64,000 bases of DNA. It comes from a virus. Position numbers and translations under genes: made by a program. A model generated the notes under the pieces. The model ran no database searches, had not been told where the DNA came from, and saw nothing but the letters and a program-made list of their open reading frames with translations. Where the stretch lies: positions 1 to 64,000 of IMG/VR virus record IMGVR_UViG_3300017605_000087, one strand, 5' to 3'. Numbering within the stretch: position 1 is the first letter of the stretch; each line of letters begins with the position of its first letter. This document shows, piece after piece, positions 1 through 64,000 of this stretch.

Positions 1-579
1 CTTCGTTTATATAATACAGCAACAGGTGTCTATGTACTTGCAAATCCTACTAAAGTAGGGCAACCTAATAAATCTATTATTAACGGACAAAGAATTAGTA
101 GTGGAGTTGTTAGAGAATTTGCTAAAGGTAAAATATTTGAAGCCATAAAGAAAAACTTTAAAGAACATTATGATAAACTTCCAAATGTACAAGTAGAAAA
201 TAATAAGTACCCTATAATAATAGTGTATGAACTTGTCGATACTGTAATTAATACAATAGGAGGACATAAGAAAAGTGATAAGTTAGGAGCAAGATGGGAC
301 GTAGGTAATAGACTAGCACCTTATCAAAAATGTATATTAGATGCTATTGTTGATGAAAAAATAATAGTAGATGATGAAAGAATGTTCGTAACAGGAGAGT
401 TTGGAATATTTACACCTCTTCCAGATCAATCTGATATGTATAGATGTTTAAAAATTCATATATATCAAGATAGAAGACAAGTAATATTAGAAAATCAGTA
501 TTATAAAAGAGTAAAACCAGCAATTAAAGAAATAATACAAGTTATATCTAAAGAAGAAGATTTACCTCCTTTAAATTAG
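1..579 (+). CDS. RusA-like Holliday junction resolvase, C-terminal part (5' end outside window)
   Basis: The frame is open from the first base, so the start is missing; 192 residues are visible and end in a TAG stop. The stretch RWDVGNRLAPYQ, followed about 25 residues later by VDDERM, resembles the RusA pattern D-x-D/N-N...LDAL...DD, where spaced acidic residues bind metal. RusA enzymes cut four-way DNA junctions during recombination and packaging. The first Asp pair is imperfect (DVGN rather than DxDN), so the family call is an inference from this one segment. It lies just upstream of the DNA ligase gene, which fits a DNA-processing role. An ATG exists at 223, but coding clearly runs upstream of it. 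If it is not RusA-like, it is an unassigned early phage protein. Confidence 0.5.
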   Translation, partial: LRLYNTATGVYVLANPTKVGQPNKSIINGQRISSGVVREFAKGKIFEAIKKNFKEHYDKLPNVQVENNKYPIIIVYELVDTVINTIGGHKKSDKLGARWDVGNRLAPYQKCILDAIVDEKIIVDDERMFVTGEFGIFTPLPDQSDMYRCLKIHIYQDRRQVILENQYYKRVKPAIKEIIQVISKEEDLPPLN

Positions 580-598
580 CTTAGATTTTTTCATTGCG

Positions 599-606
599 TA
601 TATTTG
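599..606 (+). promoter_or_regulatory. Possible Bacteroides-type -7 box before the ligase gene
   Basis: TATATTTG matches the Bacteroides -7 consensus TAnnTTTG and lies in the only sizeable gap before the ligase gene, giving a leader of about 75 nt. No good TTTG is seen 19-21 nt upstream, so the -33 element is weak or absent. Confidence 0.3.
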
Positions 607-613
607 TACATTC

Positions 614-640
614 AAGTTCATAAGATGCTTATAACTTTTT
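614..640 (+). terminator. Weak A/T-rich hairpin followed by a T run
   Basis: AAGTTCATAAG (614-624) pairs with CTTATAACTT (628-637) around loop ATG, with one bulged C, and is followed by three more T. It could end transcription of the resolvase gene or be a leader hairpin of the ligase transcript. The stem is A/T-rich and weak. Confidence 0.25.
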
Positions 641-686
641 ATAGCTCTTACTTGTTTGTATCATTTAATTATCATAAATTTACATC

Positions 687-1904
687 ATGGCTAACATACA
701 AAAGTTTGACGACCTCTATGCCCGGAACTCACAAGGCGGTATAAAGACTTGGAGGGTTGAGGTAGAAGATGGTGAGATCGTTTTAGTACGCAGCTTTGCT
801 GGTCTATTAAACGGAAAAAAGACACCACAAATTAATAAAGTAAAAGAAGGAAAAAATAAAGGAAAAGCAAATGAAACTACACCTTTTCAACAAGGAATAT
901 CAGATGCTCAAAGTAAATGGAATAAAAGGAAAAGAGAAGGTTATAAATCATTAAGAGATTTAGGATTACTAGAAAATCTTGAAGGACAATTACTTGAAGA
1001 TGCTCTTGATGATGCTTTACCAGAAGTAAATAGTGATGCTAGTGGTAATATAATACCAATGAAAGCTCAACAATTTTACAAAGATAAAGATAGAACTATT
1101 CCTAGAATTAAATTTCCATGCTACGGACAACCAAAAATAAATGGAGTAAGAGCAGTAGCAGAATTTACTCCCCGTGGATTAGAATTTAGAAGTAAAAAAG
1201 GATTAGTATATAAATTAATGACACATATTGCTAATCAATTTCTTCCAAGTATGTTCTTCTCACATGTTGATAGTGGAACAGAAGTTCATATTATATTTGA
1301 TGGAGAATTATATATTCCAAATACTAAATTACAAGAAATAGGAAGTGCTGTTGATACATTAAGTTTAATGACTCAAACAGTACAATTTCATATATTTGAT
1401 TTAGCTATACCTAATTTTAGCCAGAGAGAACGTAATGAAATAAGAGATAAGTTATTAAATATAGACCATAACATGCCTCATATTATTAATGTAGAAACTA
1501 GATTAATTAATAATTTAGAAGAAGCATTAGCATTTCACCAAGAATGTAAAGAAAAAGGATATGAAGGTTCTATATTTAGAAGTCCATTAACCAAATATGA
1601 ATTTGGAAAAAGACCAGCTACAATGGTTAAATTAAAAGATAAAGAAAGTTTAGAATTTATTATTGTAGATGTAATTGAAAGTCAGAACGACCCAGGATTA
1701 GCTATAATGAGATGTAGAAATGATATAAACAATGAAACATTTGATGTAGTTCCTGAAGGTGGGGATGAATTAAGAAGAAAATATTTATTAGATAGAAGAA
1801 ATCTAATAGGAAAACTTTATACAGTAGAGTTTTACGAAAGAACAAGTCCTCCAAAAGAATTACCATTTCATACAACAGGAGTAGCAGTAAGAGATTATGA
1901 ATGA
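687..1904 (+). CDS. ATP-dependent DNA ligase
   Basis: This 405-residue protein should seal nicks during replication and repair. Residues 1-90 look like a WGR-type domain (basic, with TWRVEVEDGEIVLVR near 21-35). The nucleotidyltransferase core follows. Motif I is K150-I-N-G153, the KxNG variant of KxDG, with K150 as the AMP acceptor. Motif III is FDGELY (205-210), motif IV is EGSIFR (293-298) and motif V is KLKD (315-318). The C-terminal 80 residues would be the OB-fold. Length and the N-terminal extension fit ligases of crAss-like phages. The start at 687 follows a 107-nt gap. The stop overlaps the next gene by 8 nt, suggesting coupled translation. Confidence 0.88.
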   Translation: MANIQKFDDLYARNSQGGIKTWRVEVEDGEIVLVRSFAGLLNGKKTPQINKVKEGKNKGKANETTPFQQGISDAQSKWNKRKREGYKSLRDLGLLENLEGQLLEDALDDALPEVNSDASGNIIPMKAQQFYKDKDRTIPRIKFPCYGQPKINGVRAVAEFTPRGLEFRSKKGLVYKLMTHIANQFLPSMFFSHVDSGTEVHIIFDGELYIPNTKLQEIGSAVDTLSLMTQTVQFHIFDLAIPNFSQRERNEIRDKLLNIDHNMPHIINVETRLINNLEEALAFHQECKEKGYEGSIFRSPLTKYEFGKRPATMVKLKDKESLEFIIVDVIESQNDPGLAIMRCRNDINNETFDVVPEGGDELRRKYLLDRRNLIGKLYTVEFYERTSPPKELPFHTTGVAVRDYE

Positions 1905-2145
1905 TAATAAATATCCTCCGATTAATTCATATTCATTTTTTAAACATAATCAATGGGATATATTTTACGCAGTATATCCACATGCTTGTTATCAAATTTG
2001 TATTGGATTAAGGACAAATATACAAGTTGAAAGAGAATTTATTAAACAAAGAATATCTATAAATGTATTACATGAAGTTAGTGAAGAAGTATATAACTGC
2101 GCAAGAAAAGTAGTAGAAACTTTAAACTGGCTTGAAAATGTTTAA
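1897..2145 (+). CDS. Hypothetical protein, 82 aa
   Basis: I do not recognise this protein. It is small and rich in aromatic residues in its first half (YSFFKHNQWDIFYAVYPHACY), then mostly helical. It has no signal peptide or membrane segment. The start ATG lies inside the last codons of the ligase gene (8-nt overlap), and its own end overlaps the next gene, so it sits in a tightly coupled early operon. Confidence 0.6.
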   Translation: MNDNKYPPINSYSFFKHNQWDIFYAVYPHACYQICIGLRTNIQVEREFIKQRISINVLHEVSEEVYNCARKVVETLNWLENV

Positions 2146-2389
2146 TATTCCTGATGAAACCAAAGTAAGAGTAATAAAGGAAGTATATTGTAAAACAAGT
2201 CCTAATGGTAATGCTGGATTATATAATATTATAGCAGGAGAAAAATATCATTATGAAGTGTTAACAACAATTCCTTTTGTATTCAGAGTATATCGTGGTT
2301 ATATAGATGATAGTACATATCAAAAATATCACGATGTATCTATCGAAATATTTAGAACATATTTTAAACCAAATGAAACACACTGTTAA
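2138..2389 (+). CDS. Hypothetical protein, 83 aa
   Basis: This is an unrecognised small soluble protein, predicted mostly beta from alternating residues (YNIIAGEKYHYEVLTTIPFVFRVY). The ATG at 2138 is preferred over a TTG two codons upstream at 2132. It overlaps the previous stop by 8 nt, the same overlap as at the ligase/82-aa junction, which supports the choice. Confidence 0.55.
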   Translation: MFNIPDETKVRVIKEVYCKTSPNGNAGLYNIIAGEKYHYEVLTTIPFVFRVYRGYIDDSTYQKYHDVSIEIFRTYFKPNETHC

Positions 2390-2392
2390 ATA

Positions 2393-3016
2393 ATGAACTT
2401 AAATCAGATACAACAAGACTATTTACTATTGATGCAAGAAATTGAGGATAACGATGGTGTCCTTGATGAATCAATGGAAGAAAGATTATATATTAACCAA
2501 AATGAACTCGAAGATAAACTAAAAGCATACGGATATGTTATTAGATTAAAGAATAATGAAATCAAGTTTATTGATGATGAAATAGCAAGACTTAGTACAT
2601 TTAAAGTTATTAAGAACAATCTAATTGAAAGACTTAAAAAATCAATACAAGGAGCATTATTGCTTTATGGTACTGATGGTAAGTCTGGAAATAAACAATT
2701 AAAATATGATACATTAAATATATATAATGTATATCACAAACCTACTATTATTGAAGATGAAGAAAACTTTAATAATATGGAATTTATCAACTTTACATTA
2801 AATGAAAAGTTGACTAAAGAAGAATCAGCTTTATTAGTAGAAACATTATTAAAGAAAAGATTAGGTATAACAGAATTATCACCTGATTTAATTGCTAATG
2901 GTGTATCAGTAAGTAAAGCAATTGATAAAACTAAAATTGGTAAAGCACTTAAAAATGGACAAGAAGTTGATGGTGCACATTTAGATGAAGAAGCAAACTA
3001 TATAGTAATTAAATAA
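2393..3016 (+). CDS. Gp157-family protein (siphovirus Gp157-like)
   Basis: The 207-residue protein has the build of the Siphovirus Gp157 family. An acidic N-terminal helix pair (QQDYLLLMQEIEDNDGVLDE) is followed by a long coiled coil with Lys/Glu heptads (about 40-95) and a short beta region (LNIYNVYHKPTIIE). The ending is typical of the family: DKTKIGKALKNGQEVDGAHL. Family members lie in phage recombination/replication clusters and are sometimes annotated as host-nuclease inhibitors; their biochemical role is not settled. Here it lies between ligase and uracil-DNA glycosylase, in line with that setting. The stop forms TAATG with the next start. Confidence 0.7.
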   Translation: MNLNQIQQDYLLLMQEIEDNDGVLDESMEERLYINQNELEDKLKAYGYVIRLKNNEIKFIDDEIARLSTFKVIKNNLIERLKKSIQGALLLYGTDGKSGNKQLKYDTLNIYNVYHKPTIIEDEENFNNMEFINFTLNEKLTKEESALLVETLLKKRLGITELSPDLIANGVSVSKAIDKTKIGKALKNGQEVDGAHLDEEANYIVIK

Positions 3017-3240
3017 TGGCAAAAGCAATAGTTTTAATAGTACCAGATGATGTTGTAGCAAATGGTTTTGCTTTGTATGCAGGACAACAGTTACTACAAG
3101 ATTTTAAACATCATAATAGAACTCATACAAATATGAGTAAAGTTGATGATTTAAAACATGCCGAAGTAGAATTAGATTGGGATAAATCTAAAGAAGAAAA
3201 AGGAGAAGTAGAAATGATTCACACAATAATTCTAAAATAA
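3016..3240 (+). CDS. Hypothetical protein, 74 aa
   Basis: An unrecognised small protein with a hydrophobic N-terminal strand (KAIVLIVPDDV) and a charged C-terminal half. Both ends form TAATG junctions with neighbours (1-nt overlaps), so it is translated within the ligase-to-glycosylase operon. Confidence 0.6.
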   Translation: MAKAIVLIVPDDVVANGFALYAGQQLLQDFKHHNRTHTNMSKVDDLKHAEVELDWDKSKEEKGEVEMIHTIILK

Positions 3241-3935
3241 TGGATTTATTTGATGAAGATAATACTTTAAGAGATGGATTTAAAAAAGAGTTAGGAGAAT
3301 GGTCTGATACCTTATATAACATAACTCTTGAAAGATTAGACTCTGTATTAGAGAAAGTAAAAGAAGAAAGAGCTAAATATACTGTATACCCTCCAGAAGA
3401 TGAAATGTTAAGAATATATAGAAAAATAGCTCCTAAAGATGTTAAAGTTGTAATAGTAGGACAAGACCCCTATTATAATGGAAATGCTAATGGTATAGCA
3501 TTTGCATGTAAATTACAACCAAGTCCTTCATTAATAAGTGTAGTAAAAGCTATGATGAAAGATGTAGGAACATTAGAAAAACAATATGATATGCAATTAC
3601 AACACTTATTAAAACAAGGTGTATTTCTACTTAATACAGTTTTAACTGTAAGAAAAGATGAACCAAATAGTCATAAATCATTAGGATGGCAAGAATTTAC
3701 TAAAGCTACAATTGGATTATTAAGTGATAAACATAATAGAATAGTATTTATGTTATGGGGGAGTGAAGCTATAAGTAATTTCAAAGGATTTATTAATGAA
3801 GAAAAACATTTAGTTCTAACTGGAGAACATCCTGTAAATGCAGCACGTAATAAGAAGGATTGGAAATGTAATCATTTTAGTGTAGCAAATGAATATCTAA
3901 GACAACATGGCAAAGAGCCTATCAAGTGGATTTAA
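3240..3935 (+). CDS. ung: Uracil-DNA glycosylase (family 1, Ung-type)
   Basis: The enzyme removes uracil from DNA by cutting the base-sugar bond. The water-activating motif GQDPYY is at residues 74-79 (D76 as general base). The uracil-binding region NGIAFAC (84-90) follows, then LLNTVLTV (130-137) and the leucine-loop motif GEHPVN, whose H197 matches the catalytic His of HPSPLS. The loop is HPVNAARN instead of HPSPLSAH, an atypical version. Length (231 aa) is normal. With ThyX, dNMP kinase and MazG-like genes close by, it belongs to a set that limits uracil in phage DNA. It starts at a TAATG junction. Confidence 0.93.
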   Translation: MDLFDEDNTLRDGFKKELGEWSDTLYNITLERLDSVLEKVKEERAKYTVYPPEDEMLRIYRKIAPKDVKVVIVGQDPYYNGNANGIAFACKLQPSPSLISVVKAMMKDVGTLEKQYDMQLQHLLKQGVFLLNTVLTVRKDEPNSHKSLGWQEFTKATIGLLSDKHNRIVFMLWGSEAISNFKGFINEEKHLVLTGEHPVNAARNKKDWKCNHFSVANEYLRQHGKEPIKWI

Positions 3936-3951
3936 TTCAAATATATAAACA

Positions 3952-4203
3952 ATGGAAAACAACGAAACAACAAAACCAGAGCCTTCAATTGGCGAAAAAA
4001 GAGTAAGAGTTGACTTTAACGTTAATAAAGACGAGAAAGTAGATGAAATTAAAAAGAAGTATGCTGAACTAATCAATTTGATTGATGGTTTAAAAGGAGA
4101 TGGAAGTCAAGTTTTATCAGCAGAAAAAGGAAGACTTATCAGTATTGCAATGACTGAAACCGAAAGTGCAGCTATGTGGGCTGTAAAAGCAGCAACTTGT
4201 TAG
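3952..4203 (+). CDS. Acb2/Tad1-hairpin-like small protein (candidate anti-CBASS nucleotide sponge)
   Basis: The 83-residue protein has a disordered charged N-terminus, then KRVRVDFNVNKDEKV, then two helices: KVDEIKKKYAELINLIDGL and GRLISIAMTETESAAMWAVKA. The last helix, with an A-x-T-x-x-E-x-A-A-M-W-A-V-K-A pattern, resembles the C-terminal helix of small phage proteins assigned to the Acb2/Tad1 hairpin family. Known Acb2 proteins form oligomers that bind cyclic di- and trinucleotides and so block CBASS signalling. I infer the family from the two-helix pattern only; this is recollection, not an alignment. It stands just after ung, with a stem-loop behind it. An alternative is an unrelated small helical protein. 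Confidence 0.5.
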   Translation: MENNETTKPEPSIGEKRVRVDFNVNKDEKVDEIKKKYAELINLIDGLKGDGSQVLSAEKGRLISIAMTETESAAMWAVKAATC

Positions 4204-4211
4204 AGATTAAT

Positions 4212-4240
4212 TATAGGGTGGGAGAATATCTCACCCTATA
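4212..4240 (+). terminator. Strong stem-loop after the Acb2-like gene
   Basis: TATAGGGTG (4212-4220) pairs perfectly with CACCCTATA (4232-4240); inside, AGA and TCT can extend the stem. No clear T run follows, so it may be a weak terminator, a processing site or an mRNA stabiliser in this operon. It occupies the only gap in this part of the block. Confidence 0.5.
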
Positions 4241-4255
4241 TTATAACTATGAACT

Positions 4256-4606
4256 ATGATTGTATTAGAAATATTAGCAAAACAGATATTAAATGAATCA
4301 GCTTATAATGCTGGAGCATGTAATAGAATGGCTAAAGATGAAGAACCTTGGTCAAGATTATATAGAGGACAAGATGTAGAAGATCTTGTTAATGCTTTAA
4401 TGAAACTTGATACAAGAGTTCAAATATTTGACTCTTTTGAAGAAAAATTACTTATTAATTCATATCTTGAAGATATTGATAGAGTAATTAGGGAACCATT
4501 TTATAAAATGTTTGGAAGAGGAGGAGAAGCAGGAGAAATAGATGCTTTTCTTGAAAGACATCCTGAATGGAAAGTAATTAGTGATATAATAAATAGACCT
4601 TATTAA
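4256..4606 (+). CDS. Hypothetical protein, 116 aa
   Basis: Unrecognised. It is mostly alpha-helical and acidic, and ends with a segment rich in Gly (MFGRGGEAGEIDAFLERHPEWKV is the notable stretch, with the helix after GG). No membrane segment or known motif. The ATG lies 16 nt after the stem-loop at 4212-4240, so its translation start may depend on that structure. Confidence 0.6.
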   Translation: MIVLEILAKQILNESAYNAGACNRMAKDEEPWSRLYRGQDVEDLVNALMKLDTRVQIFDSFEEKLLINSYLEDIDRVIREPFYKMFGRGGEAGEIDAFLERHPEWKVISDIINRPY

Positions 4607-4608
4607 GT

Positions 4609-4857
4609 ATGGAAGGAACTGTAACATTACCGCTAAAAGACTATAATGATTTAAGAGATTTTAAAGAGAAAACTCTTAAAGAAAAAGACGAAGATACATC
4701 AGTAGCTCAGGATTTTATTAAATTAATGTTTAATAAATTAAATGAAGAACAAATTAATCATGTATTAATGTTGATGGATGCTGATGTACAAGTTATTACT
4801 CAAGGTGGAAAACTAAGAGAAATAGGAAGAGGACAAAACCACTTTAAATTCAAATAA
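4609..4857 (+). CDS. Hypothetical protein, 82 aa
   Basis: Unrecognised small protein, charged and helical (LRDFKEKTLKEKDED), with a C-terminal basic tail. It lies 2 nt after the previous gene and directly abuts thyX, so it is co-transcribed with it. Confidence 0.55.
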   Translation: MEGTVTLPLKDYNDLRDFKEKTLKEKDEDTSVAQDFIKLMFNKLNEEQINHVLMLMDADVQVITQGGKLREIGRGQNHFKFK

Positions 4858-6096
4858 ATGAGCCAAATAAGAGCAACCGTAGTAGCCGATTCAATCAATG
4901 AATTTGGAAACAGATTAACTACTTTATTAGTAGTAATGCCAAGATATATTCTAGCTGAGTTCAATACTCATAGAATGTTAAGTAAAAATAGTGCTAGTAG
5001 TAGAGCTATACCATTTAAAAAAATGGTAGAAATGGTGAAAACTAATCCATTTATTCCAATGGCTTGGCAAAAAGACCACAAAGGTATGCAAGGAACTGAA
5101 TATTTATCTAAGATAGAAAAATATCAATTATCTGGATTTGCCTCTGCTTTAATAGATACTTTACAAACTTTTGATAAAGAGTCAAAAGATTATAAAGAAT
5201 TAAAAGAAGAATTAGATGAGAAAGTTCATTTGATTGAAACTATTCTTGCTCCATATAAATTTGAAGAAAAAACTTTAGATGAATGGTGGTTATTTGCAAG
5301 AGATAAAGCTGTTGAAGCTGCATGTATAATGTATGTATTTAGAGTGACTAAGCAATTAGCTAACAGATTACTTGAACCATTTATGTATCATACTGTATTA
5401 GTAACTGGAACAGAATGGGAGAATTTCTTTCATTTAAGATGTCCACAATATCTTGATGAAACATCTGGAAAACTATATAAAAGTAAGAGTGAATATGCTA
5501 CTTTTAGTAATGATCCAGAGTTTACTGACTTTAATACTGATATTAATTGGCTTGAAAAGAATAAAGGACAGGCTGATATTCATATGATGGCAACAGCAGA
5601 AGCTATATACATTGCAATACATGAAAGTACACCTAAAGAATTACAAGCTGGTGAATGGCACATACCATTTGGAGATAAGATGGATTCTGATTTATTATTT
5701 AAAGCAGCTTTAAAATCAAAAGGAATGGAAGATTATCAAGGTGGTGGGCCATTAGATTTTGAAGTAAAACTAATTAATGCAACAAGAATAAAAGTAGCAG
5801 TAGCCAGAGCAGCTAGAACTTCTTACACAACAGTAGGTGAAGAAGGAAAACCCGATAATTATGAAGCTGATATTGCTTTACATGATAGATTAGCTAAGTC
5901 AGGCCATTGGTCATGCTTTGAACATGTAGCTGAAACTATGAGTCAAGACCAGTACGAAGAATGGGGGCAATATAAACCACATTTTAATAAAGATGGAGAT
6001 ATTATTGGAGGAGATACAGAATTAGGCTGGTGTGGTAACTTCAGAGGATTTTTACAATATAGAAAAATGTTTGCTAATGAAAACATTACAGAATGA
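4858..6096 (+). CDS. thyX: Flavin-dependent thymidylate synthase ThyX, motif order permuted
   Basis: ThyX makes dTMP from dUMP using FAD and methylene-tetrahydrofolate. The signature RHRxxSxNxxSxR appears near the N-terminus as T37-H-R-M-L-S-K-N-S-A-S-S-R49, with the first Arg replaced by Thr. The usual helical part follows (EWENFFHLRC; QADIHMMATAEAIYIA). In common ThyX proteins of about 220 residues, the segment AxRAARxSx...GHxxPFEH precedes the RHR motif. Here the matching segment (AVARAARTSY, then GHWSCFEH at 349-356, then FRGFLQYRK) lies at the C-terminus. The 412-residue chain therefore looks circularly permuted or rearranged. It starts directly at the previous stop and overlaps the rIIA-like gene by 4 nt. 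Confidence 0.85.
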   Translation: MSQIRATVVADSINEFGNRLTTLLVVMPRYILAEFNTHRMLSKNSASSRAIPFKKMVEMVKTNPFIPMAWQKDHKGMQGTEYLSKIEKYQLSGFASALIDTLQTFDKESKDYKELKEELDEKVHLIETILAPYKFEEKTLDEWWLFARDKAVEAACIMYVFRVTKQLANRLLEPFMYHTVLVTGTEWENFFHLRCPQYLDETSGKLYKSKSEYATFSNDPEFTDFNTDINWLEKNKGQADIHMMATAEAIYIAIHESTPKELQAGEWHIPFGDKMDSDLLFKAALKSKGMEDYQGGGPLDFEVKLINATRIKVAVARAARTSYTTVGEEGKPDNYEADIALHDRLAKSGHWSCFEHVAETMSQDQYEEWGQYKPHFNKDGDIIGGDTELGWCGNFRGFLQYRKMFANENITE

Positions 6097-8495
6097 TAAT
6101 TAAAGAAACAAAAGGTTTAGAAGTAGAAAACATAGGAGGAAATACAGAAAGTATAGAAGCAGGTATTAATGCTGCTTCTATGCCTTTCTTATTTGAGATG
6201 TTATCTAAATCATTATACAGTAATCCAATTGGTAGTATATGCAGAGAAATAACTTCTAATTGCTTCGATAGTCATACCGAAGTAGGAGTAGATGATGCTG
6301 TTGTAGTACGAAAAGGAAATGATGAAGAAGGTACATATATATCATTTGTTGATTTTGGTGTGGGGTTAAATCCTGAAAGGATAAATAATATCTATATGAA
6401 CTATTTTAGTTCAACTAAAAGAGAAACAAACGATCAAATAGGAGGATTTGGATTAGGTTCAAAAAGTCCTCTAAGTTATGCCGAATACTTTTATATTAAT
6501 ACTATTTCAGATGGAATAAAGTATCAATATATATTTAGTAGAGGAGAAAGATTACCAACTCTTGATCTGATGGATAAAACAGAAACCACAGAAAGAAATG
6601 GTACAGAAATAAGAATATACATTAAAGATAGATATGATGTAACTAAATTCGAGGAAGAACTAAAGAAACAGTTATGTTATTTTGATAATGTATATTTTGA
6701 AGGATGGAATATAGAAAATAATTATACTATTTTTGAAGGAGAACATTTCAAATTTAGAAATAAAAACCAATACGATAAAGAAATGCACATCGTATTAGGT
6801 AAAGTAGCGTATCCAATAGATTGGGAACAATTAGGTATTTCAGCATATAATATTGCAGTTGGGGTAAAATTTGAGATAGGAGAACTTCTCGTAACTCCCA
6901 ACAGAGAACAGTTAAGATATACAGATGAGATAATTACTTTAGTACAACAAAGAATCAATCATGTAATCGACGAACTAACTGGTATATTTAATAAACAAAA
7001 TGAAGCCTTTGACTCATTCTTTGCGTGGTACAATAAGAAAACAGAGAAACCTTTTATAATGTTTCAAAAAGAGGGAGAAGCACCTGATAAATTATACTTG
7101 TATGGATTAGAACATGTAAATAAACGACATACTTATAAGTATTTTGAAGGACTAGAAGATATAGTAAATCTTCCTGATATTGTAGGATTATTCTTTACCT
7201 TTTTAGGTTCAGTAATTAATAAGAAAAAAGATAAGGATTCATATAATGTTAACGTAACTGAAACTATTAGTAGAGGAAATAGACATAATAATCATATTTC
7301 TATGACTCCTTATATGAGTGCTGAAAAGGATTGGTTAATTGAACAAGGTGATGTATTTTGTCCTAAGATAACTTATGCTTTTAAGAAACATGGAGCTAAT
7401 ATGTTTTTAAAGTTAAGTAAAGAACATATTCCTAAAGGTGGATATAGTAATCGTTCAGATGCTTATTACTTTAATCTTGGAGCAGGACTAAAGATTTATA
7501 AACTAATGAAAGCTATACAAAGTGAAGTAATTCAAATGTGTGGTGAGTATAGAGAATTAAATCAAGAAGAACTTCAGGAATATAGAGAAGAAAAAAGACA
7601 GAATGATGCTAATTTACAAAGAAGATTAAATGGTAAAGTATTTGTAAAGTCGCTTACTACTAATCAAAATTATGATTGGAAAGTAATGACTGATAAAAGT
7701 TTTAAACCATCTAGTAAAAAGGATAATCATAAGTATTTTGGTATAGAAGATTTTAAAGGTCTTGTAATATATGGATTTAGAGATGATGTAAAAGCATTAG
7801 AAAAGTCCATTACATTGCTATCTCAAGTACGTAAAAAATACTTTTATTCAAACTCTAATACTAATTGGAAACCTAAAGCACATGATAAGATACTAAAGGT
7901 AATACAAATTAATAAACAAAATGAGAAATACTTTAAAGGTAGAAAAAATATGGTTCATGTAAATAATTTATATGGGGATAATGCTCTATTTAGAGCTATG
8001 GCTTCTTCATTTAAAATAGAACAATTCTTTGATGATATTAAAGAAGATAATGAAGATAATACAATAGTGTACATTCAACATATGAAAAATATATGCCAAG
8101 ACATTGGTGATACTTTAGAAGAATTATATAAATATTACAAGGAAACTAATATAAATGAAAGAGCTTGGAATGTAAGATATGAAAGAAGTGATATTAGAAG
8201 AGAAGTAATGAAAGTTGCTAGGGAAAAGAATTTATATGACCCTGCTGTTGAATTATTGTTTAATAAAGTAGAAGAATGGTTTAAAGGTGTGGAGTTAATT
8301 CGTTATATGAAAATAAATGAAAAGACATTACCATACATATTAAAGTTCTTATATGAGAACAAGAAGAGATTAAATCTTGAATATTATCAGAAGATAATGG
8401 ACACAGGTAAACTCGTCCAGCTTGAAATAGATTTTGAGCCAAAAGAGATACCAGAATTAACTAAATTTCAAATAATTACACAAAACGTTGCATAA
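6093..8495 (+). CDS. rIIA: rIIA-like GHKL-type ATPase
   Basis: The N-terminal 300 residues match T4 rIIA and other GHKL ATPases. The N-box is CREITSNCFDSH (E52, N56), motif G1 is DFGVG (87-91), and the lid and G2 motif is YFSSTKRETNDQIGGFGLGSKSP (notably GGFGLGSKS, 117-125). A transducer-like domain with TPNREQLRY (near 270) follows. The rest, to residue 800, is charged and not recognised; T4 rIIA is shorter. T4 rIIA/rIIB are membrane-associated and protect infected cells against lambda Rex exclusion, so a role in resisting an abortive host defence is inferred, not shown. It overlaps thyX by 4 nt and joins the next gene by TAATG. Confidence 0.8.
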   Translation: MIIKETKGLEVENIGGNTESIEAGINAASMPFLFEMLSKSLYSNPIGSICREITSNCFDSHTEVGVDDAVVVRKGNDEEGTYISFVDFGVGLNPERINNIYMNYFSSTKRETNDQIGGFGLGSKSPLSYAEYFYINTISDGIKYQYIFSRGERLPTLDLMDKTETTERNGTEIRIYIKDRYDVTKFEEELKKQLCYFDNVYFEGWNIENNYTIFEGEHFKFRNKNQYDKEMHIVLGKVAYPIDWEQLGISAYNIAVGVKFEIGELLVTPNREQLRYTDEIITLVQQRINHVIDELTGIFNKQNEAFDSFFAWYNKKTEKPFIMFQKEGEAPDKLYLYGLEHVNKRHTYKYFEGLEDIVNLPDIVGLFFTFLGSVINKKKDKDSYNVNVTETISRGNRHNNHISMTPYMSAEKDWLIEQGDVFCPKITYAFKKHGANMFLKLSKEHIPKGGYSNRSDAYYFNLGAGLKIYKLMKAIQSEVIQMCGEYRELNQEELQEYREEKRQNDANLQRRLNGKVFVKSLTTNQNYDWKVMTDKSFKPSSKKDNHKYFGIEDFKGLVIYGFRDDVKALEKSITLLSQVRKKYFYSNSNTNWKPKAHDKILKVIQINKQNEKYFKGRKNMVHVNNLYGDNALFRAMASSFKIEQFFDDIKEDNEDNTIVYIQHMKNICQDIGDTLEELYKYYKETNINERAWNVRYERSDIRREVMKVAREKNLYDPAVELLFNKVEEWFKGVELIRYMKINEKTLPYILKFLYENKKRLNLEYYQKIMDTGKLVQLEIDFEPKEIPELTKFQIITQNVA

Positions 8496-8962
8496 TGGGA
8501 ACTAAAAAAGAAATAATCGCAAAAAGATACGGAAAGAATCTAGTAGTAATGATTGATGGTACTAAAATTACCAGAGTAATTGATACTGATAAAGATAAAA
8601 AAGATGAAGTATCTATTAAGAATAAAATCTTACTTTACAATAAGAAAAATAGTAAAGAATTAAAAGATCAAATTATAGCTTTAGTTGATACTAAGAAAAA
8701 AGAAAAAGAAAAGAAAGTAGCTGAGAAAAAGGGATTGAAGAAATCCATTAAGAAAGAAGCTAAAGCTACTACTAAAAATAAAAAGGAACAAAAACAAGTT
8801 GTAAAGAGTAAATCTGAATTAATTAAAGAATTAGGAAAGAAAGAACTTACAACAGAAGATGCTGCTGAGTTACAAGCAATATTAGATAAAATTGCGAATA
8901 AAGAAAAGGAAACAAAGGTAGAACCTACTGTTACTTCTGTTCCAAAAAAAAAGGAGTATTAA
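8495..8962 (+). CDS. Lys-rich protein after rIIA; possible rIIB-like
   Basis: The 155-residue protein has a small N-terminal fold (KRYGKNLVVMIDGTKITRVI...KELKDQIIALVD) resembling the segment of T4 rIIB around FISITVDGVTYNA. Behind it is a long Lys/Glu coiled-coil or disordered tail, with the run KKKEKEKKVAEKKGLKKS near 67-84. Its place directly after the rIIA-like gene, joined by TAATG, is the main reason to think of rIIB. The similarity is weak and the length is half that of T4 rIIB, so it could equally be an unrelated basic protein. Confidence 0.35.
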   Translation: MGTKKEIIAKRYGKNLVVMIDGTKITRVIDTDKDKKDEVSIKNKILLYNKKNSKELKDQIIALVDTKKKEKEKKVAEKKGLKKSIKKEAKATTKNKKEQKQVVKSKSELIKELGKKELTTEDAAELQAILDKIANKEKETKVEPTVTSVPKKKEY

Positions 8963-8999
8963 TATCAAACATAGTACAATCATTACAAAATAAAAAGAG

Positions 9000-9791
9000 A
9001 TGAAATTTGAAGAGCTAATTGAGGTGGGGGTTTATACCTCCCCTCTTGCTCTCTTATCAATAAAAGATGCAAAGGTAGTTGATAAGATTAATAATTACCT
9101 TCCATATAGTATTGGTATAGAGATAGAGTGTATGAAATCTCCCGAATTTAATTTGGAGAACTTTACATCTATTCCAGATATAATGGATGTGAAAATAGAT
9201 AGTGAAGAACAAAGGTTTAGAATACCTAATGGATTAGTAGGATTGATATGCCTATATAATATCTGTGAAAGATTGAAAATAAATTCAGAATTAAATCCTG
9301 AAAGTGGACATCATTATCATATTGATATGACACATACTTATGATATGTTATCAAATGAATTTATAAAAAGTAATGAAGATTGGATATTAAGAGAACTTGA
9401 TACTTGGGAATATGGAGGAACTTATAATAGAAGACAAATAGAATTTAATTGTTCTCACAATTGGATGCGCTTTCAATCAGATTTTAAGACTGCTGAAATA
9501 CGCATAGGTAACATGACATTTGATTATGATATAATTGTAAGAAGATTAATTCACGCATGTCAGATTATAAGAAAACTTAATTACAAACTTGTAAATCAAG
9601 AATTATTAGTATTTGGTAAACCTGATATTCATTTACTACAATCTCAAGTTATAAATGCTAAATATAAAAGTAAGATGGATTATCTTATGAAACAATTAGC
9701 ATCACTTGAAGAAGATAGTAATAATGAAGTACAATCAACAGAAGAACAAAGAAAACAAGTAATTAAAAATAGGGTAATTAAAATCAAATAA
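9000..9791 (+). CDS. Amidoligase-family enzyme (COOH-NH2 ligase, ATP-dependent)
   Basis: The 263-residue protein has the order of motifs of the Amidoligase_2 family. GIEIEC (39-44) carries a metal-binding Glu, GHHYHIDM (103-110) is the family His-rich motif, and AEIRIGNMTFD (165-175) matches the second strand pair with E166 and R168, followed by a helix (RRLIHACQIIRKL). The family has a glutamine-synthetase-like fold and joins a carboxylate to an amine. Proposed roles include peptide tagging and cell-wall or protein modification. The last 40 residues are a charged tail (EEDSNNEVQSTEEQ). The gene has its own 37-nt gap and so may start a sub-operon. The substrate is unknown. Confidence 0.7.
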   Translation: MKFEELIEVGVYTSPLALLSIKDAKVVDKINNYLPYSIGIEIECMKSPEFNLENFTSIPDIMDVKIDSEEQRFRIPNGLVGLICLYNICERLKINSELNPESGHHYHIDMTHTYDMLSNEFIKSNEDWILRELDTWEYGGTYNRRQIEFNCSHNWMRFQSDFKTAEIRIGNMTFDYDIIVRRLIHACQIIRKLNYKLVNQELLVFGKPDIHLLQSQVINAKYKSKMDYLMKQLASLEEDSNNEVQSTEEQRKQVIKNRVIKIK

Positions 9792-9793
9792 CT

Positions 9794-10024
9794 ATGACAA
9801 TTGAATGTCCAGATGATGTAATTAACATCATACAAGAAGAAATTAATAATAATGAAGAATTGTATATTAACGAAATTGATGAAATAAGAGCATTCGATGG
9901 ACTATACGATGATTGGAATAATCTAATAATTGAAATATTAGATTACCATAATAAACCTAGAGCATTGGCTCCCGTAATATTTGATAGAACTAAATCATTT
10001 TTAAAACCAAAAGAAGAATGTTAA
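9794..10024 (+). CDS. Hypothetical acidic protein, 76 aa
   Basis: Unrecognised. It is strongly acidic in its first half (IIQEEINNNEELYINEIDEI), has a WNNLIIEILDYH helix, and is basic at the end. It lies 2 nt after the amidoligase-like gene and overlaps the dNMP kinase by 7 nt. It might act with the amidoligase as substrate or partner, but only its position suggests this. Confidence 0.55.
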   Translation: MTIECPDDVINIIQEEINNNEELYINEIDEIRAFDGLYDDWNNLIIEILDYHNKPRALAPVIFDRTKSFLKPKEEC

Positions 10025-10494
10025 TAGGAATTAGTGGTAAAATTGGAAGTGGTAAAGATACTATTGGAAAGATCATACGATATTTAGCAGCGCCAGGAGC
10101 AAAAGCAGAAGATCACGATTGGTCAGAAGAATCTTTAAAAGATTTAGATAATGAAGAGGCTTGGAATCCTATGTATTTTAATACTCCTGAAGCATTTCAA
10201 ATTAAGAGATGGGCAGGAAAATTAAAAGAAACATGTAGTCTTTTAACTGGAATACCAGTTAAAGATTTTGAGAAACAAGAAGTAAAAGATCAAAGACTTC
10301 CAGAAATATGGGATATAGTAGAAGAATCTACTACTGGTAAATTATTAAGAATGTATGATGGAGAAGGAGAAGGACTTGATTATGCAAGAGAAATGGGATG
10401 GCAACCTGAATCATTTTTTAGTGGAATGGGAATACCAGAAGGGGAAGTAGGTGTTATTGAAACTACAAAATGGTTTAGAAAAAATCAGCTATAA
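10018..10494 (+). CDS. Deoxynucleoside monophosphate kinase, N-terminal part (upstream of frameshift)
   Basis: The protein opens with the P-loop GISGKIGSGKDT (4-15), as in T4 gp1-type dNMP kinases, which phosphorylate dNMPs to dNDPs. The frame ends early: after TKWFRK it runs into NQL and a TAA at 10492. The remaining half of the enzyme (TVRELLQKVGTE and beyond) is in the -1 frame, open from 10479. The two frames meet at six A (10479-10484), read as aga aaa aat in this frame. This heptamer, A AAA AAT, has the X XXY YYZ form of -1 slippery sites. Either a programmed frameshift makes a protein of about 296 residues, or an indel has broken the gene. Confidence 0.75.
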   Translation: MLIGISGKIGSGKDTIGKIIRYLAAPGAKAEDHDWSEESLKDLDNEEAWNPMYFNTPEAFQIKRWAGKLKETCSLLTGIPVKDFEKQEVKDQRLPEIWDIVEESTTGKLLRMYDGEGEGLDYAREMGWQPESFFSGMGIPEGEVGVIETTKWFRKNQL

Positions 10495-10907
10495 CAGTAA
10501 GAGAATTGCTTCAAAAAGTAGGAACAGAAGCAATGAGAAACAATATTCATCCTAATGTATGGGTAAATGCACTACTTAGTGATTATAAACCTAAAGCATT
10601 ATTTGAAAAATCAAACAATCCAGAAGATTGGAAAAATCCAAATTGGATAATAACTGATACACGTTTTCCTAATGAAGCAGATGCTATTAGAGCAAGAGGA
10701 GGAATAATTATAAGAACTACAAGACAATGGATTAATCCTAAAGATTGGGAAGCTCATACAGGACAAAAAGTGGAAAAAATATTAGAACATATATCAGAAA
10801 CAGCACTTGATAATTATAAATTTGATTATGTTATTAATAATAGTGGAACAATCGAACAATTAATAGCACAAGTAATACCAATATTAACTAAAGAAGGAAT
10901 AATATAA
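10479..10907 (+). CDS. Deoxynucleoside monophosphate kinase, C-terminal part (-1 frame)
   Basis: In the frame open from 10479 the product reads KKSAITVRELLQKVGTEAM, the sequence expected to continue the upstream kinase half. Then come substrate and core elements of the family: NPNWIITDTRFPNEADAI, GGIIIRTTR, a His-Ser/Thr region (HISETALDN) and VINNSGTIEQL near the end. No ATG precedes the conserved TVRELLQ motif; only a TTG at 10506 falls inside it. Independent translation would therefore cut conserved residues, which supports a frameshift link to the upstream half. The stop forms TAATG with the next gene. Confidence 0.75.
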   Translation, partial: KKSAITVRELLQKVGTEAMRNNIHPNVWVNALLSDYKPKALFEKSNNPEDWKNPNWIITDTRFPNEADAIRARGGIIIRTTRQWINPKDWEAHTGQKVEKILEHISETALDNYKFDYVINNSGTIEQLIAQVIPILTKEGII

Positions 10908-11272
10908 TGAAAAAGAACGCCCTGTATATAATCTTAACGATTATTACATCAATATTAGCTATATTAGCTAGTACATTAATGCTTATATTTACTCTTATAG
11001 TAAATGTAATAGAAGCTGTATATTTAGTATTTAAAGAATATTTTGAATCTCTTATATCACAGTTCTTAGGAGTAAAAGAAATGACTATTCTTAAAACTAA
11101 ACATGAAGAAAGTATAAAGACTCTTAAAGCGGTAGATGATTATTGTAGTCAAATGATACATGAATTATCTAAAGAAGATGTAAATAAAGAAACTGTTGAA
11201 CATATACAACAGCAATTAAATAACATGAAATATCAATTAAACGATTTAAAACCAAAAGATGATGGAAAATAG
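10907..11272 (+). CDS. Membrane-anchored coiled-coil protein, 121 aa
   Basis: Residues 5-40 are one long hydrophobic stretch (ALYIILTIITSILAILASTL, continuing LMLIFTLIVNVIEAVYLVF) that can span the membrane once or as a hairpin. A charged helical tail follows, predicted coiled coil (about 65-118, many K/E/Q and heptad Leu/Ile). No known family. It lies between the kinase and the GroES-like gene, with TAATG at the front and a 14-nt overlap at the back. A role at the host membrane (superinfection exclusion or lysis control) is possible but not shown. Confidence 0.6.
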   Translation: MKKNALYIILTIITSILAILASTLMLIFTLIVNVIEAVYLVFKEYFESLISQFLGVKEMTILKTKHEESIKTLKAVDDYCSQMIHELSKEDVNKETVEHIQQQLNNMKYQLNDLKPKDDGK

Positions 11273-11756
11273 TGAAGAAAAAGGTATATTATTAAGTAGT
11301 ACAAGATGTATTTATCCAGATGCTAAAGTTACAGCGGTAAATGGTACAGCTTTACTACTAAGACCAGCTATGAAAAAAACAGTTGGAGGTATAGTATTAT
11401 CTGCTGAAACAAAAGCGGAAGTTCAAAAAGACAAAGATGCTAAAACTGGACTAGAAGAACCAAATTGGTTAACAGTATTAGCTATTGATGAGTTCTCAAT
11501 GCCAGGAGTATCACCAGGGGATCAAGTAATCCTTGATGAAGGTGATGTAGCTCCTTGTAAAATAGGAGATTATTATTGTGTACTTGTTGGACTTCATATG
11601 GTAAGACTTGTTAAAAGAAAAACTGATGAAGAAATTGAAAGAGTAATTGGAGATGATAAAGAAGTTAAATCATTTATGGTAGATGCTACTAAACTATTTG
11701 ATTTAGATCAACTATCAGATGTTATGACTAACGTAAACATTAAAGGAGATAAATAA
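11259..11756 (+). CDS. GroES/T4 gp31-like co-chaperonin
   Basis: Residues 25-120 follow the GroES layout. TALLLRPAMKKTVGGIVLS (30-48) resembles the first strands and the mobile loop with its hydrophobic GGIVL tripeptide. WLTVLAIDE corresponds to the central strand, and SPGDQVILDEGDVAP (85-99) to the GDxVxF strand. IGDYYCVLVGLHMVRLV corresponds to the closing strands. A 45-residue acidic tail and a longer insertion after the mobile loop set it apart from host GroES. T4 gp31 replaces GroES so that GroEL can fold the capsid protein, and the same role is inferred here. The start at ATGATG overlaps the previous gene. Sequence identity to GroES is clearly low. Confidence 0.6.
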   Translation: MMENSEEKGILLSSTRCIYPDAKVTAVNGTALLLRPAMKKTVGGIVLSAETKAEVQKDKDAKTGLEEPNWLTVLAIDEFSMPGVSPGDQVILDEGDVAPCKIGDYYCVLVGLHMVRLVKRKTDEEIERVIGDDKEVKSFMVDATKLFDLDQLSDVMTNVNIKGDK

Positions 11757-12151
11757 TGAAAAACTACATTGTAAAATTTACGCTTCCAAGTGAAGGAGAT
11801 AAACCTATAATAGGTACTATCGTAGATACTAATAGATTAGCAAATAAAGAAGGCCCGGATAGTCCAAATATTGTAGGAATTGACTACTACCAAGTAGTTG
11901 ATTTAAAGGGTAAGGTTTATAGTATTAGTCCTGCTGCTGTACAAAAAGTAGTCGGAATACCATCATATAATGACTTATTGAATACATTCCTTCAATTGTT
12001 AATGCAAATAAGAGGACAAATAAGATTTAAAGAAGCCTTAGATACATTTAATAAGAATGAGAAAATTCCATTCAGAATTGAGGTAGATTTTGGCTCAAAG
12101 AAACTACAAGTAGTAAATAAAGAAATAGACCATGAATCAACGGAACAGTGA
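11756..12151 (+). CDS. Hypothetical protein, 131 aa
   Basis: Unrecognised. A beta-rich N-terminal half (YIVKFTLPSEGDKPIIGTIV...YYQVVDLKGKVYSI) is followed by a helix (YNDLLNTFLQLLMQIRG) and a closing strand (FRIEVDFGSKKLQVV). It starts at a TAATG junction with the GroES-like gene and overlaps the MazG-like gene by 20 nt, so it belongs to the same translation-coupled group. Confidence 0.6.
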   Translation: MKNYIVKFTLPSEGDKPIIGTIVDTNRLANKEGPDSPNIVGIDYYQVVDLKGKVYSISPAAVQKVVGIPSYNDLLNTFLQLLMQIRGQIRFKEALDTFNKNEKIPFRIEVDFGSKKLQVVNKEIDHESTEQ

Positions 12152-12782
12152 TAAATTTGGCGCACAAGTAGGTGTAGTCTTAGAAAGATGTATATATCCT
12201 GATAGTCAAGGACAATACCTTTTGAAACATGAAATGGGTAATATGATTCAAGGAATACAAAAGATATTCCCTATAAGTAATGTTGAGAAAGTAGAAGAGT
12301 TTCATAGAGTATTTAATCATGCTATTAATTATAAGCCAATTGATTTATCAATTGAAGCTAACAAAGAAATGATGTATAGAAGATTAGGTTATCTAAGAGA
12401 AGAACTTAAAGAAATGGATGATGCTATATGTGAAGGAAATATTATAGCATTAGCAGATGTATTTGCTGATATGGAATATTTTCTACATGGTGGAGTAGTT
12501 GAAGCCGGATTAAAAGAAGTACAAGAAGATGTATTCGCTGAAGTACATAGAAGTAATATGAGTAAAGTATGTGATTCAAGAGAACTTGCTAGTGAAACTA
12601 TGAGAATCTGGAAAATGGATCATATGACACCTTGCCATACAGAAGAACACGAAGGATACTTTATTGTAAAAAGAGATGAAGATAATAAAGTTTTGAAATC
12701 ATGTGTGTACAGTCCACCTAACATTAAGAAAGTAATCGAAGATTATGACAAATGGTTGGAAAATAAACAAAGTAAAGAGTAA
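12132..12782 (+). CDS. MazG/PRA-PH-like nucleoside triphosphate pyrophosphohydrolase
   Basis: The 216-residue protein carries the all-alpha NTP-pyrophosphatase core: VEEFHRVFNH, then the metal motif E90-E-L-K-E94, then ALADVFADMEYFLHG (D109, D113), then VFAEVHRSNMSK near 142-153. This order matches the phosphoribosyl-ATP pyrophosphohydrolase/MazG superfamily, whose members hydrolyse (d)NTPs to (d)NMPs and pyrophosphate. Phage versions may clear unwanted nucleotides such as dUTP or blunt the alarmone response. Together with ThyX, UDG and the dNMP kinase it forms a nucleotide-management set. The C-terminal 60 residues are not assigned. Confidence 0.8.
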   Translation: MNQRNSDKFGAQVGVVLERCIYPDSQGQYLLKHEMGNMIQGIQKIFPISNVEKVEEFHRVFNHAINYKPIDLSIEANKEMMYRRLGYLREELKEMDDAICEGNIIALADVFADMEYFLHGGVVEAGLKEVQEDVFAEVHRSNMSKVCDSRELASETMRIWKMDHMTPCHTEEHEGYFIVKRDEDNKVLKSCVYSPPNIKKVIEDYDKWLENKQSKE

Positions 12783-13086
12783 AGAACTGTATAATGTAAT
12801 ACTAAATTTTTGCTATGAATTGTATCCGAGATTAGAAAAGAAAGATGTTAAAGACTTAATACAAGTAGAAGCTCACGATAGAGATGCAAAGATAGCATGT
12901 ATATTTATCACAGCTTGTAGTGAATTAACAAATAGAAGTATAACAACATTAGCACGTATCTATATTCAAGATGAAAAAACAGTAAAAGTTATACATAATA
13001 GATGGAGAAAGTATTATATCGACTTTAAACCATTACAATTAGATGTAGCTCTAGTATGTGAAAAAGTCCGAGAGATAGGATGTTAA
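12745..13086 (+). CDS. Hypothetical protein, possible helix-turn-helix DNA-binding (DnaA domain IV-like)
   Basis: The 113-residue, basic protein is all helical. The stretch AKIACIFITACSELTN then SITTLARIYIQDEKTVKVIHNRW has the spacing of DnaA domain IV (helix, then I-x-x-x-F-x-x-D-x-T-V-x-H), which binds DnaA boxes. This resemblance is faint. The start overlaps the previous gene by 38 nt; no other ATG exists near the front, so the true start is uncertain. It is the last gene of the rightward block and sits before the terminator. Confidence 0.5.
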   Translation: MTNGWKINKVKSKELYNVILNFCYELYPRLEKKDVKDLIQVEAHDRDAKIACIFITACSELTNRSITTLARIYIQDEKTVKVIHNRWRKYYIDFKPLQLDVALVCEKVREIGC

Positions 13087-13092
13087 AAAGAT

Positions 13093-13130
13093 AAGCCCCT
13101 TAGATAAATCTGAGGGGCTTTCTTTGTTTA
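13093..13130. terminator. Bidirectional intrinsic terminator between converging blocks
   Basis: AGCCCCTTAGA (13094-13104) pairs with TCTGAGGGGCT (13109-13119) around loop TAAA, with one G-T wobble. The right side continues TTTCTTTGTTT; on the other strand the stem is followed by TTATCTTTTT. It thus can stop transcription from both the rightward early block and the leftward giant gene. Confidence 0.9.
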
Positions 13131-13205
13131 ACCCAAACCACATCATAATGAAAAAACAAGTCGTTTAGAATATCATGGATTTTTCTTGTGTGTATCTTTG
13201 TACAT

Positions 13206-16200
13206 CTAAAATAATTTATAGTAGTTATTACTTTTCTCTAAGTACAATAATCTCTGATATACTGATAGTCCGGGTAACATTCTACTTCCTATTACTGCTA
13301 CCTTATACTTATCATTATATATTCCATTTTGATAACGTCTTTCATCATCTTCTTGGAATGGAAATTGTAAAGCATACCATCCTAGTTTATAAGCATCAGT
13401 TAAAGTTTTCCATGTTGCAGTAGGTGATTTAGTTAACTTAGCTGTTTCATTAAACCAACCATGAGGACTATATGTATTTAACTCTGTTACTGTTCTATCC
13501 ATTTGATACAATAACGCATTAAACATTTTACTTTCTTTTAGTTCATCATCATCGTCACCTAACTTCCTTAACATTTGAAGCATTATAATAGCACCAAATA
13601 AGTAAGTCATTTCTAATACAGCACGTTTCACATTTGCTTGGTCAGTAGGAGATAATGTTAACCAATATACTTGAGCATTTTTAATGAATTGTCCATAATC
13701 CCTCATTACTGCTAATGCTGCTCTAAATACATTCCATTCTTGATCTTCACTCCAGTTCTTTTTACCTTTATTTTTAAATGGTATAGTGAAAAACTGAATA
13801 GCACTTACATAACTACCTTTGTCCATTTCATTTCTTCTTTCATTCCAGAAACTCTTTCCAAATCTAGTTCCCCATCTCTTATTCCATCCAGGTCTAGCCC
13901 AATGTCTGAATTGCAGAATTAATCTACCTAAAGCTATATTATTTAATATACCTTTATCTTCTCTATTATAGATACCATGTATCTTATGATTAACACCTTT
14001 TACTTTAGTTTTGAAATCAGCTAATGAATCTTCGCTAATTGTAAATCCATCCTTGACTGCAATAAATCCATCATTTAAAGTATAAGCATCTATTAATTTA
14101 GGAAAACCATTAAACTGTTCTTCTAACTTTTTTTCTTCGGCTTTCTTAGCCATTGCTTTCTCTTTTAACTCTCCTATTGGTAAAGTTACATCTATCTCTT
14201 TTATTACACTGGCTTTATAATCACTTAAACTCATTACTTTTCCATTCACAATTCTATGAGAATCCATCATTGCAAACAATGTTACATTTTGCATATAATG
14301 TTCTCCCATGTGTTGCATTAAATAGAAAGCATTTGTTTTCATATAAAACTTATGTAATACATTCTTAGTTGTACTACCTTCTATTGCAGTATCATTATGT
14401 TCATCTAATATTCCGAAGTATTTAATGATAGCATTTTCTAAAGATGTTGCTTTATTAGTATTACTATATGTATCGGCAACATAACTAACAACACCTTTAT
14501 TCCAATGCTTCTTACCTACTAAATAATTCTTCATATTAAAGTGTTGTCCAGCAGCAGCTTCAATAGCTGTTTGTATTCTACCATAAACAACGTTATTTAA
14601 TGCACTAAATGGGTTCAATCCAATACCTTTTAATGAGGTATAATTTTGTAATACCCTTGAAGCCTTAGTAATTTGTCCTTCATCTAATTCAAACTCTTCA
14701 TAGAATACCATTTCTAACCACTTATCAAAACGTACATTATAGTTAGAACCTTTAACTAATTGTGCTTCTTGTTTATTAATCTCTATTCCAACAGCATTTC
14801 CTAGTTTCTTTAATACTTTATATGGATCATATACAGATTTACCACGACCTGTCACTTTTTGTACCTGCATGTGTTCAACATAATCTCTCATTAACAATAC
14901 TTCAGCTTCAATACTTTTCTTATATTTATGTTTTGTAGCAGTATTTATAAAGGCCGGAATCACTTCCTGCATATTATAAGATATATTTAAACCATGTTTT
15001 TCTTTACTCTTTAAAGCCTTATTATGTTCTTCAATTAATTTATTAGTCTTTAATAACTTATTATAATCTCTAAAGTTAGTATCATACTTTTTATTAACTT
15101 CATTAACAACTCTAGCTTGATAATCTTTAACCATTTCTCCACTTTCTCTAGGAGGTATTTCATATAGTTTTCTTTCTTTTAAAAGACTTATGAAATTAAT
15201 TGGTACAAATCTTATTTGTTGATTATTTTTATAGAATAGTGCCATTTCATCATTTCTATCTATATCATACATACCCATTTTCTCGGCTATCTTTTTAAAG
15301 ATACCTCTATTGTCTAATGATACAGCAGGAATATATCCATCTTCTATAATTGTTCCTGTAAAATGTGACATTAATTGGTTCATCAACCCTGTATTAATAT
15401 CTGTGAGATAATCATAATACTCTTTTAAGTGCGGAGTATTTTGTATTTTATCATATCTACTATCTTTCCATTTATCTCTAGGTATTGAATGTCCTTTTCT
15501 ATCTACTTCATGTTTTGGATTTTTAAACTCATCCCCTAATACTTTTTCAACAAAAGTATCTCTGGGTTCTACATGTTCCCAATGTAAATTTCCATTTTTT
15601 AATTTGAAACTTCTTTTCTTTGGTAACATTTTAGTCCACATTCTCAAAGGTTTCATTTCACCTTTCCAATTCTCTCTATGATTATCTTTATACCATTTAG
15701 TAGATTGTAAAGTTTCTCCTTCTTTAAGATTATCTATTGCATTTTGTCTTTCTTGATAATAATAATCACTAGGAACATAATCTACTAATCTATCTAATTC
15801 AGCAAATAATTGTTTCTTTCTATCATCTGTAAGATTTTGATTTAATTCTCTAGGTGAATCTTCTAATAAATTAGCAATTTTTTGTCTAACATCATTAGGT
15901 ACTTCATATCCTATTACAATTCCATTATCATCCTTATATGGTTCTAATAGTTCATCTACATATTCTCTTACATGATCTTCGGCTTCTTTATCTCCGAATA
16001 ATTCATCAGCTATTTTACCATATTGTTCCCAAAACTCAGTAGTTGGTTGTGTATTTCTTATTAAGAAATCTCTAAACATTCTAGTACCACTTGCTCTAGC
16101 TTCTTTATAATCATCAAAGAATTGTTGTTTAAATGTAATAGATTTACGTTTAAACTCTCTTAGTTTTTCATTATATTCATTCCATGATTTAGCTATTTCA

Positions 16201-19200
16201 GGGTGTTGTTTTTCATCTTGATAATCTAATTGCTTTTTCTTAATAGCTCTTAGAGCTTTTCTATCATCAATAGAAATATTTCTAAAATCAAAATGACCAG
16301 TAGCCACTTTATATTTTAAATATATTTCTTCTCTCTGTTTAGCTAATTCCTTTCTTACTTTTCTAGCAGCAGGACTTAATAATAGTTGTACCTTGTAGTA
16401 ATCATCTACAAATTCTTGTTCAATATTATCTAATTTCCATTGTTCCCAACTATATCTAGCAGCTTCATATTCTATACTATCTTCTCCAAAATCTTCTCTG
16501 GCTTTAGATATATTATTTAATTGTTCTCTTAATTCATCATAAAATTCTGCTCTATATCTTTGTACCCATTTACCAGTATTCTCTCCTAACTTATTTAATT
16601 CCAATATATCTTCATATCTTCCTCCAGCAGCTAAGAATTTATCATTTGCTCTTTGAAATTGTTCAGTTAATCTATATATTTCCATATCAGCTTTATTCAT
16701 TTCTCTTGAATAAAACTTAGCAAAGTTTGCTACAATGGGATTATCTGCATCCATTAAAGCATCTAATTGTAGTTGAAACTTATTCAAATCTCTACTAGGT
16801 TTAAATGCTTGTCTTATATTCTCTTGTATTTCAGGATTAGATGTTATAGATGCTATACGTCTTTCTAAATGTTCATTGAATAGTTTATCAATACGTTTAT
16901 CTACTGATTCTATACGAGCATATTGTTCTTTTAATGTTTTAACTAAATCATTTATTTTAACTCCTTCATAATCTAATAAATCAGTTTCTCTTTCTTCAAT
17001 TAGAGTTAAATCTTTAATTTTTAACATTCCTTCTGTAAACAACTTAGCGTTCCACAAAAAGTTAGTTAATGCTTTAGTTTTAGTTGCTACATCTCCTTTT
17101 GTAAAGTCTTCATCTTCAAATTTCTTTAATTTATCTATAATAGATAAATTTGCTTCACTTTCTGATATAGTAAATAAATTACTTATATTATGATCTATAA
17201 TAGTAACTAACGCTTCTCTTAATTGAACATCTTTCCAATCCTCAATATCTTGTGTATTTACATTCAATTTTTCCTGAGTTTGTACGATATTATCATAGAA
17301 TTGTGAACGTGTTCCACTATTCTTATAAGCAGACATATCCTTCATTATATCTACTTTATATTCTTTTATAAAGTTTTGTACATCTTTATAAAAGTCTGAA
17401 CGTTGTTTTTCTTCTCTATTTTCAGGAGTTAATGAATCATAAAATTCTTTAGTTACTACATCTTTATCTGGTGTTTCTCTTGTATATTGATAAGGAAACA
17501 ATTTAGAAATAGATTCATAAACATACACTTGTTTTACTTGTCTATTACCTTCTTCATCATATTGAATATCCTCTGAAATAGTTCTTTTATATATAGTATA
17601 TTCAGAATTTTTGATAGGAGCTTTGTTTCCTACTTTAGTTATTACATCAAATTTGATTTTATTAAATCCAACTTTACCACTCTCCGGACCTAATTTATCA
17701 ATACTTGTAACTTTAACTCCAATATATTTAGCTCCTTTTCCTTCTATTCCATTCCATACATTTATCTCATCTCCTATATTTAGAGTCTTTTTGGTTTTCT
17801 GAGTAACACTATTTCTACTTCCTTGTACAATTTCATTAAATTGATCTTTTAAATCAACTTTTAAATATGTAAGTTTATCGTTGTTTGAAATTTTTATTAT
17901 ATTAGACCTCTGTAAATCCTTACTTTCTTTCTCTAATTGAGCAGCAGTAATAGTTATTTTACCATTAGGCATAGGTTTCCAATTAGGAAATCCTTTTCTA
18001 GTTTTTCCTATATCTTTACCTTTCTTATATGTTTTAGTATAAGCCATAGGTACTATAACAGAATCATCAGAATTAGCACGTTTAAACATTTCTTTAAATG
18101 TTTCATCTAATCCTGCTTCATTATTATTTAAAGTATCAAATTTAGATTTTAAATGATCTCCTATTCCTAATTCTTTTAGTATATTAACTGGAATTATTTT
18201 ACTCCAACTATTATACGTAAAGTTTAATCCACTTTCCCAATAGGCATAAAGTATTAAATCTTTAGCTAAGTCTTTTACAAAAGGGTTACTACTATAATAT
18301 AGATTATTAAATGATTCAATCATATAATTATCTTTATCATTGTTAATCCAATTCAACTTCAAATAATCTTCATTAGTAGAAGATTGTTGAATATAGTTTA
18401 ATACATTAGTTACATCTCCGGGTTTTATTATATCTAAAAGTTGATCTCTAACTAACTCAACTTTATAATATACAGGGAGTCTATTAAAAGTAGCTAAATT
18501 CTCTTCTTTGGTAATATCAATATTTACATTGTTTCCAGCAGCTATTCCTAATATTCTATTCCATTCATCCTGTCCTATATTAAAAAAGTGATGGTCTGAT
18601 AATAGATAACCATTTACATAGTTATTTATTTTCTTTAATAACTTCTCACTATTAATATCTCTACCAGTTTCAGTTAATAACTGTTGTACAACATCTCTAT
18701 ACTGATTAGTTTCAGATATAAATAAACCCTCTAATAAATTAAGTGATTGCCAGTTACCTCTGTAAAAATATTCTTGTACTGGTGGATATTTACTATCAAT
18801 CGCTTCACCAAACATAATAGGATATATTTGTTTGATAGCAGATTCATTATCTATTCTTATTCTACTTCCTTCTTCTAAAGGTGCAAACTCATCTTCATTA
18901 TCTTTGTAATCATTTACTTTTTGAATTACATTAATAAGGTTATGAGTTACTATTAAATCAGGCCCAGCTCCAAGTTTATCAGAACTTGTTGCTTTATTCA
19001 TATCTTCAATGCCTTCGGCAGATTTTTTGTATAATCTAAATGCTTCTAATAATTGAAGTTGTGATTTATAATAAGCAATATCTTTTGTTTTATTATCACT
19101 TTGTCCTGTTTTTCTATCTAATATTTTAGAATGTTGTAATAAACTATCTAATTCATCTTGGTTAAATGATCTAATCTCATTAGGATTATATCCTAAGTAT

Positions 19201-22200
19201 TTCTCAGTATCTTCTCTTTTGATATATATTGAATCTCCACTTTCAATAGATTGGTCAAAAGATTTAACTCCATATATCCATTCTCCAGTTTCAACTTCTT
19301 GCATTTCTTCTCCACCTAATCCATCATCTACTGGTTGCATTTTTTTCTCAGGATAAACATGCTTCTTCTTATTCTTTTTCTCTGGTATTTTTTGTTCTTG
19401 TTTAAGCAGTTTATATAAAGATGTTTGATAATCTCTTTTTATTTCTTCTATTTCTCTACCTTTTCCTTCTCCTATAATACCAACTAAATTAAGATATAAA
19501 TCAGACAAATCTTTTAGAATTGGTTGTCTTATAAATGTAGTTGCATATTTGTATGTTGCACCTAAGTCAACAAAGGTTCTCCATATACCAAATGTATATG
19601 GGTTAACATTCTCAGGTAATGGGTCTTTTACGTTATCTAATATATTAGCAGTAGTTTGTGCTGCATATACAGTTATAGGTTTTCTTTTTGTTTTATCAAA
19701 TATCTCCTCAATATTATTGTAATTATCCTTCTCTTTAGTCCATCCTATTAGAGTATGATTTACAATAGCTTTTGTAACTTTACCTTCTTGTTTTAAAGGA
19801 GTTACATTTTCAGCACCGTATTTTGATACTAAAGCATCATACTGAGATTGATCTACACTATAAGTTATCTTTATTCCTAAATCTTTTCTCAATTCCATTT
19901 TAGTAAATTGAGCAATAGATAGGAAACCATCTCTATTTACAGAATGCCCTTTTAATGTTCTTCCTTCCATTACTCTATTTCTAAAGTAGGCATCACCAAT
20001 ATCTGTAAATAAGTTTAAATCTCCTTCTTTAAAATCTAATAATTCTTGTACATATTTAGATGATGCTGTAATATCATCAAAACTATTAGGATTAACTACC
20101 TCATCATAATGTAGTGGACTTTGTAATATAGAAAAGAATATATCTAATATTTTATTGTTTCTTGCTTCCCTTGTATTTTGATATTCAATAGGTAAAGCTG
20201 CAACTTCTTTTGGTTGTTCTTCTTTTATATATTTATTATAATCATTTAATAAAGATTTTAAAGCACCTACAATATCTAAATCTTGTTCATTAATAAAAGT
20301 TGGTAATGCTTCATCTCCTTCTTTATATCTTGCTTTATTAATTTTACTTAATAATTTTCCGTTTACAGTACCATCTTCATTATATACGTATTTAGATTTT
20401 AATTCAGCTATCTGAGTTAAATTAATTGTCTTATTTGCCTCATATAACTTTTTATCTTTAATATTATTATCAAAGAAATCTTTAAATGTATCAGAGTTAT
20501 AGATTTTATTTCTATTAGCTCTCATATATTTTTCTACTCTAGCAGCTTCATCTGATTTTTCATCAAAGTATTCTACTTTTGTAAACTTACCATCTATAAT
20601 TTCATGTTGATATAACATAGTATAAATACTATCTATATCAAAGTCAGAACCAGATTGTGTAACAAAATCATCAGGCATTACTATTGTAGCACCTAATTCT
20701 TTTGGTAAAAATCCAACAACTTTAAATACAATGGTTGAGTATTTTCCTTCTGTTGGAATACGATAACCAACCATTTTATTTAATCCAGCAGCTTCTAATT
20801 CTTTAATATCAATCAAAGTTCCATCTTCTTTATAAAAATCTTTGCTCCATGCTGGTAATAATACTTCTGCTTCAATTACACTTCCACCACGTAATACTTG
20901 TGATTTAAGTTTTCTAAATACTACTTTACTATCTTTTTGTTCAATTGATTTACCCTTAGTTCCGTATTGTTCCATAAATACATTACTCATTTGAGCAGCA
21001 TGTATTCCAGGAAATTTTTGGTTAATTACATTATTAGTAAATAGACTTGTTAATATTGACATCCATTTACTTTGTAAAGCACCATAATATAAAGGCATTG
21101 TTGGGTCACCTGTTATATCTTGTTTAAGTGCCATTATTGAATTAGCATCTAATCCACGTTTTAATGCTTCTCTTTCGAGTAAAGCTATTACACGATTTAT
21201 ATTTACTTTAGTGTTACCATCTTCAAATGTAACATCTAATTCATCCATTACTTCTTTAGAAGCAGAAACTATGTTAGCACTTACTAATTTAAAATATTCA
21301 TTAGCTACTTGTTCTCCGGTTAATTCTCCATACTTTCCATCTAATTGAATATTATCAAGAATTTTTCTAGCTATTTGTACTCCTAATTTATTTTCAGTAT
21401 CTTCTACGTGATATGGAATTTCTTGTTGTGTTCTTAAATCTGAATAATGATAAACATTAACTGATCTCATTAATTCTCTTTTCTTAGAAGCATCGAGTTT
21501 TACCATACTTCCTTCACTGGAAATATTCACAACATTTCTAGCTCCTACCTTTTCAGCACTTGCAAAGTTAACTTGTCCAATATTGTTTTCCTTCATAAAA
21601 TTAACTAATGCTTCAAGTGATGTTCCTTTAACTAATCTAGGAATTAATACTTGAGCAGAATTTTTAACTTGTACAGGAACTAACATTTGTAATGTATCGT
21701 CAAACTTATATGAATAATAAAATTCTTTTAATGGAGATAATACTTTAGTCATATCTTCTGGAGATACATCTTTTCCTTTTTCAAGAGATTCTATAATTCC
21801 TTTAAACTGATTATATTTACCATTTATTTGTAAACGTTTTTTATACTCAGCTAGAGTTATATAAGATTGTGCATCACCTAAGTTAATGTTATTATATTTT
21901 TCTAATATACTTCCATTAGCTATTGCTTGTTTTAATACTTTTATATTCTCTGATTGCCAATAAGCATCAGCAATAGTTACTCCAGTGAATGACCCATTAT
22001 CAGCATTAGAGTTACCACTTGCTAATAACTGGGTTGCTCTCTTTAATAAATCTTTATCATCTTTATAGAAGGCTTTAATTAATCCAAATAAATTACTCAT
22101 TTCTACTTTAGCTATATAATGATTTATTCCATATTCAGCTAAAGCATGATTAATTTGTCCTACATTAGTATATATATCTTGTATTCCATCAAGATGTTTT

Positions 22201-25200
22201 TTATTAAATTTCTGAGATTGTTGTGCCGCCCTATAAATAAACTCATCAATTTTTGATTTTACTTTATCTATATTAGCTTGATATTTGAACGTATCAACAA
22301 ATTTTCCTGTCCATATATCTTCTACATTATTTATCTCTTTAATATTATTAAACTTAAATACATTACCAATATCTTTCTGTTCTAAATTTGATGGGTCAAA
22401 AACAAAGTAATCCCCCATGTTTTTAAATCCTAGTTTAATACTTTGTTTCTTAGAATCAGTTCCCTCTTTATAATGATAATTTTTTACAAGTTTTGTTACA
22501 TTTTCTTGTCTTAATTTGTAGTTACCAAACTCATCTGTTAGTATATTTATATGACCATTACTATCCTTTTCAGTCATAAACATAAACTCCATAGCATTTG
22601 TCATTCTTTGATAATCTTGCCATACAGTTCTATATACTGCTTTCCATATTTCAGATGTTCTAAAAGATGAAAAGTCTTTATCTATTAATGATTGGTATTC
22701 ATTCTTACTCATAGGAATTTTATTATGATTAATTCCTATTGTTCTTCCTCTATCAGCAGGAAGTACCATGAATGATGTTATACCTAATTTATTTCCATCT
22801 GTTTTATTGATACTATTAAAGTAATTAAGAATCTTTACAGATTGCCAATCATCCATTAACATATCAGTATATTCAGCACCTTTTCCTTCTGTTGTATTTC
22901 TAGTTCCACCATCTAAATGATAACTGAATACTTTATATGCTAAATCATTTAATTTAACTGGTATTTTAATTCCATCTTTAACAACATAATCAAGTAATCC
23001 AAATGTACTACTTGCGTTCATATCATTAAGATTATTTCCCCACATCCAGTTATAATATTGTGAGGTATTATCTTTAGTATATTCTACTAACTTTTCAAAA
23101 TATCTATCTTCATCACTTTTACTTTTGAACCATTCTGATATAGCATCAGGTTGAATGATAGATTGAACCATATTAGTTTTTACATTCATGTAAACACTAT
23201 CAGTTCTATGCTCATTAAATGGTGCAGTAATTACTGCTAATTGCATTACATTACCATATTGACTAAATGTTACATCTACATTAGGATTACTATTAGCTTT
23301 ATTAATATAATCTAATAAATAATCTATACTAGATACAAATTTATCTTTAGTTAATCTTTGAGTTATCCATCCTTTTTTATTAGTAATATTTAAAGGTACT
23401 TGATTGTAATATTTTCTAATATTACTTTCTTTTTCTAACTCAAATTTAATAGCTTTATCAAGATTATTAGTAGTAATACCTAAATCTTTATATAATTTAG
23501 TTAACTGTTTTGATATAATATCAGTATCTAAATTCCCTCCTTCATTAAGATATTTTACTAATGTATTCTTTTCCTTTTCAATTCCGCTTATAACATCTGA
23601 AGTATAATATCCATTAGCTATTCTATTTTTTATCTTAGCTACAATATCATCTGCTTCTAATGTTTCATATAATGATTTTTTATTTCCGTAGTCAGGTTTT
23701 ACTTCAAACTTATCTCTTAGTTTTTTATATAGTTGTACAACTACTGCTGGTCTTTGTTTATTAAATGAATGATACCAAGCATTAAGTAATTGTTCATTTT
23801 CTCTTACTCTATAAAATATATGATAATATGAAGGGTCTATATTTTCAGCCATAAATTTAATAGCATCTAACATCTCATACTTGTCATATTTTCCAAGCAT
23901 GTTATTAGCTATTGTATTATAGGCTACATTAAAACTAATTGTTTCTCCTAATCCAGATAATGTATTAGTAGTTGGTTTATATTTTAATAGTCCTTGTTCA
24001 TCTACATACGATTGGTTTGCATCAGCTTTAGGTGTTGTAAGTATTAGTAATTTTATTTCAGCTAATACATTATCTTTAGAAGACATTTCCAATACGGCGG
24101 TATCATTCCAATTCTTTTCTAAATATTGTTCAGTAAATTGTTCTATTAACTCAGGACTTATATTGTACTCATTAGTTATATACAACTTAGATTTCTCCCA
24201 TATCTCACTATCATACTTACGTAAATTTTCTACATATCTATTGTATAAATCCGCTTGTTTTTCTCCTAGATTAGATATAAAATCGTTGTCATTAATTTTA
24301 TTTCTAAGATGTTTTAATATAGCTATTCTTATTCCATCTATTCCCTTTCCTGAAACATTAGCATCTTCTAATGCTTTTACATCTCCTAATGTAGATAAGA
24401 ATAATCCTCCTGTAACATTTATTAAATGGTTCTCTTCTTCTCCCGTAAATCCTTCAGTTATAAAGAACTCAGAGGACTCTTGATCTTTCTTACTTTCTTT
24501 ATCTCCAGTATTTCCTACTTCTTCATATAATTCTCCTTCTTCAGTTATACTATCGAACTCATCTCCAAAAGCATCTCCAAGTTTTTTCTGAATATCAGTT
24601 TTATTACTGTGTGCTTTTAAATCAGTTATATTATTATTGAATTGTTCATTTAATATATCAGTTAATTCATCAAGTTTTGAACGTCCTGTTATTTGATTAA
24701 AAGTTTCTACAATTAATCTTTTCAATTTAGTCCATAAACTTTCAGGTTGATTATTTTCACCTTTAACTTTAATAGAATCTAAGAAAGCACCAAATACGGG
24801 TTGAGTTAATCCATAAGTTACTATCTCTTCTACTTTACCTGAATCAACTAATTCTATTACTCTATTAATAAAAATAATAGCATTTCTTAATTCATTTTGT
24901 TGATTATTATTAAGTGCATCAGGTGTTGCATTAAATATATATAATGATAATCCTATTCTTTGTTCTTGTGTAATTTTTCTTTTTCCTTTTTCTTCATCAA
25001 ACTTAATAGTTGCCCAAAAACCTTTTAACTTAGTTTCAAATTGTTTTCTTTGTTCATCATTTTTAAGTCCATTAGCTATTACTCCATGTACTAATTCATG
25101 GTTAAACGTACCTAACCTATTAGAACTTGACAAACCTCTTATTGCTTGTGTAAAATATACTTTATTTTCTTTACGTGTATAAGCTCCTTTTACATTATTT

Positions 25201-28200
25201 CCTATTTCATCTTTAAAAGTAGGTCTTAATTTTTGTTCAATTTCTATATTTGCTTTTATAGCTTCTTCATATAGAAAATTATATTTTTCAATTACTGGTA
25301 ATAATGTATCAGCACTATCTTTTGTGATTAAACTTTTAGCAAATTTAACCATCTCATTATCTGTTTCTTCTCCTGCTACTCTTTCTTGTGATAATTCATC
25401 AGATGGAGTTTCAAATTCAGGTTTAATATTAATAATTAAAGGGAATCCTACAAAATCTTTACTTCTATTGTTAGTTAAATCATTTGTAAAATTACTTATT
25501 TTATTTCCCTGTCCATCTAATACTTTTCCAATGTTTGTTATAAGTCCACCAGTTTGTATAATATAGTGTTTATAACTATCATATTCAATTCCACTTACAG
25601 TATCATAATAAGGGCCATCTAGTTTTAACCAGAAATAATCTACGTTTCTTTCCAACCCTGTAAATAATCTACTCAAAAGTTTTCTTACTTCATCTTCTCC
25701 TTCTTTATTAGAGTTTACAACTTTTCCATCGTAATCAACATTGATACCACCACCTTCTGTAAAGAATATCTTTACAAGTTTTCCATCATGTTTAAATTGT
25801 ACTCTATTATCTACTGTTTTTTCTTCCTCACCAAACTTAACTTTCTTTTTAGCTCCAACTAAAATTTTAAATCTACCATCATCTTGTGTATCTTCATCAG
25901 GATAAGTTTCACTTACAATAGTAATACTTTCTATCTCATGTTTTAATTGAGTTAACTCAGCATTGTCTAATCTTATTCCTGATTGTTGTAGAATAGGTCT
26001 TAGTTGGAATATATAATCAGCTAATTTATCAGACAATTTTTTCTGATATGCTTTAGCTTCTTTTAATGTATCTGATAATTCTCCTTGCTCTAAACTTGGA
26101 CTAATAGTTAATCCAATATTAGTTCTTATTAATGGAATACCAATTCTTTGTTCTCCAGATTTTAATACAACATATTCTCTACCAGCGGCAAATTCTTTTC
26201 CTTTTAGATTAGTTACCTCAAACTCAGGTATTCCAGTTTTAATTGGAGCTAATGTTGTTTTATCATTTTTTCTAGTTGTAAATATATCAAAGTCGTAATC
26301 ATCTTCATTATTACCTATGCTTTCATTTACAGCTTTATATATAAGTTTTCCTTTATCATCTCTTGATGTAACAACTGCTCCACTAGTTAAATGTGCAATT
26401 TTAGCTTTAACAACTATACTCTTATCGGTTCCAATTACATTTCTTATTCTCCTTAGAGTTGTTAAATCTCTGTTCATTTTGTCATTCCAATTACCTAAGT
26501 TCTCAACAAGTTCTTGTTCATTAGGTACACCAGATTTAAAGAAATTATTACCAAAGAATAGTATATTAACTAAGTGGTCTAATCTTGTTGAAAAATTCTT
26601 TTTGACATCAACTTTAGCTTCACCTTTATTTTTTAATACATCTATTAATTCATCATTTTCTTTTAATCTATTTAACGCATTTAATCTTTCAACTCCTGTT
26701 AATGTTCTATATTCTAATATATCATTATATAAAGGATTAACAAAATCGGATATTGAATTGAATCTTTTAATACGTTCTACTAGAGCTTCTTCACTTTCTA
26801 AATATTTAGAAGCGTTAGCATACGATATAGTATAGTTTATCCCAGGAACATTAATCATTAATGGAACATTGTTTGCATCATCAGCAAATTTGTTATATAA
26901 TGGATTAGATTGATCTATTGATATAGATACTTCTGTTCCTACTTTTAATTTATTAAGAATATAATCTATAACTCTAGCTCTTTCTTCATCATCAATAATT
27001 ATATTTCCATCTACTCTTTTCTTATTAATTGGGTCTTTAATAGATTTCTTTTTAGTAGGATCATTTTTATACACAAAAGGAGATGTAAATACATTTAATA
27101 ATCCTTTACCTCCTTGTTGTCTTATAGATTCACTAATAAAATCCGTATCAAATTGTATATTATCAGTTTCATTATTTAACTCATCAAATAAAGATGTTCC
27201 GCCCAGTTCTTTTTGCTTTGCTTCCAGATAATTCTGGAAGTTTAAAAATTCATCTTTATCTAATCCTAATTCTATTATATCATTTTTTATAGTAGCTAGT
27301 TCTGTTTCAATAAATTTTAATGTTCCTTCTACATTATTAGCTGCTATTAATTGGTCTATTTTATCTTTCTTTAAATTTTCACTCATGCCAAATTCTTTAA
27401 CATTGAATTTACCATCAGTATAATCTGTTTCGTCTGTCGTACTTTCATCAGCAACTTCTTTCTCTATCTCTCCAGTATCTTGAATTATTTTATTAATAGT
27501 TCCAGTTTTACCAGTAAATATTGCTGTTTCTCTTTCACTTAAAGGTTGTTTCTTAATTATTTTGTTAGCTATCGAATTTAAGATTGATTCATCAGCTATA
27601 TTATTATCAATATAATCTTTGAATTGTTCATCAGTGATAGGTTCAGTAGGTTTACTTCTTTCTATTTGTTCTTTCTGTACATTTAAACCTCTTTTCTTTT
27701 TCTGTATATCAATATCAGATTTAGATACTTTAAATCCTAAAGCATCTACTTCTTTTTGTAATTCGTCTAATTGAGTATTATAATCTCCTTCAACAGTAAT
27801 AGCAGCTAATTTATCTTTAAGAACTTGTAATTGTTCTTTGTTAGCTTCTATAAATGCTTGTTTTAATTCTGTTTCTACTTTCTTAACTTCTTTAGGAGAA
27901 GTATCAACAGCTACTTTTTCTACTAGATACTCACTTGCTCCATCATAATAGATTTTATCTAGTGTATGTCCTACTATATCAGGATTCAATCCTTTTAATA
28001 AAAGATCATTTATACTAGCTTTATCTAATATATCTGCTAGTTCATTAGCTCTCTTAGTATAAGATTCTATTACACCATTTAATATTTTCTTTGTAGTAGG
28101 ATTTTGATTAGATAATTCTTCTGTCATTAAATTAATAGATGTAGTAAGGGCATGTAGTTCTAGTATTCCATCTACATTTACTCCATCTTGTATTAATTTA

Positions 28201-30134
28201 TTATAATGAATATCTTCTGCTTTTAATTTAGCAAGTTTTCCAGCTATTACATTAGATTTACTTTTAATAGTTTTTGAAGCAACATCATCTTTAATAGCTG
28301 AATTTAATATAACTTGTTTAATAGCTTGATTAACAGGAGTTGTAAATAATCTATTAGCATATTTATTATAGGCTGATTCTACATCTTTCCCTATTTCAAA
28401 AGCACGTTTAGAAAATATTACTGCTTCCTCTGGACTTAATTTATACTCATTCTCTAATTGTTTAATAAATTCAGGATGTGCAAAGTATTGTTTTAATAAA
28501 TCTGAGTTACCATATTGAGCAGCATTAATCCACATATCAGTTAATGCTTTTTCTTTAATATCAGTGATTAATTCATTTTTAGTTTTTTCAATTGTTGCTT
28601 CATCTCCTGTAATTTCTTCTCCAGTATAAGGATTAACTCCATTTTTTATTTGATTTAATAAACCAAATGCGCCCTGTAATTTAACAGTACGGCTTTTAAT
28701 CTCTGTTATTCTTTCTCTATCAAAAGCATTTCTATCAACACCTTTGAATTTATCCATAGCCCATCCAGTAGCTCCAGCTACTTTAGTAAATACTGCTCCT
28801 CCTCCAACTCCCCAAAATGCTGCTTCCCAAGCGTGTGGGTCAGATATATATTTTTCTAATCTACTTCCAAATGATGGGTCGTATGCTTTTTTTAATAGAT
28901 ATTTACCATAATTATTTCCTTCTTTATTTCCAGCATAGTTTATAAATTCTTCTGCTCCTTCACTTAATTCAAATTTAAAACTACTTCTCATATCTTTGAA
29001 ATATAGTCCAAGTTTACTAGGTAAACTTTTTTCAACTACATCTCCAAGTATTTCTTTTTGAGCTAAATTTACTGTTGTTTTTTCTCCTAATCCACCAATT
29101 AGTTTATTTCTTCCTGCTTTAATTATACTTCCAGGTTTGAATCCAAATAATAAACGAGATTGTAAAACATCAAATACAATATTTACCGAATTAATATCAT
29201 AACTTCTCCAAGCAGCTTTACTTCCAATACTATCAGCAAGTTGTTGTTTACTCATCAATTTTTCGTCCTCATCTAATCCAGCATTGTTTTGTTTCCATGT
29301 TTCAAAATCACCATCACTCATTGGATTAAATAATTCCAATGCTTCATTTCTAGTTTCTAATAAAGTTTGATTAGCTTCTCTAAAGTTTTCAGCATGTCGC
29401 ATACCAACTGCTGTACTAAATATATTAGTCCAATATTTTCCTTTTTCTCCTAACATTGGAATTTTAGCTCCAAGTTTGGTTAGCATAGTTCCTTTACCAG
29501 CAACATTTGCTAACTTAGATATTTTATTTACATATCCTAAAAATTTTCCAGTATATCCTACTGCTTTAGCAGTTCCTAATCCAGGTATCAATAAAGATAA
29601 CGAACTTGCAACACTAACTCCATTATCAGCCCACCACGCATAATCTCTTACATCAAATGCTTTGTTAGGATTTTCTCTATATATAGGCATTTGTTCTTTA
29701 CTCCATTCAGTAATATTGTTTCCAATATCTGTTAAAGCATTACTAAATTCATGTGGGTTTCCAGTATTTCTTTCAATTATTGCTTCTGGTATATCTAAAA
29801 TAGCTCCGACTCCTGCAATAGTTTGTCCTACAATTTCTCCTAGAACAGCTTGTCCTAACATATTACCAGTTTGTGATAACCAAGATTGATTTTTAGCTTT
29901 TAAATAATCATCTAATGTTCCTAATCCAGCGGTATTTTTATCTAATGATAAATAAGGATGCTCTCCAAATATAGGAGCATTTGCTAGTTTAGAAAATTGT
30001 TGGTAATCGGAAGGCTGCAAATTTCCAGCTAATGTAGAAATCCCTGACGGTTTATCAGTTAAGTTTTTTGCAGCATCTAAATTGATACCATTAGAACCTT
30101 TATTTGGTTCATTGGAACTTGGTAATATAATCAT
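13206..30134 (-). CDS. Giant virion protein (5642 aa) with crAss-type RNA polymerase core and zincin motif
   Basis: This is the last gene of the late block. The RNA polymerase core is visible as GYRIPTEG (R3125, P3127, T3128), then IVFKVVGFLPKELGATIVMP, then SGSDFDIDSIY with the aspartates of DFDID at 3164, 3166 and 3168. This order mirrors RxPT...NADFDGD of beta-prime subunits. DFDID is the catalytic loop described for the crAss-like virion RNA polymerase of phage phi14:2 (gp66), which is carried in the head, ejected and transcribes early genes. A zincin-type HELVH is at 1679-1683. The first 250 residues and a region around 5480-5520 contain hydrophobic segments that may touch membranes; long coiled-coil stretches lie between. 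At 5642 residues it is far longer than the roughly 2200-residue phi14:2 protein, so it probably fuses polymerase and other cargo domains. No in-frame stop breaks it. Confidence 0.9.
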   Translation of the reverse strand: MIILPSSNEPNKGSNGINLDAAKNLTDKPSGISTLAGNLQPSDYQQFSKLANAPIFGEHPYLSLDKNTAGLGTLDDYLKAKNQSWLSQTGNMLGQAVLGEIVGQTIAGVGAILDIPEAIIERNTGNPHEFSNALTDIGNNITEWSKEQMPIYRENPNKAFDVRDYAWWADNGVSVASSLSLLIPGLGTAKAVGYTGKFLGYVNKISKLANVAGKGTMLTKLGAKIPMLGEKGKYWTNIFSTAVGMRHAENFREANQTLLETRNEALELFNPMSDGDFETWKQNNAGLDEDEKLMSKQQLADSIGSKAAWRSYDINSVNIVFDVLQSRLLFGFKPGSIIKAGRNKLIGGLGEKTTVNLAQKEILGDVVEKSLPSKLGLYFKDMRSSFKFELSEGAEEFINYAGNKEGNNYGKYLLKKAYDPSFGSRLEKYISDPHAWEAAFWGVGGGAVFTKVAGATGWAMDKFKGVDRNAFDRERITEIKSRTVKLQGAFGLLNQIKNGVNPYTGEEITGDEATIEKTKNELITDIKEKALTDMWINAAQYGNSDLLKQYFAHPEFIKQLENEYKLSPEEAVIFSKRAFEIGKDVESAYNKYANRLFTTPVNQAIKQVILNSAIKDDVASKTIKSKSNVIAGKLAKLKAEDIHYNKLIQDGVNVDGILELHALTTSINLMTEELSNQNPTTKKILNGVIESYTKRANELADILDKASINDLLLKGLNPDIVGHTLDKIYYDGASEYLVEKVAVDTSPKEVKKVETELKQAFIEANKEQLQVLKDKLAAITVEGDYNTQLDELQKEVDALGFKVSKSDIDIQKKKRGLNVQKEQIERSKPTEPITDEQFKDYIDNNIADESILNSIANKIIKKQPLSERETAIFTGKTGTINKIIQDTGEIEKEVADESTTDETDYTDGKFNVKEFGMSENLKKDKIDQLIAANNVEGTLKFIETELATIKNDIIELGLDKDEFLNFQNYLEAKQKELGGTSLFDELNNETDNIQFDTDFISESIRQQGGKGLLNVFTSPFVYKNDPTKKKSIKDPINKKRVDGNIIIDDEERARVIDYILNKLKVGTEVSISIDQSNPLYNKFADDANNVPLMINVPGINYTISYANASKYLESEEALVERIKRFNSISDFVNPLYNDILEYRTLTGVERLNALNRLKENDELIDVLKNKGEAKVDVKKNFSTRLDHLVNILFFGNNFFKSGVPNEQELVENLGNWNDKMNRDLTTLRRIRNVIGTDKSIVVKAKIAHLTSGAVVTSRDDKGKLIYKAVNESIGNNEDDYDFDIFTTRKNDKTTLAPIKTGIPEFEVTNLKGKEFAAGREYVVLKSGEQRIGIPLIRTNIGLTISPSLEQGELSDTLKEAKAYQKKLSDKLADYIFQLRPILQQSGIRLDNAELTQLKHEIESITIVSETYPDEDTQDDGRFKILVGAKKKVKFGEEEKTVDNRVQFKHDGKLVKIFFTEGGGINVDYDGKVVNSNKEGEDEVRKLLSRLFTGLERNVDYFWLKLDGPYYDTVSGIEYDSYKHYIIQTGGLITNIGKVLDGQGNKISNFTNDLTNNRSKDFVGFPLIINIKPEFETPSDELSQERVAGEETDNEMVKFAKSLITKDSADTLLPVIEKYNFLYEEAIKANIEIEQKLRPTFKDEIGNNVKGAYTRKENKVYFTQAIRGLSSSNRLGTFNHELVHGVIANGLKNDEQRKQFETKLKGFWATIKFDEEKGKRKITQEQRIGLSLYIFNATPDALNNNQQNELRNAIIFINRVIELVDSGKVEEIVTYGLTQPVFGAFLDSIKVKGENNQPESLWTKLKRLIVETFNQITGRSKLDELTDILNEQFNNNITDLKAHSNKTDIQKKLGDAFGDEFDSITEEGELYEEVGNTGDKESKKDQESSEFFITEGFTGEEENHLINVTGGLFLSTLGDVKALEDANVSGKGIDGIRIAILKHLRNKINDNDFISNLGEKQADLYNRYVENLRKYDSEIWEKSKLYITNEYNISPELIEQFTEQYLEKNWNDTAVLEMSSKDNVLAEIKLLILTTPKADANQSYVDEQGLLKYKPTTNTLSGLGETISFNVAYNTIANNMLGKYDKYEMLDAIKFMAENIDPSYYHIFYRVRENEQLLNAWYHSFNKQRPAVVVQLYKKLRDKFEVKPDYGNKKSLYETLEADDIVAKIKNRIANGYYTSDVISGIEKEKNTLVKYLNEGGNLDTDIISKQLTKLYKDLGITTNNLDKAIKFELEKESNIRKYYNQVPLNITNKKGWITQRLTKDKFVSSIDYLLDYINKANSNPNVDVTFSQYGNVMQLAVITAPFNEHRTDSVYMNVKTNMVQSIIQPDAISEWFKSKSDEDRYFEKLVEYTKDNTSQYYNWMWGNNLNDMNASSTFGLLDYVVKDGIKIPVKLNDLAYKVFSYHLDGGTRNTTEGKGAEYTDMLMDDWQSVKILNYFNSINKTDGNKLGITSFMVLPADRGRTIGINHNKIPMSKNEYQSLIDKDFSSFRTSEIWKAVYRTVWQDYQRMTNAMEFMFMTEKDSNGHINILTDEFGNYKLRQENVTKLVKNYHYKEGTDSKKQSIKLGFKNMGDYFVFDPSNLEQKDIGNVFKFNNIKEINNVEDIWTGKFVDTFKYQANIDKVKSKIDEFIYRAAQQSQKFNKKHLDGIQDIYTNVGQINHALAEYGINHYIAKVEMSNLFGLIKAFYKDDKDLLKRATQLLASGNSNADNGSFTGVTIADAYWQSENIKVLKQAIANGSILEKYNNINLGDAQSYITLAEYKKRLQINGKYNQFKGIIESLEKGKDVSPEDMTKVLSPLKEFYYSYKFDDTLQMLVPVQVKNSAQVLIPRLVKGTSLEALVNFMKENNIGQVNFASAEKVGARNVVNISSEGSMVKLDASKKRELMRSVNVYHYSDLRTQQEIPYHVEDTENKLGVQIARKILDNIQLDGKYGELTGEQVANEYFKLVSANIVSASKEVMDELDVTFEDGNTKVNINRVIALLEREALKRGLDANSIMALKQDITGDPTMPLYYGALQSKWMSILTSLFTNNVINQKFPGIHAAQMSNVFMEQYGTKGKSIEQKDSKVVFRKLKSQVLRGGSVIEAEVLLPAWSKDFYKEDGTLIDIKELEAAGLNKMVGYRIPTEGKYSTIVFKVVGFLPKELGATIVMPDDFVTQSGSDFDIDSIYTMLYQHEIIDGKFTKVEYFDEKSDEAARVEKYMRANRNKIYNSDTFKDFFDNNIKDKKLYEANKTINLTQIAELKSKYVYNEDGTVNGKLLSKINKARYKEGDEALPTFINEQDLDIVGALKSLLNDYNKYIKEEQPKEVAALPIEYQNTREARNNKILDIFFSILQSPLHYDEVVNPNSFDDITASSKYVQELLDFKEGDLNLFTDIGDAYFRNRVMEGRTLKGHSVNRDGFLSIAQFTKMELRKDLGIKITYSVDQSQYDALVSKYGAENVTPLKQEGKVTKAIVNHTLIGWTKEKDNYNNIEEIFDKTKRKPITVYAAQTTANILDNVKDPLPENVNPYTFGIWRTFVDLGATYKYATTFIRQPILKDLSDLYLNLVGIIGEGKGREIEEIKRDYQTSLYKLLKQEQKIPEKKNKKKHVYPEKKMQPVDDGLGGEEMQEVETGEWIYGVKSFDQSIESGDSIYIKREDTEKYLGYNPNEIRSFNQDELDSLLQHSKILDRKTGQSDNKTKDIAYYKSQLQLLEAFRLYKKSAEGIEDMNKATSSDKLGAGPDLIVTHNLINVIQKVNDYKDNEDEFAPLEEGSRIRIDNESAIKQIYPIMFGEAIDSKYPPVQEYFYRGNWQSLNLLEGLFISETNQYRDVVQQLLTETGRDINSEKLLKKINNYVNGYLLSDHHFFNIGQDEWNRILGIAAGNNVNIDITKEENLATFNRLPVYYKVELVRDQLLDIIKPGDVTNVLNYIQQSSTNEDYLKLNWINNDKDNYMIESFNNLYYSSNPFVKDLAKDLILYAYWESGLNFTYNSWSKIIPVNILKELGIGDHLKSKFDTLNNNEAGLDETFKEMFKRANSDDSVIVPMAYTKTYKKGKDIGKTRKGFPNWKPMPNGKITITAAQLEKESKDLQRSNIIKISNNDKLTYLKVDLKDQFNEIVQGSRNSVTQKTKKTLNIGDEINVWNGIEGKGAKYIGVKVTSIDKLGPESGKVGFNKIKFDVITKVGNKAPIKNSEYTIYKRTISEDIQYDEEGNRQVKQVYVYESISKLFPYQYTRETPDKDVVTKEFYDSLTPENREEKQRSDFYKDVQNFIKEYKVDIMKDMSAYKNSGTRSQFYDNIVQTQEKLNVNTQDIEDWKDVQLREALVTIIDHNISNLFTISESEANLSIIDKLKKFEDEDFTKGDVATKTKALTNFLWNAKLFTEGMLKIKDLTLIEERETDLLDYEGVKINDLVKTLKEQYARIESVDKRIDKLFNEHLERRIASITSNPEIQENIRQAFKPSRDLNKFQLQLDALMDADNPIVANFAKFYSREMNKADMEIYRLTEQFQRANDKFLAAGGRYEDILELNKLGENTGKWVQRYRAEFYDELREQLNNISKAREDFGEDSIEYEAARYSWEQWKLDNIEQEFVDDYYKVQLLLSPAARKVRKELAKQREEIYLKYKVATGHFDFRNISIDDRKALRAIKKKQLDYQDEKQHPEIAKSWNEYNEKLREFKRKSITFKQQFFDDYKEARASGTRMFRDFLIRNTQPTTEFWEQYGKIADELFGDKEAEDHVREYVDELLEPYKDDNGIVIGYEVPNDVRQKIANLLEDSPRELNQNLTDDRKKQLFAELDRLVDYVPSDYYYQERQNAIDNLKEGETLQSTKWYKDNHRENWKGEMKPLRMWTKMLPKKRSFKLKNGNLHWEHVEPRDTFVEKVLGDEFKNPKHEVDRKGHSIPRDKWKDSRYDKIQNTPHLKEYYDYLTDINTGLMNQLMSHFTGTIIEDGYIPAVSLDNRGIFKKIAEKMGMYDIDRNDEMALFYKNNQQIRFVPINFISLLKERKLYEIPPRESGEMVKDYQARVVNEVNKKYDTNFRDYNKLLKTNKLIEEHNKALKSKEKHGLNISYNMQEVIPAFINTATKHKYKKSIEAEVLLMRDYVEHMQVQKVTGRGKSVYDPYKVLKKLGNAVGIEINKQEAQLVKGSNYNVRFDKWLEMVFYEEFELDEGQITKASRVLQNYTSLKGIGLNPFSALNNVVYGRIQTAIEAAAGQHFNMKNYLVGKKHWNKGVVSYVADTYSNTNKATSLENAIIKYFGILDEHNDTAIEGSTTKNVLHKFYMKTNAFYLMQHMGEHYMQNVTLFAMMDSHRIVNGKVMSLSDYKASVIKEIDVTLPIGELKEKAMAKKAEEKKLEEQFNGFPKLIDAYTLNDGFIAVKDGFTISEDSLADFKTKVKGVNHKIHGIYNREDKGILNNIALGRLILQFRHWARPGWNKRWGTRFGKSFWNERRNEMDKGSYVSAIQFFTIPFKNKGKKNWSEDQEWNVFRAALAVMRDYGQFIKNAQVYWLTLSPTDQANVKRAVLEMTYLFGAIIMLQMLRKLGDDDDELKESKMFNALLYQMDRTVTELNTYSPHGWFNETAKLTKSPTATWKTLTDAYKLGWYALQFPFQEDDERRYQNGIYNDKYKVAVIGSRMLPGLSVYQRLLYLEKSNNYYKLF

Positions 30135-30146
30135 AAATACTATTAA

Positions 30147-32576
30147 TTAAAATCCTATTGTTGTGTTACCTGAATATCTTACTCTCGGTTGACTATATAC
30201 ATTATATTGTCCACCTTGCTTAATAGTATTATAATTATTAGTGTTGGTTAAATTATTATTTACCCCACTATTTGTTTGATCTGTATTGTATTGCATGGTA
30301 GGAAGTTGTACACCTAATGTTCCACCTGCATTTGACATAACATTGTACATATCTATGCTGAACTTAGTTCCCATTTCCCTCATTGCATTATCTGTCTGTT
30401 CTAATAATCCTAAGTATTGATCTCTTAATCCAGCATCTTGTGGATTGTTTACCCATGCTGTATGAGCTTGGTCTAACTGATTAGCTAGATAATCTAATAC
30501 TTCACTATTTCTCATATTTACAGTTTGTCCATCTTTTACTACTGGTGTACTTACATTACCAATAGAATTTCTGGTTGTTTCCATTTCTTTTAAAATGGAA
30601 GTATGCCCTGTAATTATTGCATCATTTTGTAGGACATTATATACTTGTTTAGTATCTAGTCCATGTAGTTTTGTATCTCCTGCTGCTGTATTTACTTTTA
30701 CAATATCAGTAACAGTAGGTGTATATTCTTTATATAAGTTTAATTCAACTGATTCAATTCCTGTTGGTTTTCCTTCTTTATCTAATCCTTTAACATTCTC
30801 ACCAAATCTAAATATTTCTTGCCCAGTCATTTCATTAAAGGCTTTCATTTTATCTTTATCCCATCCAGCCTTCTTCATTTCATCATAAGTATATGTTGCA
30901 TTATAATCCATTACAAACTTTCCATCTATTCCTTTATAAGCTCCTTGTATTCTACCTGTTCCAGTAGTTAACTTATCCATAGTAGTAACGAAATTAGTCA
31001 ATAAATTCTTTTGACTATCAGTTAACTTTGACTCCTTAAATGTTTTATATGTACTTCCTAATTGATTAGCATCAACTCCATATTGTTTTGCTACTTTATC
31101 TATTTGTTCTTTAATCTCAGATTCAGTTGAATATTTATCAGGATATTGCCATGTATTACCATAAGTTAAATTAGTTCCAGTAATTACTGCTTTCTTTTCA
31201 CTTAGTATATCTTTTAAAGCATTAATAGCGGGAAGATATTTTAAATCATCCTGTTTAATACCCATTTGTCCTAATAAACTATTATCTCCTAATTTAGCAT
31301 ACATTCCTGCTCCGTTAAGAGTTCCTTCATCACCAAGTAATGCTTTAGTCCATACTTCTTGATTTAATTGAGTATATGTTCCTGGTTCTATTGCAACTAA
31401 GTCCATATAAGGATTAGTATTATCTAATTCTTTCATACTCATTTCAAAACTTTGTTCCATCTTTAATTTAGACATCCAATCTTGATATAAGTCAACCTTT
31501 TCTTTAGTATAATCCAACCATCTGGCTGCTGGATTAACTGCTTGTTTCATGTGTTCTTGGTCCCACATGTTATTATATATACTTGTTAAAGCATCTTGAT
31601 TTATATTTCCATTCTTATCAAATATGAAATCATTCATATAAGGGTCAGACACAAATACTTGTTTATTAGTTTTACTATTTAATTGATAGTTTCCTAATTT
31701 ACCATCTTTAACAACTAATCCAAATCTGTCTGCAAATTGTTGTACATTAGGTTGTGTAAATACTAAATCACCATTTGCATCTATTACTCCAAAATTTGCA
31801 AAATCATCTACTGATTTTTCCCATCTCATTCTATCTTGAAACTGAGGATTTTGTGCTATATATTGCATAGCCATTTCATTAGCATCGTCTTCACTTATTT
31901 GTTCTGTTGTTCCAAATTTTAAATATCCACTTCCAGCTCTTGTTAATCCTATTGTTTGTAATGTATCAGCATTTGCATCTTTAAGAAAATCTCTAGTAAC
32001 CTTAGCCCAATCTTGTGCATCAGGTACGTGCATACTACTCCACATATTACTATACTTCCCTGTTACTGGGTCATATTGTAATTGTTTATTATTCTTTAAT
32101 GAGAACATTGTTTTCCAATTGTTCACATCTATTTCAGTTACTTTACCATCTTTCCTTCTAGTTTCTAAATCTCCTAAATCTTTATCATACATTGCTTTAT
32201 CTTGTAAAGCTCCTTGTACCATTTTATCATTTGCAAAATCATAACTAGCTTGTTGTACTAACCAACTAGCATCTTCCCATCTTCCACTTTCTCTAATTCC
32301 TTTTAATTTACCTTTTGCATTATCTAATGCACCACGTATAATAGGATTATTAACATCTCTAGTTGAGAGGTTATTAATCATTGTTTCTAATTTGTCTTGT
32401 GCTAATCTTGTAGTTTTATATGTATCATCTAACTTCATGGCCGTCATATACATTTCCTGTATAGGCGCACCAGCATATTGTGGTACATAGTTGGCATAAG
32501 AATTATTGACTACATAAGGACTAGCCCCTTCATCAATATAAGTTTCTCCTCCAACGGGATACTTTTTAATCAACAT
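30147..32576 (-). CDS. Cargo/ejection-type virion protein, 809 aa
   Basis: I recognise no domain. The protein is long, helical and Gln/Asn-rich, with repeated Tyr-Lys-Asp patches, and its C-terminus is low-complexity (NNNLTNTNNYNTIKQGGQYN). The N-terminus reads MLIKKYPVGGETYIDEG, sharing the YPxGGET motif with the upstream 923-aa protein. Its place between the muzzle-like/cargo genes and the RNA polymerase gene matches the region of crAss-like genomes that encodes proteins stored in the capsid and ejected. It starts 3 nt after the previous stop and ends 13 nt before the giant gene. Confidence 0.6.
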   Translation of the reverse strand: MLIKKYPVGGETYIDEGASPYVVNNSYANYVPQYAGAPIQEMYMTAMKLDDTYKTTRLAQDKLETMINNLSTRDVNNPIIRGALDNAKGKLKGIRESGRWEDASWLVQQASYDFANDKMVQGALQDKAMYDKDLGDLETRRKDGKVTEIDVNNWKTMFSLKNNKQLQYDPVTGKYSNMWSSMHVPDAQDWAKVTRDFLKDANADTLQTIGLTRAGSGYLKFGTTEQISEDDANEMAMQYIAQNPQFQDRMRWEKSVDDFANFGVIDANGDLVFTQPNVQQFADRFGLVVKDGKLGNYQLNSKTNKQVFVSDPYMNDFIFDKNGNINQDALTSIYNNMWDQEHMKQAVNPAARWLDYTKEKVDLYQDWMSKLKMEQSFEMSMKELDNTNPYMDLVAIEPGTYTQLNQEVWTKALLGDEGTLNGAGMYAKLGDNSLLGQMGIKQDDLKYLPAINALKDILSEKKAVITGTNLTYGNTWQYPDKYSTESEIKEQIDKVAKQYGVDANQLGSTYKTFKESKLTDSQKNLLTNFVTTMDKLTTGTGRIQGAYKGIDGKFVMDYNATYTYDEMKKAGWDKDKMKAFNEMTGQEIFRFGENVKGLDKEGKPTGIESVELNLYKEYTPTVTDIVKVNTAAGDTKLHGLDTKQVYNVLQNDAIITGHTSILKEMETTRNSIGNVSTPVVKDGQTVNMRNSEVLDYLANQLDQAHTAWVNNPQDAGLRDQYLGLLEQTDNAMREMGTKFSIDMYNVMSNAGGTLGVQLPTMQYNTDQTNSGVNNNLTNTNNYNTIKQGGQYNVYSQPRVRYSGNTTIGF

Positions 32577-32578
32577 GT

Positions 32579-35350
32579 TTAGAAATCTTTTTCAGTTTTG
32601 TTAGTTCCATTTAACTCATTATATAATTTGATAGCGTCTTTAGTATCTCTACCTGTACGTTTCAAATCTTTAATATCCCCTTCAAGCATTGCAGGATATT
32701 GTTTATACACATCTTTTAAGAATTGTGTATCTTGTAAATTTGCAGGAACTACTCCTGTATCTCTAAATTGCTTAGATAATATTTGCCATTTTTGTTTATC
32801 TAAATCTGACATGTTTTTCTCTGCTTGTTGTTGTCCATAATCAGATACAGCATTGGCTACATTACTACTCAATGATGATAATATTCCTTTTTCTCTTAGA
32901 GCTACATCTTGATTATATCTATCTATATTAGCAAAATTATGTGCTGATATAGATTGATCGTTTAACATTTTTGTATTCTCTAATTGATTCTCTGTATTTT
33001 CTTTTGTAGTATAAGCTGAGTTTTTAGCAGACATGGTGTTAACATCTGCTGCCATTTTATTTACTCTAGCTATTGCACTACTTGATGTATTAGCATCTAT
33101 ATCTTCCTTCGACCCTCTATTAATTCTATCAATTGCTGCTAATTGGTCATTAATATCGAACTTAGTATTTAATGGTGCGGCATTAATTTTATTTGGAATA
33201 GGAACTTTAGGAGATGCTAATGTAGTTGCAAGATTAAACATATTATCTACATAAGGAGCTATACTAGCAAATCCATTTCCTTTATTATTTGCCGGACTAT
33301 TATTACTATTCATATTAGAAGGTTCTACTCCTTCAACTTTAGGTGTTGGTGTATAACTTTTTTCTAATGTATTCTTATTTATAATATCATTAATACTCTT
33401 CATTATATCCTTTGTAGTAGGATTATACGTATCAATTGGATTCTGTTTCTCTCTTATATAATAAGGATTTTGACTATTATCAGCAGTGAATTGTCCATTA
33501 TTATTAGGCATTCCCCAAGCTAGATTTTGAGTTTCTGTTGGATATAATTGAACCTCTGGGTATGGGTCTGTTTCTCCTCCATTTGGATAACGCATTGCCA
33601 TTCCTCCTTTTTTAAAACCTACTATAAAATTTTTCAACATATTTTCATCTGTTACTTGTTGATTATTATGTAGAGTATCAACTACTGTATTATTATCTAA
33701 TATATATTGTCCATATTTATCAGTAGCGTATGGATTTAATCTAAAGTCTAATGCACCTTTATAATAAGTACCCTTACTATTTTCCTCATTAGCATCTACT
33801 CCAGTGTGGTGCATAGGAACCCAATATTGTGATGTATATTGACCTATCCATCCATCTACATCTGATAATGATTGTGGAGCATGACTTCTATTTATTTTAG
33901 TACCTAATGTTGGACTATTATAGATGTCATTATAATATTGTTGCATTTTCTTAACATAAGAATCTTTCTCATATTTAAAATTAGGATTAGATTTAGTATA
34001 TTCAGTCCATATATCATTACTTAAATTACCTTGACTTCTATCTAATTTTGTACGATCTACATTATTATCTGTTAAGTATTTATTATAATAGGAAATTAAT
34101 CCAGTCCAATCTTGTATCTCTTGTCTAGTTGGTACAGTTCCACCATCAGGATACATTCCAATCTTCATTCCATCTTTAGCAAATCCTGCCATTCCTCCAT
34201 AATTACCATTCATTGATTGTTGAGTCTGAAATAACTTCTCTATTAAGAAATCACTATTCATCATTTCTTTCTCAAATGTATCACTTAAAATTGGATCAAT
34301 TATTTTATCATTAATGTTCTCTTTTCTATCTCCATATTTCTTCATCGTCTTCTGCTTATCTTTCAATAATTTAGCATGACGTTCTGCAAATGTTTCTTTA
34401 GTTCCTGGAACTTTTAATGAATCACTAAATATTTTATTTCCATCTACTGTTTCTCCTCCTTCTGCTTCTATTATATTTCCTTGTCCTGTTGCAATTTTAA
34501 CTCCACCTTTATCATGTTGTTTACCAACAATCACCCCTTCATTCTCACCAGTTACACTAGGAACTATTGTTCCACCTTGTAATGGTTTCATTCTTTGTTG
34601 CATTTCTTGAGGAACAGCCATTCCTCCATAATTAAAATATGATGAAAAGTTTGTTCCTTGTGTTGGATATTGATTTAAGTAGGCTTTATCTTGAGTTATT
34701 TGTTGATCTCTTGCCATCTTCTCTTTCTCTTTCCTTTTTTCTTTCTCAGAGAAACCATCTATTACAGAAGATATTAAACCACCTACTACTGGTATTTGAC
34801 TTGCTAATCCACTAAATACTCCAGCACCATCTACTTTTCCTCCTGCTATTCCTTCTGTAATTGCTGGTGAAACAGCATTAGAGAATGCTCCAAATAATCC
34901 TCCACCCGCACCACCTAACATATCACCCATTCCTCCACCACCTCCACTTTTTGCTCCTTCTAAAGCTCCAGCAGCACTTGATTTTTCACTTGCTTGTTGT
35001 AATATTTTTCCTGTTTTTGGGTCTATTAAATTTCCATATTTATCATACAATTCTTTTTCATAAATTGCATCTCCTCCAGTTCCAAATTCAGGAGTCTTAC
35101 TAGAATTAGTAAGATACGTATTAAATGTCTTATCTAAATACTCATCGTATTTTTTATCTTGTTTATCAAATGAACCAAATGCAAATCTATTAGCATAGTC
35201 TTGCATTTCTTCATTATTAGTAAATGTTACTGCTCCATGTTTTTGGAGGTCAGCAACATCTATATTTTTTCCATCGTAGTTAACAAAGTATTTACCTCTA
35301 CTGTTATCTACATTAAATGGTTGTTGTCTATTCTTTTTACTTTTACTCAT
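32579..35350 (-). CDS. Cargo-like virion protein, 923 aa, with repeated Gly-Gly motifs
   Basis: A Gly-rich hydrophobic segment (GGGGGMGDMLGGAGGGLFGAF near 136-155, then residues 165-195) may be membrane-active. It is followed by HDKGGVKIATG (279-289) and EAEGGE (295-300), a module I recall from several crAss-like virion proteins. YGGMA recurs at 241-245 and 384-388, and KGGMA at 581-585; YPDGG and YPNGG follow the last two. The rest is Asn/Gln/Lys-rich. Position between the muzzle-like gene and the polymerase gene fits the crAss-like capsid cargo proteins. No enzymatic motif is seen. Confidence 0.6.
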   Translation of the reverse strand: MSKSKKNRQQPFNVDNSRGKYFVNYDGKNIDVADLQKHGAVTFTNNEEMQDYANRFAFGSFDKQDKKYDEYLDKTFNTYLTNSSKTPEFGTGGDAIYEKELYDKYGNLIDPKTGKILQQASEKSSAAGALEGAKSGGGGGMGDMLGGAGGGLFGAFSNAVSPAITEGIAGGKVDGAGVFSGLASQIPVVGGLISSVIDGFSEKEKRKEKEKMARDQQITQDKAYLNQYPTQGTNFSSYFNYGGMAVPQEMQQRMKPLQGGTIVPSVTGENEGVIVGKQHDKGGVKIATGQGNIIEAEGGETVDGNKIFSDSLKVPGTKETFAERHAKLLKDKQKTMKKYGDRKENINDKIIDPILSDTFEKEMMNSDFLIEKLFQTQQSMNGNYGGMAGFAKDGMKIGMYPDGGTVPTRQEIQDWTGLISYYNKYLTDNNVDRTKLDRSQGNLSNDIWTEYTKSNPNFKYEKDSYVKKMQQYYNDIYNSPTLGTKINRSHAPQSLSDVDGWIGQYTSQYWVPMHHTGVDANEENSKGTYYKGALDFRLNPYATDKYGQYILDNNTVVDTLHNNQQVTDENMLKNFIVGFKKGGMAMRYPNGGETDPYPEVQLYPTETQNLAWGMPNNNGQFTADNSQNPYYIREKQNPIDTYNPTTKDIMKSINDIINKNTLEKSYTPTPKVEGVEPSNMNSNNSPANNKGNGFASIAPYVDNMFNLATTLASPKVPIPNKINAAPLNTKFDINDQLAAIDRINRGSKEDIDANTSSSAIARVNKMAADVNTMSAKNSAYTTKENTENQLENTKMLNDQSISAHNFANIDRYNQDVALREKGILSSLSSNVANAVSDYGQQQAEKNMSDLDKQKWQILSKQFRDTGVVPANLQDTQFLKDVYKQYPAMLEGDIKDLKRTGRDTKDAIKLYNELNGTNKTEKDF

Positions 35351-35356
35351 GTGTTA

Positions 35357-38300
35357 CTATCTAAAGTTTTGCATGTAGTTAACTATACTGTCATGGAAGT
35401 AAAAATCTTTTTGGATATTATTGTCGTAAATATAGCGAACAATTACGAATTTTCCAAGTAAATTATCTTTTTTAAACCAAGTTTTTTGTGCAGCTATGTT
35501 AATAGTATTTACACTTCTATCTTCATTTATTATAGGGTTGTTCTTATTAATTACCATATCTCTAATCTCATTATAATTCCAGCTTCCTTCTATAAATCTA
35601 TTATTTCTTTGGAACCATAATAAGTCTGGTACAGCTATTATTCCAGTACATTGATCTGTATTATATAAACATATATGTGTAAGAGTTTCATTAAAGAACC
35701 TTGTTTCATTAACTTCTACTTCTGTAACCCATGTAACACTTTCTACTATTTTAGTAACTTCAGGAGATTCATTATGAATCATATCCCAATATGAAGGATA
35801 TACAGTTGCATCATAATATATTCCTTTTATTGTTTTAATGTTATGTTTAAATATTCTTCCTAATGTTGAAGTATTATTTATAGCATATATTCCTGATCTA
35901 TTATGAAATAAATGATTAGGGTAATAATCGTGGAATGATACCCAACCCCCTTGCCCTTGATTAATTTCTGGACTATATGATATAGTCCACTTTTTATACA
36001 CAAAATCTCCAACTAGAGCTTGTGGTCCACCTGGCTCTCCTACTATATGATTTTCTACTAAAGGTCTATATATAGGATTATCATCTTCATCAAACTCTTC
36101 TAATATTACTATATTACCATCTACTAAAAAAGCATCTCCTATTTGATCTTCATCTATATCTGGAGATAATATTCCATGATATATTACATCGTCATTAAGT
36201 CTTATATCATTTTTACTAATTATAACTCTATTGAATTGTTCGTCAAAAGCTGCTGTTAATCCAAACTCAGTAAAGGGATTATCTATATCTAATGTAGTAT
36301 TAGTATTAGCTCTCATCCAATTACGAACATTTAAGTTACTAATTTCTTTTAATGCTCCATCAAATATAAATATTTTTCCTTGTTGTCTATCTAAAAATAC
36401 ATATCCTAATTTACAAGTGAAACTTGCCCATTGAGATTGATTTCCTGCATACCCTTCTCTTGTAGGTAATACATTTTGTGGAGGTCTATCAAATACATCA
36501 CCTGTTCCTATATATACTTCTGTTATATCAGAAGATAATTTGTCTTTATTTAAAGCAGTATATAAACTATATTTCTGATGTATAATTAAAGTCTTATCAA
36601 GAGTTTCTAATTTCCATACTTCTCCTTTATCTTTTTCTCCTTCGTGATATTCATTAGCTCTGAATTTTCTCCAAGATTCACTTTTTTCTTCATCTTGAGT
36701 TACATCAGTTCTTGCTACTCTATATGGTAGTTTATCTATAAATCTATCATACGGACTCCATGAACCGGGAAACTTTAAATTCATTATTGATGAATAGCTA
36801 GGGTCATAATCTATATCTACACTCCATTTATTTGGAGCATTAAACCCTAAATTTTTCTTTCCACTTCCCATTAGTAAATGACTTGGAATCTGTGAAAAGT
36901 CATTACCTCTGTTTAATACATAATTGTAATTAGAATAACATGGAAATCTAAAATGTAATCCTAATGCTGTATTAATTATATGTGTATTCTCAAGAGCTTC
37001 ATCTCCATCTATATGTGTACAAACACTTAAATCATTCTCCCAATTAGTATTAGCTGGATAATAAGTAGTTCCAGCTTCACTATAAAAATTATGTTTAATT
37101 GAATACCCTGTAATAAATGTATCGAAATTAAATAATCCTCCTATTGGGCCATTTACTCCAGCATTTACTGGATGAATTAATTTACTTGCTAATGCTAAAT
37201 CTTGTTCATAAAAATTAGTATGAACATTTTTTATCATACTCATTATATTACCAACAGCAAAATAAAACAGATTTACTTTTACTTCATCATGGTCTGACCC
37301 TGGATAATTCAATTCATCTCCTTGATCGTTAGCATTATCAAAACCTCTTCTAATTCTATATCTTGAAAGTAAATCTGTACTTGTATTTTCAAATGTTGCT
37401 CTAATACATGCTTCTCTAGTATTATTAGATATAGGAACAGTAGCGGAATTATTCTCTGGAATATATTCAAATTTCTTTATTGCTCTATATGCAAGGTTAT
37501 CTGCTATCCAAGTTGTTCCAGTAGTATCAGGAACACCTGTTAATCCAGGCCCAGTAAGAACTGGTCCAGGAGGATTTCCAAGAGATACTGGAGAGTTTAC
37601 GTTAGTAGATATATATTCTCCTTTTATGTACCTTGCATTAACACTTGGTGTGTTATGTAATAAAGGTATATCATAAAGTCTTGCATGAGCATTACTAATT
37701 ACAGTTCCGGGAGTATAAAATCCATTCAAATCAGGCCCACTTAATGTAGTATCGTTACCATACATTGCCTCTCTATATATAGGACTTGTTCCTAAAACTG
37801 TACTATTATCTAATGTTTTAATTGCATAACTAAATACAATTCCTTGTATCTGGTCTTTTAAATATTGTGGTATTTCAATATTATGAAATCTTATCTTTAT
37901 AAACTTATTAAGGTTAGCAAAACTTGTTCCACCATACATTGTTTTCAATCCTGGCATTCTATGATGTCTAACCTTTTGTCCTCTTAAATCAATTCCTCCT
38001 GCAATAGCATTTCCATCATAATCTATTGTTCCATCATATTCATCTAAGTTAGGATATGTTTCATCTTCATTCTCCCAATATCCCGGATACTTACCACTGA
38101 CAGGATGATTTATATTTGCTGTATCTCTAGTATGAAATAGTTTTGCAGAATCAGCAACACCTAATGCTGCTTCATCAGCACCAAATTCAGCAGGTTCAGC
38201 AGCAACAGCATTTGTTACAGTTTCATCTTCATCAAAAGCAGTTGCTCCAATAGTTATTTGTTGAACTTCTCTTCCTGGTATATGCATACCTTTTCCAATA

Positions 38301-39553
38301 GTTCCATCTTTATATACTGCGTGAGCATAAAAAGCATATACTTCCCAAGGTTTTAATGTTCTTACTCTTAAACAATTCCCCGGATTAGCATACCATTCGT
38401 ATCTTTTATATATACTTTGGAATATATTAGGAGGTAGTGCATTTGCTTGTGTTAAATCTTCTATACTTTCTGTAAACCAAGATACTGAAATATTATTAGC
38501 ATACTTCTGAAATCTTAATTCTTCTTGAGTTTTTAAATTACCAGCACAAAGTCTTTTATTATTATATGTTCCAGTTTTAAATCTAGTATAGTTTACACTA
38601 TCAATTAATATTTCATCAGGAGTTAAATCTCCTTTAAATTTTCCAGTCCATACAAAATTGATTTGTGTTCCAGTTATTTCAAACTTATCAATATATATTG
38701 CTGTTTTTACTTTATTTACTTCCTTAATTGCAGCAAGTTTAATATACTTAAATCTAGTATCAATATTATCAATTGTAATATCTATTGATACTCCACTATT
38801 TCCATCTTGTTTACTTTCTTGATAAAGATTACTTACTTTAAAATCATTACCATTGTCTGTATTTAATATAAAAGAATCATGGTGATACTTAGCAATAGGA
38901 AATGGATGGGATGGTAGCATCCAGTTTAATTGATCGTCTTCACTTACCTCATAAGATGTTACTAAATAATATACTCCTGGGTCTATATCTCCACCTGGTT
39001 TAATATTCCCAATGGCATAGTTTGGAATATTCATATCAGGATATAGTAACATTAAGTTTTGTGCGTTACTAGATGTAAACTCTTTTGAACCATTTACAGG
39101 AAATGGTAAATTAGTTAGATTTAATAATCTTGGTCTATTGCTATTTGTCTTAGTTCCATCCCAAAATGATATGATTAAATCTCCTTTCCAATTATATTTG
39201 AATATACCTTCTATTGGACAATCCCATTGAAATTGTAATAATTGTAATCCAACAGTATCTTTACAAATTGTTGTATAAATACCTAATTCAAAATATCCTA
39301 TTTCACATATAGAGCCGTTTCTTGAAAATACTACTGTTCCTAAGTTTGTAGGAATAGTTCCAAGTATCTTTCCATTAACTTGTTTTTCTAATTGTGCTCC
39401 ATCTTCATTAGCAATTGATCTAAAACCTTTAGTAACAAGAATGTTTTTAGCCCAAGCCCATCCTTGTCCTTTAAGGTTTCTAGTATCTAACGAAAGTCCT
39501 TGAATATTCAGCACCTTAATATCTATTAAATGTTTTATCTTCGTATGTATCAA
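35357..39553 (-). CDS. Large tail-barrel (muzzle-like) protein, 1398 aa
   Basis: The N-terminal segment GLSLDTRNLKGQGWAWAKNILV resembles the start of crAss-like and P22 gp10/T7 gp12-type tail-tube proteins; the key residues are the DT and the WAKN repeat. The body is beta-rich with many aromatic turns, consistent with a large barrel. In crAss001 a protein of similar length and position forms the tail muzzle. It is the largest tail gene and lies right after the ring/connector genes. The listed ATG overlaps the previous gene by 38 nt; a GTG at 39514 just after that stop is a possible true start. Name by position and size; fold not verified. Confidence 0.7.
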   Translation of the reverse strand: MIHTKIKHLIDIKVLNIQGLSLDTRNLKGQGWAWAKNILVTKGFRSIANEDGAQLEKQVNGKILGTIPTNLGTVVFSRNGSICEIGYFELGIYTTICKDTVGLQLLQFQWDCPIEGIFKYNWKGDLIISFWDGTKTNSNRPRLLNLTNLPFPVNGSKEFTSSNAQNLMLLYPDMNIPNYAIGNIKPGGDIDPGVYYLVTSYEVSEDDQLNWMLPSHPFPIAKYHHDSFILNTDNGNDFKVSNLYQESKQDGNSGVSIDITIDNIDTRFKYIKLAAIKEVNKVKTAIYIDKFEITGTQINFVWTGKFKGDLTPDEILIDSVNYTRFKTGTYNNKRLCAGNLKTQEELRFQKYANNISVSWFTESIEDLTQANALPPNIFQSIYKRYEWYANPGNCLRVRTLKPWEVYAFYAHAVYKDGTIGKGMHIPGREVQQITIGATAFDEDETVTNAVAAEPAEFGADEAALGVADSAKLFHTRDTANINHPVSGKYPGYWENEDETYPNLDEYDGTIDYDGNAIAGGIDLRGQKVRHHRMPGLKTMYGGTSFANLNKFIKIRFHNIEIPQYLKDQIQGIVFSYAIKTLDNSTVLGTSPIYREAMYGNDTTLSGPDLNGFYTPGTVISNAHARLYDIPLLHNTPSVNARYIKGEYISTNVNSPVSLGNPPGPVLTGPGLTGVPDTTGTTWIADNLAYRAIKKFEYIPENNSATVPISNNTREACIRATFENTSTDLLSRYRIRRGFDNANDQGDELNYPGSDHDEVKVNLFYFAVGNIMSMIKNVHTNFYEQDLALASKLIHPVNAGVNGPIGGLFNFDTFITGYSIKHNFYSEAGTTYYPANTNWENDLSVCTHIDGDEALENTHIINTALGLHFRFPCYSNYNYVLNRGNDFSQIPSHLLMGSGKKNLGFNAPNKWSVDIDYDPSYSSIMNLKFPGSWSPYDRFIDKLPYRVARTDVTQDEEKSESWRKFRANEYHEGEKDKGEVWKLETLDKTLIIHQKYSLYTALNKDKLSSDITEVYIGTGDVFDRPPQNVLPTREGYAGNQSQWASFTCKLGYVFLDRQQGKIFIFDGALKEISNLNVRNWMRANTNTTLDIDNPFTEFGLTAAFDEQFNRVIISKNDIRLNDDVIYHGILSPDIDEDQIGDAFLVDGNIVILEEFDEDDNPIYRPLVENHIVGEPGGPQALVGDFVYKKWTISYSPEINQGQGGWVSFHDYYPNHLFHNRSGIYAINNTSTLGRIFKHNIKTIKGIYYDATVYPSYWDMIHNESPEVTKIVESVTWVTEVEVNETRFFNETLTHICLYNTDQCTGIIAVPDLLWFQRNNRFIEGSWNYNEIRDMVINKNNPIINEDRSVNTINIAAQKTWFKKDNLLGKFVIVRYIYDNNIQKDFYFHDSIVNYMQNFR

Positions 39554-40166
39554 ATAATAACATAGAAGAATTTTGTCTTATTTCTTCCATCTCTTCAGGA
39601 GTTGGAAAACTTAAACTATTTTTACATCTTGCCAACCACTTTTCAGCTCTTGCTTCACAATCTTCATATTTGAATACTGGATGGCTTACACCACCAGCTA
39701 ATATAATTGACATACAATACCATTGACAAGCTATTTTAAACTTATCATTGTCTGGAACCATTAGTTTATTATTTTTATCTAATGGTATTTTATAGTAATA
39801 TACAGTTAAACAACCTTCTTTAAAAGGAGTTGTAATTGTATTCATATTAAAACTATAATTTCCTATATTTTTATCACATATTTGTAGATCATTATTAGCA
39901 TGTGCTACATTTGAACTCAAATCAATTTTATATCCATTATATGCAATTGCTCTAAGAAATTTTAAATCACATGGAAATTCACCTTGATAATTCTTAATTT
40001 TAATCTTTTTAAATACTTTGTTATATATACGACCTACACCTACAAGTCCTATAAAATCAGCAATATCTTCATCTATTTCTCCTAACCAATCGTTAGAATT
40101 TAGTTTGAAGATTCTAGCTATTCTTGCAGCTATTATGTCGGATGATATAAATAAATACCTACTCAT
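39516..40166 (-). CDS. Head-tail connector / tail ring protein, 216 aa
   Basis: The layout recalls T7 gp11 and P22 gp4-type adaptors: a helical N-terminus with DWLGEIDEDIADFIGLVG, then the GEFPCDLKFLRAIAYNG strand pair, then a long helix (FKIACQWYCMSIILAG). Such proteins form a ring below the portal. It is joined to the previous gene by TAATG and stands directly before the muzzle-like gene. Known crAss-like virions stack several rings here; which ring this is cannot be told from sequence alone. Confidence 0.65.
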   Translation of the reverse strand: MSRYLFISSDIIAARIARIFKLNSNDWLGEIDEDIADFIGLVGVGRIYNKVFKKIKIKNYQGEFPCDLKFLRAIAYNGYKIDLSSNVAHANNDLQICDKNIGNYSFNMNTITTPFKEGCLTVYYYKIPLDKNNKLMVPDNDKFKIACQWYCMSIILAGGVSHPVFKYEDCEARAEKWLARCKNSLSFPTPEEMEEIRQNSSMLLFDTYEDKTFNRY

Positions 40167-40882
40167 TATCTTATAAAGTTAATCATTACATCAGGATTTC
40201 TTCTTAGCATTGCATATATTCTACCAACAAATGTATCTTTACTTGCTCTACATGTTGGTACAAATAAAAACTTTTCCTTTATTGATTTCTTTATTTTTAT
40301 ACTTTTTGGACTCCAATAAACTTGTGGTCTATATGGGTCTGTGTAGAATACAATCCAATCATGTCCATTAGGACATTCAGGACATTTAGGAATTAATCCT
40401 CTTTCTAATAATTCATATCTGTTTTTTCCAGATTCAACAGGATTAGCTCTTCCTTTATATGTTTTTCTTTTTACTCTTTTTATGTATAACTTGCCGAACT
40501 TGAACATATTTAATGTATGTCCTTCAATCATATAATCAATAGCTTTATCATTAAATCTTTTAATTATAAATGCAAGTTCTTTAAATTCTTTTATTCCTTC
40601 TTGTTCTTCTAATTTCTTCTTTATTACATTTACTTCATTATAAGTCTTAACGTACAAATCAAGTTTAGACAATATAACTCTTTTGTCTTTACTATCCCCC
40701 CAATATTCAATATCTCTATCGCTTATTCTTTCTCGTATATTTATTAATTCAATATCAGCAAATGTTTTCAGTAAATTTTCTTTACTCTGAAGGTTTTCTA
40801 AATCTACCTTCTTATTTTCATTTACTTTACTCTTATATACTTCAAATATTTCTTTAAGTCCGTTAATCTTTAGTTCACTCAT
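40166..40882 (-). CDS. Conserved tail/neck protein, 238 aa
   Basis: No enzyme motif. The N-terminal half is charged coiled coil. The C-terminal half carries FGKLYIKRVKRK, the small Cys cluster PKCPECPNGHDW, and VYWSPKSIKIKKS, a basic beta region. The IKRVKRK...S pattern reminds me of a conserved crAss-like structural protein next to the ring genes. It overlaps both neighbours by a few bases (4 nt at its start). Confidence 0.55.
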   Translation of the reverse strand: MSELKINGLKEIFEVYKSKVNENKKVDLENLQSKENLLKTFADIELINIRERISDRDIEYWGDSKDKRVILSKLDLYVKTYNEVNVIKKKLEEQEGIKEFKELAFIIKRFNDKAIDYMIEGHTLNMFKFGKLYIKRVKRKTYKGRANPVESGKNRYELLERGLIPKCPECPNGHDWIVFYTDPYRPQVYWSPKSIKIKKSIKEKFLFVPTCRASKDTFVGRIYAMLRRNPDVMINFIR

Positions 40883-41520
40883 TCTTCTTTATTCTCAAGT
40901 TTAGCTTCTATTTCATCTGGTTTCATTAATTGAAATTCACTACTTAAAATACCATTAACAATAGTTCTTAATAAATCAGCAGGAATTGGATAAGGTTTAT
41001 CATCATTCATACAATCATCAACACATGTATTAGCATCATAAGGATTAACTAATAAAGATTCTGCTTCTACAAATTTAATTTTTGTACTACCTCCTCCTAC
41101 AACATAACCAAAGTTATTTCTTTCATACCAACGTATAATATCTTTAGTTACTCTATTATGTTTAGTCTTTTTTACTACTTCAAAATCTGTATAAGTAAAA
41201 TCAATTTCTCTACCAACACTTCCAAAGAACTTAAATCTTGTGCCACCAGTTCTTATAGTTTCTGGTAATATTCTTTCAGTTCTTCTTACTGGACAATCTA
41301 AACTTATATAACAAGTATCACCTTTATCAACTAATATTAAAGGGATAATTAATGTTTGATAAAATTGTCTATCAACATAGTTTCTTTGTAATGATTGTTT
41401 AAGAAACTCTGCCCTATAATAATTAACTGTAAAACGTACTTGATCTTTGAACACTTCATTGAAATGTTCTCCACGTATTGCAGCTATATGATCTGCTATT
41501 TTATTTATTGTATTATGCAA
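40879..41520 (-). CDS. Conserved neck/tail ring-type protein, 213 aa
   Basis: A helical N-terminus (ADHIAAIRGEHFNEVFKDQV...YYRAEFLKQSLQRN) is followed by a beta domain (TLIIPLILVDKGDTCYISLDCPV...FKFFGSVGREIDFTY) and a second helical end. This helix-beta-helix build and its place at the head of the three-gene connector group suggest a ring protein of the tail barrel. It lies 3 nt after the fibre gene. No closer family assignment is possible from the sequence alone. Confidence 0.55.
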   Translation of the reverse strand: MHNTINKIADHIAAIRGEHFNEVFKDQVRFTVNYYRAEFLKQSLQRNYVDRQFYQTLIIPLILVDKGDTCYISLDCPVRRTERILPETIRTGGTRFKFFGSVGREIDFTYTDFEVVKKTKHNRVTKDIIRWYERNNFGYVVGGGSTKIKFVEAESLLVNPYDANTCVDDCMNDDKPYPIPADLLRTIVNGILSSEFQLMKPDEIEAKLENKEE

Positions 41521-41523
41521 TTA

Positions 41524-42468
41524 CTATTGTATTTTAAGTAATGTTAATACTCTTGGAGAACCTAATGATACATCTCCAAGTCCACTTGTTTGTGTTATTT
41601 TAAGAGAAACCATCTCTCCTAATACGACTGAAATTTTAACTGTAAATGAACTTAAATGTACACCTACATTGTTTGTATTCATGCTAAAGGTTGTTCCTAC
41701 TCCAACTGTATCAATAGCCATCCTTGCAGTATAACTACTTTGTCCTGCATCATTAGTACTATGTGAAAATGATATAGTAGCTAGATAATCACCAGTAGGT
41801 ATATCATCACCAAAATCAAAATCATTACTAGTACCTGCTGTTACTGTTACAGCATCTACATTTGTTCTTTCATAACCTAACGCACCAGCGGCTATTGCTG
41901 TTTCAACAGCGGCAACGCTTGGATATTTTATATTACTACCTGTATCAGCAGCAATGTTAGTAGATTTGTTAGCTTGATTCTCTGCTACATATCCTATATT
42001 TTGTTGAGCTATTGCCCAATTAGCTTGTGTATTTCCTGGAGTATCTATAAGTGCTCTTACTGTATCTCCTATCTCAACATTTAACCCAGTTGGTAACACT
42101 CCAGCTACACTAATAGTCCATATATCTCCTTTTTTAATAGCTCCTGCTACTCCACTTCCTCCACTAGAAGGATATGCGTTAACACTAGCATCAAAATTTC
42201 CTCTATCATCCCATAGTCCTACTACTAAACCATCTGCATAAGCCTTTGCATTTGTTTCTGCTGTTGCAGCAGAACCAGCAGCATCAAAAGAAGCTGCAAC
42301 TAGAGCAGCAAGAGCAGCATTATTTGATAATGTTAGTAAACTTCTACCGAAAGCAGTAGTTGTTAATGCGGCAATAGCTGTTAAATCACTATCTAATGGT
42401 TGAAATCCAGCTCCTAATTTATCTAATCTTGAGATTATTTCTTCTAATAACTTTTCTTCAGCAGTCAT
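41524..42468 (-). CDS. Tail fibre-like protein, 314 aa
   Basis: Residues 22-60 (FQPLDSDLTAIAALTTTAFG, then RSLLTLSNNAALAAL) are a classic tail-fibre repeat (DxDLTAIAxL..TxFGRxLLxL). The middle is Ala/Thr-rich. The last 110 residues form a beta module (IPTGDYLATISFSHS...VSLKITQ...GDVSLGSPRVLTLLKIQ) that is nearly duplicated at the end of the protein at 45245-46288. The module probably sits at the fibre tip. The high Ala and Gly content makes base use less AT-rich than nearby genes. Host-binding role inferred. Confidence 0.75.
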   Translation of the reverse strand: MTAEEKLLEEIISRLDKLGAGFQPLDSDLTAIAALTTTAFGRSLLTLSNNAALAALVAASFDAAGSAATAETNAKAYADGLVVGLWDDRGNFDASVNAYPSSGGSGVAGAIKKGDIWTISVAGVLPTGLNVEIGDTVRALIDTPGNTQANWAIAQQNIGYVAENQANKSTNIAADTGSNIKYPSVAAVETAIAAGALGYERTNVDAVTVTAGTSNDFDFGDDIPTGDYLATISFSHSTNDAGQSSYTARMAIDTVGVGTTFSMNTNNVGVHLSSFTVKISVVLGEMVSLKITQTSGLGDVSLGSPRVLTLLKIQ

Positions 42469-42570
42469 TTATTTTAATTTAGATAGTTCGTTGAATAACT
42501 TTGCTAATTCTTTATCACCAAATACTATGGCAACTCTTTTACTTATTTCAAAATAGTATCTACTTTCCAT
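42469..42570 (-). CDS. Small ORF, 33 aa, between spanin-like and fibre genes
   Basis: The reading frame from ATG at 42570 to TAA at 42469 encodes a charged helical peptide starting MESRYYFEISKRVAIVF and ending NELSKLK. It fills the only gap between its neighbours: its start overlaps the end of the spanin-like gene by 11 nt and its stop ends next to the fibre start, the packing seen across the block. No family known. It could be chance, but the fit is close. Confidence 0.45.
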   Translation of the reverse strand: MESRYYFEISKRVAIVFGDKELAKLFNELSKLK

Positions 42571-42850
42571 TTGAATATTTTCGTAATTCTTGTTTAAGTT
42601 CTCCTATGATTAAATTTTGTTTTCTCTCTCTAGCTTCACATTCTTTTTGAGCTAATTCTACATGTTTAACTCTTTCTTCTGTTCTAGTTAAACGAGTACT
42701 TAGAGCTTCAATAGTTTTACTAGACGCTTCTACTATTTTTGCTGCTGTATCAGCTATAAGATTATCTTTCTTTTGTCTTCCTATGATAATCCATGTAATA
42801 AACGTAGCTAATGTACCACTACTGATTGCTGTTGCTATTACCGTTTCCAT
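42560..42850 (-). CDS. Single-pass membrane coiled-coil protein (spanin-like), 96 aa
   Basis: One N-terminal membrane segment (about residues 5-23, ATAISSGTLATFITWIII) is followed by a basic stop-transfer (GRQKK) and a long coiled coil to the end (EASSKTIEALSTRLTRTEER...). This is the layout of Rz-type inner-membrane spanins and also of some holin-associated proteins. It overlaps the holin-like gene by 32 nt. No lipoprotein partner (o-spanin) with a lipobox was seen nearby. Confidence 0.5.
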   Translation of the reverse strand: METVIATAISSGTLATFITWIIIGRQKKDNLIADTAAKIVEASSKTIEALSTRLTRTEERVKHVELAQKECEARERKQNLIIGELKQELRKYSNGK

Positions 42851-43175
42851 CTACTTTCTCTAAAGTTTCAGTTGTTTTTGTTTCAGTTGTTTTTCTATAT
42901 CCATTTCTTAGTTCAACTAAGTTCTGAAAATTTACATATCCCCACAATAACCCTATAAAAATTACATCAAGACATGAACCTAATAGTAGTTTATCTGGGT
43001 CTGTAATCTTTTGCATAAATGATACTCTACCATAAGCATATAAAAATGTTAGAAACATTGCAGACATTCTACGTCCACTCGATGTTCCATTCTGTCCTTC
43101 CATAGATGCTTTCCACCATAGTACGACATCTTTTGCTTCTTTATATGGTACTTTCCACCAAGTAGTTTTTTCCAT
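42819..43175 (-). CDS. Holin-like membrane protein, 118 aa
   Basis: After a Trp-rich amphipathic N-terminus (MEKTTWWKVPYKEAKDVVLWW) there are two membrane segments, SAMFLTFLYAYGRVSFM and LLLGSCLDVIFIGLLWGYV, and a polar Thr/Asn-rich tail. Two-span small proteins next to a spanin-like gene are usually holins. The start at 43175 (MEKTTWW) is chosen because it follows the spike stop directly; an earlier ATG at 43202 would overlap by 26 nt. Which host envelope step it affects is inferred. Confidence 0.55.
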   Translation of the reverse strand: MEKTTWWKVPYKEAKDVVLWWKASMEGQNGTSSGRRMSAMFLTFLYAYGRVSFMQKITDPDKLLLGSCLDVIFIGLLWGYVNFQNLVELRNGYRKTTETKTTETLEKVDGNGNSNSNQ

Positions 43176-43176
43176 T

Positions 43177-45243
43177 TTATCTTGTATATCCAGCATTAAC
43201 ATATAAATTACCTACAACAGGATTAGTAGGAGCAACATTTGCTTTAGATCCTTCTGAATAAGTTACAGCAGCAGCTCCTCCAATTGATACAGCCACGCCG
43301 TCAGTAATTAATCTTGCTCCCATTAAATGAATTGCTCCACCTGCACTTGTAATAGGTATCACTCCAGCACTTGCAGCAGTACTAATTCTTGTATTATTAA
43401 CTTCTAGTTCTCCTCCTGTTTGATTTATAACAACAGTAGTAGCTATTCTTGAACTTTCAAATATTACAGCAGATGCACTAATTCTTGCTCCTGCTATGTT
43501 TCCTCTTTCAATCTTAAATACAATTTCGTTTCCAACACCAGTACATCTAAATAGTTCACGATTAGTCAATTCTATATCTCCAATCTTAATATCAGCTTTA
43601 AATGTTGTATTAGCCTGTGCATCAATGAATCCGTAAGTATTTGCACTTACATCTGACATATAATCTAATTCGACTTCTAGTTTACCATCAATTACAGTAA
43701 TCATTTGTATATATGCTTGAGATGCTGCTGCTCCTGGCATTTCAAATGTTTTAGCTTTAACTTTACATCTACCATTCCAAGACATTCCAGCAGAATATAT
43801 AATAGCGTTGAAGTTACTACTTGTTGTACATCTACAAACTCCTCCAATTTCAGCATAGAGATTTGATGTATCTTGTAATCTGAAATTCCTTCCTGCACAA
43901 ACATAATCTCCTCTTACCTTTAGATATGTTGTACCATCTCTTAATACCATACCATTAGATATATTTGAAACACTTACACTTTCAAATTCCAAATGAAATA
44001 CAGCAGATGGATTAGTTCTTATTTGTAAGAATCCTCCTCCGCCACCATCTAAATCTTGTAATATTGAATTACCTAATATTTTAACTGGTTGAGTTAAAAC
44101 AACTCCTCCAGCAGTAGTATCAGCATTTAACATATCTCCTACGCTTTGAATTGTTGATCCAAGCATTCCCCATATTGTTAATCCATCTACTAGTATACCT
44201 CCTCCAGATGAATGTGTTCCGGGAAGTAATAAAATTAATTGACCATAACTAAATAATGCCACAACAGCATTAATTGATTGAAATGGTAAATCCATTCTTC
44301 CTACTTGTCCTGTTCCATCATCTCCATTAACAGGGTCAACAAAATATGTTGCATTAATTGGAATTTCAACTGTAATAGCTGCTATTGCAGCTTGTAAATC
44401 AAATAATGGTTTATATATACTATTCAAAACTTCAACAGCAATTATATCTCCAGCATTTCCTGCTGTTATTGCTCTTCCATATACAAATATACTATTAGTT
44501 TGATCTCCTACATTAGTAGGTCTAATCATTCCAGTAGCATTAACCATTACTTCATTATTTACTACTATTGTATCATCTGCTTTTACATATACAAAATTAG
44601 TAACATCTACTATTGCTTTTCCATCATCTGTAATTCCTACAAGTACACCATTAATAGGTTTAGTATCATAATATTCATTAGTTACTAAACTTGGAGTTGT
44701 TTCAATAAAGTCAACTTCTCCAGGTGCAGCACCAGTTACAAGAGTAGCTGGTATAGCTCCATTTGCAATTTCATCAACTTGTACTAAACTGAATCCAATA
44801 TCTACTGCTGTATATTTAGCACCAAAAGTATTAGTAATATAATCTGCAAGATTTGCAGTAAATTCATCACTAGTAGTTGGTGGACTAAATGGCCCATTAT
44901 TCATAACATCACCTTTAGTAATGTTTACTTGAACATCAAGAGCATTAGTTATTGTGCCAATAACAAGACTATTAGCACCAACTGGAATACTAGTAGTTTG
45001 TAGAAACCACATTCCGAATTGTGTAGTAGTTACAGTAAAAGCATCATATAATATTGCATTACCTCCTGCATCAATAGTTACAGCTTTATTTATATCTCCA
45101 ATAGTTAATGCTGTTGGAAATTGTTTAGTTCCATCAGAAGTTGTAAGTTCATCAATAGTATTGATGATAGCTTCAATCATTCTTCTATTTGATTCTGTTA
45201 ATCCACTTTGGGATAACAAAGATATAAGTTCTACTTTAGTCAT
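43177..45243 (-). CDS. Beta-helix tail spike / receptor-binding protein, 688 aa
   Basis: The first 290 residues form an attachment and repeat region rich in Thr, Val and Ile. At about 297-330 stands TYFVDPVNGDDGTGQVGRMD followed by PFQSINAVVAL, a marker for the first turn of right-handed beta-helix spikes and lyases. The following 300 residues show the stacked short-strand repeat pattern (GGGILVDGLTIWG; GELEVNNTRIS; GGAIHLMGARLITDG). It ends NLYVNAGYTR. Such proteins bind or degrade surface polysaccharide, fitting capsule-coated Bacteroidota. Catalytic residues cannot be named. It lies between two fibre genes sharing a C-terminal module; the gap to the fibre upstream is 1 nt. Confidence 0.75.
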   Translation of the reverse strand: MTKVELISLLSQSGLTESNRRMIEAIINTIDELTTSDGTKQFPTALTIGDINKAVTIDAGGNAILYDAFTVTTTQFGMWFLQTTSIPVGANSLVIGTITNALDVQVNITKGDVMNNGPFSPPTTSDEFTANLADYITNTFGAKYTAVDIGFSLVQVDEIANGAIPATLVTGAAPGEVDFIETTPSLVTNEYYDTKPINGVLVGITDDGKAIVDVTNFVYVKADDTIVVNNEVMVNATGMIRPTNVGDQTNSIFVYGRAITAGNAGDIIAVEVLNSIYKPLFDLQAAIAAITVEIPINATYFVDPVNGDDGTGQVGRMDLPFQSINAVVALFSYGQLILLLPGTHSSGGGILVDGLTIWGMLGSTIQSVGDMLNADTTAGGVVLTQPVKILGNSILQDLDGGGGGFLQIRTNPSAVFHLEFESVSVSNISNGMVLRDGTTYLKVRGDYVCAGRNFRLQDTSNLYAEIGGVCRCTTSSNFNAIIYSAGMSWNGRCKVKAKTFEMPGAAASQAYIQMITVIDGKLEVELDYMSDVSANTYGFIDAQANTTFKADIKIGDIELTNRELFRCTGVGNEIVFKIERGNIAGARISASAVIFESSRIATTVVINQTGGELEVNNTRISTAASAGVIPITSAGGAIHLMGARLITDGVAVSIGGAAAVTYSEGSKANVAPTNPVVGNLYVNAGYTR

Positions 45244-45244
45244 A

Positions 45245-46288
45245 TTATTGTACTTTGGTTAAAGTTAATATTCTTGGAGAACCAATTGAAACATCTCCTA
45301 CTCCAGCTTGATTTGTTACTTTTAAAGCTATTGATTCTCCTAATGTTATTGCTATTTTTTGTGTAATAGTACAAACATTTTTCATTGTATTATTTTGAAT
45401 CATTGAAAATTCATTTCCTACTAATACACTATCTTTAGTTAATCCAGCTTTATATGTATTAAAAGTTACATCTCCTCCAGTATGACTAAAAGTTACAGTT
45501 GCTATATAATTTCCAGTTGGTATTGCATCATCAAAAATAAACTCAACATTTGTTCCACTTCCAACTAATATTGCATCAACATTACTATGTTGATAAGCTA
45601 ATGGAGGGATTGCTGAAGCTGCTACTGTTTCTACAATATATACAGTTCTACTAAATGTTCCATCGGTTCTAATTGCCTTAGTTATTTTTAAACCAGCAAC
45701 AGTATTAGTAAATGTTAATGTTACTCCAACAGTAGTTCCTGTTGCAGCAGCACTAATTAGTATTGTTCCATGTGTAACTCCTGGTGTAAAAGATATTACA
45801 TAAGCTCCTGCTGGAATATCTGTTCCTACTATTGGGTCACCATATGATAGTTTATTTCCATCTGCATTTAATACATTGGTAATACTTGTACTTGTATTAG
45901 TATTACCAGTCATTGTAACAGCAGTATCAGAAGCTCTCAATACTGTATCTATTTGTGGTATATGTGATGGTCTTACTATATTAGCAAAAGCAGTAGACAA
46001 AGCATCTTTATGTCCAATAGCTTCCAAATAAGTTGCTAGTCTTACTAATCCCTGAGCAGTTTCCGTAGCTGTATCCTCTACATTCTTTTTAAATGTAATA
46101 CTATTAAACAATTTGTCAAATACAGTTCCACTTGGATAATGGTTTGCTAGAAACCTATTATATTTAAGTGTAGGAGTTCCGTTAATTGTTACATAATATT
46201 GTGTTGGAAAACCTACCTCTTGGTCAGGTTTTGGTCCTACATTCACAGCTACTTGACGTAGGAAAAACTCTCTAAATTCTATATACAT
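45245..46288 (-). CDS. Tail fibre-like protein, 347 aa, sharing its C-terminal module with the 314-aa fibre
   Basis: The start MYIEFREFFLRQVAVNVG at 46288 is preferred, as it comes 19 nt after the previous stop; an ATG at 46336 would overlap that gene. The motif TAQGLVRLATYLEAIGHKDAL followed by RPSHI is a fibre repeat of the kind GLVxLATxxEA. A central Thr/Gly-rich beta region follows. The last 110 residues (AIPTGNYIATVTFSHTGG...DVSIGSPRILTLTKVQ) parallel the end of the 41524-42468 product almost line by line. Role: part of the adsorption apparatus. Confidence 0.7.
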   Translation of the reverse strand: MYIEFREFFLRQVAVNVGPKPDQEVGFPTQYYVTINGTPTLKYNRFLANHYPSGTVFDKLFNSITFKKNVEDTATETAQGLVRLATYLEAIGHKDALSTAFANIVRPSHIPQIDTVLRASDTAVTMTGNTNTSTSITNVLNADGNKLSYGDPIVGTDIPAGAYVISFTPGVTHGTILISAAATGTTVGVTLTFTNTVAGLKITKAIRTDGTFSRTVYIVETVAASAIPPLAYQHSNVDAILVGSGTNVEFIFDDAIPTGNYIATVTFSHTGGDVTFNTYKAGLTKDSVLVGNEFSMIQNNTMKNVCTITQKIAITLGESIALKVTNQAGVGDVSIGSPRILTLTKVQ

Positions 46289-46307
46289 TTTAGTATTATT
46301 ATATTGT

Positions 46308-46889
46308 TTAACATGTACATGGACATACAGTTTCAACGTTAACTGTACAGCTATATAAGTTTGCTAATGTTTCTTCTATGTTTATTGAAGTTGTTTCACT
46401 ACATGATTCAGAAAATTCTAAAGGTTCTACTTCTAAATCTATTTCAATTCCCATTCCTTCGATTCCACCACTACAATTAGTAGTAACTCCTTCACAAGGA
46501 GATGTAGTTGGTTCAACTTCAAATGTATTTTCGATTCCCATTCCATCTATTCCACATTCGGTTATAGGTGGTAATGAAAAGAATCCGGCAACTTTATCTA
46601 AGTCAATACCATTACAAGCAAATTTTTTCCTTTTATCTTCGTAACAATATTTAGTCTTAATTTCTTCCCATGTTTTAGTTCCACCATTTAATATACTAGA
46701 TAATATTCCAATATAATAAATAGCAGCATAATATTGCATTGTTTTGAATTGTACACAGCTTTCTCCTTGTATATCTTCTTCTTTCCATTGTTGCTTATTC
46801 AAAGCTAATATCTCAGCCTTATAATACTTGAAAGTATTATTGATTGCTATTTCATAATAGTTAGCTTTATTATAAGTTCTTAGAAACAT
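46308..46889 (-). CDS. Hypothetical virion protein with duplicated Gly/Cys segment, 193 aa
   Basis: A helical N-terminal half (YYEIAINNTFKYYKAEILAL) is followed by a low-complexity half with a tandem repeat: CGIDGMGIENTFEVEP, then GGIEGMGIEIDLEVEP about 25 residues later. The protein ends in a Cys cluster (SCTVNVETVCPCTC). It lies 4 nt after the Cys-rich 556-aa gene and before the fibre gene. The number of Cys is unusual for a cytoplasmic phage protein; metal binding or disulfides in the virion are possible. No family recognised. Confidence 0.6.
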   Translation of the reverse strand: MFLRTYNKANYYEIAINNTFKYYKAEILALNKQQWKEEDIQGESCVQFKTMQYYAAIYYIGILSSILNGGTKTWEEIKTKYCYEDKRKKFACNGIDLDKVAGFFSLPPITECGIDGMGIENTFEVEPTTSPCEGVTTNCSGGIEGMGIEIDLEVEPLEFSESCSETTSINIEETLANLYSCTVNVETVCPCTC

Positions 46890-46893
46890 ATAT

Positions 46894-48564
46894 TTATTTA
46901 CATCCTGTACAACCAGATGATGAAGATGTTTTTACACCATCTCCACATCCACTACAAGGTTTATTACAAGCTCTACAATATTCATTCATTCTATCTAACA
47001 CCATTTGAATCTCATACAAGTCAGCTAATTTGTTAGGTAACAATGCTTCATATATAAAATTGAAATTATATTCTTCATTTAACATTGAAAAGAATGTATG
47101 TGCTGTAAGCATCATACTATTAAAGTCATAATATGCTTTACATGTATCTTGACAATCTGCCTTACATTTGCAACATATTATTTTATCTAATGCTTTTAAT
47201 ATACACTCTTGTAATGCACAATATACTATAACTATAAATGTTTGAATCGTTTCTCCATCAGTTATAGTAAACGTATATATACCATCACTTAAAGTTATAT
47301 CTTTATATTCACCAGAATTTATTTCTACTACTAAATGTTCTACAAATTCACTTGTCGTATTTAATTTAGATATTACAATTGATCTTGTAGCAAAGCTATT
47401 ATTATAAGCCCTGTAAATATTACACTGTTGTTTCTTCACTTCCCACCAATTGCAAACATGTACAGGAAGATTAAAATTACAAGTAAATGGTCTTATTTCT
47501 CCGCCCCCAGTTACTACATATACTTCTGATAATGTAAATCTAACTATATAATCTCCTATTGTTGGATTTACTAAACCATAAGCATTAGCTATTGGGTCAA
47601 ATACATATACTGGTGTAATACCAGTAAGATTAATGATTTGTGTACCTACTAAAGTACCATCATTATTATATACTGAATAAGTTAATTCCAAAGAATCGAA
47701 AGCATAACTATTATTATCATTTACCCAATATGTTTCTAAATTTCCGAAATCTAATGCTGGATAAATGTTTGTTGTATTAACATTAGTTATACAATCTCCT
47801 ACACATGTTTCACATGTAGCTGTTAAATTTTGAGTAGGTATATCTGTTTTCTTTAAGAAACTAGTTAATCCTCCTACACAACTATCTATTGGCGTACTTG
47901 GCCCTCCACAACATCCTTCTTCATATAATATTGTAGTTTGTTTTACACTAATGTTACTACTACATATTACTGTATTTCTAGTGTTAGCTAATGTAACACC
48001 ATCAGCATCTAAATAAGATACTGAACCTCCTGAACTATCCAACTTATATAAATATAGGGCATTTGTATAAGGTTGATAATATCCAGTAAAACTACTATAA
48101 GCTCTTGTTTGTTCTCCTGATACTACGTTATTAGTTTCATTTATTAATCTAATATCCATATCAGGATTATCATCCACAGGTGTTCCATCTCCATATAGAA
48201 CATTAGGATTGTTTCCTAAATCATATCCAAATACTTGGAATATATTTTGATACAATATATATCCAGCTTTAGATACTATAATTTCTACTTTACTTTTCAT
48301 CCATACTTTAGGTATGTCAATGTTTAAAGTATAGTAGTCAGCGTTCTGTATTCCAATAGATGTTACAGTATATCCTGCACCACTTACAATAGGTGCTGGA
48401 AATACATAAGTTGATACATCAGCAGTATTCCATACTATTGTATCATCAACTTTCAAAACAATACCTAAATTGACATTGTTAAGTACGGCAGCAGCCTGAC
48501 CACAAATCAAGTAGTCAGGTGCGCCGCTATTACCAGGTGAAAGTACTCTAAATCTAAGATTCAT
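46894..48564 (-). CDS. Conserved Cys-rich structural protein, 556 aa
   Basis: The first 250 residues look like stacked beta domains (VLKVDDTIVW; YTVTSIGIQNADYYTL). The C-terminal part carries many Cys pairs: CCGGPSTPIDSC, CETCVGDC, CCKCKADCQDTC, CRACNKPCSGCG, and it ends GCTGCK. Between them are immunoglobulin-like strands (YTFTITDGETIQTFIVIVY) and a helix pair. I recall a protein of this type as conserved in crAss-like structural blocks but cannot name its place in the virion. The Cys could bind zinc or form disulfides. Start at 48564 is the first ATG after the hairpin. Confidence 0.6.
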   Translation of the reverse strand: MNLRFRVLSPGNSGAPDYLICGQAAAVLNNVNLGIVLKVDDTIVWNTADVSTYVFPAPIVSGAGYTVTSIGIQNADYYTLNIDIPKVWMKSKVEIIVSKAGYILYQNIFQVFGYDLGNNPNVLYGDGTPVDDNPDMDIRLINETNNVVSGEQTRAYSSFTGYYQPYTNALYLYKLDSSGGSVSYLDADGVTLANTRNTVICSSNISVKQTTILYEEGCCGGPSTPIDSCVGGLTSFLKKTDIPTQNLTATCETCVGDCITNVNTTNIYPALDFGNLETYWVNDNNSYAFDSLELTYSVYNNDGTLVGTQIINLTGITPVYVFDPIANAYGLVNPTIGDYIVRFTLSEVYVVTGGGEIRPFTCNFNLPVHVCNWWEVKKQQCNIYRAYNNSFATRSIVISKLNTTSEFVEHLVVEINSGEYKDITLSDGIYTFTITDGETIQTFIVIVYCALQECILKALDKIICCKCKADCQDTCKAYYDFNSMMLTAHTFFSMLNEEYNFNFIYEALLPNKLADLYEIQMVLDRMNEYCRACNKPCSGCGDGVKTSSSSGCTGCK

Positions 48565-48598
48565 TTGCTGACATTTGAATTTAACTAGTTAATTAGAT

Positions 48599-48621
48599 AC
48601 TGGTGTTTATTAAGCACCAGT
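48599..48621 (-). terminator. Perfect stem-loop over the stop of the 325-aa gene
   Basis: ACTGGTG (48599-48605) pairs with CACCAGT (48615-48621) around a 9-nt loop that contains the TAA stop of the upstream gene (48610-48612). No T run follows, so partial termination or protection of the upstream mRNA end is more likely than full termination. A 12-bp palindrome, TTAACTAGTTAA, lies at 48581-48592. Confidence 0.45.
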
Positions 48622-49587
48622 TTCAATTGGGTCTGTTAAATCAAATGCTTTAGCCATTGTTGTTGCAAAATCAGCAGCTTCAAATGTTGCAGCTCCATCA
48701 GGAACAGCAAGAATCAATGTTTGTTCATTCTGCATATCTCTTACATGAGTTCCATTCTTTTCCTCATACCAACTAATCACCCATTGGTCATAGTTAATTG
48801 CAGTATTAGTTAAGAATGAACCACTAAAGAATTTAGCTGGAAGATGTACTTTGTTTGCATTTCCACGGCTATCAGAATATTCTTCTTCAAGAGCAGCTAC
48901 TTGTGCCCCTAAACCTCTTCCGATAAACATGTTTAAGGAGTTACTTGCTCCTTCTTTTTCAATTGTAGAATTTACAAATATTCCATCTCTTCCAATTTGG
49001 AACTTCATTCCATATTTTGCATCAAGACGTAATCCTACGTTTACTCCTACAATTGTAACAGATGCAATAGGGAATAATGGGTCGTTCTCTGCAATTTTAG
49101 CATCAATTAATGCTTTAACTCCCGCTAATACAATTGCATTTGTAGCACCTACAAGCAATGTATATTCAAAACGATATGGGAATTGTGTTTCATCTAATGC
49201 ACCATCTCTACGAGCAAAGATATTTAATATTGCTTGAGTTCCTTCAACCAATGTTCCGGGAAAGTTTAAAGCTCCTGTTGCTCCATCATTTCCTACAAAT
49301 TGTCTTTCATTTACTGAAGCGACATAAGGACATGAATCAACTCTAGCCTCTCTCCTGATAATATTTGGGGATTTAAGAACTAATGTTTCACTATCTTGTA
49401 CTCCAATAGCTACATAAAATTCTTTAATGTCATCAAATACAGGAGCAGTAATATCAATTAATGCACCTTCTGCAAAAATTGCAATAGCACCTTTAGCTAG
49501 TAAGTCTAGCTCATTCATGTTGGCTATGGTTCCACCACCAACTTTAGCTGCATATACGACATCAGCTAATGGAAAGATTCGTTTCAT
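48610..49587 (-). CDS. Abundant head protein candidate (auxiliary capsid-type), 325 aa
   Basis: No family name can be given. The sequence is Ala/Gly-rich with evenly spaced strands (VVYAAKVGGGTIANMNEL; SVTIVGVNVGLRLDAKYGMKF; QWVISWYEEKNGTHV) and shows codon use less AT-skewed than neighbours, like the capsid gene, which often marks highly expressed virion proteins. Its position four genes after the capsid gene and the hairpin at its end, separating it from later tail genes, fit an auxiliary head or decoration protein. This is inference. Confidence 0.55.
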   Translation of the reverse strand: MKRIFPLADVVYAAKVGGGTIANMNELDLLAKGAIAIFAEGALIDITAPVFDDIKEFYVAIGVQDSETLVLKSPNIIRREARVDSCPYVASVNERQFVGNDGATGALNFPGTLVEGTQAILNIFARRDGALDETQFPYRFEYTLLVGATNAIVLAGVKALIDAKIAENDPLFPIASVTIVGVNVGLRLDAKYGMKFQIGRDGIFVNSTIEKEGASNSLNMFIGRGLGAQVAALEEEYSDSRGNANKVHLPAKFFSGSFLTNTAINYDQWVISWYEEKNGTHVRDMQNEQTLILAVPDGAATFEAADFATTMAKAFDLTDPIETGA

Positions 49588-49604
49588 ATTTTACTTGTTT
49601 TAAA

Positions 49605-50705
49605 TTAATTTTTTAATAATTCTTGATTGTTATATAGTAAGCCTTGAAAATTTCCTGCTTGTAATATTGCAGCTACTCTTTGTACGGCTGTATCTACTAT
49701 CTTTTTTTGGACATCTTCTTTGAACTCTAAAGTTCTTCCTAAATTAATATCCATTCTTCTTGGAAACCTTATATATTCTAATACTAATTGTTCTACTACA
49801 AAAGTATTATCTTGAAATATAATTACACTCTTATTTTGTAAGTTACTTAACGGACTATTATACTTCGTACTTCCAAAAGAGAAACTCATCATATTTCTAG
49901 TATCTTCTCTATCTATAAGTCTGTCTGAGTAATAATTTCTTTTAATTGTACTATCAACAGTATATATTTGTAATGTTAATTGTTCCATTGGAATAATTAT
50001 TCCACCATTCATATTTACAGATATATTTGTAAATGATGTTTCGCTTACAAATATAAATGTATTATTATAATACTGTCCATTAAACTCTTCCCAATATATT
50101 TGTACTGTTTGACTTGTTCTATTTATCTCTTCTAATATTAGATTGATTAATACAAACTTCAAGTCTTTATCACTAAACCCATTCGGGTAATAATTATCTA
50201 AATCAAATAGAAGTGTTGAACTCCCTGTATTTAATGTTAATGAAAAATCCTTATAAAAATCAGTGATAGTGTTTACTGTATCATCTACTAAAACAAATTT
50301 ACTTATATATAAAGTTTTGTTTGTTAAAGTCTTTTCAATTCCATTACATTTATAAACTGTTTTAGATACATCATCTATCAGTTTAAAATAATTAGATGGT
50401 AATATTGCGTACATTGCATCGTCAGCATATCCATCAAACTCAATTCCTGCTTTAAAAGTAGTTAATAGTTTTGTTGTTACAAGATTCTGATAATCGTCAT
50501 ATCTAGCTTTATTATCTTGAAACTGTTTTCCTCCACTTACTCTAGTTCTTCCTTTAGGGTGAATTTGGTCGTCAATGAGCTTTAGAGCCGTATCATTTAA
50601 TACCCAATCCATTTCCTCTGGTTCAAAGGCTCTATACCTATTTGAACTCATCTTTTGGAGTTTAGTATCAAAATCTATGTGGCACTCTAAAGCTGTCATT
50701 GACAA
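49605..50705 (-). CDS. Conserved structural protein, 366 aa
   Basis: Unrecognised by motif. It is rich in Asn, Tyr and Phe with a central beta region (FSLTLNTGSSTLLFDLDNYY; TFIFVSETSFTNISVNMNGG) and ends with helices (VQKKIVDTAVQRVAAILQAG). It follows the other 366-aa protein by 6 nt in the head/neck segment and is likely part of the head or the head-tail join. Confidence 0.55.
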   Translation of the reverse strand: MSMTALECHIDFDTKLQKMSSNRYRAFEPEEMDWVLNDTALKLIDDQIHPKGRTRVSGGKQFQDNKARYDDYQNLVTTKLLTTFKAGIEFDGYADDAMYAILPSNYFKLIDDVSKTVYKCNGIEKTLTNKTLYISKFVLVDDTVNTITDFYKDFSLTLNTGSSTLLFDLDNYYPNGFSDKDLKFVLINLILEEINRTSQTVQIYWEEFNGQYYNNTFIFVSETSFTNISVNMNGGIIIPMEQLTLQIYTVDSTIKRNYYSDRLIDREDTRNMMSFSFGSTKYNSPLSNLQNKSVIIFQDNTFVVEQLVLEYIRFPRRMDINLGRTLEFKEDVQKKIVDTAVQRVAAILQAGNFQGLLYNNQELLKN

Positions 50706-50711
50706 TCAATA

Positions 50712-51812
50712 TTATAAACTAGCTAATGGGTCTACTGTTTCTTCAACTTTAGGTTCCTCTGTTTTCTCAACAATAGGTTCCACTTTTTCTTCAACCTTAG
50801 CTATTGTTTCACTTTCTTTTTTTAATTCTTCTACTACTTTAGCTTTATATGATAATGGGTCTTGATACTTCAATCCTCTATCATTATATACAGCATCAAG
50901 TCCAGCTAGAATTTTAGTATAAGTATTTCTATGTTCAGCTTTTAATAAAAATGTAACTGCATCTTCTATACTTACTCCTAATCTAACTGTATCTCCTCCC
51001 ATTGGTTGATAAATAATAGTTTCACTATTATCTAATCTTTCAAGTACATTAACGTTCAAACATCTAAATATAAATGCTTTCATCATTAATTGAGGGTCTT
51101 CGCAGAAGTTTTTAAACTTAGTGATTTTTACATTCTCACTATCTTTATCAACTGTTTCAGGAGTTGATAATTTTTCTAGTATAATGTATTTTTCATCTTC
51201 ACTCATATCATACGGAGCATATCCATATAATAATAATACATTATCCAATTTAACTGGGTCTGCAATTAAGTCAAGTCTATATCTTAATGCTTTATTATTA
51301 AGATCAACTCTACTTCTTGCACGTTTGCTTTCTTCTCTCTTATCTTCAATATAAAAAGATATATTGAAACTTGAGTTAATTTCATCAAACTTATTTGCTA
51401 CTCTACTATATCCTAGACAATATTGCCATAGAACATAATTAGCAGGATTTAATGGTTTAACTGTTTTACCAAATACTTTATTGTATCTAGTTATATCACC
51501 ACTTTTGTAATCATCATAGGCTTCTTGAGTTGAATACTCAACACCTACCTCTAATTCTAATCCTGTATCGTATGGTACTTCTACTGTAAGATTATCGAAA
51601 TAATCTGCTACTGCTTGATTCCATCCGGGATTGTTATATGCTGTTCTTATAATATTAGGAAGAAGAACCATTTTTTCTTCTTCTGTAATACAATTTGAAC
51701 CATTTAATGAACCTCCTATTTTTTTCTTTGTAAAAGAAGGATCATCGCCAGTACCTCTCCGTACATCACGGAAAGGTACTTGCTTGATCAAAATTTTTCT
51801 ATACTCTCTCAT
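50712..51812 (-). CDS. Conserved head/neck protein, 366 aa
   Basis: It follows the major capsid gene. The body is mixed alpha/beta and very Asp/Glu/Lys-rich; the last 35 residues are a disordered tail of KVEEKVEPIVEKTEEPKVEE type, similar in composition to the scaffold-like protein upstream. No catalytic motif is seen. The order capsid, this gene, a second 366-aa gene is what I expect in crAss-like structural blocks, but I cannot assign the virion position. Confidence 0.55.
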   Translation of the reverse strand: MREYRKILIKQVPFRDVRRGTGDDPSFTKKKIGGSLNGSNCITEEEKMVLLPNIIRTAYNNPGWNQAVADYFDNLTVEVPYDTGLELEVGVEYSTQEAYDDYKSGDITRYNKVFGKTVKPLNPANYVLWQYCLGYSRVANKFDEINSSFNISFYIEDKREESKRARSRVDLNNKALRYRLDLIADPVKLDNVLLLYGYAPYDMSEDEKYIILEKLSTPETVDKDSENVKITKFKNFCEDPQLMMKAFIFRCLNVNVLERLDNSETIIYQPMGGDTVRLGVSIEDAVTFLLKAEHRNTYTKILAGLDAVYNDRGLKYQDPLSYKAKVVEELKKESETIAKVEEKVEPIVEKTEEPKVEETVDPLASL

Positions 51813-51869
51813 TCTGCGTGTTTTATTTTATTGTTTATATATACATTATAATTTATCACGACACTTATA

Positions 51870-53345
51870 TTAAGATAAGTTACATTTTACATGTAAGCAA
51901 AACTCATTGCGGAAGATGTTTACGGTCTTAGCTCCCAAGTAGTGAACTGAATCACTATCAAGGTCAGTAGAAACTACTTTAGCTTTATTACCTACAACAC
52001 TTGCAGCAAAGTTATCAAAAGGTGCTGGAGCCATACCAATTTCAGCACCAATGATTAATCCACGTCCTTTTTGTTTAACCATTTGTACGTTACGTTTTCC
52101 GTCATATACTGATTGGTCAATAAATACAGCTTCGTGAGAAGTCATTGGTAATCCACTAATAGGATGTCTGTCAGCAGCCTCAGCACGACCTCCAAAGTCG
52201 AATATTGGTGCTTTCACAACAGTCATTTTAGAACCATTGTTATGAACAAATGTTTTGAAGAAACCTCCAAGAACAAGTGCATTAGAACTTCCACTAAGGA
52301 ATTTATCACCTGTTCCACCTTCAATTACTTTCCACTCAGCAGCTTTTGCTTTCATAGCATCATCGAAGTCATTTGCAAATCCTTCTCCACAGTACATTAC
52401 AAACTCTTTATTGTCTGCATCAGTAGCACCGTATGTACTATCACCAATTAATTGATACAATTTCTTGTATGTTAATTGACCATAAGTATCATCATGTGGT
52501 ACTTGTTGGAAAATACCTGCTCCGATTGGAATTGGTAAGCCTGATTCCTCATCAATTAAGTCAATCTCTCCTTGTTCATTTCTGTTATACAAAGATTCCC
52601 ACATCCACTCTTCACACATTTCCATCCACTCCATGTGATGTTGCCACATTTCGTATTCTAACCAAAGGGTAGTTTTCTTACCTGCTCCGGTCATAAATTC
52701 TACTTCAACAATTCTATTTGATACGTTACCATCCCAACGATATGACTTTCTCATAACGTTCAACTGGTTCTTCATCTTTCCTGGGAATTTAGCATTACTT
52801 CTGTTTCCTTTTGATTTAGATTCAGAAACGATACCTGGCCCAGTCATTGACCATTTACTTCCAGCTACTAAGTCTGAGAATGGACAATAGCTATGTTGAT
52901 TACCACTTAATAAGATCAACTTATATTGATAACCATTTGCTACTTGAATTGGTGGAGCCATTACACGGGCTTTTGTACCAGACCTTGATACAATTGGTGA
53001 TTGTTCGATCAACCATCTACTAGCAAATACTACATAGAATGGTGCTCTTCCTACTCCGGGTTTATCAGTAGATACATAACCGTGAGATACTACTACATCA
53101 CTTTTTTTACTTCTTCTTTGTACAGGCCAAGTAAATTGTGCGTCTTGTACTTCACGTCCATCAGTTCCTCCATTTTGTCCTTCTGTTAAAAAGGTTAATG
53201 GGAACTTATCACTGTCACGTCCACCTAAGTGTGTGATAACAGTTGATATTACATCAGGTTGAGTAATTAAGGCATTACTCAGACTGTTTTCATCAGTATA
53301 TCCTTTACTGTCATACCGATCTTTGTAGATAATCTGTCCTTGCAT
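51870..53345 (-). CDS. Major capsid protein (crAss-like HK97-fold type)
   Basis: The 491-residue length and the position after portal and scaffold-like genes match crAss-like major capsid proteins. The sequence is balanced and soluble, with Gly-rich loops (GQNGGTDGREVQDAQF), aromatic-rich beta strands (APFYVVFASRWLIEQ) and the unusual run EYEMWQHHMEWMEMCEEWMW near 240-260. Base use is less AT-skewed than neighbouring genes, as expected of a highly expressed product. HK97 fold is known for the family and not visible directly. Gaps of 42 and 57 nt flank it. Confidence 0.78.
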   Translation of the reverse strand: MQGQIIYKDRYDSKGYTDENSLSNALITQPDVISTVITHLGGRDSDKFPLTFLTEGQNGGTDGREVQDAQFTWPVQRRSKKSDVVVSHGYVSTDKPGVGRAPFYVVFASRWLIEQSPIVSRSGTKARVMAPPIQVANGYQYKLILLSGNQHSYCPFSDLVAGSKWSMTGPGIVSESKSKGNRSNAKFPGKMKNQLNVMRKSYRWDGNVSNRIVEVEFMTGAGKKTTLWLEYEMWQHHMEWMEMCEEWMWESLYNRNEQGEIDLIDEESGLPIPIGAGIFQQVPHDDTYGQLTYKKLYQLIGDSTYGATDADNKEFVMYCGEGFANDFDDAMKAKAAEWKVIEGGTGDKFLSGSSNALVLGGFFKTFVHNNGSKMTVVKAPIFDFGGRAEAADRHPISGLPMTSHEAVFIDQSVYDGKRNVQMVKQKGRGLIIGAEIGMAPAPFDNFAASVVGNKAKVVSTDLDSDSVHYLGAKTVNIFRNEFCLHVKCNLS

Positions 53346-53387
53346 TTTAATACATTTTTAAATTAGTATTGTTTATTTATTAATATT

Positions 53388-54725
53388 CTATTTTCCTACT
53401 GGTTTTGTTGCATCCCATACAAGTTCATCTAAAGAAGATGGTATATGGTTTGTTTTTTCTATTATTACTTCATTGTTTTCTTTGGTTAAGTTTTCAGTAG
53501 ATTTCATTTTAGTTAATGTTTGTACTTTAGCTACACCATTCAACGTTTGTAATACTGTTTTTAAATCTGTTTTTTTGAAACCATAGATATAATCCAAGAA
53601 CAAGTTCATATCCTTATCTCGTTTCATTGCATCAAGAGCAGCTTGTGAGTGTCCTTTTCCATCCACATCAACAGATATATATTTAAAGAACTCTTCTCTT
53701 TCAGTAACAGGTATTACCATATCACCTATTTTACCTTGTTCTTTTACTTGTTTTCCAATTCCATCCCAGTGTTCTTGGATTTGTTGTATTTGTTGATCTC
53801 TTTCAGTTTTAAGACGATTCATTTCATTTGTCTTATCCTGAGTTTGTTTAGCAGCTAACGCATCAACAGCAGCTTTAGCTTGTACATCTAATTGTTTTCC
53901 TTCTTTTGCGTATGTTGCTATTTGTTTCGCTTGTTCTTCAGGAATGCCATTATTAACATGGAAATTTACAATTACATTAAACTTCTGATCTTCTGCTAAT
54001 GCTTTAACATCAACTTTACTATAATCAATTTCCTGTTTGAAATATTTACTTGGGTCACCACCCATCATTCTATACTTAGTATATTCTTCTACATCTGGCA
54101 ATGCTTTGAATAAACTTTGAACTCCTATTTTCTGACTTTCTTTTACTACATCAGCTAGGTACTGATTTCTACCTTCTTCGGTAGCTTCATAGACTTTTGG
54201 TTTTCCATCTTCTCCTAGTGGTTTAATCCCCACTACGTTTATCATATTATCTAAATAAGCTCTATTCTCATTTTCAATAGTTTCTATTTCTATCGCTTCT
54301 TTAGTTTTAATGATAGTTCCTTTATCATCTACTTGATTACCTTTGTCATCAAACTTAGGTTTATTTTTTTCTTCTTCTGCCTTAGCAGCATCTAAGTCTG
54401 CTTTAGATTTAACAACTTCTTTTTTATCATTTAGAAGATCACCTTTTTCATTAAATGATACTCCTCCAAATTTATCAGCTATTGCTTTATCTTCTGCACT
54501 TAGTTGTACACCTTCAGTTTTTTCTTCTACTTTCTTTTCTTCAGTTTTTACAACTGGTTCAGTTTTCTCGATAGTTTTTTCTGTTCCATCAAGTTTTACT
54601 TCTTTGGCTTCTTCTAATTTGCCATTATTTCCAAACAAATCATTTTCAGTAATGATGGGAACCGTGTTCAACACGATAATACTACCGAATGGTTTAGAAT
54701 CTTTGATTGGCATATTTTTGTCCAT
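53388..54725 (-). CDS. Acidic, Lys/Glu-rich scaffold-like protein, 445 aa
   Basis: The protein is almost all charged residues with coiled-coil and disordered stretches (EKTEPVVKTEEKKVEEKTEG; AKAEEEKNKPKFDDKG). It has no catalytic motif. Lying between portal and major capsid genes, it fits the scaffold position of tailed phages. The listed ATG at 54725 almost coincides with the start of transcription predicted from the promoter at 54730-54760. A second in-frame ATG at 54713 (MPIKDSKPFG) would leave a 12-nt leader, so either the mRNA is leaderless or the true start is 54713. Confidence 0.6.
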   Translation of the reverse strand: MDKNMPIKDSKPFGSIIVLNTVPIITENDLFGNNGKLEEAKEVKLDGTEKTIEKTEPVVKTEEKKVEEKTEGVQLSAEDKAIADKFGGVSFNEKGDLLNDKKEVVKSKADLDAAKAEEEKNKPKFDDKGNQVDDKGTIIKTKEAIEIETIENENRAYLDNMINVVGIKPLGEDGKPKVYEATEEGRNQYLADVVKESQKIGVQSLFKALPDVEEYTKYRMMGGDPSKYFKQEIDYSKVDVKALAEDQKFNVIVNFHVNNGIPEEQAKQIATYAKEGKQLDVQAKAAVDALAAKQTQDKTNEMNRLKTERDQQIQQIQEHWDGIGKQVKEQGKIGDMVIPVTEREEFFKYISVDVDGKGHSQAALDAMKRDKDMNLFLDYIYGFKKTDLKTVLQTLNGVAKVQTLTKMKSTENLTKENNEVIIEKTNHIPSSLDELVWDATKPVGK

Positions 54726-54729
54726 ACGT

Positions 54730-54760
54730 CAAATGTATTTAATTGTTTATATATATCAAA
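54730..54760 (-). promoter_or_regulatory. Bacteroides-type promoter before scaffold/capsid genes
   Basis: Read on the minus strand, TTTG (54760-54757) is followed after 19 nt by TACATTTG (54737-54730), a full match to the -33/-7 consensus of Bacteroides vegetative promoters. It lies in the 103-nt gap after the portal gene and would boost head genes. The same pair occurs at 62112-62143 and 62529-62561. Confidence 0.6.
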
Positions 54761-54828
54761 ATTAATAATTTACAAATGTAAACAATAATCAATAACATAT
54801 ACGCTTTTTTTGAAAAAAAATTTACACA

Positions 54829-57219
54829 TTATTGACTTTTATTTTCTTTTGCTACTTTCTCTTTACTTTGTCTATCCTTTTCTTTATCATTCATCTTATC
54901 ATTATGAATAATCATCTTGTTATTCTCTTGCATCAACTTATTACTACTATCAGTAAAGCTACTTATATTATTCATAGTTGCATCAGTAATAGCATTTATG
55001 TCAACCAATTCTTCTGGAGTAAAATCTGTATTCTCCATTCCTTCCGCTTTAATTGCTGCAACTTTAACAGCAGTAATGTTTTTCTTATCAGCTATTCTTT
55101 CAGTTCTATCTCCTTCTTCTTTAGTTGCTGCGAGAGTAGCTTGATTAATTCTTTCATTACTATCTGTGATTTGTTTTTGTTTAGCCATTTCATATTCTCT
55201 TAGAATAGCAGTATATTTTCTAAATGCTGCTTTCAAACTAGCTACATTTTTAGCTTCTGCTACTTCTGCTAACATTTCAGGGTCACGGTCATTTTGTGCC
55301 ATACTGAATCCCCATTGTTTCAGAATATTTAAACTTTCTGCTTCAGTAGATGTATCCCTAACAAATATTCCATATTCAGTTGCAGCATGTTCCATTCCAT
55401 CAATATCAACTTCATATATCTTACCAGTAGGATTTACAAATGCTCCTCTCTTACCATCTATCCAAGCTACCTTGCTATAATCAATTAATCCATTTAGTTC
55501 TGATTCTATAAACTCATCGAATAATCTAAACAACTCTCTACTTGTTGTGAATGACCTTACAATAGCTTCTTGTGTAGTTCCTTTACCAGCACTTTGAGTT
55601 ACCTCTCCCATACGTTGTGGATTGAATCCAATAGAAGAATAAAACTCTTGTTTCAATCTTTCTATTAATTCATGTAACTGAATTATATGAGAAGCTAAAC
55701 TCATGTCTACATCTTTTAATGCTTGAATAGCAGCAGCAAAGTTAGGATTAGTTTCATCTATAAATAAATATCCTAGAGCATCTCCATAATACATAAATTT
55801 ATCTTCATCCCATCCTTCTTCACTAGGTATTAAACCTTTAGGAATAAGAAGTAATTTGCCTTTATTTTTGTTTACTTCTTTTTCTAACTGGTATCTCAAT
55901 ATATTAATTAAAACCTGCCATTGTATTCCCCTTGTTCCCCAACTATAAGTTCTTCCATCATTAGTTAATTTAACTAATCCATTATAAGGAAGTTTACAAA
56001 TAGATTTATTATCTATTTCATTTCTTTGTATTGCAACTGGTCTTCCTCTTAAATGTATATGATGTCCTTGACTTAAATCAATTCTAGTTCCTTCCCATAC
56101 TTGGTCTATCCAATATTTCTCCATCGAAATATCTCCAGCTTCTTTATTTAGAACATAAGTTTCATCCACACATTTTTTATCTACTTTACCAGTTATAGGA
56201 TTATTAAATGTAACTTCATAATAACATCTTAAACTTTTCCATGTTCCATGATATACATTAAACCTATCACCACTATGTTCATTCCAATTAAACTTAGCTA
56301 TCTTCTCACCTAAGTTGACGGAAGATTCAATCCAGTTAGGATTAACACTTCCTGTGCCAAACCCTCCCTTCAATGAATCCTCCATTAATTTTATAGGGTC
56401 ATATTTATCTGTGGTAATAGCGGCTAAATCCCTATAATATAAGTCAACAATTTCAGGTATAGTTAACCTTCTAAGTCTTATTGCAGCATACCCATCTTCT
56501 AATAAGTTACTACCTTTCGCCATAAAAGGATAAATTTCATGTACTGGTACTTCATCATATATAATGTTTTCTCCATCTACATCTTTATATGAAAAGCATT
56601 GATTTACTTTTAAGAAAGCATCAAACATCTGCTGATGTTTACTTCTTAATCTATTCTCTGCTTTAATTGTTTCTATCTTCTCTTGTCCATCAATTGCTTT
56701 CTTTTCACTTAATGTAGCATAGAATAACTTATCTTTCTTTTTATAATCTTCTATCTTCTCCTGACCCATCTTAGTATCCATCCCAAGTTTATTAAGATTA
56801 TTAATGAAGTCTTGTTCAAGTAAACCATCCATTTCTTTATTATGTACATCTATCATTCCACTCTCTACTTGCTTATTCATACATACTACTTGTGTAGTAT
56901 CTGGTTCATTAGACTTCTCTCCTAATGCTGTTTCAAATATAATACTTAATATATCATAATTTCTCAGCCTTGATGGAAACTTCAATAGTTCCTTCTTTCC
57001 TTTTACCGAGTATGGATTTAAAACGTATGAATATCCAGATTCATCAATTAATCCTTCACAAGCCTTTAGAAGCATAAGTAGTTCTTGTTTACTACCTACA
57101 TTTCCATCTAATACTTGGTCAGCATAATAATCAATACAATCCATCCACCACGTTCTTCCATCTGCTCGTTTCTGCATTTTCTCCTGGTAAGATACTTTTT
57201 GCTTAGGAAACTCTCTCAT
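54829..57219 (-). CDS. Portal protein
   Basis: The 796-residue protein follows the large terminase, the standard portal place, and has the length of crAss-like portals. Features include the N-terminal clip/wing region (WWMDCIDYYADQVLDG), the stem-like FNPQRMGEVTQSAGKGTTQEAI segment near 530-555, then helices and a Lys/Glu/Gln-rich C-terminal coiled coil (EYEMAKQKQITDSNERINQA) probably forming the barrel. It forms the ring through which DNA is packed and ejected. The assignment rests on order, size and these crAss-like features. Confidence 0.8.
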   Translation of the reverse strand: MREFPKQKVSYQEKMQKRADGRTWWMDCIDYYADQVLDGNVGSKQELLMLLKACEGLIDESGYSYVLNPYSVKGKKELLKFPSRLRNYDILSIIFETALGEKSNEPDTTQVVCMNKQVESGMIDVHNKEMDGLLEQDFINNLNKLGMDTKMGQEKIEDYKKKDKLFYATLSEKKAIDGQEKIETIKAENRLRSKHQQMFDAFLKVNQCFSYKDVDGENIIYDEVPVHEIYPFMAKGSNLLEDGYAAIRLRRLTIPEIVDLYYRDLAAITTDKYDPIKLMEDSLKGGFGTGSVNPNWIESSVNLGEKIAKFNWNEHSGDRFNVYHGTWKSLRCYYEVTFNNPITGKVDKKCVDETYVLNKEAGDISMEKYWIDQVWEGTRIDLSQGHHIHLRGRPVAIQRNEIDNKSICKLPYNGLVKLTNDGRTYSWGTRGIQWQVLINILRYQLEKEVNKNKGKLLLIPKGLIPSEEGWDEDKFMYYGDALGYLFIDETNPNFAAAIQALKDVDMSLASHIIQLHELIERLKQEFYSSIGFNPQRMGEVTQSAGKGTTQEAIVRSFTTSRELFRLFDEFIESELNGLIDYSKVAWIDGKRGAFVNPTGKIYEVDIDGMEHAATEYGIFVRDTSTEAESLNILKQWGFSMAQNDRDPEMLAEVAEAKNVASLKAAFRKYTAILREYEMAKQKQITDSNERINQATLAATKEEGDRTERIADKKNITAVKVAAIKAEGMENTDFTPEELVDINAITDATMNNISSFTDSSNKLMQENNKMIIHNDKMNDKEKDRQSKEKVAKENKSQ

Positions 57220-57241
57220 TTTATTTGTATATTAGTTGAAG

Positions 57242-59404
57242 TTATTTATATAATCCTCTATTAAAGAAACTATCATTATTAGTAGAAACTGTTTGAACTC
57301 TTACTGGTATTCCTCTTTCCTCTTCTATATCAAACATACCTACTAACATACATGAGATAGCATCTAAGTTTTTCTTAATTGAATATTTCTGTATTTGGTC
57401 TAATAAATAGCCACAATATATTCTATGGTAGTTATACATTACCTTTCCAGTTGTATCACTCTTTGTAATCTCTTTCTCTAAAAACTCTTTAAATAATGGT
57501 AGTGCTGCATCTTTTCTATCTTCGTTCATTGATATACCAAACTCTCTACCATACTTCTTTGCTAAGTTCTTATCCCAGTTAATATTTGGTTCTTTCTTTA
57601 ATAAATGTAAAGCACCCATAGCTTTAGCATTATTTTTCACATTTCCTCTATCATTCTCAAACAATACTTTAGCATTAAAATAAGCTAATAATCTAAACAT
57701 GTTTCTGTCATACTCTTCCATAGTAGCAGGTCTTCCTATATACCATCCTACTATTATTCCTCCTCTACTAGGTGTAAATACATTTGGTTTCTCATATATA
57801 AATGTTACTCCCAAACTATTCTTTATAGTTAAGTTTTTCTTATCCTTATCTATACCAAATGGGTCATTCCATGCTGTATATAAATTATCAGGTATTCTAC
57901 CATTAGCATCTCTATATGGTTCTTGTATTAATGTAATACACCCAGTTAAATCTTTTACATTTCCTTTTATTGGATATTCCTTAATTGGTGTACATCTTTT
58001 GTCTTCTTCAAATACTAATGTTTGTCTTCCACTAACTTCTCTCTCCCTTATCCATCCATTCTTTAATCTAGCTTTAATAGCATAATCATGTTCAAGTCTT
58101 AACTGTTGATCGCTTACATCAGGAAAGTATCCACTACTAGATTCAGCAAATACTTCTTTAGGTTTCATAGCCCTTTCAGACTTCCAACCCATATAATCAT
58201 TAATACTCTTGCTTACTCCCTTTTGATATTCATCTTCTATCCTAGCATATTCCAATGACATTTCTTTCATTGTATTACCATCCTTATCTATGAATGGTTC
58301 TAAGTTCTTCCAATATGGAAAGAAGTTTCCACTACCACTAAACTCATCTATTGTTTCATCTTCCCATTGATCTTTAAATGCTAAACATTTCCACTCATTA
58401 GGATTATAGAATATTTCCATAAATGGTTCCCAATTTGTATCCTTATCAGGATTACCACCAGTTCCCCATAATACCATTTGTCCGGTTATGAAAGCTCCAC
58501 TTTCCAAGGTAGGTAACATTGCTTTTATAACTTGTTTTAAATTAGGGAATGATTGACACTCTTCAAACTTTAGTTTCTTTCCATCAACTCCCCTTCCTGG
58601 TTCTGCTGTATCTTTAAATGTTACAGGTCTTAGAATACTTTGGAATCCATCTTCTACATTAGTTCCTTGTGGAGTAAATCCTAATTTAACTTCCTCCTCT
58701 ATATTCCATTTTAAATAACCTCTATTAAAGTCTGTATGTTTCTCGAAATGGTCTAAATATCCTTTAGCCATATTCATAATCCTTCTACCTCCTACAAGAT
58801 AATCCATTTGATAAGCACCTGCAACACATGTTACAAAAGGATTCATATTAACTTCTAATGCTAAATCAAATCCTTCAAAGTAACTAAATCCTTTACGTCT
58901 TGCTTTAGTTCCTATTAAATGTAATCCTATACTCTTTGCATATCTCTTTGCTGTTTCTAATTGATAGTGTCCATCCCAAAAGTCTGGGAACCCCATAAAT
59001 TTATCAGCAGCTTTTAATTCACTATTTGTTACCTTTAATATATCCTTTAAATCTTTTAAGTCGTCATATACATTCTTTACTCTTTGAATTAAAGCATAAT
59101 TCATAAAGCCATAATGTGACCCTGATATATGTACTTCTTTTATCTTTCCATTAACTAATTGTCCGGGTAATGTTACTCCATGTAATAGTTTCCTTTCTTC
59201 TTCATCCCAAAATTCTTTAAAATCTAAACTATCAGGTGGTGCTTTAGTATATACTCCATGTTTCATAAAGTATTTACCAACCCTTGTTAATTCAGATGTA
59301 TTCATAAATGATACATCTTCTGGTACATATAGTCCAGTTCCTCTATTAGGAAGTAATAGCTTTTGATTGTATCTATCTACTATTTCATCTACTACTTCTT
59401 CCAT
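57242..59404 (-). CDS. terL: Terminase large subunit
   Basis: This motor packs DNA into the head and cuts it. A Walker A-like loop, GTKARRKGFS, is at 165-174 (arginine-rich, as in terminases). Walker B is KLKFEEC (277-283) with the catalytic Glu pair. Coupling motif candidates follow at GQMVLWGTGG. The RNase H-like nuclease domain is marked by AWNDPFG (first acidic site), LFENDRGN (second), and a late Asp region DAISCMLVGMFD. Length 720 aa is typical for crAss-like TerL. Its start overlaps the stop of the upstream small-terminase candidate. Confidence 0.9.
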   Translation of the reverse strand: MEEVVDEIVDRYNQKLLLPNRGTGLYVPEDVSFMNTSELTRVGKYFMKHGVYTKAPPDSLDFKEFWDEEERKLLHGVTLPGQLVNGKIKEVHISGSHYGFMNYALIQRVKNVYDDLKDLKDILKVTNSELKAADKFMGFPDFWDGHYQLETAKRYAKSIGLHLIGTKARRKGFSYFEGFDLALEVNMNPFVTCVAGAYQMDYLVGGRRIMNMAKGYLDHFEKHTDFNRGYLKWNIEEEVKLGFTPQGTNVEDGFQSILRPVTFKDTAEPGRGVDGKKLKFEECQSFPNLKQVIKAMLPTLESGAFITGQMVLWGTGGNPDKDTNWEPFMEIFYNPNEWKCLAFKDQWEDETIDEFSGSGNFFPYWKNLEPFIDKDGNTMKEMSLEYARIEDEYQKGVSKSINDYMGWKSERAMKPKEVFAESSSGYFPDVSDQQLRLEHDYAIKARLKNGWIREREVSGRQTLVFEEDKRCTPIKEYPIKGNVKDLTGCITLIQEPYRDANGRIPDNLYTAWNDPFGIDKDKKNLTIKNSLGVTFIYEKPNVFTPSRGGIIVGWYIGRPATMEEYDRNMFRLLAYFNAKVLFENDRGNVKNNAKAMGALHLLKKEPNINWDKNLAKKYGREFGISMNEDRKDAALPLFKEFLEKEITKSDTTGKVMYNYHRIYCGYLLDQIQKYSIKKNLDAISCMLVGMFDIEEERGIPVRVQTVSTNNDSFFNRGLYK

Positions 59405-60066
59405 TATCCATGATTTCTTTTAGGAGTTGCTCTATTGCCTATTGGTTTCTTACCTTTACTATACATTACTTTTCTTATTTTAGTAACCACCTCTTTCTCA
59501 TACTCCTCAATATTTTTAATAGCAGCAGGTACAGACTTGCTTAAATCCATTAAGTCTTTCATTGCGTTTACTGCTAATTCCAAATCTTTTATCTCTGGTT
59601 TCTGTCCATTCTCTTTAGCTTTCATTACTGCTTGAATGTTCTCATTACAGAAATCTATAATTAAGGTGCTAGAATATAACCCCTGTTTTAATCCTTTAAT
59701 AATACGTACATCATCACTACAAGCATAATATTCATTATATGCTCTACGTGCATCTTTAATTTCCTTATCCTCTTTCCAATCTTCTATACTTTCATTCTTT
59801 CTTTTTAACCAATATGGTATATCTGTTTTAGCTAATGCTAAGTATCTTCTCTCCATTTCAGGTTCAGATATATAAGGACTTCTAAAATCTTCCATAAACC
59901 ATACATACTTAAACGCCTCCTCATTCCATAACTTTTTCTTTCCCTCACTATCCTTATTTACATTGTATCTTATATGCCATAATGCTTTAAACTCTGGAAT
60001 GAGTTTAACTTCTTGTATATCGAATACAAGATCACCATCGTCATTTACATCCCAGAGTTTATACAT
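59404..60066 (-). CDS. Hypothetical protein before terL; small-terminase candidate
   Basis: The 220-residue protein is helical and rich in Trp and charged residues in its first half (WHIRYNVNKDSEGKKKLWNE; EAFKYVWFMEDFR). A coiled-coil region (NAMKDLMDLSKSVPAAIKNIEEYEKE) follows, then a basic tail (KGKKPIGNRATPKRN). The place immediately before terL is usual for the small subunit, which recognises the packaging site. There is no recognised helix-turn-helix, so the call rests on position and charge. Confidence 0.45.
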   Translation of the reverse strand: MYKLWDVNDDGDLVFDIQEVKLIPEFKALWHIRYNVNKDSEGKKKLWNEEAFKYVWFMEDFRSPYISEPEMERRYLALAKTDIPYWLKRKNESIEDWKEDKEIKDARRAYNEYYACSDDVRIIKGLKQGLYSSTLIIDFCNENIQAVMKAKENGQKPEIKDLELAVNAMKDLMDLSKSVPAAIKNIEEYEKEVVTKIRKVMYSKGKKPIGNRATPKRNHG

Positions 60067-60073
60067 CTTCTTC

Positions 60074-60742
60074 CTATTTATCTAATGTTGGTCTAACTTC
60101 AGTAACAATATATTGTAAAGCACAATATTTAGATGTTCCTTTTAACATACCATCTACTAGTCTGAATCTTTGTCCTGGGTCAGTTCCTTTATTAAGGAAA
60201 CTAGTTCCTGGGTCATAGAATCTATATGATACTTTCCCTTCATGGTCATACATTCTATCTACAATTACAACGAAGTGGCTTGTAGCTCTATTAGCATTAC
60301 CAACACTTTCTTTCTTACGATTTACTCCAATCAATACTGGTTTCTTTTCATCTAACATTTTATCAAGTAATGCTAATCCTTCTTCAAGTCTTTTATCTGG
60401 AACTACATTTAATTTATCATCAAACTCTCCAGTTTCAATTCTCTTATCAGCATTAACAGTTTTGAATCCCGCATCAGTAATCATAAGTTTACTTGCAGCA
60501 CAACAAGCTATTTGCTCATCATGTTGATCGTGGTCGCCATCTCCATCTATATCTCCAACACGTTTACTGAACTGTGTTTGAAATTTAACAATAGATGATA
60601 GGTCAACATTTTTAGATGGTACATTTACATGTTCCTTCACTCCTTCTTTTTTAACTGCTTGTTTCTTTGTTGTAGCTTTAATTTGTTCTTTCTTCTGATT
60701 TAGTTCATTCTCTGCTGAACCATCAGTTGTTTGCTTTGCCAT
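60074..60742 (-). CDS. C39-like (papain-fold) cysteine peptidase with EF-hand/dockerin-type loop
   Basis: An N-terminal Lys/Glu/Gln-rich disordered region (1-50) is followed by VKFQTQFSKR and then DIDGDGDHDQHD (64-75), the spacing of an EF-hand or dockerin calcium loop. Directly behind come C80-C81-A-A-S (nucleophile region), then KPVLIGVNRK, then H156 in TSHFVVIVDR and D177 in RFYDPGT. Cys, His, Asp in this order is the C39-like catalytic triad. In cells such enzymes cut after Gly-Gly; phage versions could act in virion maturation or on the cell wall. It stands just before terminase genes in the packaging group, so maturation of virion proteins is an attractive inference. Confidence 0.6.
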   Translation of the reverse strand: MAKQTTDGSAENELNQKKEQIKATTKKQAVKKEGVKEHVNVPSKNVDLSSIVKFQTQFSKRVGDIDGDGDHDQHDEQIACCAASKLMITDAGFKTVNADKRIETGEFDDKLNVVPDKRLEEGLALLDKMLDEKKPVLIGVNRKKESVGNANRATSHFVVIVDRMYDHEGKVSYRFYDPGTSFLNKGTDPGQRFRLVDGMLKGTSKYCALQYIVTEVRPTLDK

Positions 60743-60753
60743 ATTATTGAGTT

Positions 60754-61743
60754 TTAAATTACTATTTCATTCTGTAATCTTTGTTTCTCTTCTTTCTTTA
60801 ATCCTAAAAAGTTTATTACAGCTTTAGCTTCATTCTTTAAATAAGGCATTTTGTGCCATGTTATATCATCTGCAATTATTATTCCAGTATCAGTTTTATT
60901 TCCTCTTATATGACATAATTGCAATCCATCTACTTCTAACTTCATTCCCCACATCTCACATATATAAGCATATATACTTAATTGTAAAGCATACTTATTT
61001 CCTATACTATTATCTAAATGACAAAGTGGGTATAGCATCTTTTCTCTTGTGCTTACCCACTCAGTCGTTATTATACTACTTCCATCAGGCATTGTTTGTT
61101 TCTTATAATACCCTGCCTCAAATCTAAATGGACTCTTATTAGTCTTCCAATCTTTTATCCTAAATGTTCCATACTTAGATACTATAAGATTGTCTATCAT
61201 TCCAGCTAAGAACGGCCAATTCAAATATACTATCTTCTCAGTATGTATTGTATATCCCGCATCTATATCTTCTTTCACTCTTTCAAAGACTTCAGGAAAC
61301 TGTTTCTTAATCCTTCTATATGCTCTTATATCTTCTCCTTCTATTTCAGCTTTATCTCCCTGTATTAATTTTACTGTCGCATTAGTACCATCCTCTATTT
61401 GCTTATGTATCTCAGTTCCCTTAACACATGCAATTTCCTTTAAGTGTTCCCACTCTCCTTTTATATGAGAAGTAGATACACTTAAAGGTATATTAAATGA
61501 CTGCGATAATAAATCTTTGATAGTTACTTTGATGTTATCTATATAGATACTTTCCCAAGCTACTGTATCAGGTCTTACTTTATACCCGCTACGTTTTAAT
61601 GCTCCATATAGTAACCAGTATTCTTCTCTGAATTTCGGAGTAACCAATCCGATAGTTGTGGTAACAGATATGTACCTATTACCTAGTTCATCACTATAAA
61701 TATGTTCTGGTTCTTTTAGAACCACATTTCTCTTTACGAGCAT
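60754..61743 (-). CDS. PD-(D/E)XK superfamily nuclease
   Basis: The 329-residue enzyme has the order GTEIH (109-113), EKIVYL (E169), GMIDNLI (181-187, with D184), then IKDWKTNK (196-203, with D198 and K200 as the D-x-K core) and the QLSIYAY helix (Q254, Y258). This is the Cas4/RecB-type exonuclease pattern. It is likely a DNA exo- or endonuclease working in recombination or packaging. It is the second gene of the late unit, after the HU-like gene, with 11 nt to the peptidase gene. Confidence 0.8.
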   Translation of the reverse strand: MLVKRNVVLKEPEHIYSDELGNRYISVTTTIGLVTPKFREEYWLLYGALKRSGYKVRPDTVAWESIYIDNIKVTIKDLLSQSFNIPLSVSTSHIKGEWEHLKEIACVKGTEIHKQIEDGTNATVKLIQGDKAEIEGEDIRAYRRIKKQFPEVFERVKEDIDAGYTIHTEKIVYLNWPFLAGMIDNLIVSKYGTFRIKDWKTNKSPFRFEAGYYKKQTMPDGSSIITTEWVSTREKMLYPLCHLDNSIGNKYALQLSIYAYICEMWGMKLEVDGLQLCHIRGNKTDTGIIIADDITWHKMPYLKNEAKAVINFLGLKKEEKQRLQNEIVI

Positions 61744-61762
61744 AAGGTATTGAATCCAATAC

Positions 61763-62080
61763 CTATGTTCCTGTTCTAAGAACCGTTAAGTTCCCTAGTT
61801 TCATAGATATTGGATTTATATTTAGAGCTTCTACTTTTCTACGTTCAATAGTATTAGCCATCCTTACTTTGGTTGGTTTTTTTTTAAACTCTTTTGTAAC
61901 CACTTTACCAATGTAAGGAAACTTCATTCCTTCTCCTTTTGCTAAAGATTCATAACCAGTTTCAAATTGGCAATCAATAGCTAAAGCAATCTGTTCTAAT
62001 GATAGTTCATATCCGAACTCCTGACGGAACTCTTCTTGAATATCAAGTAACATTTTGTTTATATGTTGATTCTTTTCCAT
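61763..62080 (-). CDS. HU/IHF-like DNA-binding protein, 105 aa
   Basis: Residues MLLDIQEEFRQEFGYELSLE, then IALAIDCQFETGYESLAKGE, then MKFPYIGKVVTKEFKKK recall HU/IHF-family phage proteins, in which a helix pair is followed by the strand containing P-Y-x-G-K. HU-like proteins bend DNA, and crAss-like phages are known to carry IHF-type genes. The start MEKNQHI at 62080 is preferred to an ATG at 62134 because the promoter box at 62112-62119 lies between them, giving a leader of about 25 nt. It is the first gene of the leftward late unit. Confidence 0.5.
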   Translation of the reverse strand: MEKNQHINKMLLDIQEEFRQEFGYELSLEQIALAIDCQFETGYESLAKGEGMKFPYIGKVVTKEFKKKPTKVRMANTIERRKVEALNINPISMKLGNLTVLRTGT

Positions 62081-62111
62081 TATTACTGATTCTTTATATA
62101 AAAGATTAACG

Positions 62112-62143
62112 CAAATGTAAGTTACTTGTTTCACTTATCCAAA
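62112..62143 (-). promoter_or_regulatory. Bacteroides-type promoter heading the leftward late unit
   Basis: On the minus strand, TTTG (62143-62140), 20 nt, then TACATTTG (62119-62112) match the TTTG/TAnnTTTG consensus. Transcription would start near 62106 and read through the HU-like gene and the whole virion block. It also fixes the HU-like start at 62080. Confidence 0.65.
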
Positions 62144-62239
62144 TGTTTTTGGACATTTCTTTCAAATTTAACATTTATCTACTCATATTTATAAAGATAC
62201 ATAGATTTAATATAGGGTTGCATCATCTAGGTTATTTAG

Positions 62240-62277
62240 TTTTGATTGGACTACATATTAATATGTATGTTTTGATT
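62240..62277. promoter_or_regulatory. 16-bp palindrome between direct repeats; operator candidate
   Basis: The perfect palindrome TACATATTAATATGTA (62252-62267) is framed by two copies of TTTTGATT (62240-62247 and 62270-62277). The site lies about 100 bp upstream of the late promoter at 62112-62143. Such symmetric sites usually bind dimeric regulators. Confidence 0.5.
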
Positions 62278-62303
62278 TTCAAAAATTAAAATAATTTTTT
62301 GAA
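62278..62303. terminator. A/T-rich imperfect hairpin
   Basis: TTCAAAAATTA (62278-62288) pairs with TAATTTTTTGAA (62292-62303) with one bulged T. It could end a minus-strand transcript from the promoter at 62529-62561. A/T-rich stems are weak terminators. Confidence 0.3.
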
Positions 62304-62410
62304 TGTTTTGGGTAGAAGCGTACCCCACCCTAATATACACCCCGCCAACTCAAAACGGGATACAAGTACCCCGTATCCTTGATTCACTCCCAACTTAGTT
62401 CTGAGGAGTA

Positions 62411-62443
62411 TTTGGGATTTATACATATAATAAGGTATAATTC
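62411..62443 (+). promoter_or_regulatory. Possible rightward promoter for the 199-aa gene
   Basis: TTTG (62411-62414), 21 nt, then TATAATTC (62436-62443; six of eight to TAnnTTTG positions). A start near 62450 would give a leader of about 100 nt with two small hairpins, TACTC/GAGTA (62452-62466) and AAGAC/GTCTT (62472-62490), before the ATG at 62549. Confidence 0.3.
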
Positions 62444-62500
62444 CATCGAGAATACTCTTTCCGAGTAAAGTAAGACATCGAGAAGGTCTTGCACATGGTA

Positions 62501-62516
62501 TCATAACATGTTATGA
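62501..62516. promoter_or_regulatory. 16-bp perfect palindrome upstream of the 199-aa gene
   Basis: TCATAACATGTTATGA is a perfect palindrome. It lies 33 bp before the ATG at 62549 and just past the predicted start of the minus-strand transcript, where a bound repressor could block both directions. Confidence 0.45.
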
Positions 62517-62528
62517 AGTATGACAATT

Positions 62529-62561
62529 CAAATGTAAATTAGATCGTTATGGAAGATCAAA
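62529..62561 (-). promoter_or_regulatory. Bacteroides-type promoter facing left inside the 199-aa gene start
   Basis: On the minus strand, TTTG (62561-62558), 21 nt, then TACATTTG (62536-62529). It overlaps the first codons of the rightward gene and would transcribe the GC-richer island 62278-62524 and possibly the late block beyond. Confidence 0.5.
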
Positions 62562-63148
62562 AAGATGTGCAAACTATGGTTGCACCACAAGGAGATGCAA
62601 ATGGAGTATTTACTCCTCAATTGAAAGCTACTGCAAAAGCTAAAGTATCAACTCTGAAATCAGCTAAAGGTAACACCATTGTTATCTTGAAGAATGAGTT
62701 CAAACATGAGTTGTTGCAAAAGGGCACTGAAGTGCTGCAAGTAATTGGAAGTGATTTCAAACAATTACTACGTGATGCTAAAATCACATTCTTTGGATTA
62801 CGTGCTGCTTGTGAAGCAGGTGAAGTAACCATGGAAATTGGAATCAAATGCACCATCAAAGGTAAACCATACTATAAGTATGATGGTGAGTCTACGTATA
62901 TCGCAGGTGAGAACGTAGAAGGAGAAGATGGTATGGAATTGCACAGAGCATCAGTGATTAAGTTCATTGTAAGTGCAAAAGGCCGTCAAATTGCAAATGC
63001 TGAGGATAAACTCGTAGAAGCTAGAAATAACTTTGAAAGACGTAATCCAAAAGCTGCTGCTGCATTCCTTTATGGATCATTAGGAACAGTTAATGCTGCT
63101 CCTGCAAATGATGGAGATGATAAAGGATTGGATGAAGAGCCAATATAG
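62549..63148 (+). CDS. Unrecognised, probably highly expressed protein, 199 aa
   Basis: I recognise no family. The N-terminal 20 residues are polar and disordered, followed by compact alpha/beta segments (TIVILKNEFKHELLQKGTEV; VTMEIGIKCTIKGKPYYKYD), a helix (LVEARNNFERRNPKAAAAF) and an acidic tail (DGDDKGLDEEP). Codon use is clearly less AT-biased than in the early block, like the capsid gene, suggesting strong expression. It is alone on the + strand, between a control region and a hairpin terminator, which suits an abundant early or DNA-associated protein. The acidic tail resembles that of single-strand DNA-binding proteins, but there is no OB-fold motif I can name. Confidence 0.8.
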   Translation: MEDQKDVQTMVAPQGDANGVFTPQLKATAKAKVSTLKSAKGNTIVILKNEFKHELLQKGTEVLQVIGSDFKQLLRDAKITFFGLRAACEAGEVTMEIGIKCTIKGKPYYKYDGESTYIAGENVEGEDGMELHRASVIKFIVSAKGRQIANAEDKLVEARNNFERRNPKAAAAFLYGSLGTVNAAPANDGDDKGLDEEPI

Positions 63149-63161
63149 TAAAACATGTGAT

Positions 63162-63187
63162 ACAGGTGGTGAGTAATCATCACCTGT
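63162..63187 (+). terminator. Stem-loop after the 199-aa gene
   Basis: ACAGGTGGTGA (63162-63172) pairs with TCATCACCTGT (63177-63187) around loop GTAA, with one G-T wobble, followed by TATTATAT. It starts 13 nt after the stop and is very likely an intrinsic terminator, though the T run is broken. Confidence 0.7.
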
Positions 63188-63225
63188 TATTATATCCAAA
63201 GTTGTAACCAATTAATACCATATAT

Positions 63226-63327
63226 ATGTTTGCACTAATGAGTGAAGCAGGAATGTCCATATTAGGATTTATCTGCATTATCGCAGCAGCTATTGTTGTA
63301 TCATACAGCATAGCACATTCAAGGTAA
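63226..63327 (+). CDS. Single-pass membrane miniprotein, 33 aa
   Basis: The frame MFALMSEAGMSILGF continues into ICIIAAAIVVSYSIAHSR, with a membrane helix at about 11-27. A TAnnTTTG-like box (TATGTTTG, 63225-63232) overlaps the first ATG, so the second ATG at 63238 could be the start. A clean terminator follows 13 nt after the stop, which supports a real transcription unit. No family known. Confidence 0.45.
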   Translation: MFALMSEAGMSILGFICIIAAAIVVSYSIAHSR

Positions 63328-63340
63328 TCACACATAACAG

Positions 63341-63364
63341 GAAATAGCTAACGCTATTTCTTTT
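63341..63364 (+). terminator. Intrinsic terminator after the miniprotein
   Basis: GAAATAGC (63341-63348) pairs perfectly with GCTATTTC (63353-63360) around loop TAAC and is followed by TTTT. Confidence 0.75.
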
Positions 63365-63434
63365 AGCGGCAAACAAACATTAGTACCAATATGTAGCACA
63401 ACAAATAGTACAATAGATAAGCGAAAAATTAGCC

Positions 63435-63614
63435 ATGATTACAAAGCTCATATATTGCAAAAGATGTACATTCCCAACAAGACAGGTAATGTATAATGAA
63501 GATACACATGAATATAAATGTGTATGTGGAGAAATCAACAAAGACACCTCAATTAATGAGGAAGACAAACAAACATCAGATGATGACAAAAATGATAAGG
63601 AAAAAGGTGAATAA
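63435..63614 (+). CDS. Small zinc-ribbon protein, 59 aa
   Basis: The frame begins MITKLIYCKRCTFPTR and continues MYNEDTHEYKCVCGE. C8-x2-C11 and C29-x-C31 form a likely zinc knuckle pair with a 17-residue loop. The C-terminal half is acidic and disordered (EEDKQTSDDDKNDKEKGE). Such proteins often bind nucleic acid or RNA polymerase; the role here is unknown. The coding pattern and Cys spacing make chance unlikely. Confidence 0.55.
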   Translation: MITKLIYCKRCTFPTRQVMYNEDTHEYKCVCGEINKDTSINEEDKQTSDDDKNDKEKGE

Positions 63615-63634
63615 CAAAAGCCGATTTCCTTTCA

Positions 63635-63687
63635 TTTTTACGTGATTTACGTAAATTTGGTAGGTGTTTTTACGTGTTTTACGTAAA
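63635..63687. repeat. Pair of 21-bp direct repeats, each with an inner palindrome
   Basis: TTTTTACGTGATTTACGTAAA (63635-63655) recurs at 63667-63687 with one change (T for A at position 11). The repeat period is 32 bp, about three helical turns. Each unit contains the perfect palindrome TTTACGTAAA. This suits two dimer-binding sites on one DNA face, either an operator or iterons. Confidence 0.6.
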
Positions 63688-63776
63688 CCTAGTATTGATA
63701 ATCAATCACTTACAAGGTTTTAGTGGACATATATATAATAGCGTTATTTTGTTTTTGAATTAAGTAGTAGAACTCG

Positions 63777-63885
63777 ATGGAGTTGCTGTGTGTACAGCAG
63801 GAGCCTTGGCTCCAATTATCAAACTATTCAAATCAACATTTCACCAAATAACATCATAAACAATTCAAATCAATCAAATTACTTA
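63777..63885 (+). other. Tandem hairpins followed by a G-free tract
   Basis: TGCTGT/ACAGCA (63784-63789 with 63794-63799) is directly followed by GGAGC/GCTCC (63800-63804 with 63809-63813). After this no G occurs on the + strand from 63810 to 63885. ATTCAAATCAA is repeated at 63826-63836 and 63863-63873. A 24-codon frame from ATG 63777 crosses this region but shows no protein-like features. The rest, 63886-63978, is AT-rich with nothing recognised. It looks like a transcript leader or part of an origin. Confidence 0.4.
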
Positions 63886-63978
63886 GATTACTCAAAACAA
63901 TATCGAATTACATTTAATTACTCATTATTATATGGTGTATTTATTTGTTAATTTTCTTGTTTTTAACTATACTATTAC

Positions 63979-64000
63979 CTAAATTCGCATACGAATTTAG
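63979..64000. other. Perfect 9-bp stem-loop at the window end
   Basis: CTAAATTCG (63979-63987) pairs with CGAATTTAG (63992-64000) around loop CATA. What follows lies outside the window, so terminator, origin hairpin or operator cannot be told apart. Confidence 0.4.

Follow-up and report, generated by a model that had tools for sequence, protein, structure and literature searches.

Known Recoding Systems and the dNMP Kinase Family

Programmed −1 frameshifting in bacteria, of the type found in dnaX and in insertion sequences, combines an A AAA AAG heptamer with a Shine–Dalgarno element and a stem. For −1 frameshifting, the stimulatory Shine–Dalgarno distance is 9–14 nt upstream (PMC5009743). 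In gene 60 of bacteriophage T4, take-off and landing occur on matched Gly codons, with a stop codon occupying the A site; the nascent peptide is Lys-rich, and a 5′ stem-loop, whose pairing is completed behind the ribosome, exerts a pull on the mRNA (PMC5009743). Such bypass cases are few, and no natural in-frame stop-hop is known (PMC5009743).

We compared with these systems a kinase gene of the window, i.e., the whole stretch of 64,000 nt analysed here, which belongs to a virus record of 87,172 b. Over its C-terminal half, the window's kinase is of the same family as the dNMP kinase of T4 gene 1 (PDB 1DEK/1DEL; PF21448, phrog_139), and its P-loop is N-terminal; unlike T4 gene 1 and the PF21448/phrog_139 family, it is split between two frames. 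Like the dnaX/insertion-sequence type, the locus has an A-rich heptamer in the correct register; unlike that type, it has AAT in place of AAG, and it has no Shine–Dalgarno-like stimulator, no well-placed downstream stem and no conservation.

One Kinase Gene Divided between Two Frames

In the record, one dNMP kinase gene of the T4 gp1 type is divided between two frames, since both halves match the same family and the match is stronger when they are joined. The N-terminal part (10018..10494, + strand, zero frame) appears in the ORF list as a 158-aa product that matches phrog_139 (E 9.6e-7) and whose P-loop, GKIGSGKDT, is intact and without insert; it starts at ATG 10018 and ends at TAA 10492–10494, before which it reads ..W F R K N Q L. 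The C-terminal part (10479..10907, + strand) lies in the −1 frame and matches both PF21448 (E 5.9e-13) and phrog_139 (E 3.6e-33). This frame is closed upstream by TAG 10476–10478, opens at 10479, where it begins KKSAITVRELLQKVGTEA, stays open through 10907 and keeps the conserved motifs TVRELLQKVGTE and WIITDTRFPNEA. With both frames read jointly, phrog_139 is matched over residues 1–286 (E 2.5e-42), PF21448 at 54 bits against a curated cut-off of 27.1 (E 2e-14) and the T4 dNMP kinase 1DEK at E 4.6e-6; the P-loop and the invariant R, Q, GT, W, DxRF and HxSE residues are all present when both frames are counted. The single continuous reading frame expected of a dNMP kinase (PF21448/phrog_139) is broken at 10479–10494.

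Direct reading shows A AAA AAT at the joint (10479..10485, + strand), the six A occupying 10479–10484 and the T 10485, and this heptamer falls within the 13 nt (10479–10491) where the two frames overlap. A first-pass annotation had proposed that a dNMP kinase is split at this very heptamer, which both the direct reading and the profile matches confirm; it had added that the downstream half has no ATG before its conserved motif, and this also holds, as the first listed start is TTG 10506 and the first ATG comes at 10534, each within the TxRxLLQ motif or past it. Because the downstream half is undecayed, with 142 codons open and all family motifs kept, the event that divided the gene is recent, artificial or programmed.

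The Phage Record and the Soundness of Its Sequence

The window has a GC content of 30%, and 97% of it is ORF. Judged by its marker genes, the host of the kinase gene is a divergent crAss-like phage: membership in the Crassvirales is indicated by a crAss-type MCP (38% identical to known Crassvirales), a portal, a crAss-type terminase TerL (28% identical) and a minus-strand ORF of 5642 aa, of the giant RNA polymerase type, which bears a DFDID motif. Both portal and MCP phrogs were matched in the phage record.

Codon usage was scanned along all 87 kb, which revealed no second gene split between frames; the kinase alone stood out. As the scan shows no other frame-divided gene, the record is not generally error-ridden, and one indel per 87 kb is compatible with an assembly error and with a fresh mutation alike. 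Runs of A are frequent in the 60 kb of coding sequence of the window (62 A6, 11 A7 and 2 A9, i.e., 75 of six or more), and the other coding runs of A6 to A9, both A9 included, look undisturbed. We also considered a suppressor tRNA or another recoding of the stop, which we rejected, as no tRNA was found in the window and the break is a change of frame, not merely a stop; an intron or a known RNA element at the kinase was likewise rejected, Rfam giving no match at 9700–11300.

Two unusual starts were seen on the minus strand of the window. At 39516–39577, ORF 35357–39553 (1398 aa) overlaps the end of ORF 39516–40166, which lies in a different frame, and its first 175 codons include no ATG; it was tried as a further broken gene and rejected, since a GTG stands one base past the upstream TAA, and it is likely an ordinary coupled GTG start. 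At 40879–41520, a structural protein ORF (phrog_9863) appears to start with TTG: its stop-to-stop frame opens at a TTG codon, with no ATG for 170 codons.

Place of the Joint among Kinase Relatives

We collected about 220 kinase loci by family-wide searches (29–54% identical) and checked them for frame continuity. None is broken at the place of the window's break, the same locus in relatives being a check that the first-pass annotation had named; in the relatives a single frame spans the site, also in the nearest crAss-like kinases (L258, beside an rIIA gene, L231 and L319–L324), which are intact. Compared with most relatives, the window's kinase has about 50 additional residues of variable linker ahead of the TxRxLLQ motif, and the joint sits in this linker, directly before the motif. 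Because the linker varies in length and sequence, no slippery site is conserved there; the earlier statement that both halves are well conserved stands for the two halves, but not for the joint. Our searches found no relative closer than about 45% identity, and among the records that they covered no close relative was found either in IMG/VR with the kinase, the gene at 9000–9791 and the rIIA-like gene, or in phages by distant blastn.

The exceptions to one-frame reading, namely L057 and three kinases interrupted in the P-loop (see below), all have their break elsewhere in the gene. In L057, the frame changes near the kinase C-terminus (L057:3576–3594), without homopolymer or evident signal; an unexplained frame break in about one of 220 metagenomic copies suggests how often such breaks occur as background.

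Two further loci deserve a comment of their own. The 72-kb contig of L258 (RXKF01000051.1) has been deposited as part of a Rickettsiales MAG. It belongs to a crAss-like phage (MCP, E 1.5e-151) in which rIIA and an intact dNMP kinase are neighbours, and it is probably a mis-binned phage contig. In L259:3802–3921 (CALMTA010000148.1), the dNMP kinase frame is open and the P-loop reads GKISSERDT instead of GKIGSGKDT, so that this kinase is possibly an inactivated copy.

Signals around the A6 Tract

The heptamer has the X XXY YYZ form, in frame, inside the overlap of both frames; A_AAA_AAT also occurs in frame 14 times in the 60 kb of the window's coding sequence. By the folding of stems, no stable one was found 5–9 nt downstream. 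The nearest is an 8-bp stem, ATTGCTTC/GAAGCAAT, with a 14-nt loop (10505..10534, + strand, −8.1 kcal/mol, z −0.4), which begins 19 nt past the heptamer and which we judged incidental: 66 of 200 shuffles fold as well, one of its arms coincides with the codons of conserved residues and the arms are lost in L178. The 130-nt downstream stretch as a whole has z −1.6. This stem was rejected as a stimulator on its z-score, its spacing and its unconserved arms, and a search for a stem after 10490, also suggested at the first pass, yielded only this chance-level structure. No Shine–Dalgarno-like stimulator was seen by eye 9–14 nt upstream, where 10462–10478 is ACTACAAAATGGTTTAG-like and without AGGAG.

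Upstream, a stem of 12+4 bp is predicted (10406..10478, + strand, −19.1, z −3.0), the 3′ arm of which abuts the A run. It looked promising at z −3.0; it was dropped as a signal and counts for little, as it depends on which 81-nt segment is folded (z −0.7 when the segment is shifted 3 nt upstream), and 3.6% of nearby 81-nt segments also reach z −3. Its energy is among the best ~5–8% of the region (percentile about 5.5–8%).

A Candidate Stop-Hop in Three Other Kinases

The kinases of L063, L178 and L254 all have an insert of 5–6 nt that contains a stop codon, and in all of them it separates the Gly and Lys codons of the P-loop. The sites read GGC TAA GGA AAA GAC in L063 (IMGVR_UViG_3300024343_000153, 2965–3045), GGT TAA GT AAA GAT in L178 (IMGVR_UViG_3300049489_000842, 3930–4010) and GGT TAG GT AAA GAC in L254 (IMGVR_UViG_3300009149_000024, 3942–4020); the landing triplets are GGA in L063, GGT in L254 and, imperfectly, AGT in L178. 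These kinases are mutually only 34–43% identical, and their number is a lower bound (at least three). A two-segment hairpin precedes each insert, its 3′ arm ending at the Gly codon or at most 2 nt from it, with energies of −28.1, −23.6 and −22.0 kcal/mol (z −7.5, −3.7 and −4.5) in L063, L178 and L254; the same 66 nt in 130 AT-rich uninterrupted kinases have a median of −6.1 and a minimum of −16.2. The association of hairpin and interruption has p 3e-6, with loci treated as independent. The arms are unlike in sequence and the pairing is kept, though the codons of GKIGAG, GRMGSG and GRIGSG are constrained. Each of the three has a Lys/Asn-rich N-terminal extension, and when the codon usage of each of the three phage records was scanned, the kinase came out as an interrupted gene every time, beside a few weak candidates.

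Like T4 gene 60 and the synthetic stop-hops, these sites have a Gly take-off codon with the stop next to it and a Gly or near-Gly landing; as far as sequence alone tells, they also share with these systems an upstream two-part stem-loop and a Lys-rich N-terminal peptide. They differ from gene 60 in their gap (5–6 nt versus 50) and in residing in a dNMP kinase gene, at the Gly|Lys site of the P-loop. We regard them as candidates: the three kinases may carry a natural short signal for ribosomal bypass or stop-hop of the gene 60 type. Since the window's P-loop is intact without insert and its break lies elsewhere, this element does not explain the break in the window.

Origin of the Split

The reading that we prefer, with a probability of about 0.76, is that a previously intact kinase gene either underwent a frameshift mutation recently or carries an error of sequence or assembly. 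We infer that an indel caused the split: a small one, in the A6 tract or adjoining it, would interrupt a kinase gene that relatives keep intact, and it would be due either to replication slippage that took place spontaneously and recently in the phage population or to a base error in the sequence. Translated as written, the gene would give a 158-aa P-loop fragment without the TxRxLLQ..GTE and DxRFxNE segments, presumably inactive. The intact relatives, the variable linker at the joint, the commonness of the heptamer, the chance-level structure, the lack of an Rfam match, the soundness of all other genes in the frame scan and the undecayed C-terminal half all argue for a recent break or error. 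Against it, the undisturbed long A runs elsewhere imply that homopolymers are not a general weakness of the record, the heptamer falls exactly in a frame overlap of a mere 13 nt, and the site's own lineage is unrepresented among relatives of such limited identity.

A programmed −1 frameshift on A AAA AAT, by which a fraction of the ribosomes would make the full kinase and the rest the 158-aa fragment, is in our opinion unlikely. The canonical heptamer does have the proper register and falls precisely within the overlap, ahead of an undamaged C-terminal half and with the upstream stem abutting it; but such a shift is absent from every relative surveyed, the downstream stem stands 19 nt off and has the z-score of a chance structure, no Shine–Dalgarno-like element lies at the stimulatory distance (PMC5009743), equal heptamers stand in frame in other genes without effect, and a truncated P-loop product has no evident benefit. 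The first-pass wording, “programmed −1 frameshift or recent break”, therefore survives in part: it names the gene correctly, it is right about the break and where it lies, and a recent break (or error) fits all the evidence, whereas only the heptamer and the overlap of the frames speak for programming. We consider it highly improbable that the halves are made as separate polypeptides, through reinitiation at TTG 10506, and then reassemble. This TTG is 12 nt past the stop, and the phage appears to start on TTG or GTG beside upstream stops elsewhere (at 41520 and just after 39516, minus strand); however, a start at 10506 would exclude the Arg of TxRxLLQ, a residue that never varies in alignments A1 and A3, neither a Shine–Dalgarno nor an ATG is nearby, and no relative is divided at this place. 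We give the least credit of all to a forward hop or slide of the ribosome driven by the stem at 10406–10478, as a variant of the P-loop element of the three interrupted kinases. It would make use of the adjoining 3′ arm (z −3.0) and of the AAA codon at 10480, which has an identical AAA two bases on, and stop-plus-hairpin interruptions do exist in these three relatives of the same gene family; the P-loop cases, however, occupy a different place in the gene, and in the window no stop directly follows the take-off codon, no strong GC-rich stem is present, and the energy of the stem is unexceptional for the region.

Implications

Both ORFs should be annotated together as one broken dNMP kinase rather than as separate proteins or an established case of frameshifting, and a functional frameshift should not be claimed from the window sequence. 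We see very little chance that translational recoding repeatedly targets the dNMP kinase in this group of phages, by a hairpin-driven stop-hop in the P-loop of three relatives and by another shift at the A6 tract of the window; if it were, the output of the kinase would be gated at translation. As for the three interrupted relatives, the candidate stop-hop makes the question of a natural in-frame stop-hop directly testable with a small reporter construct.
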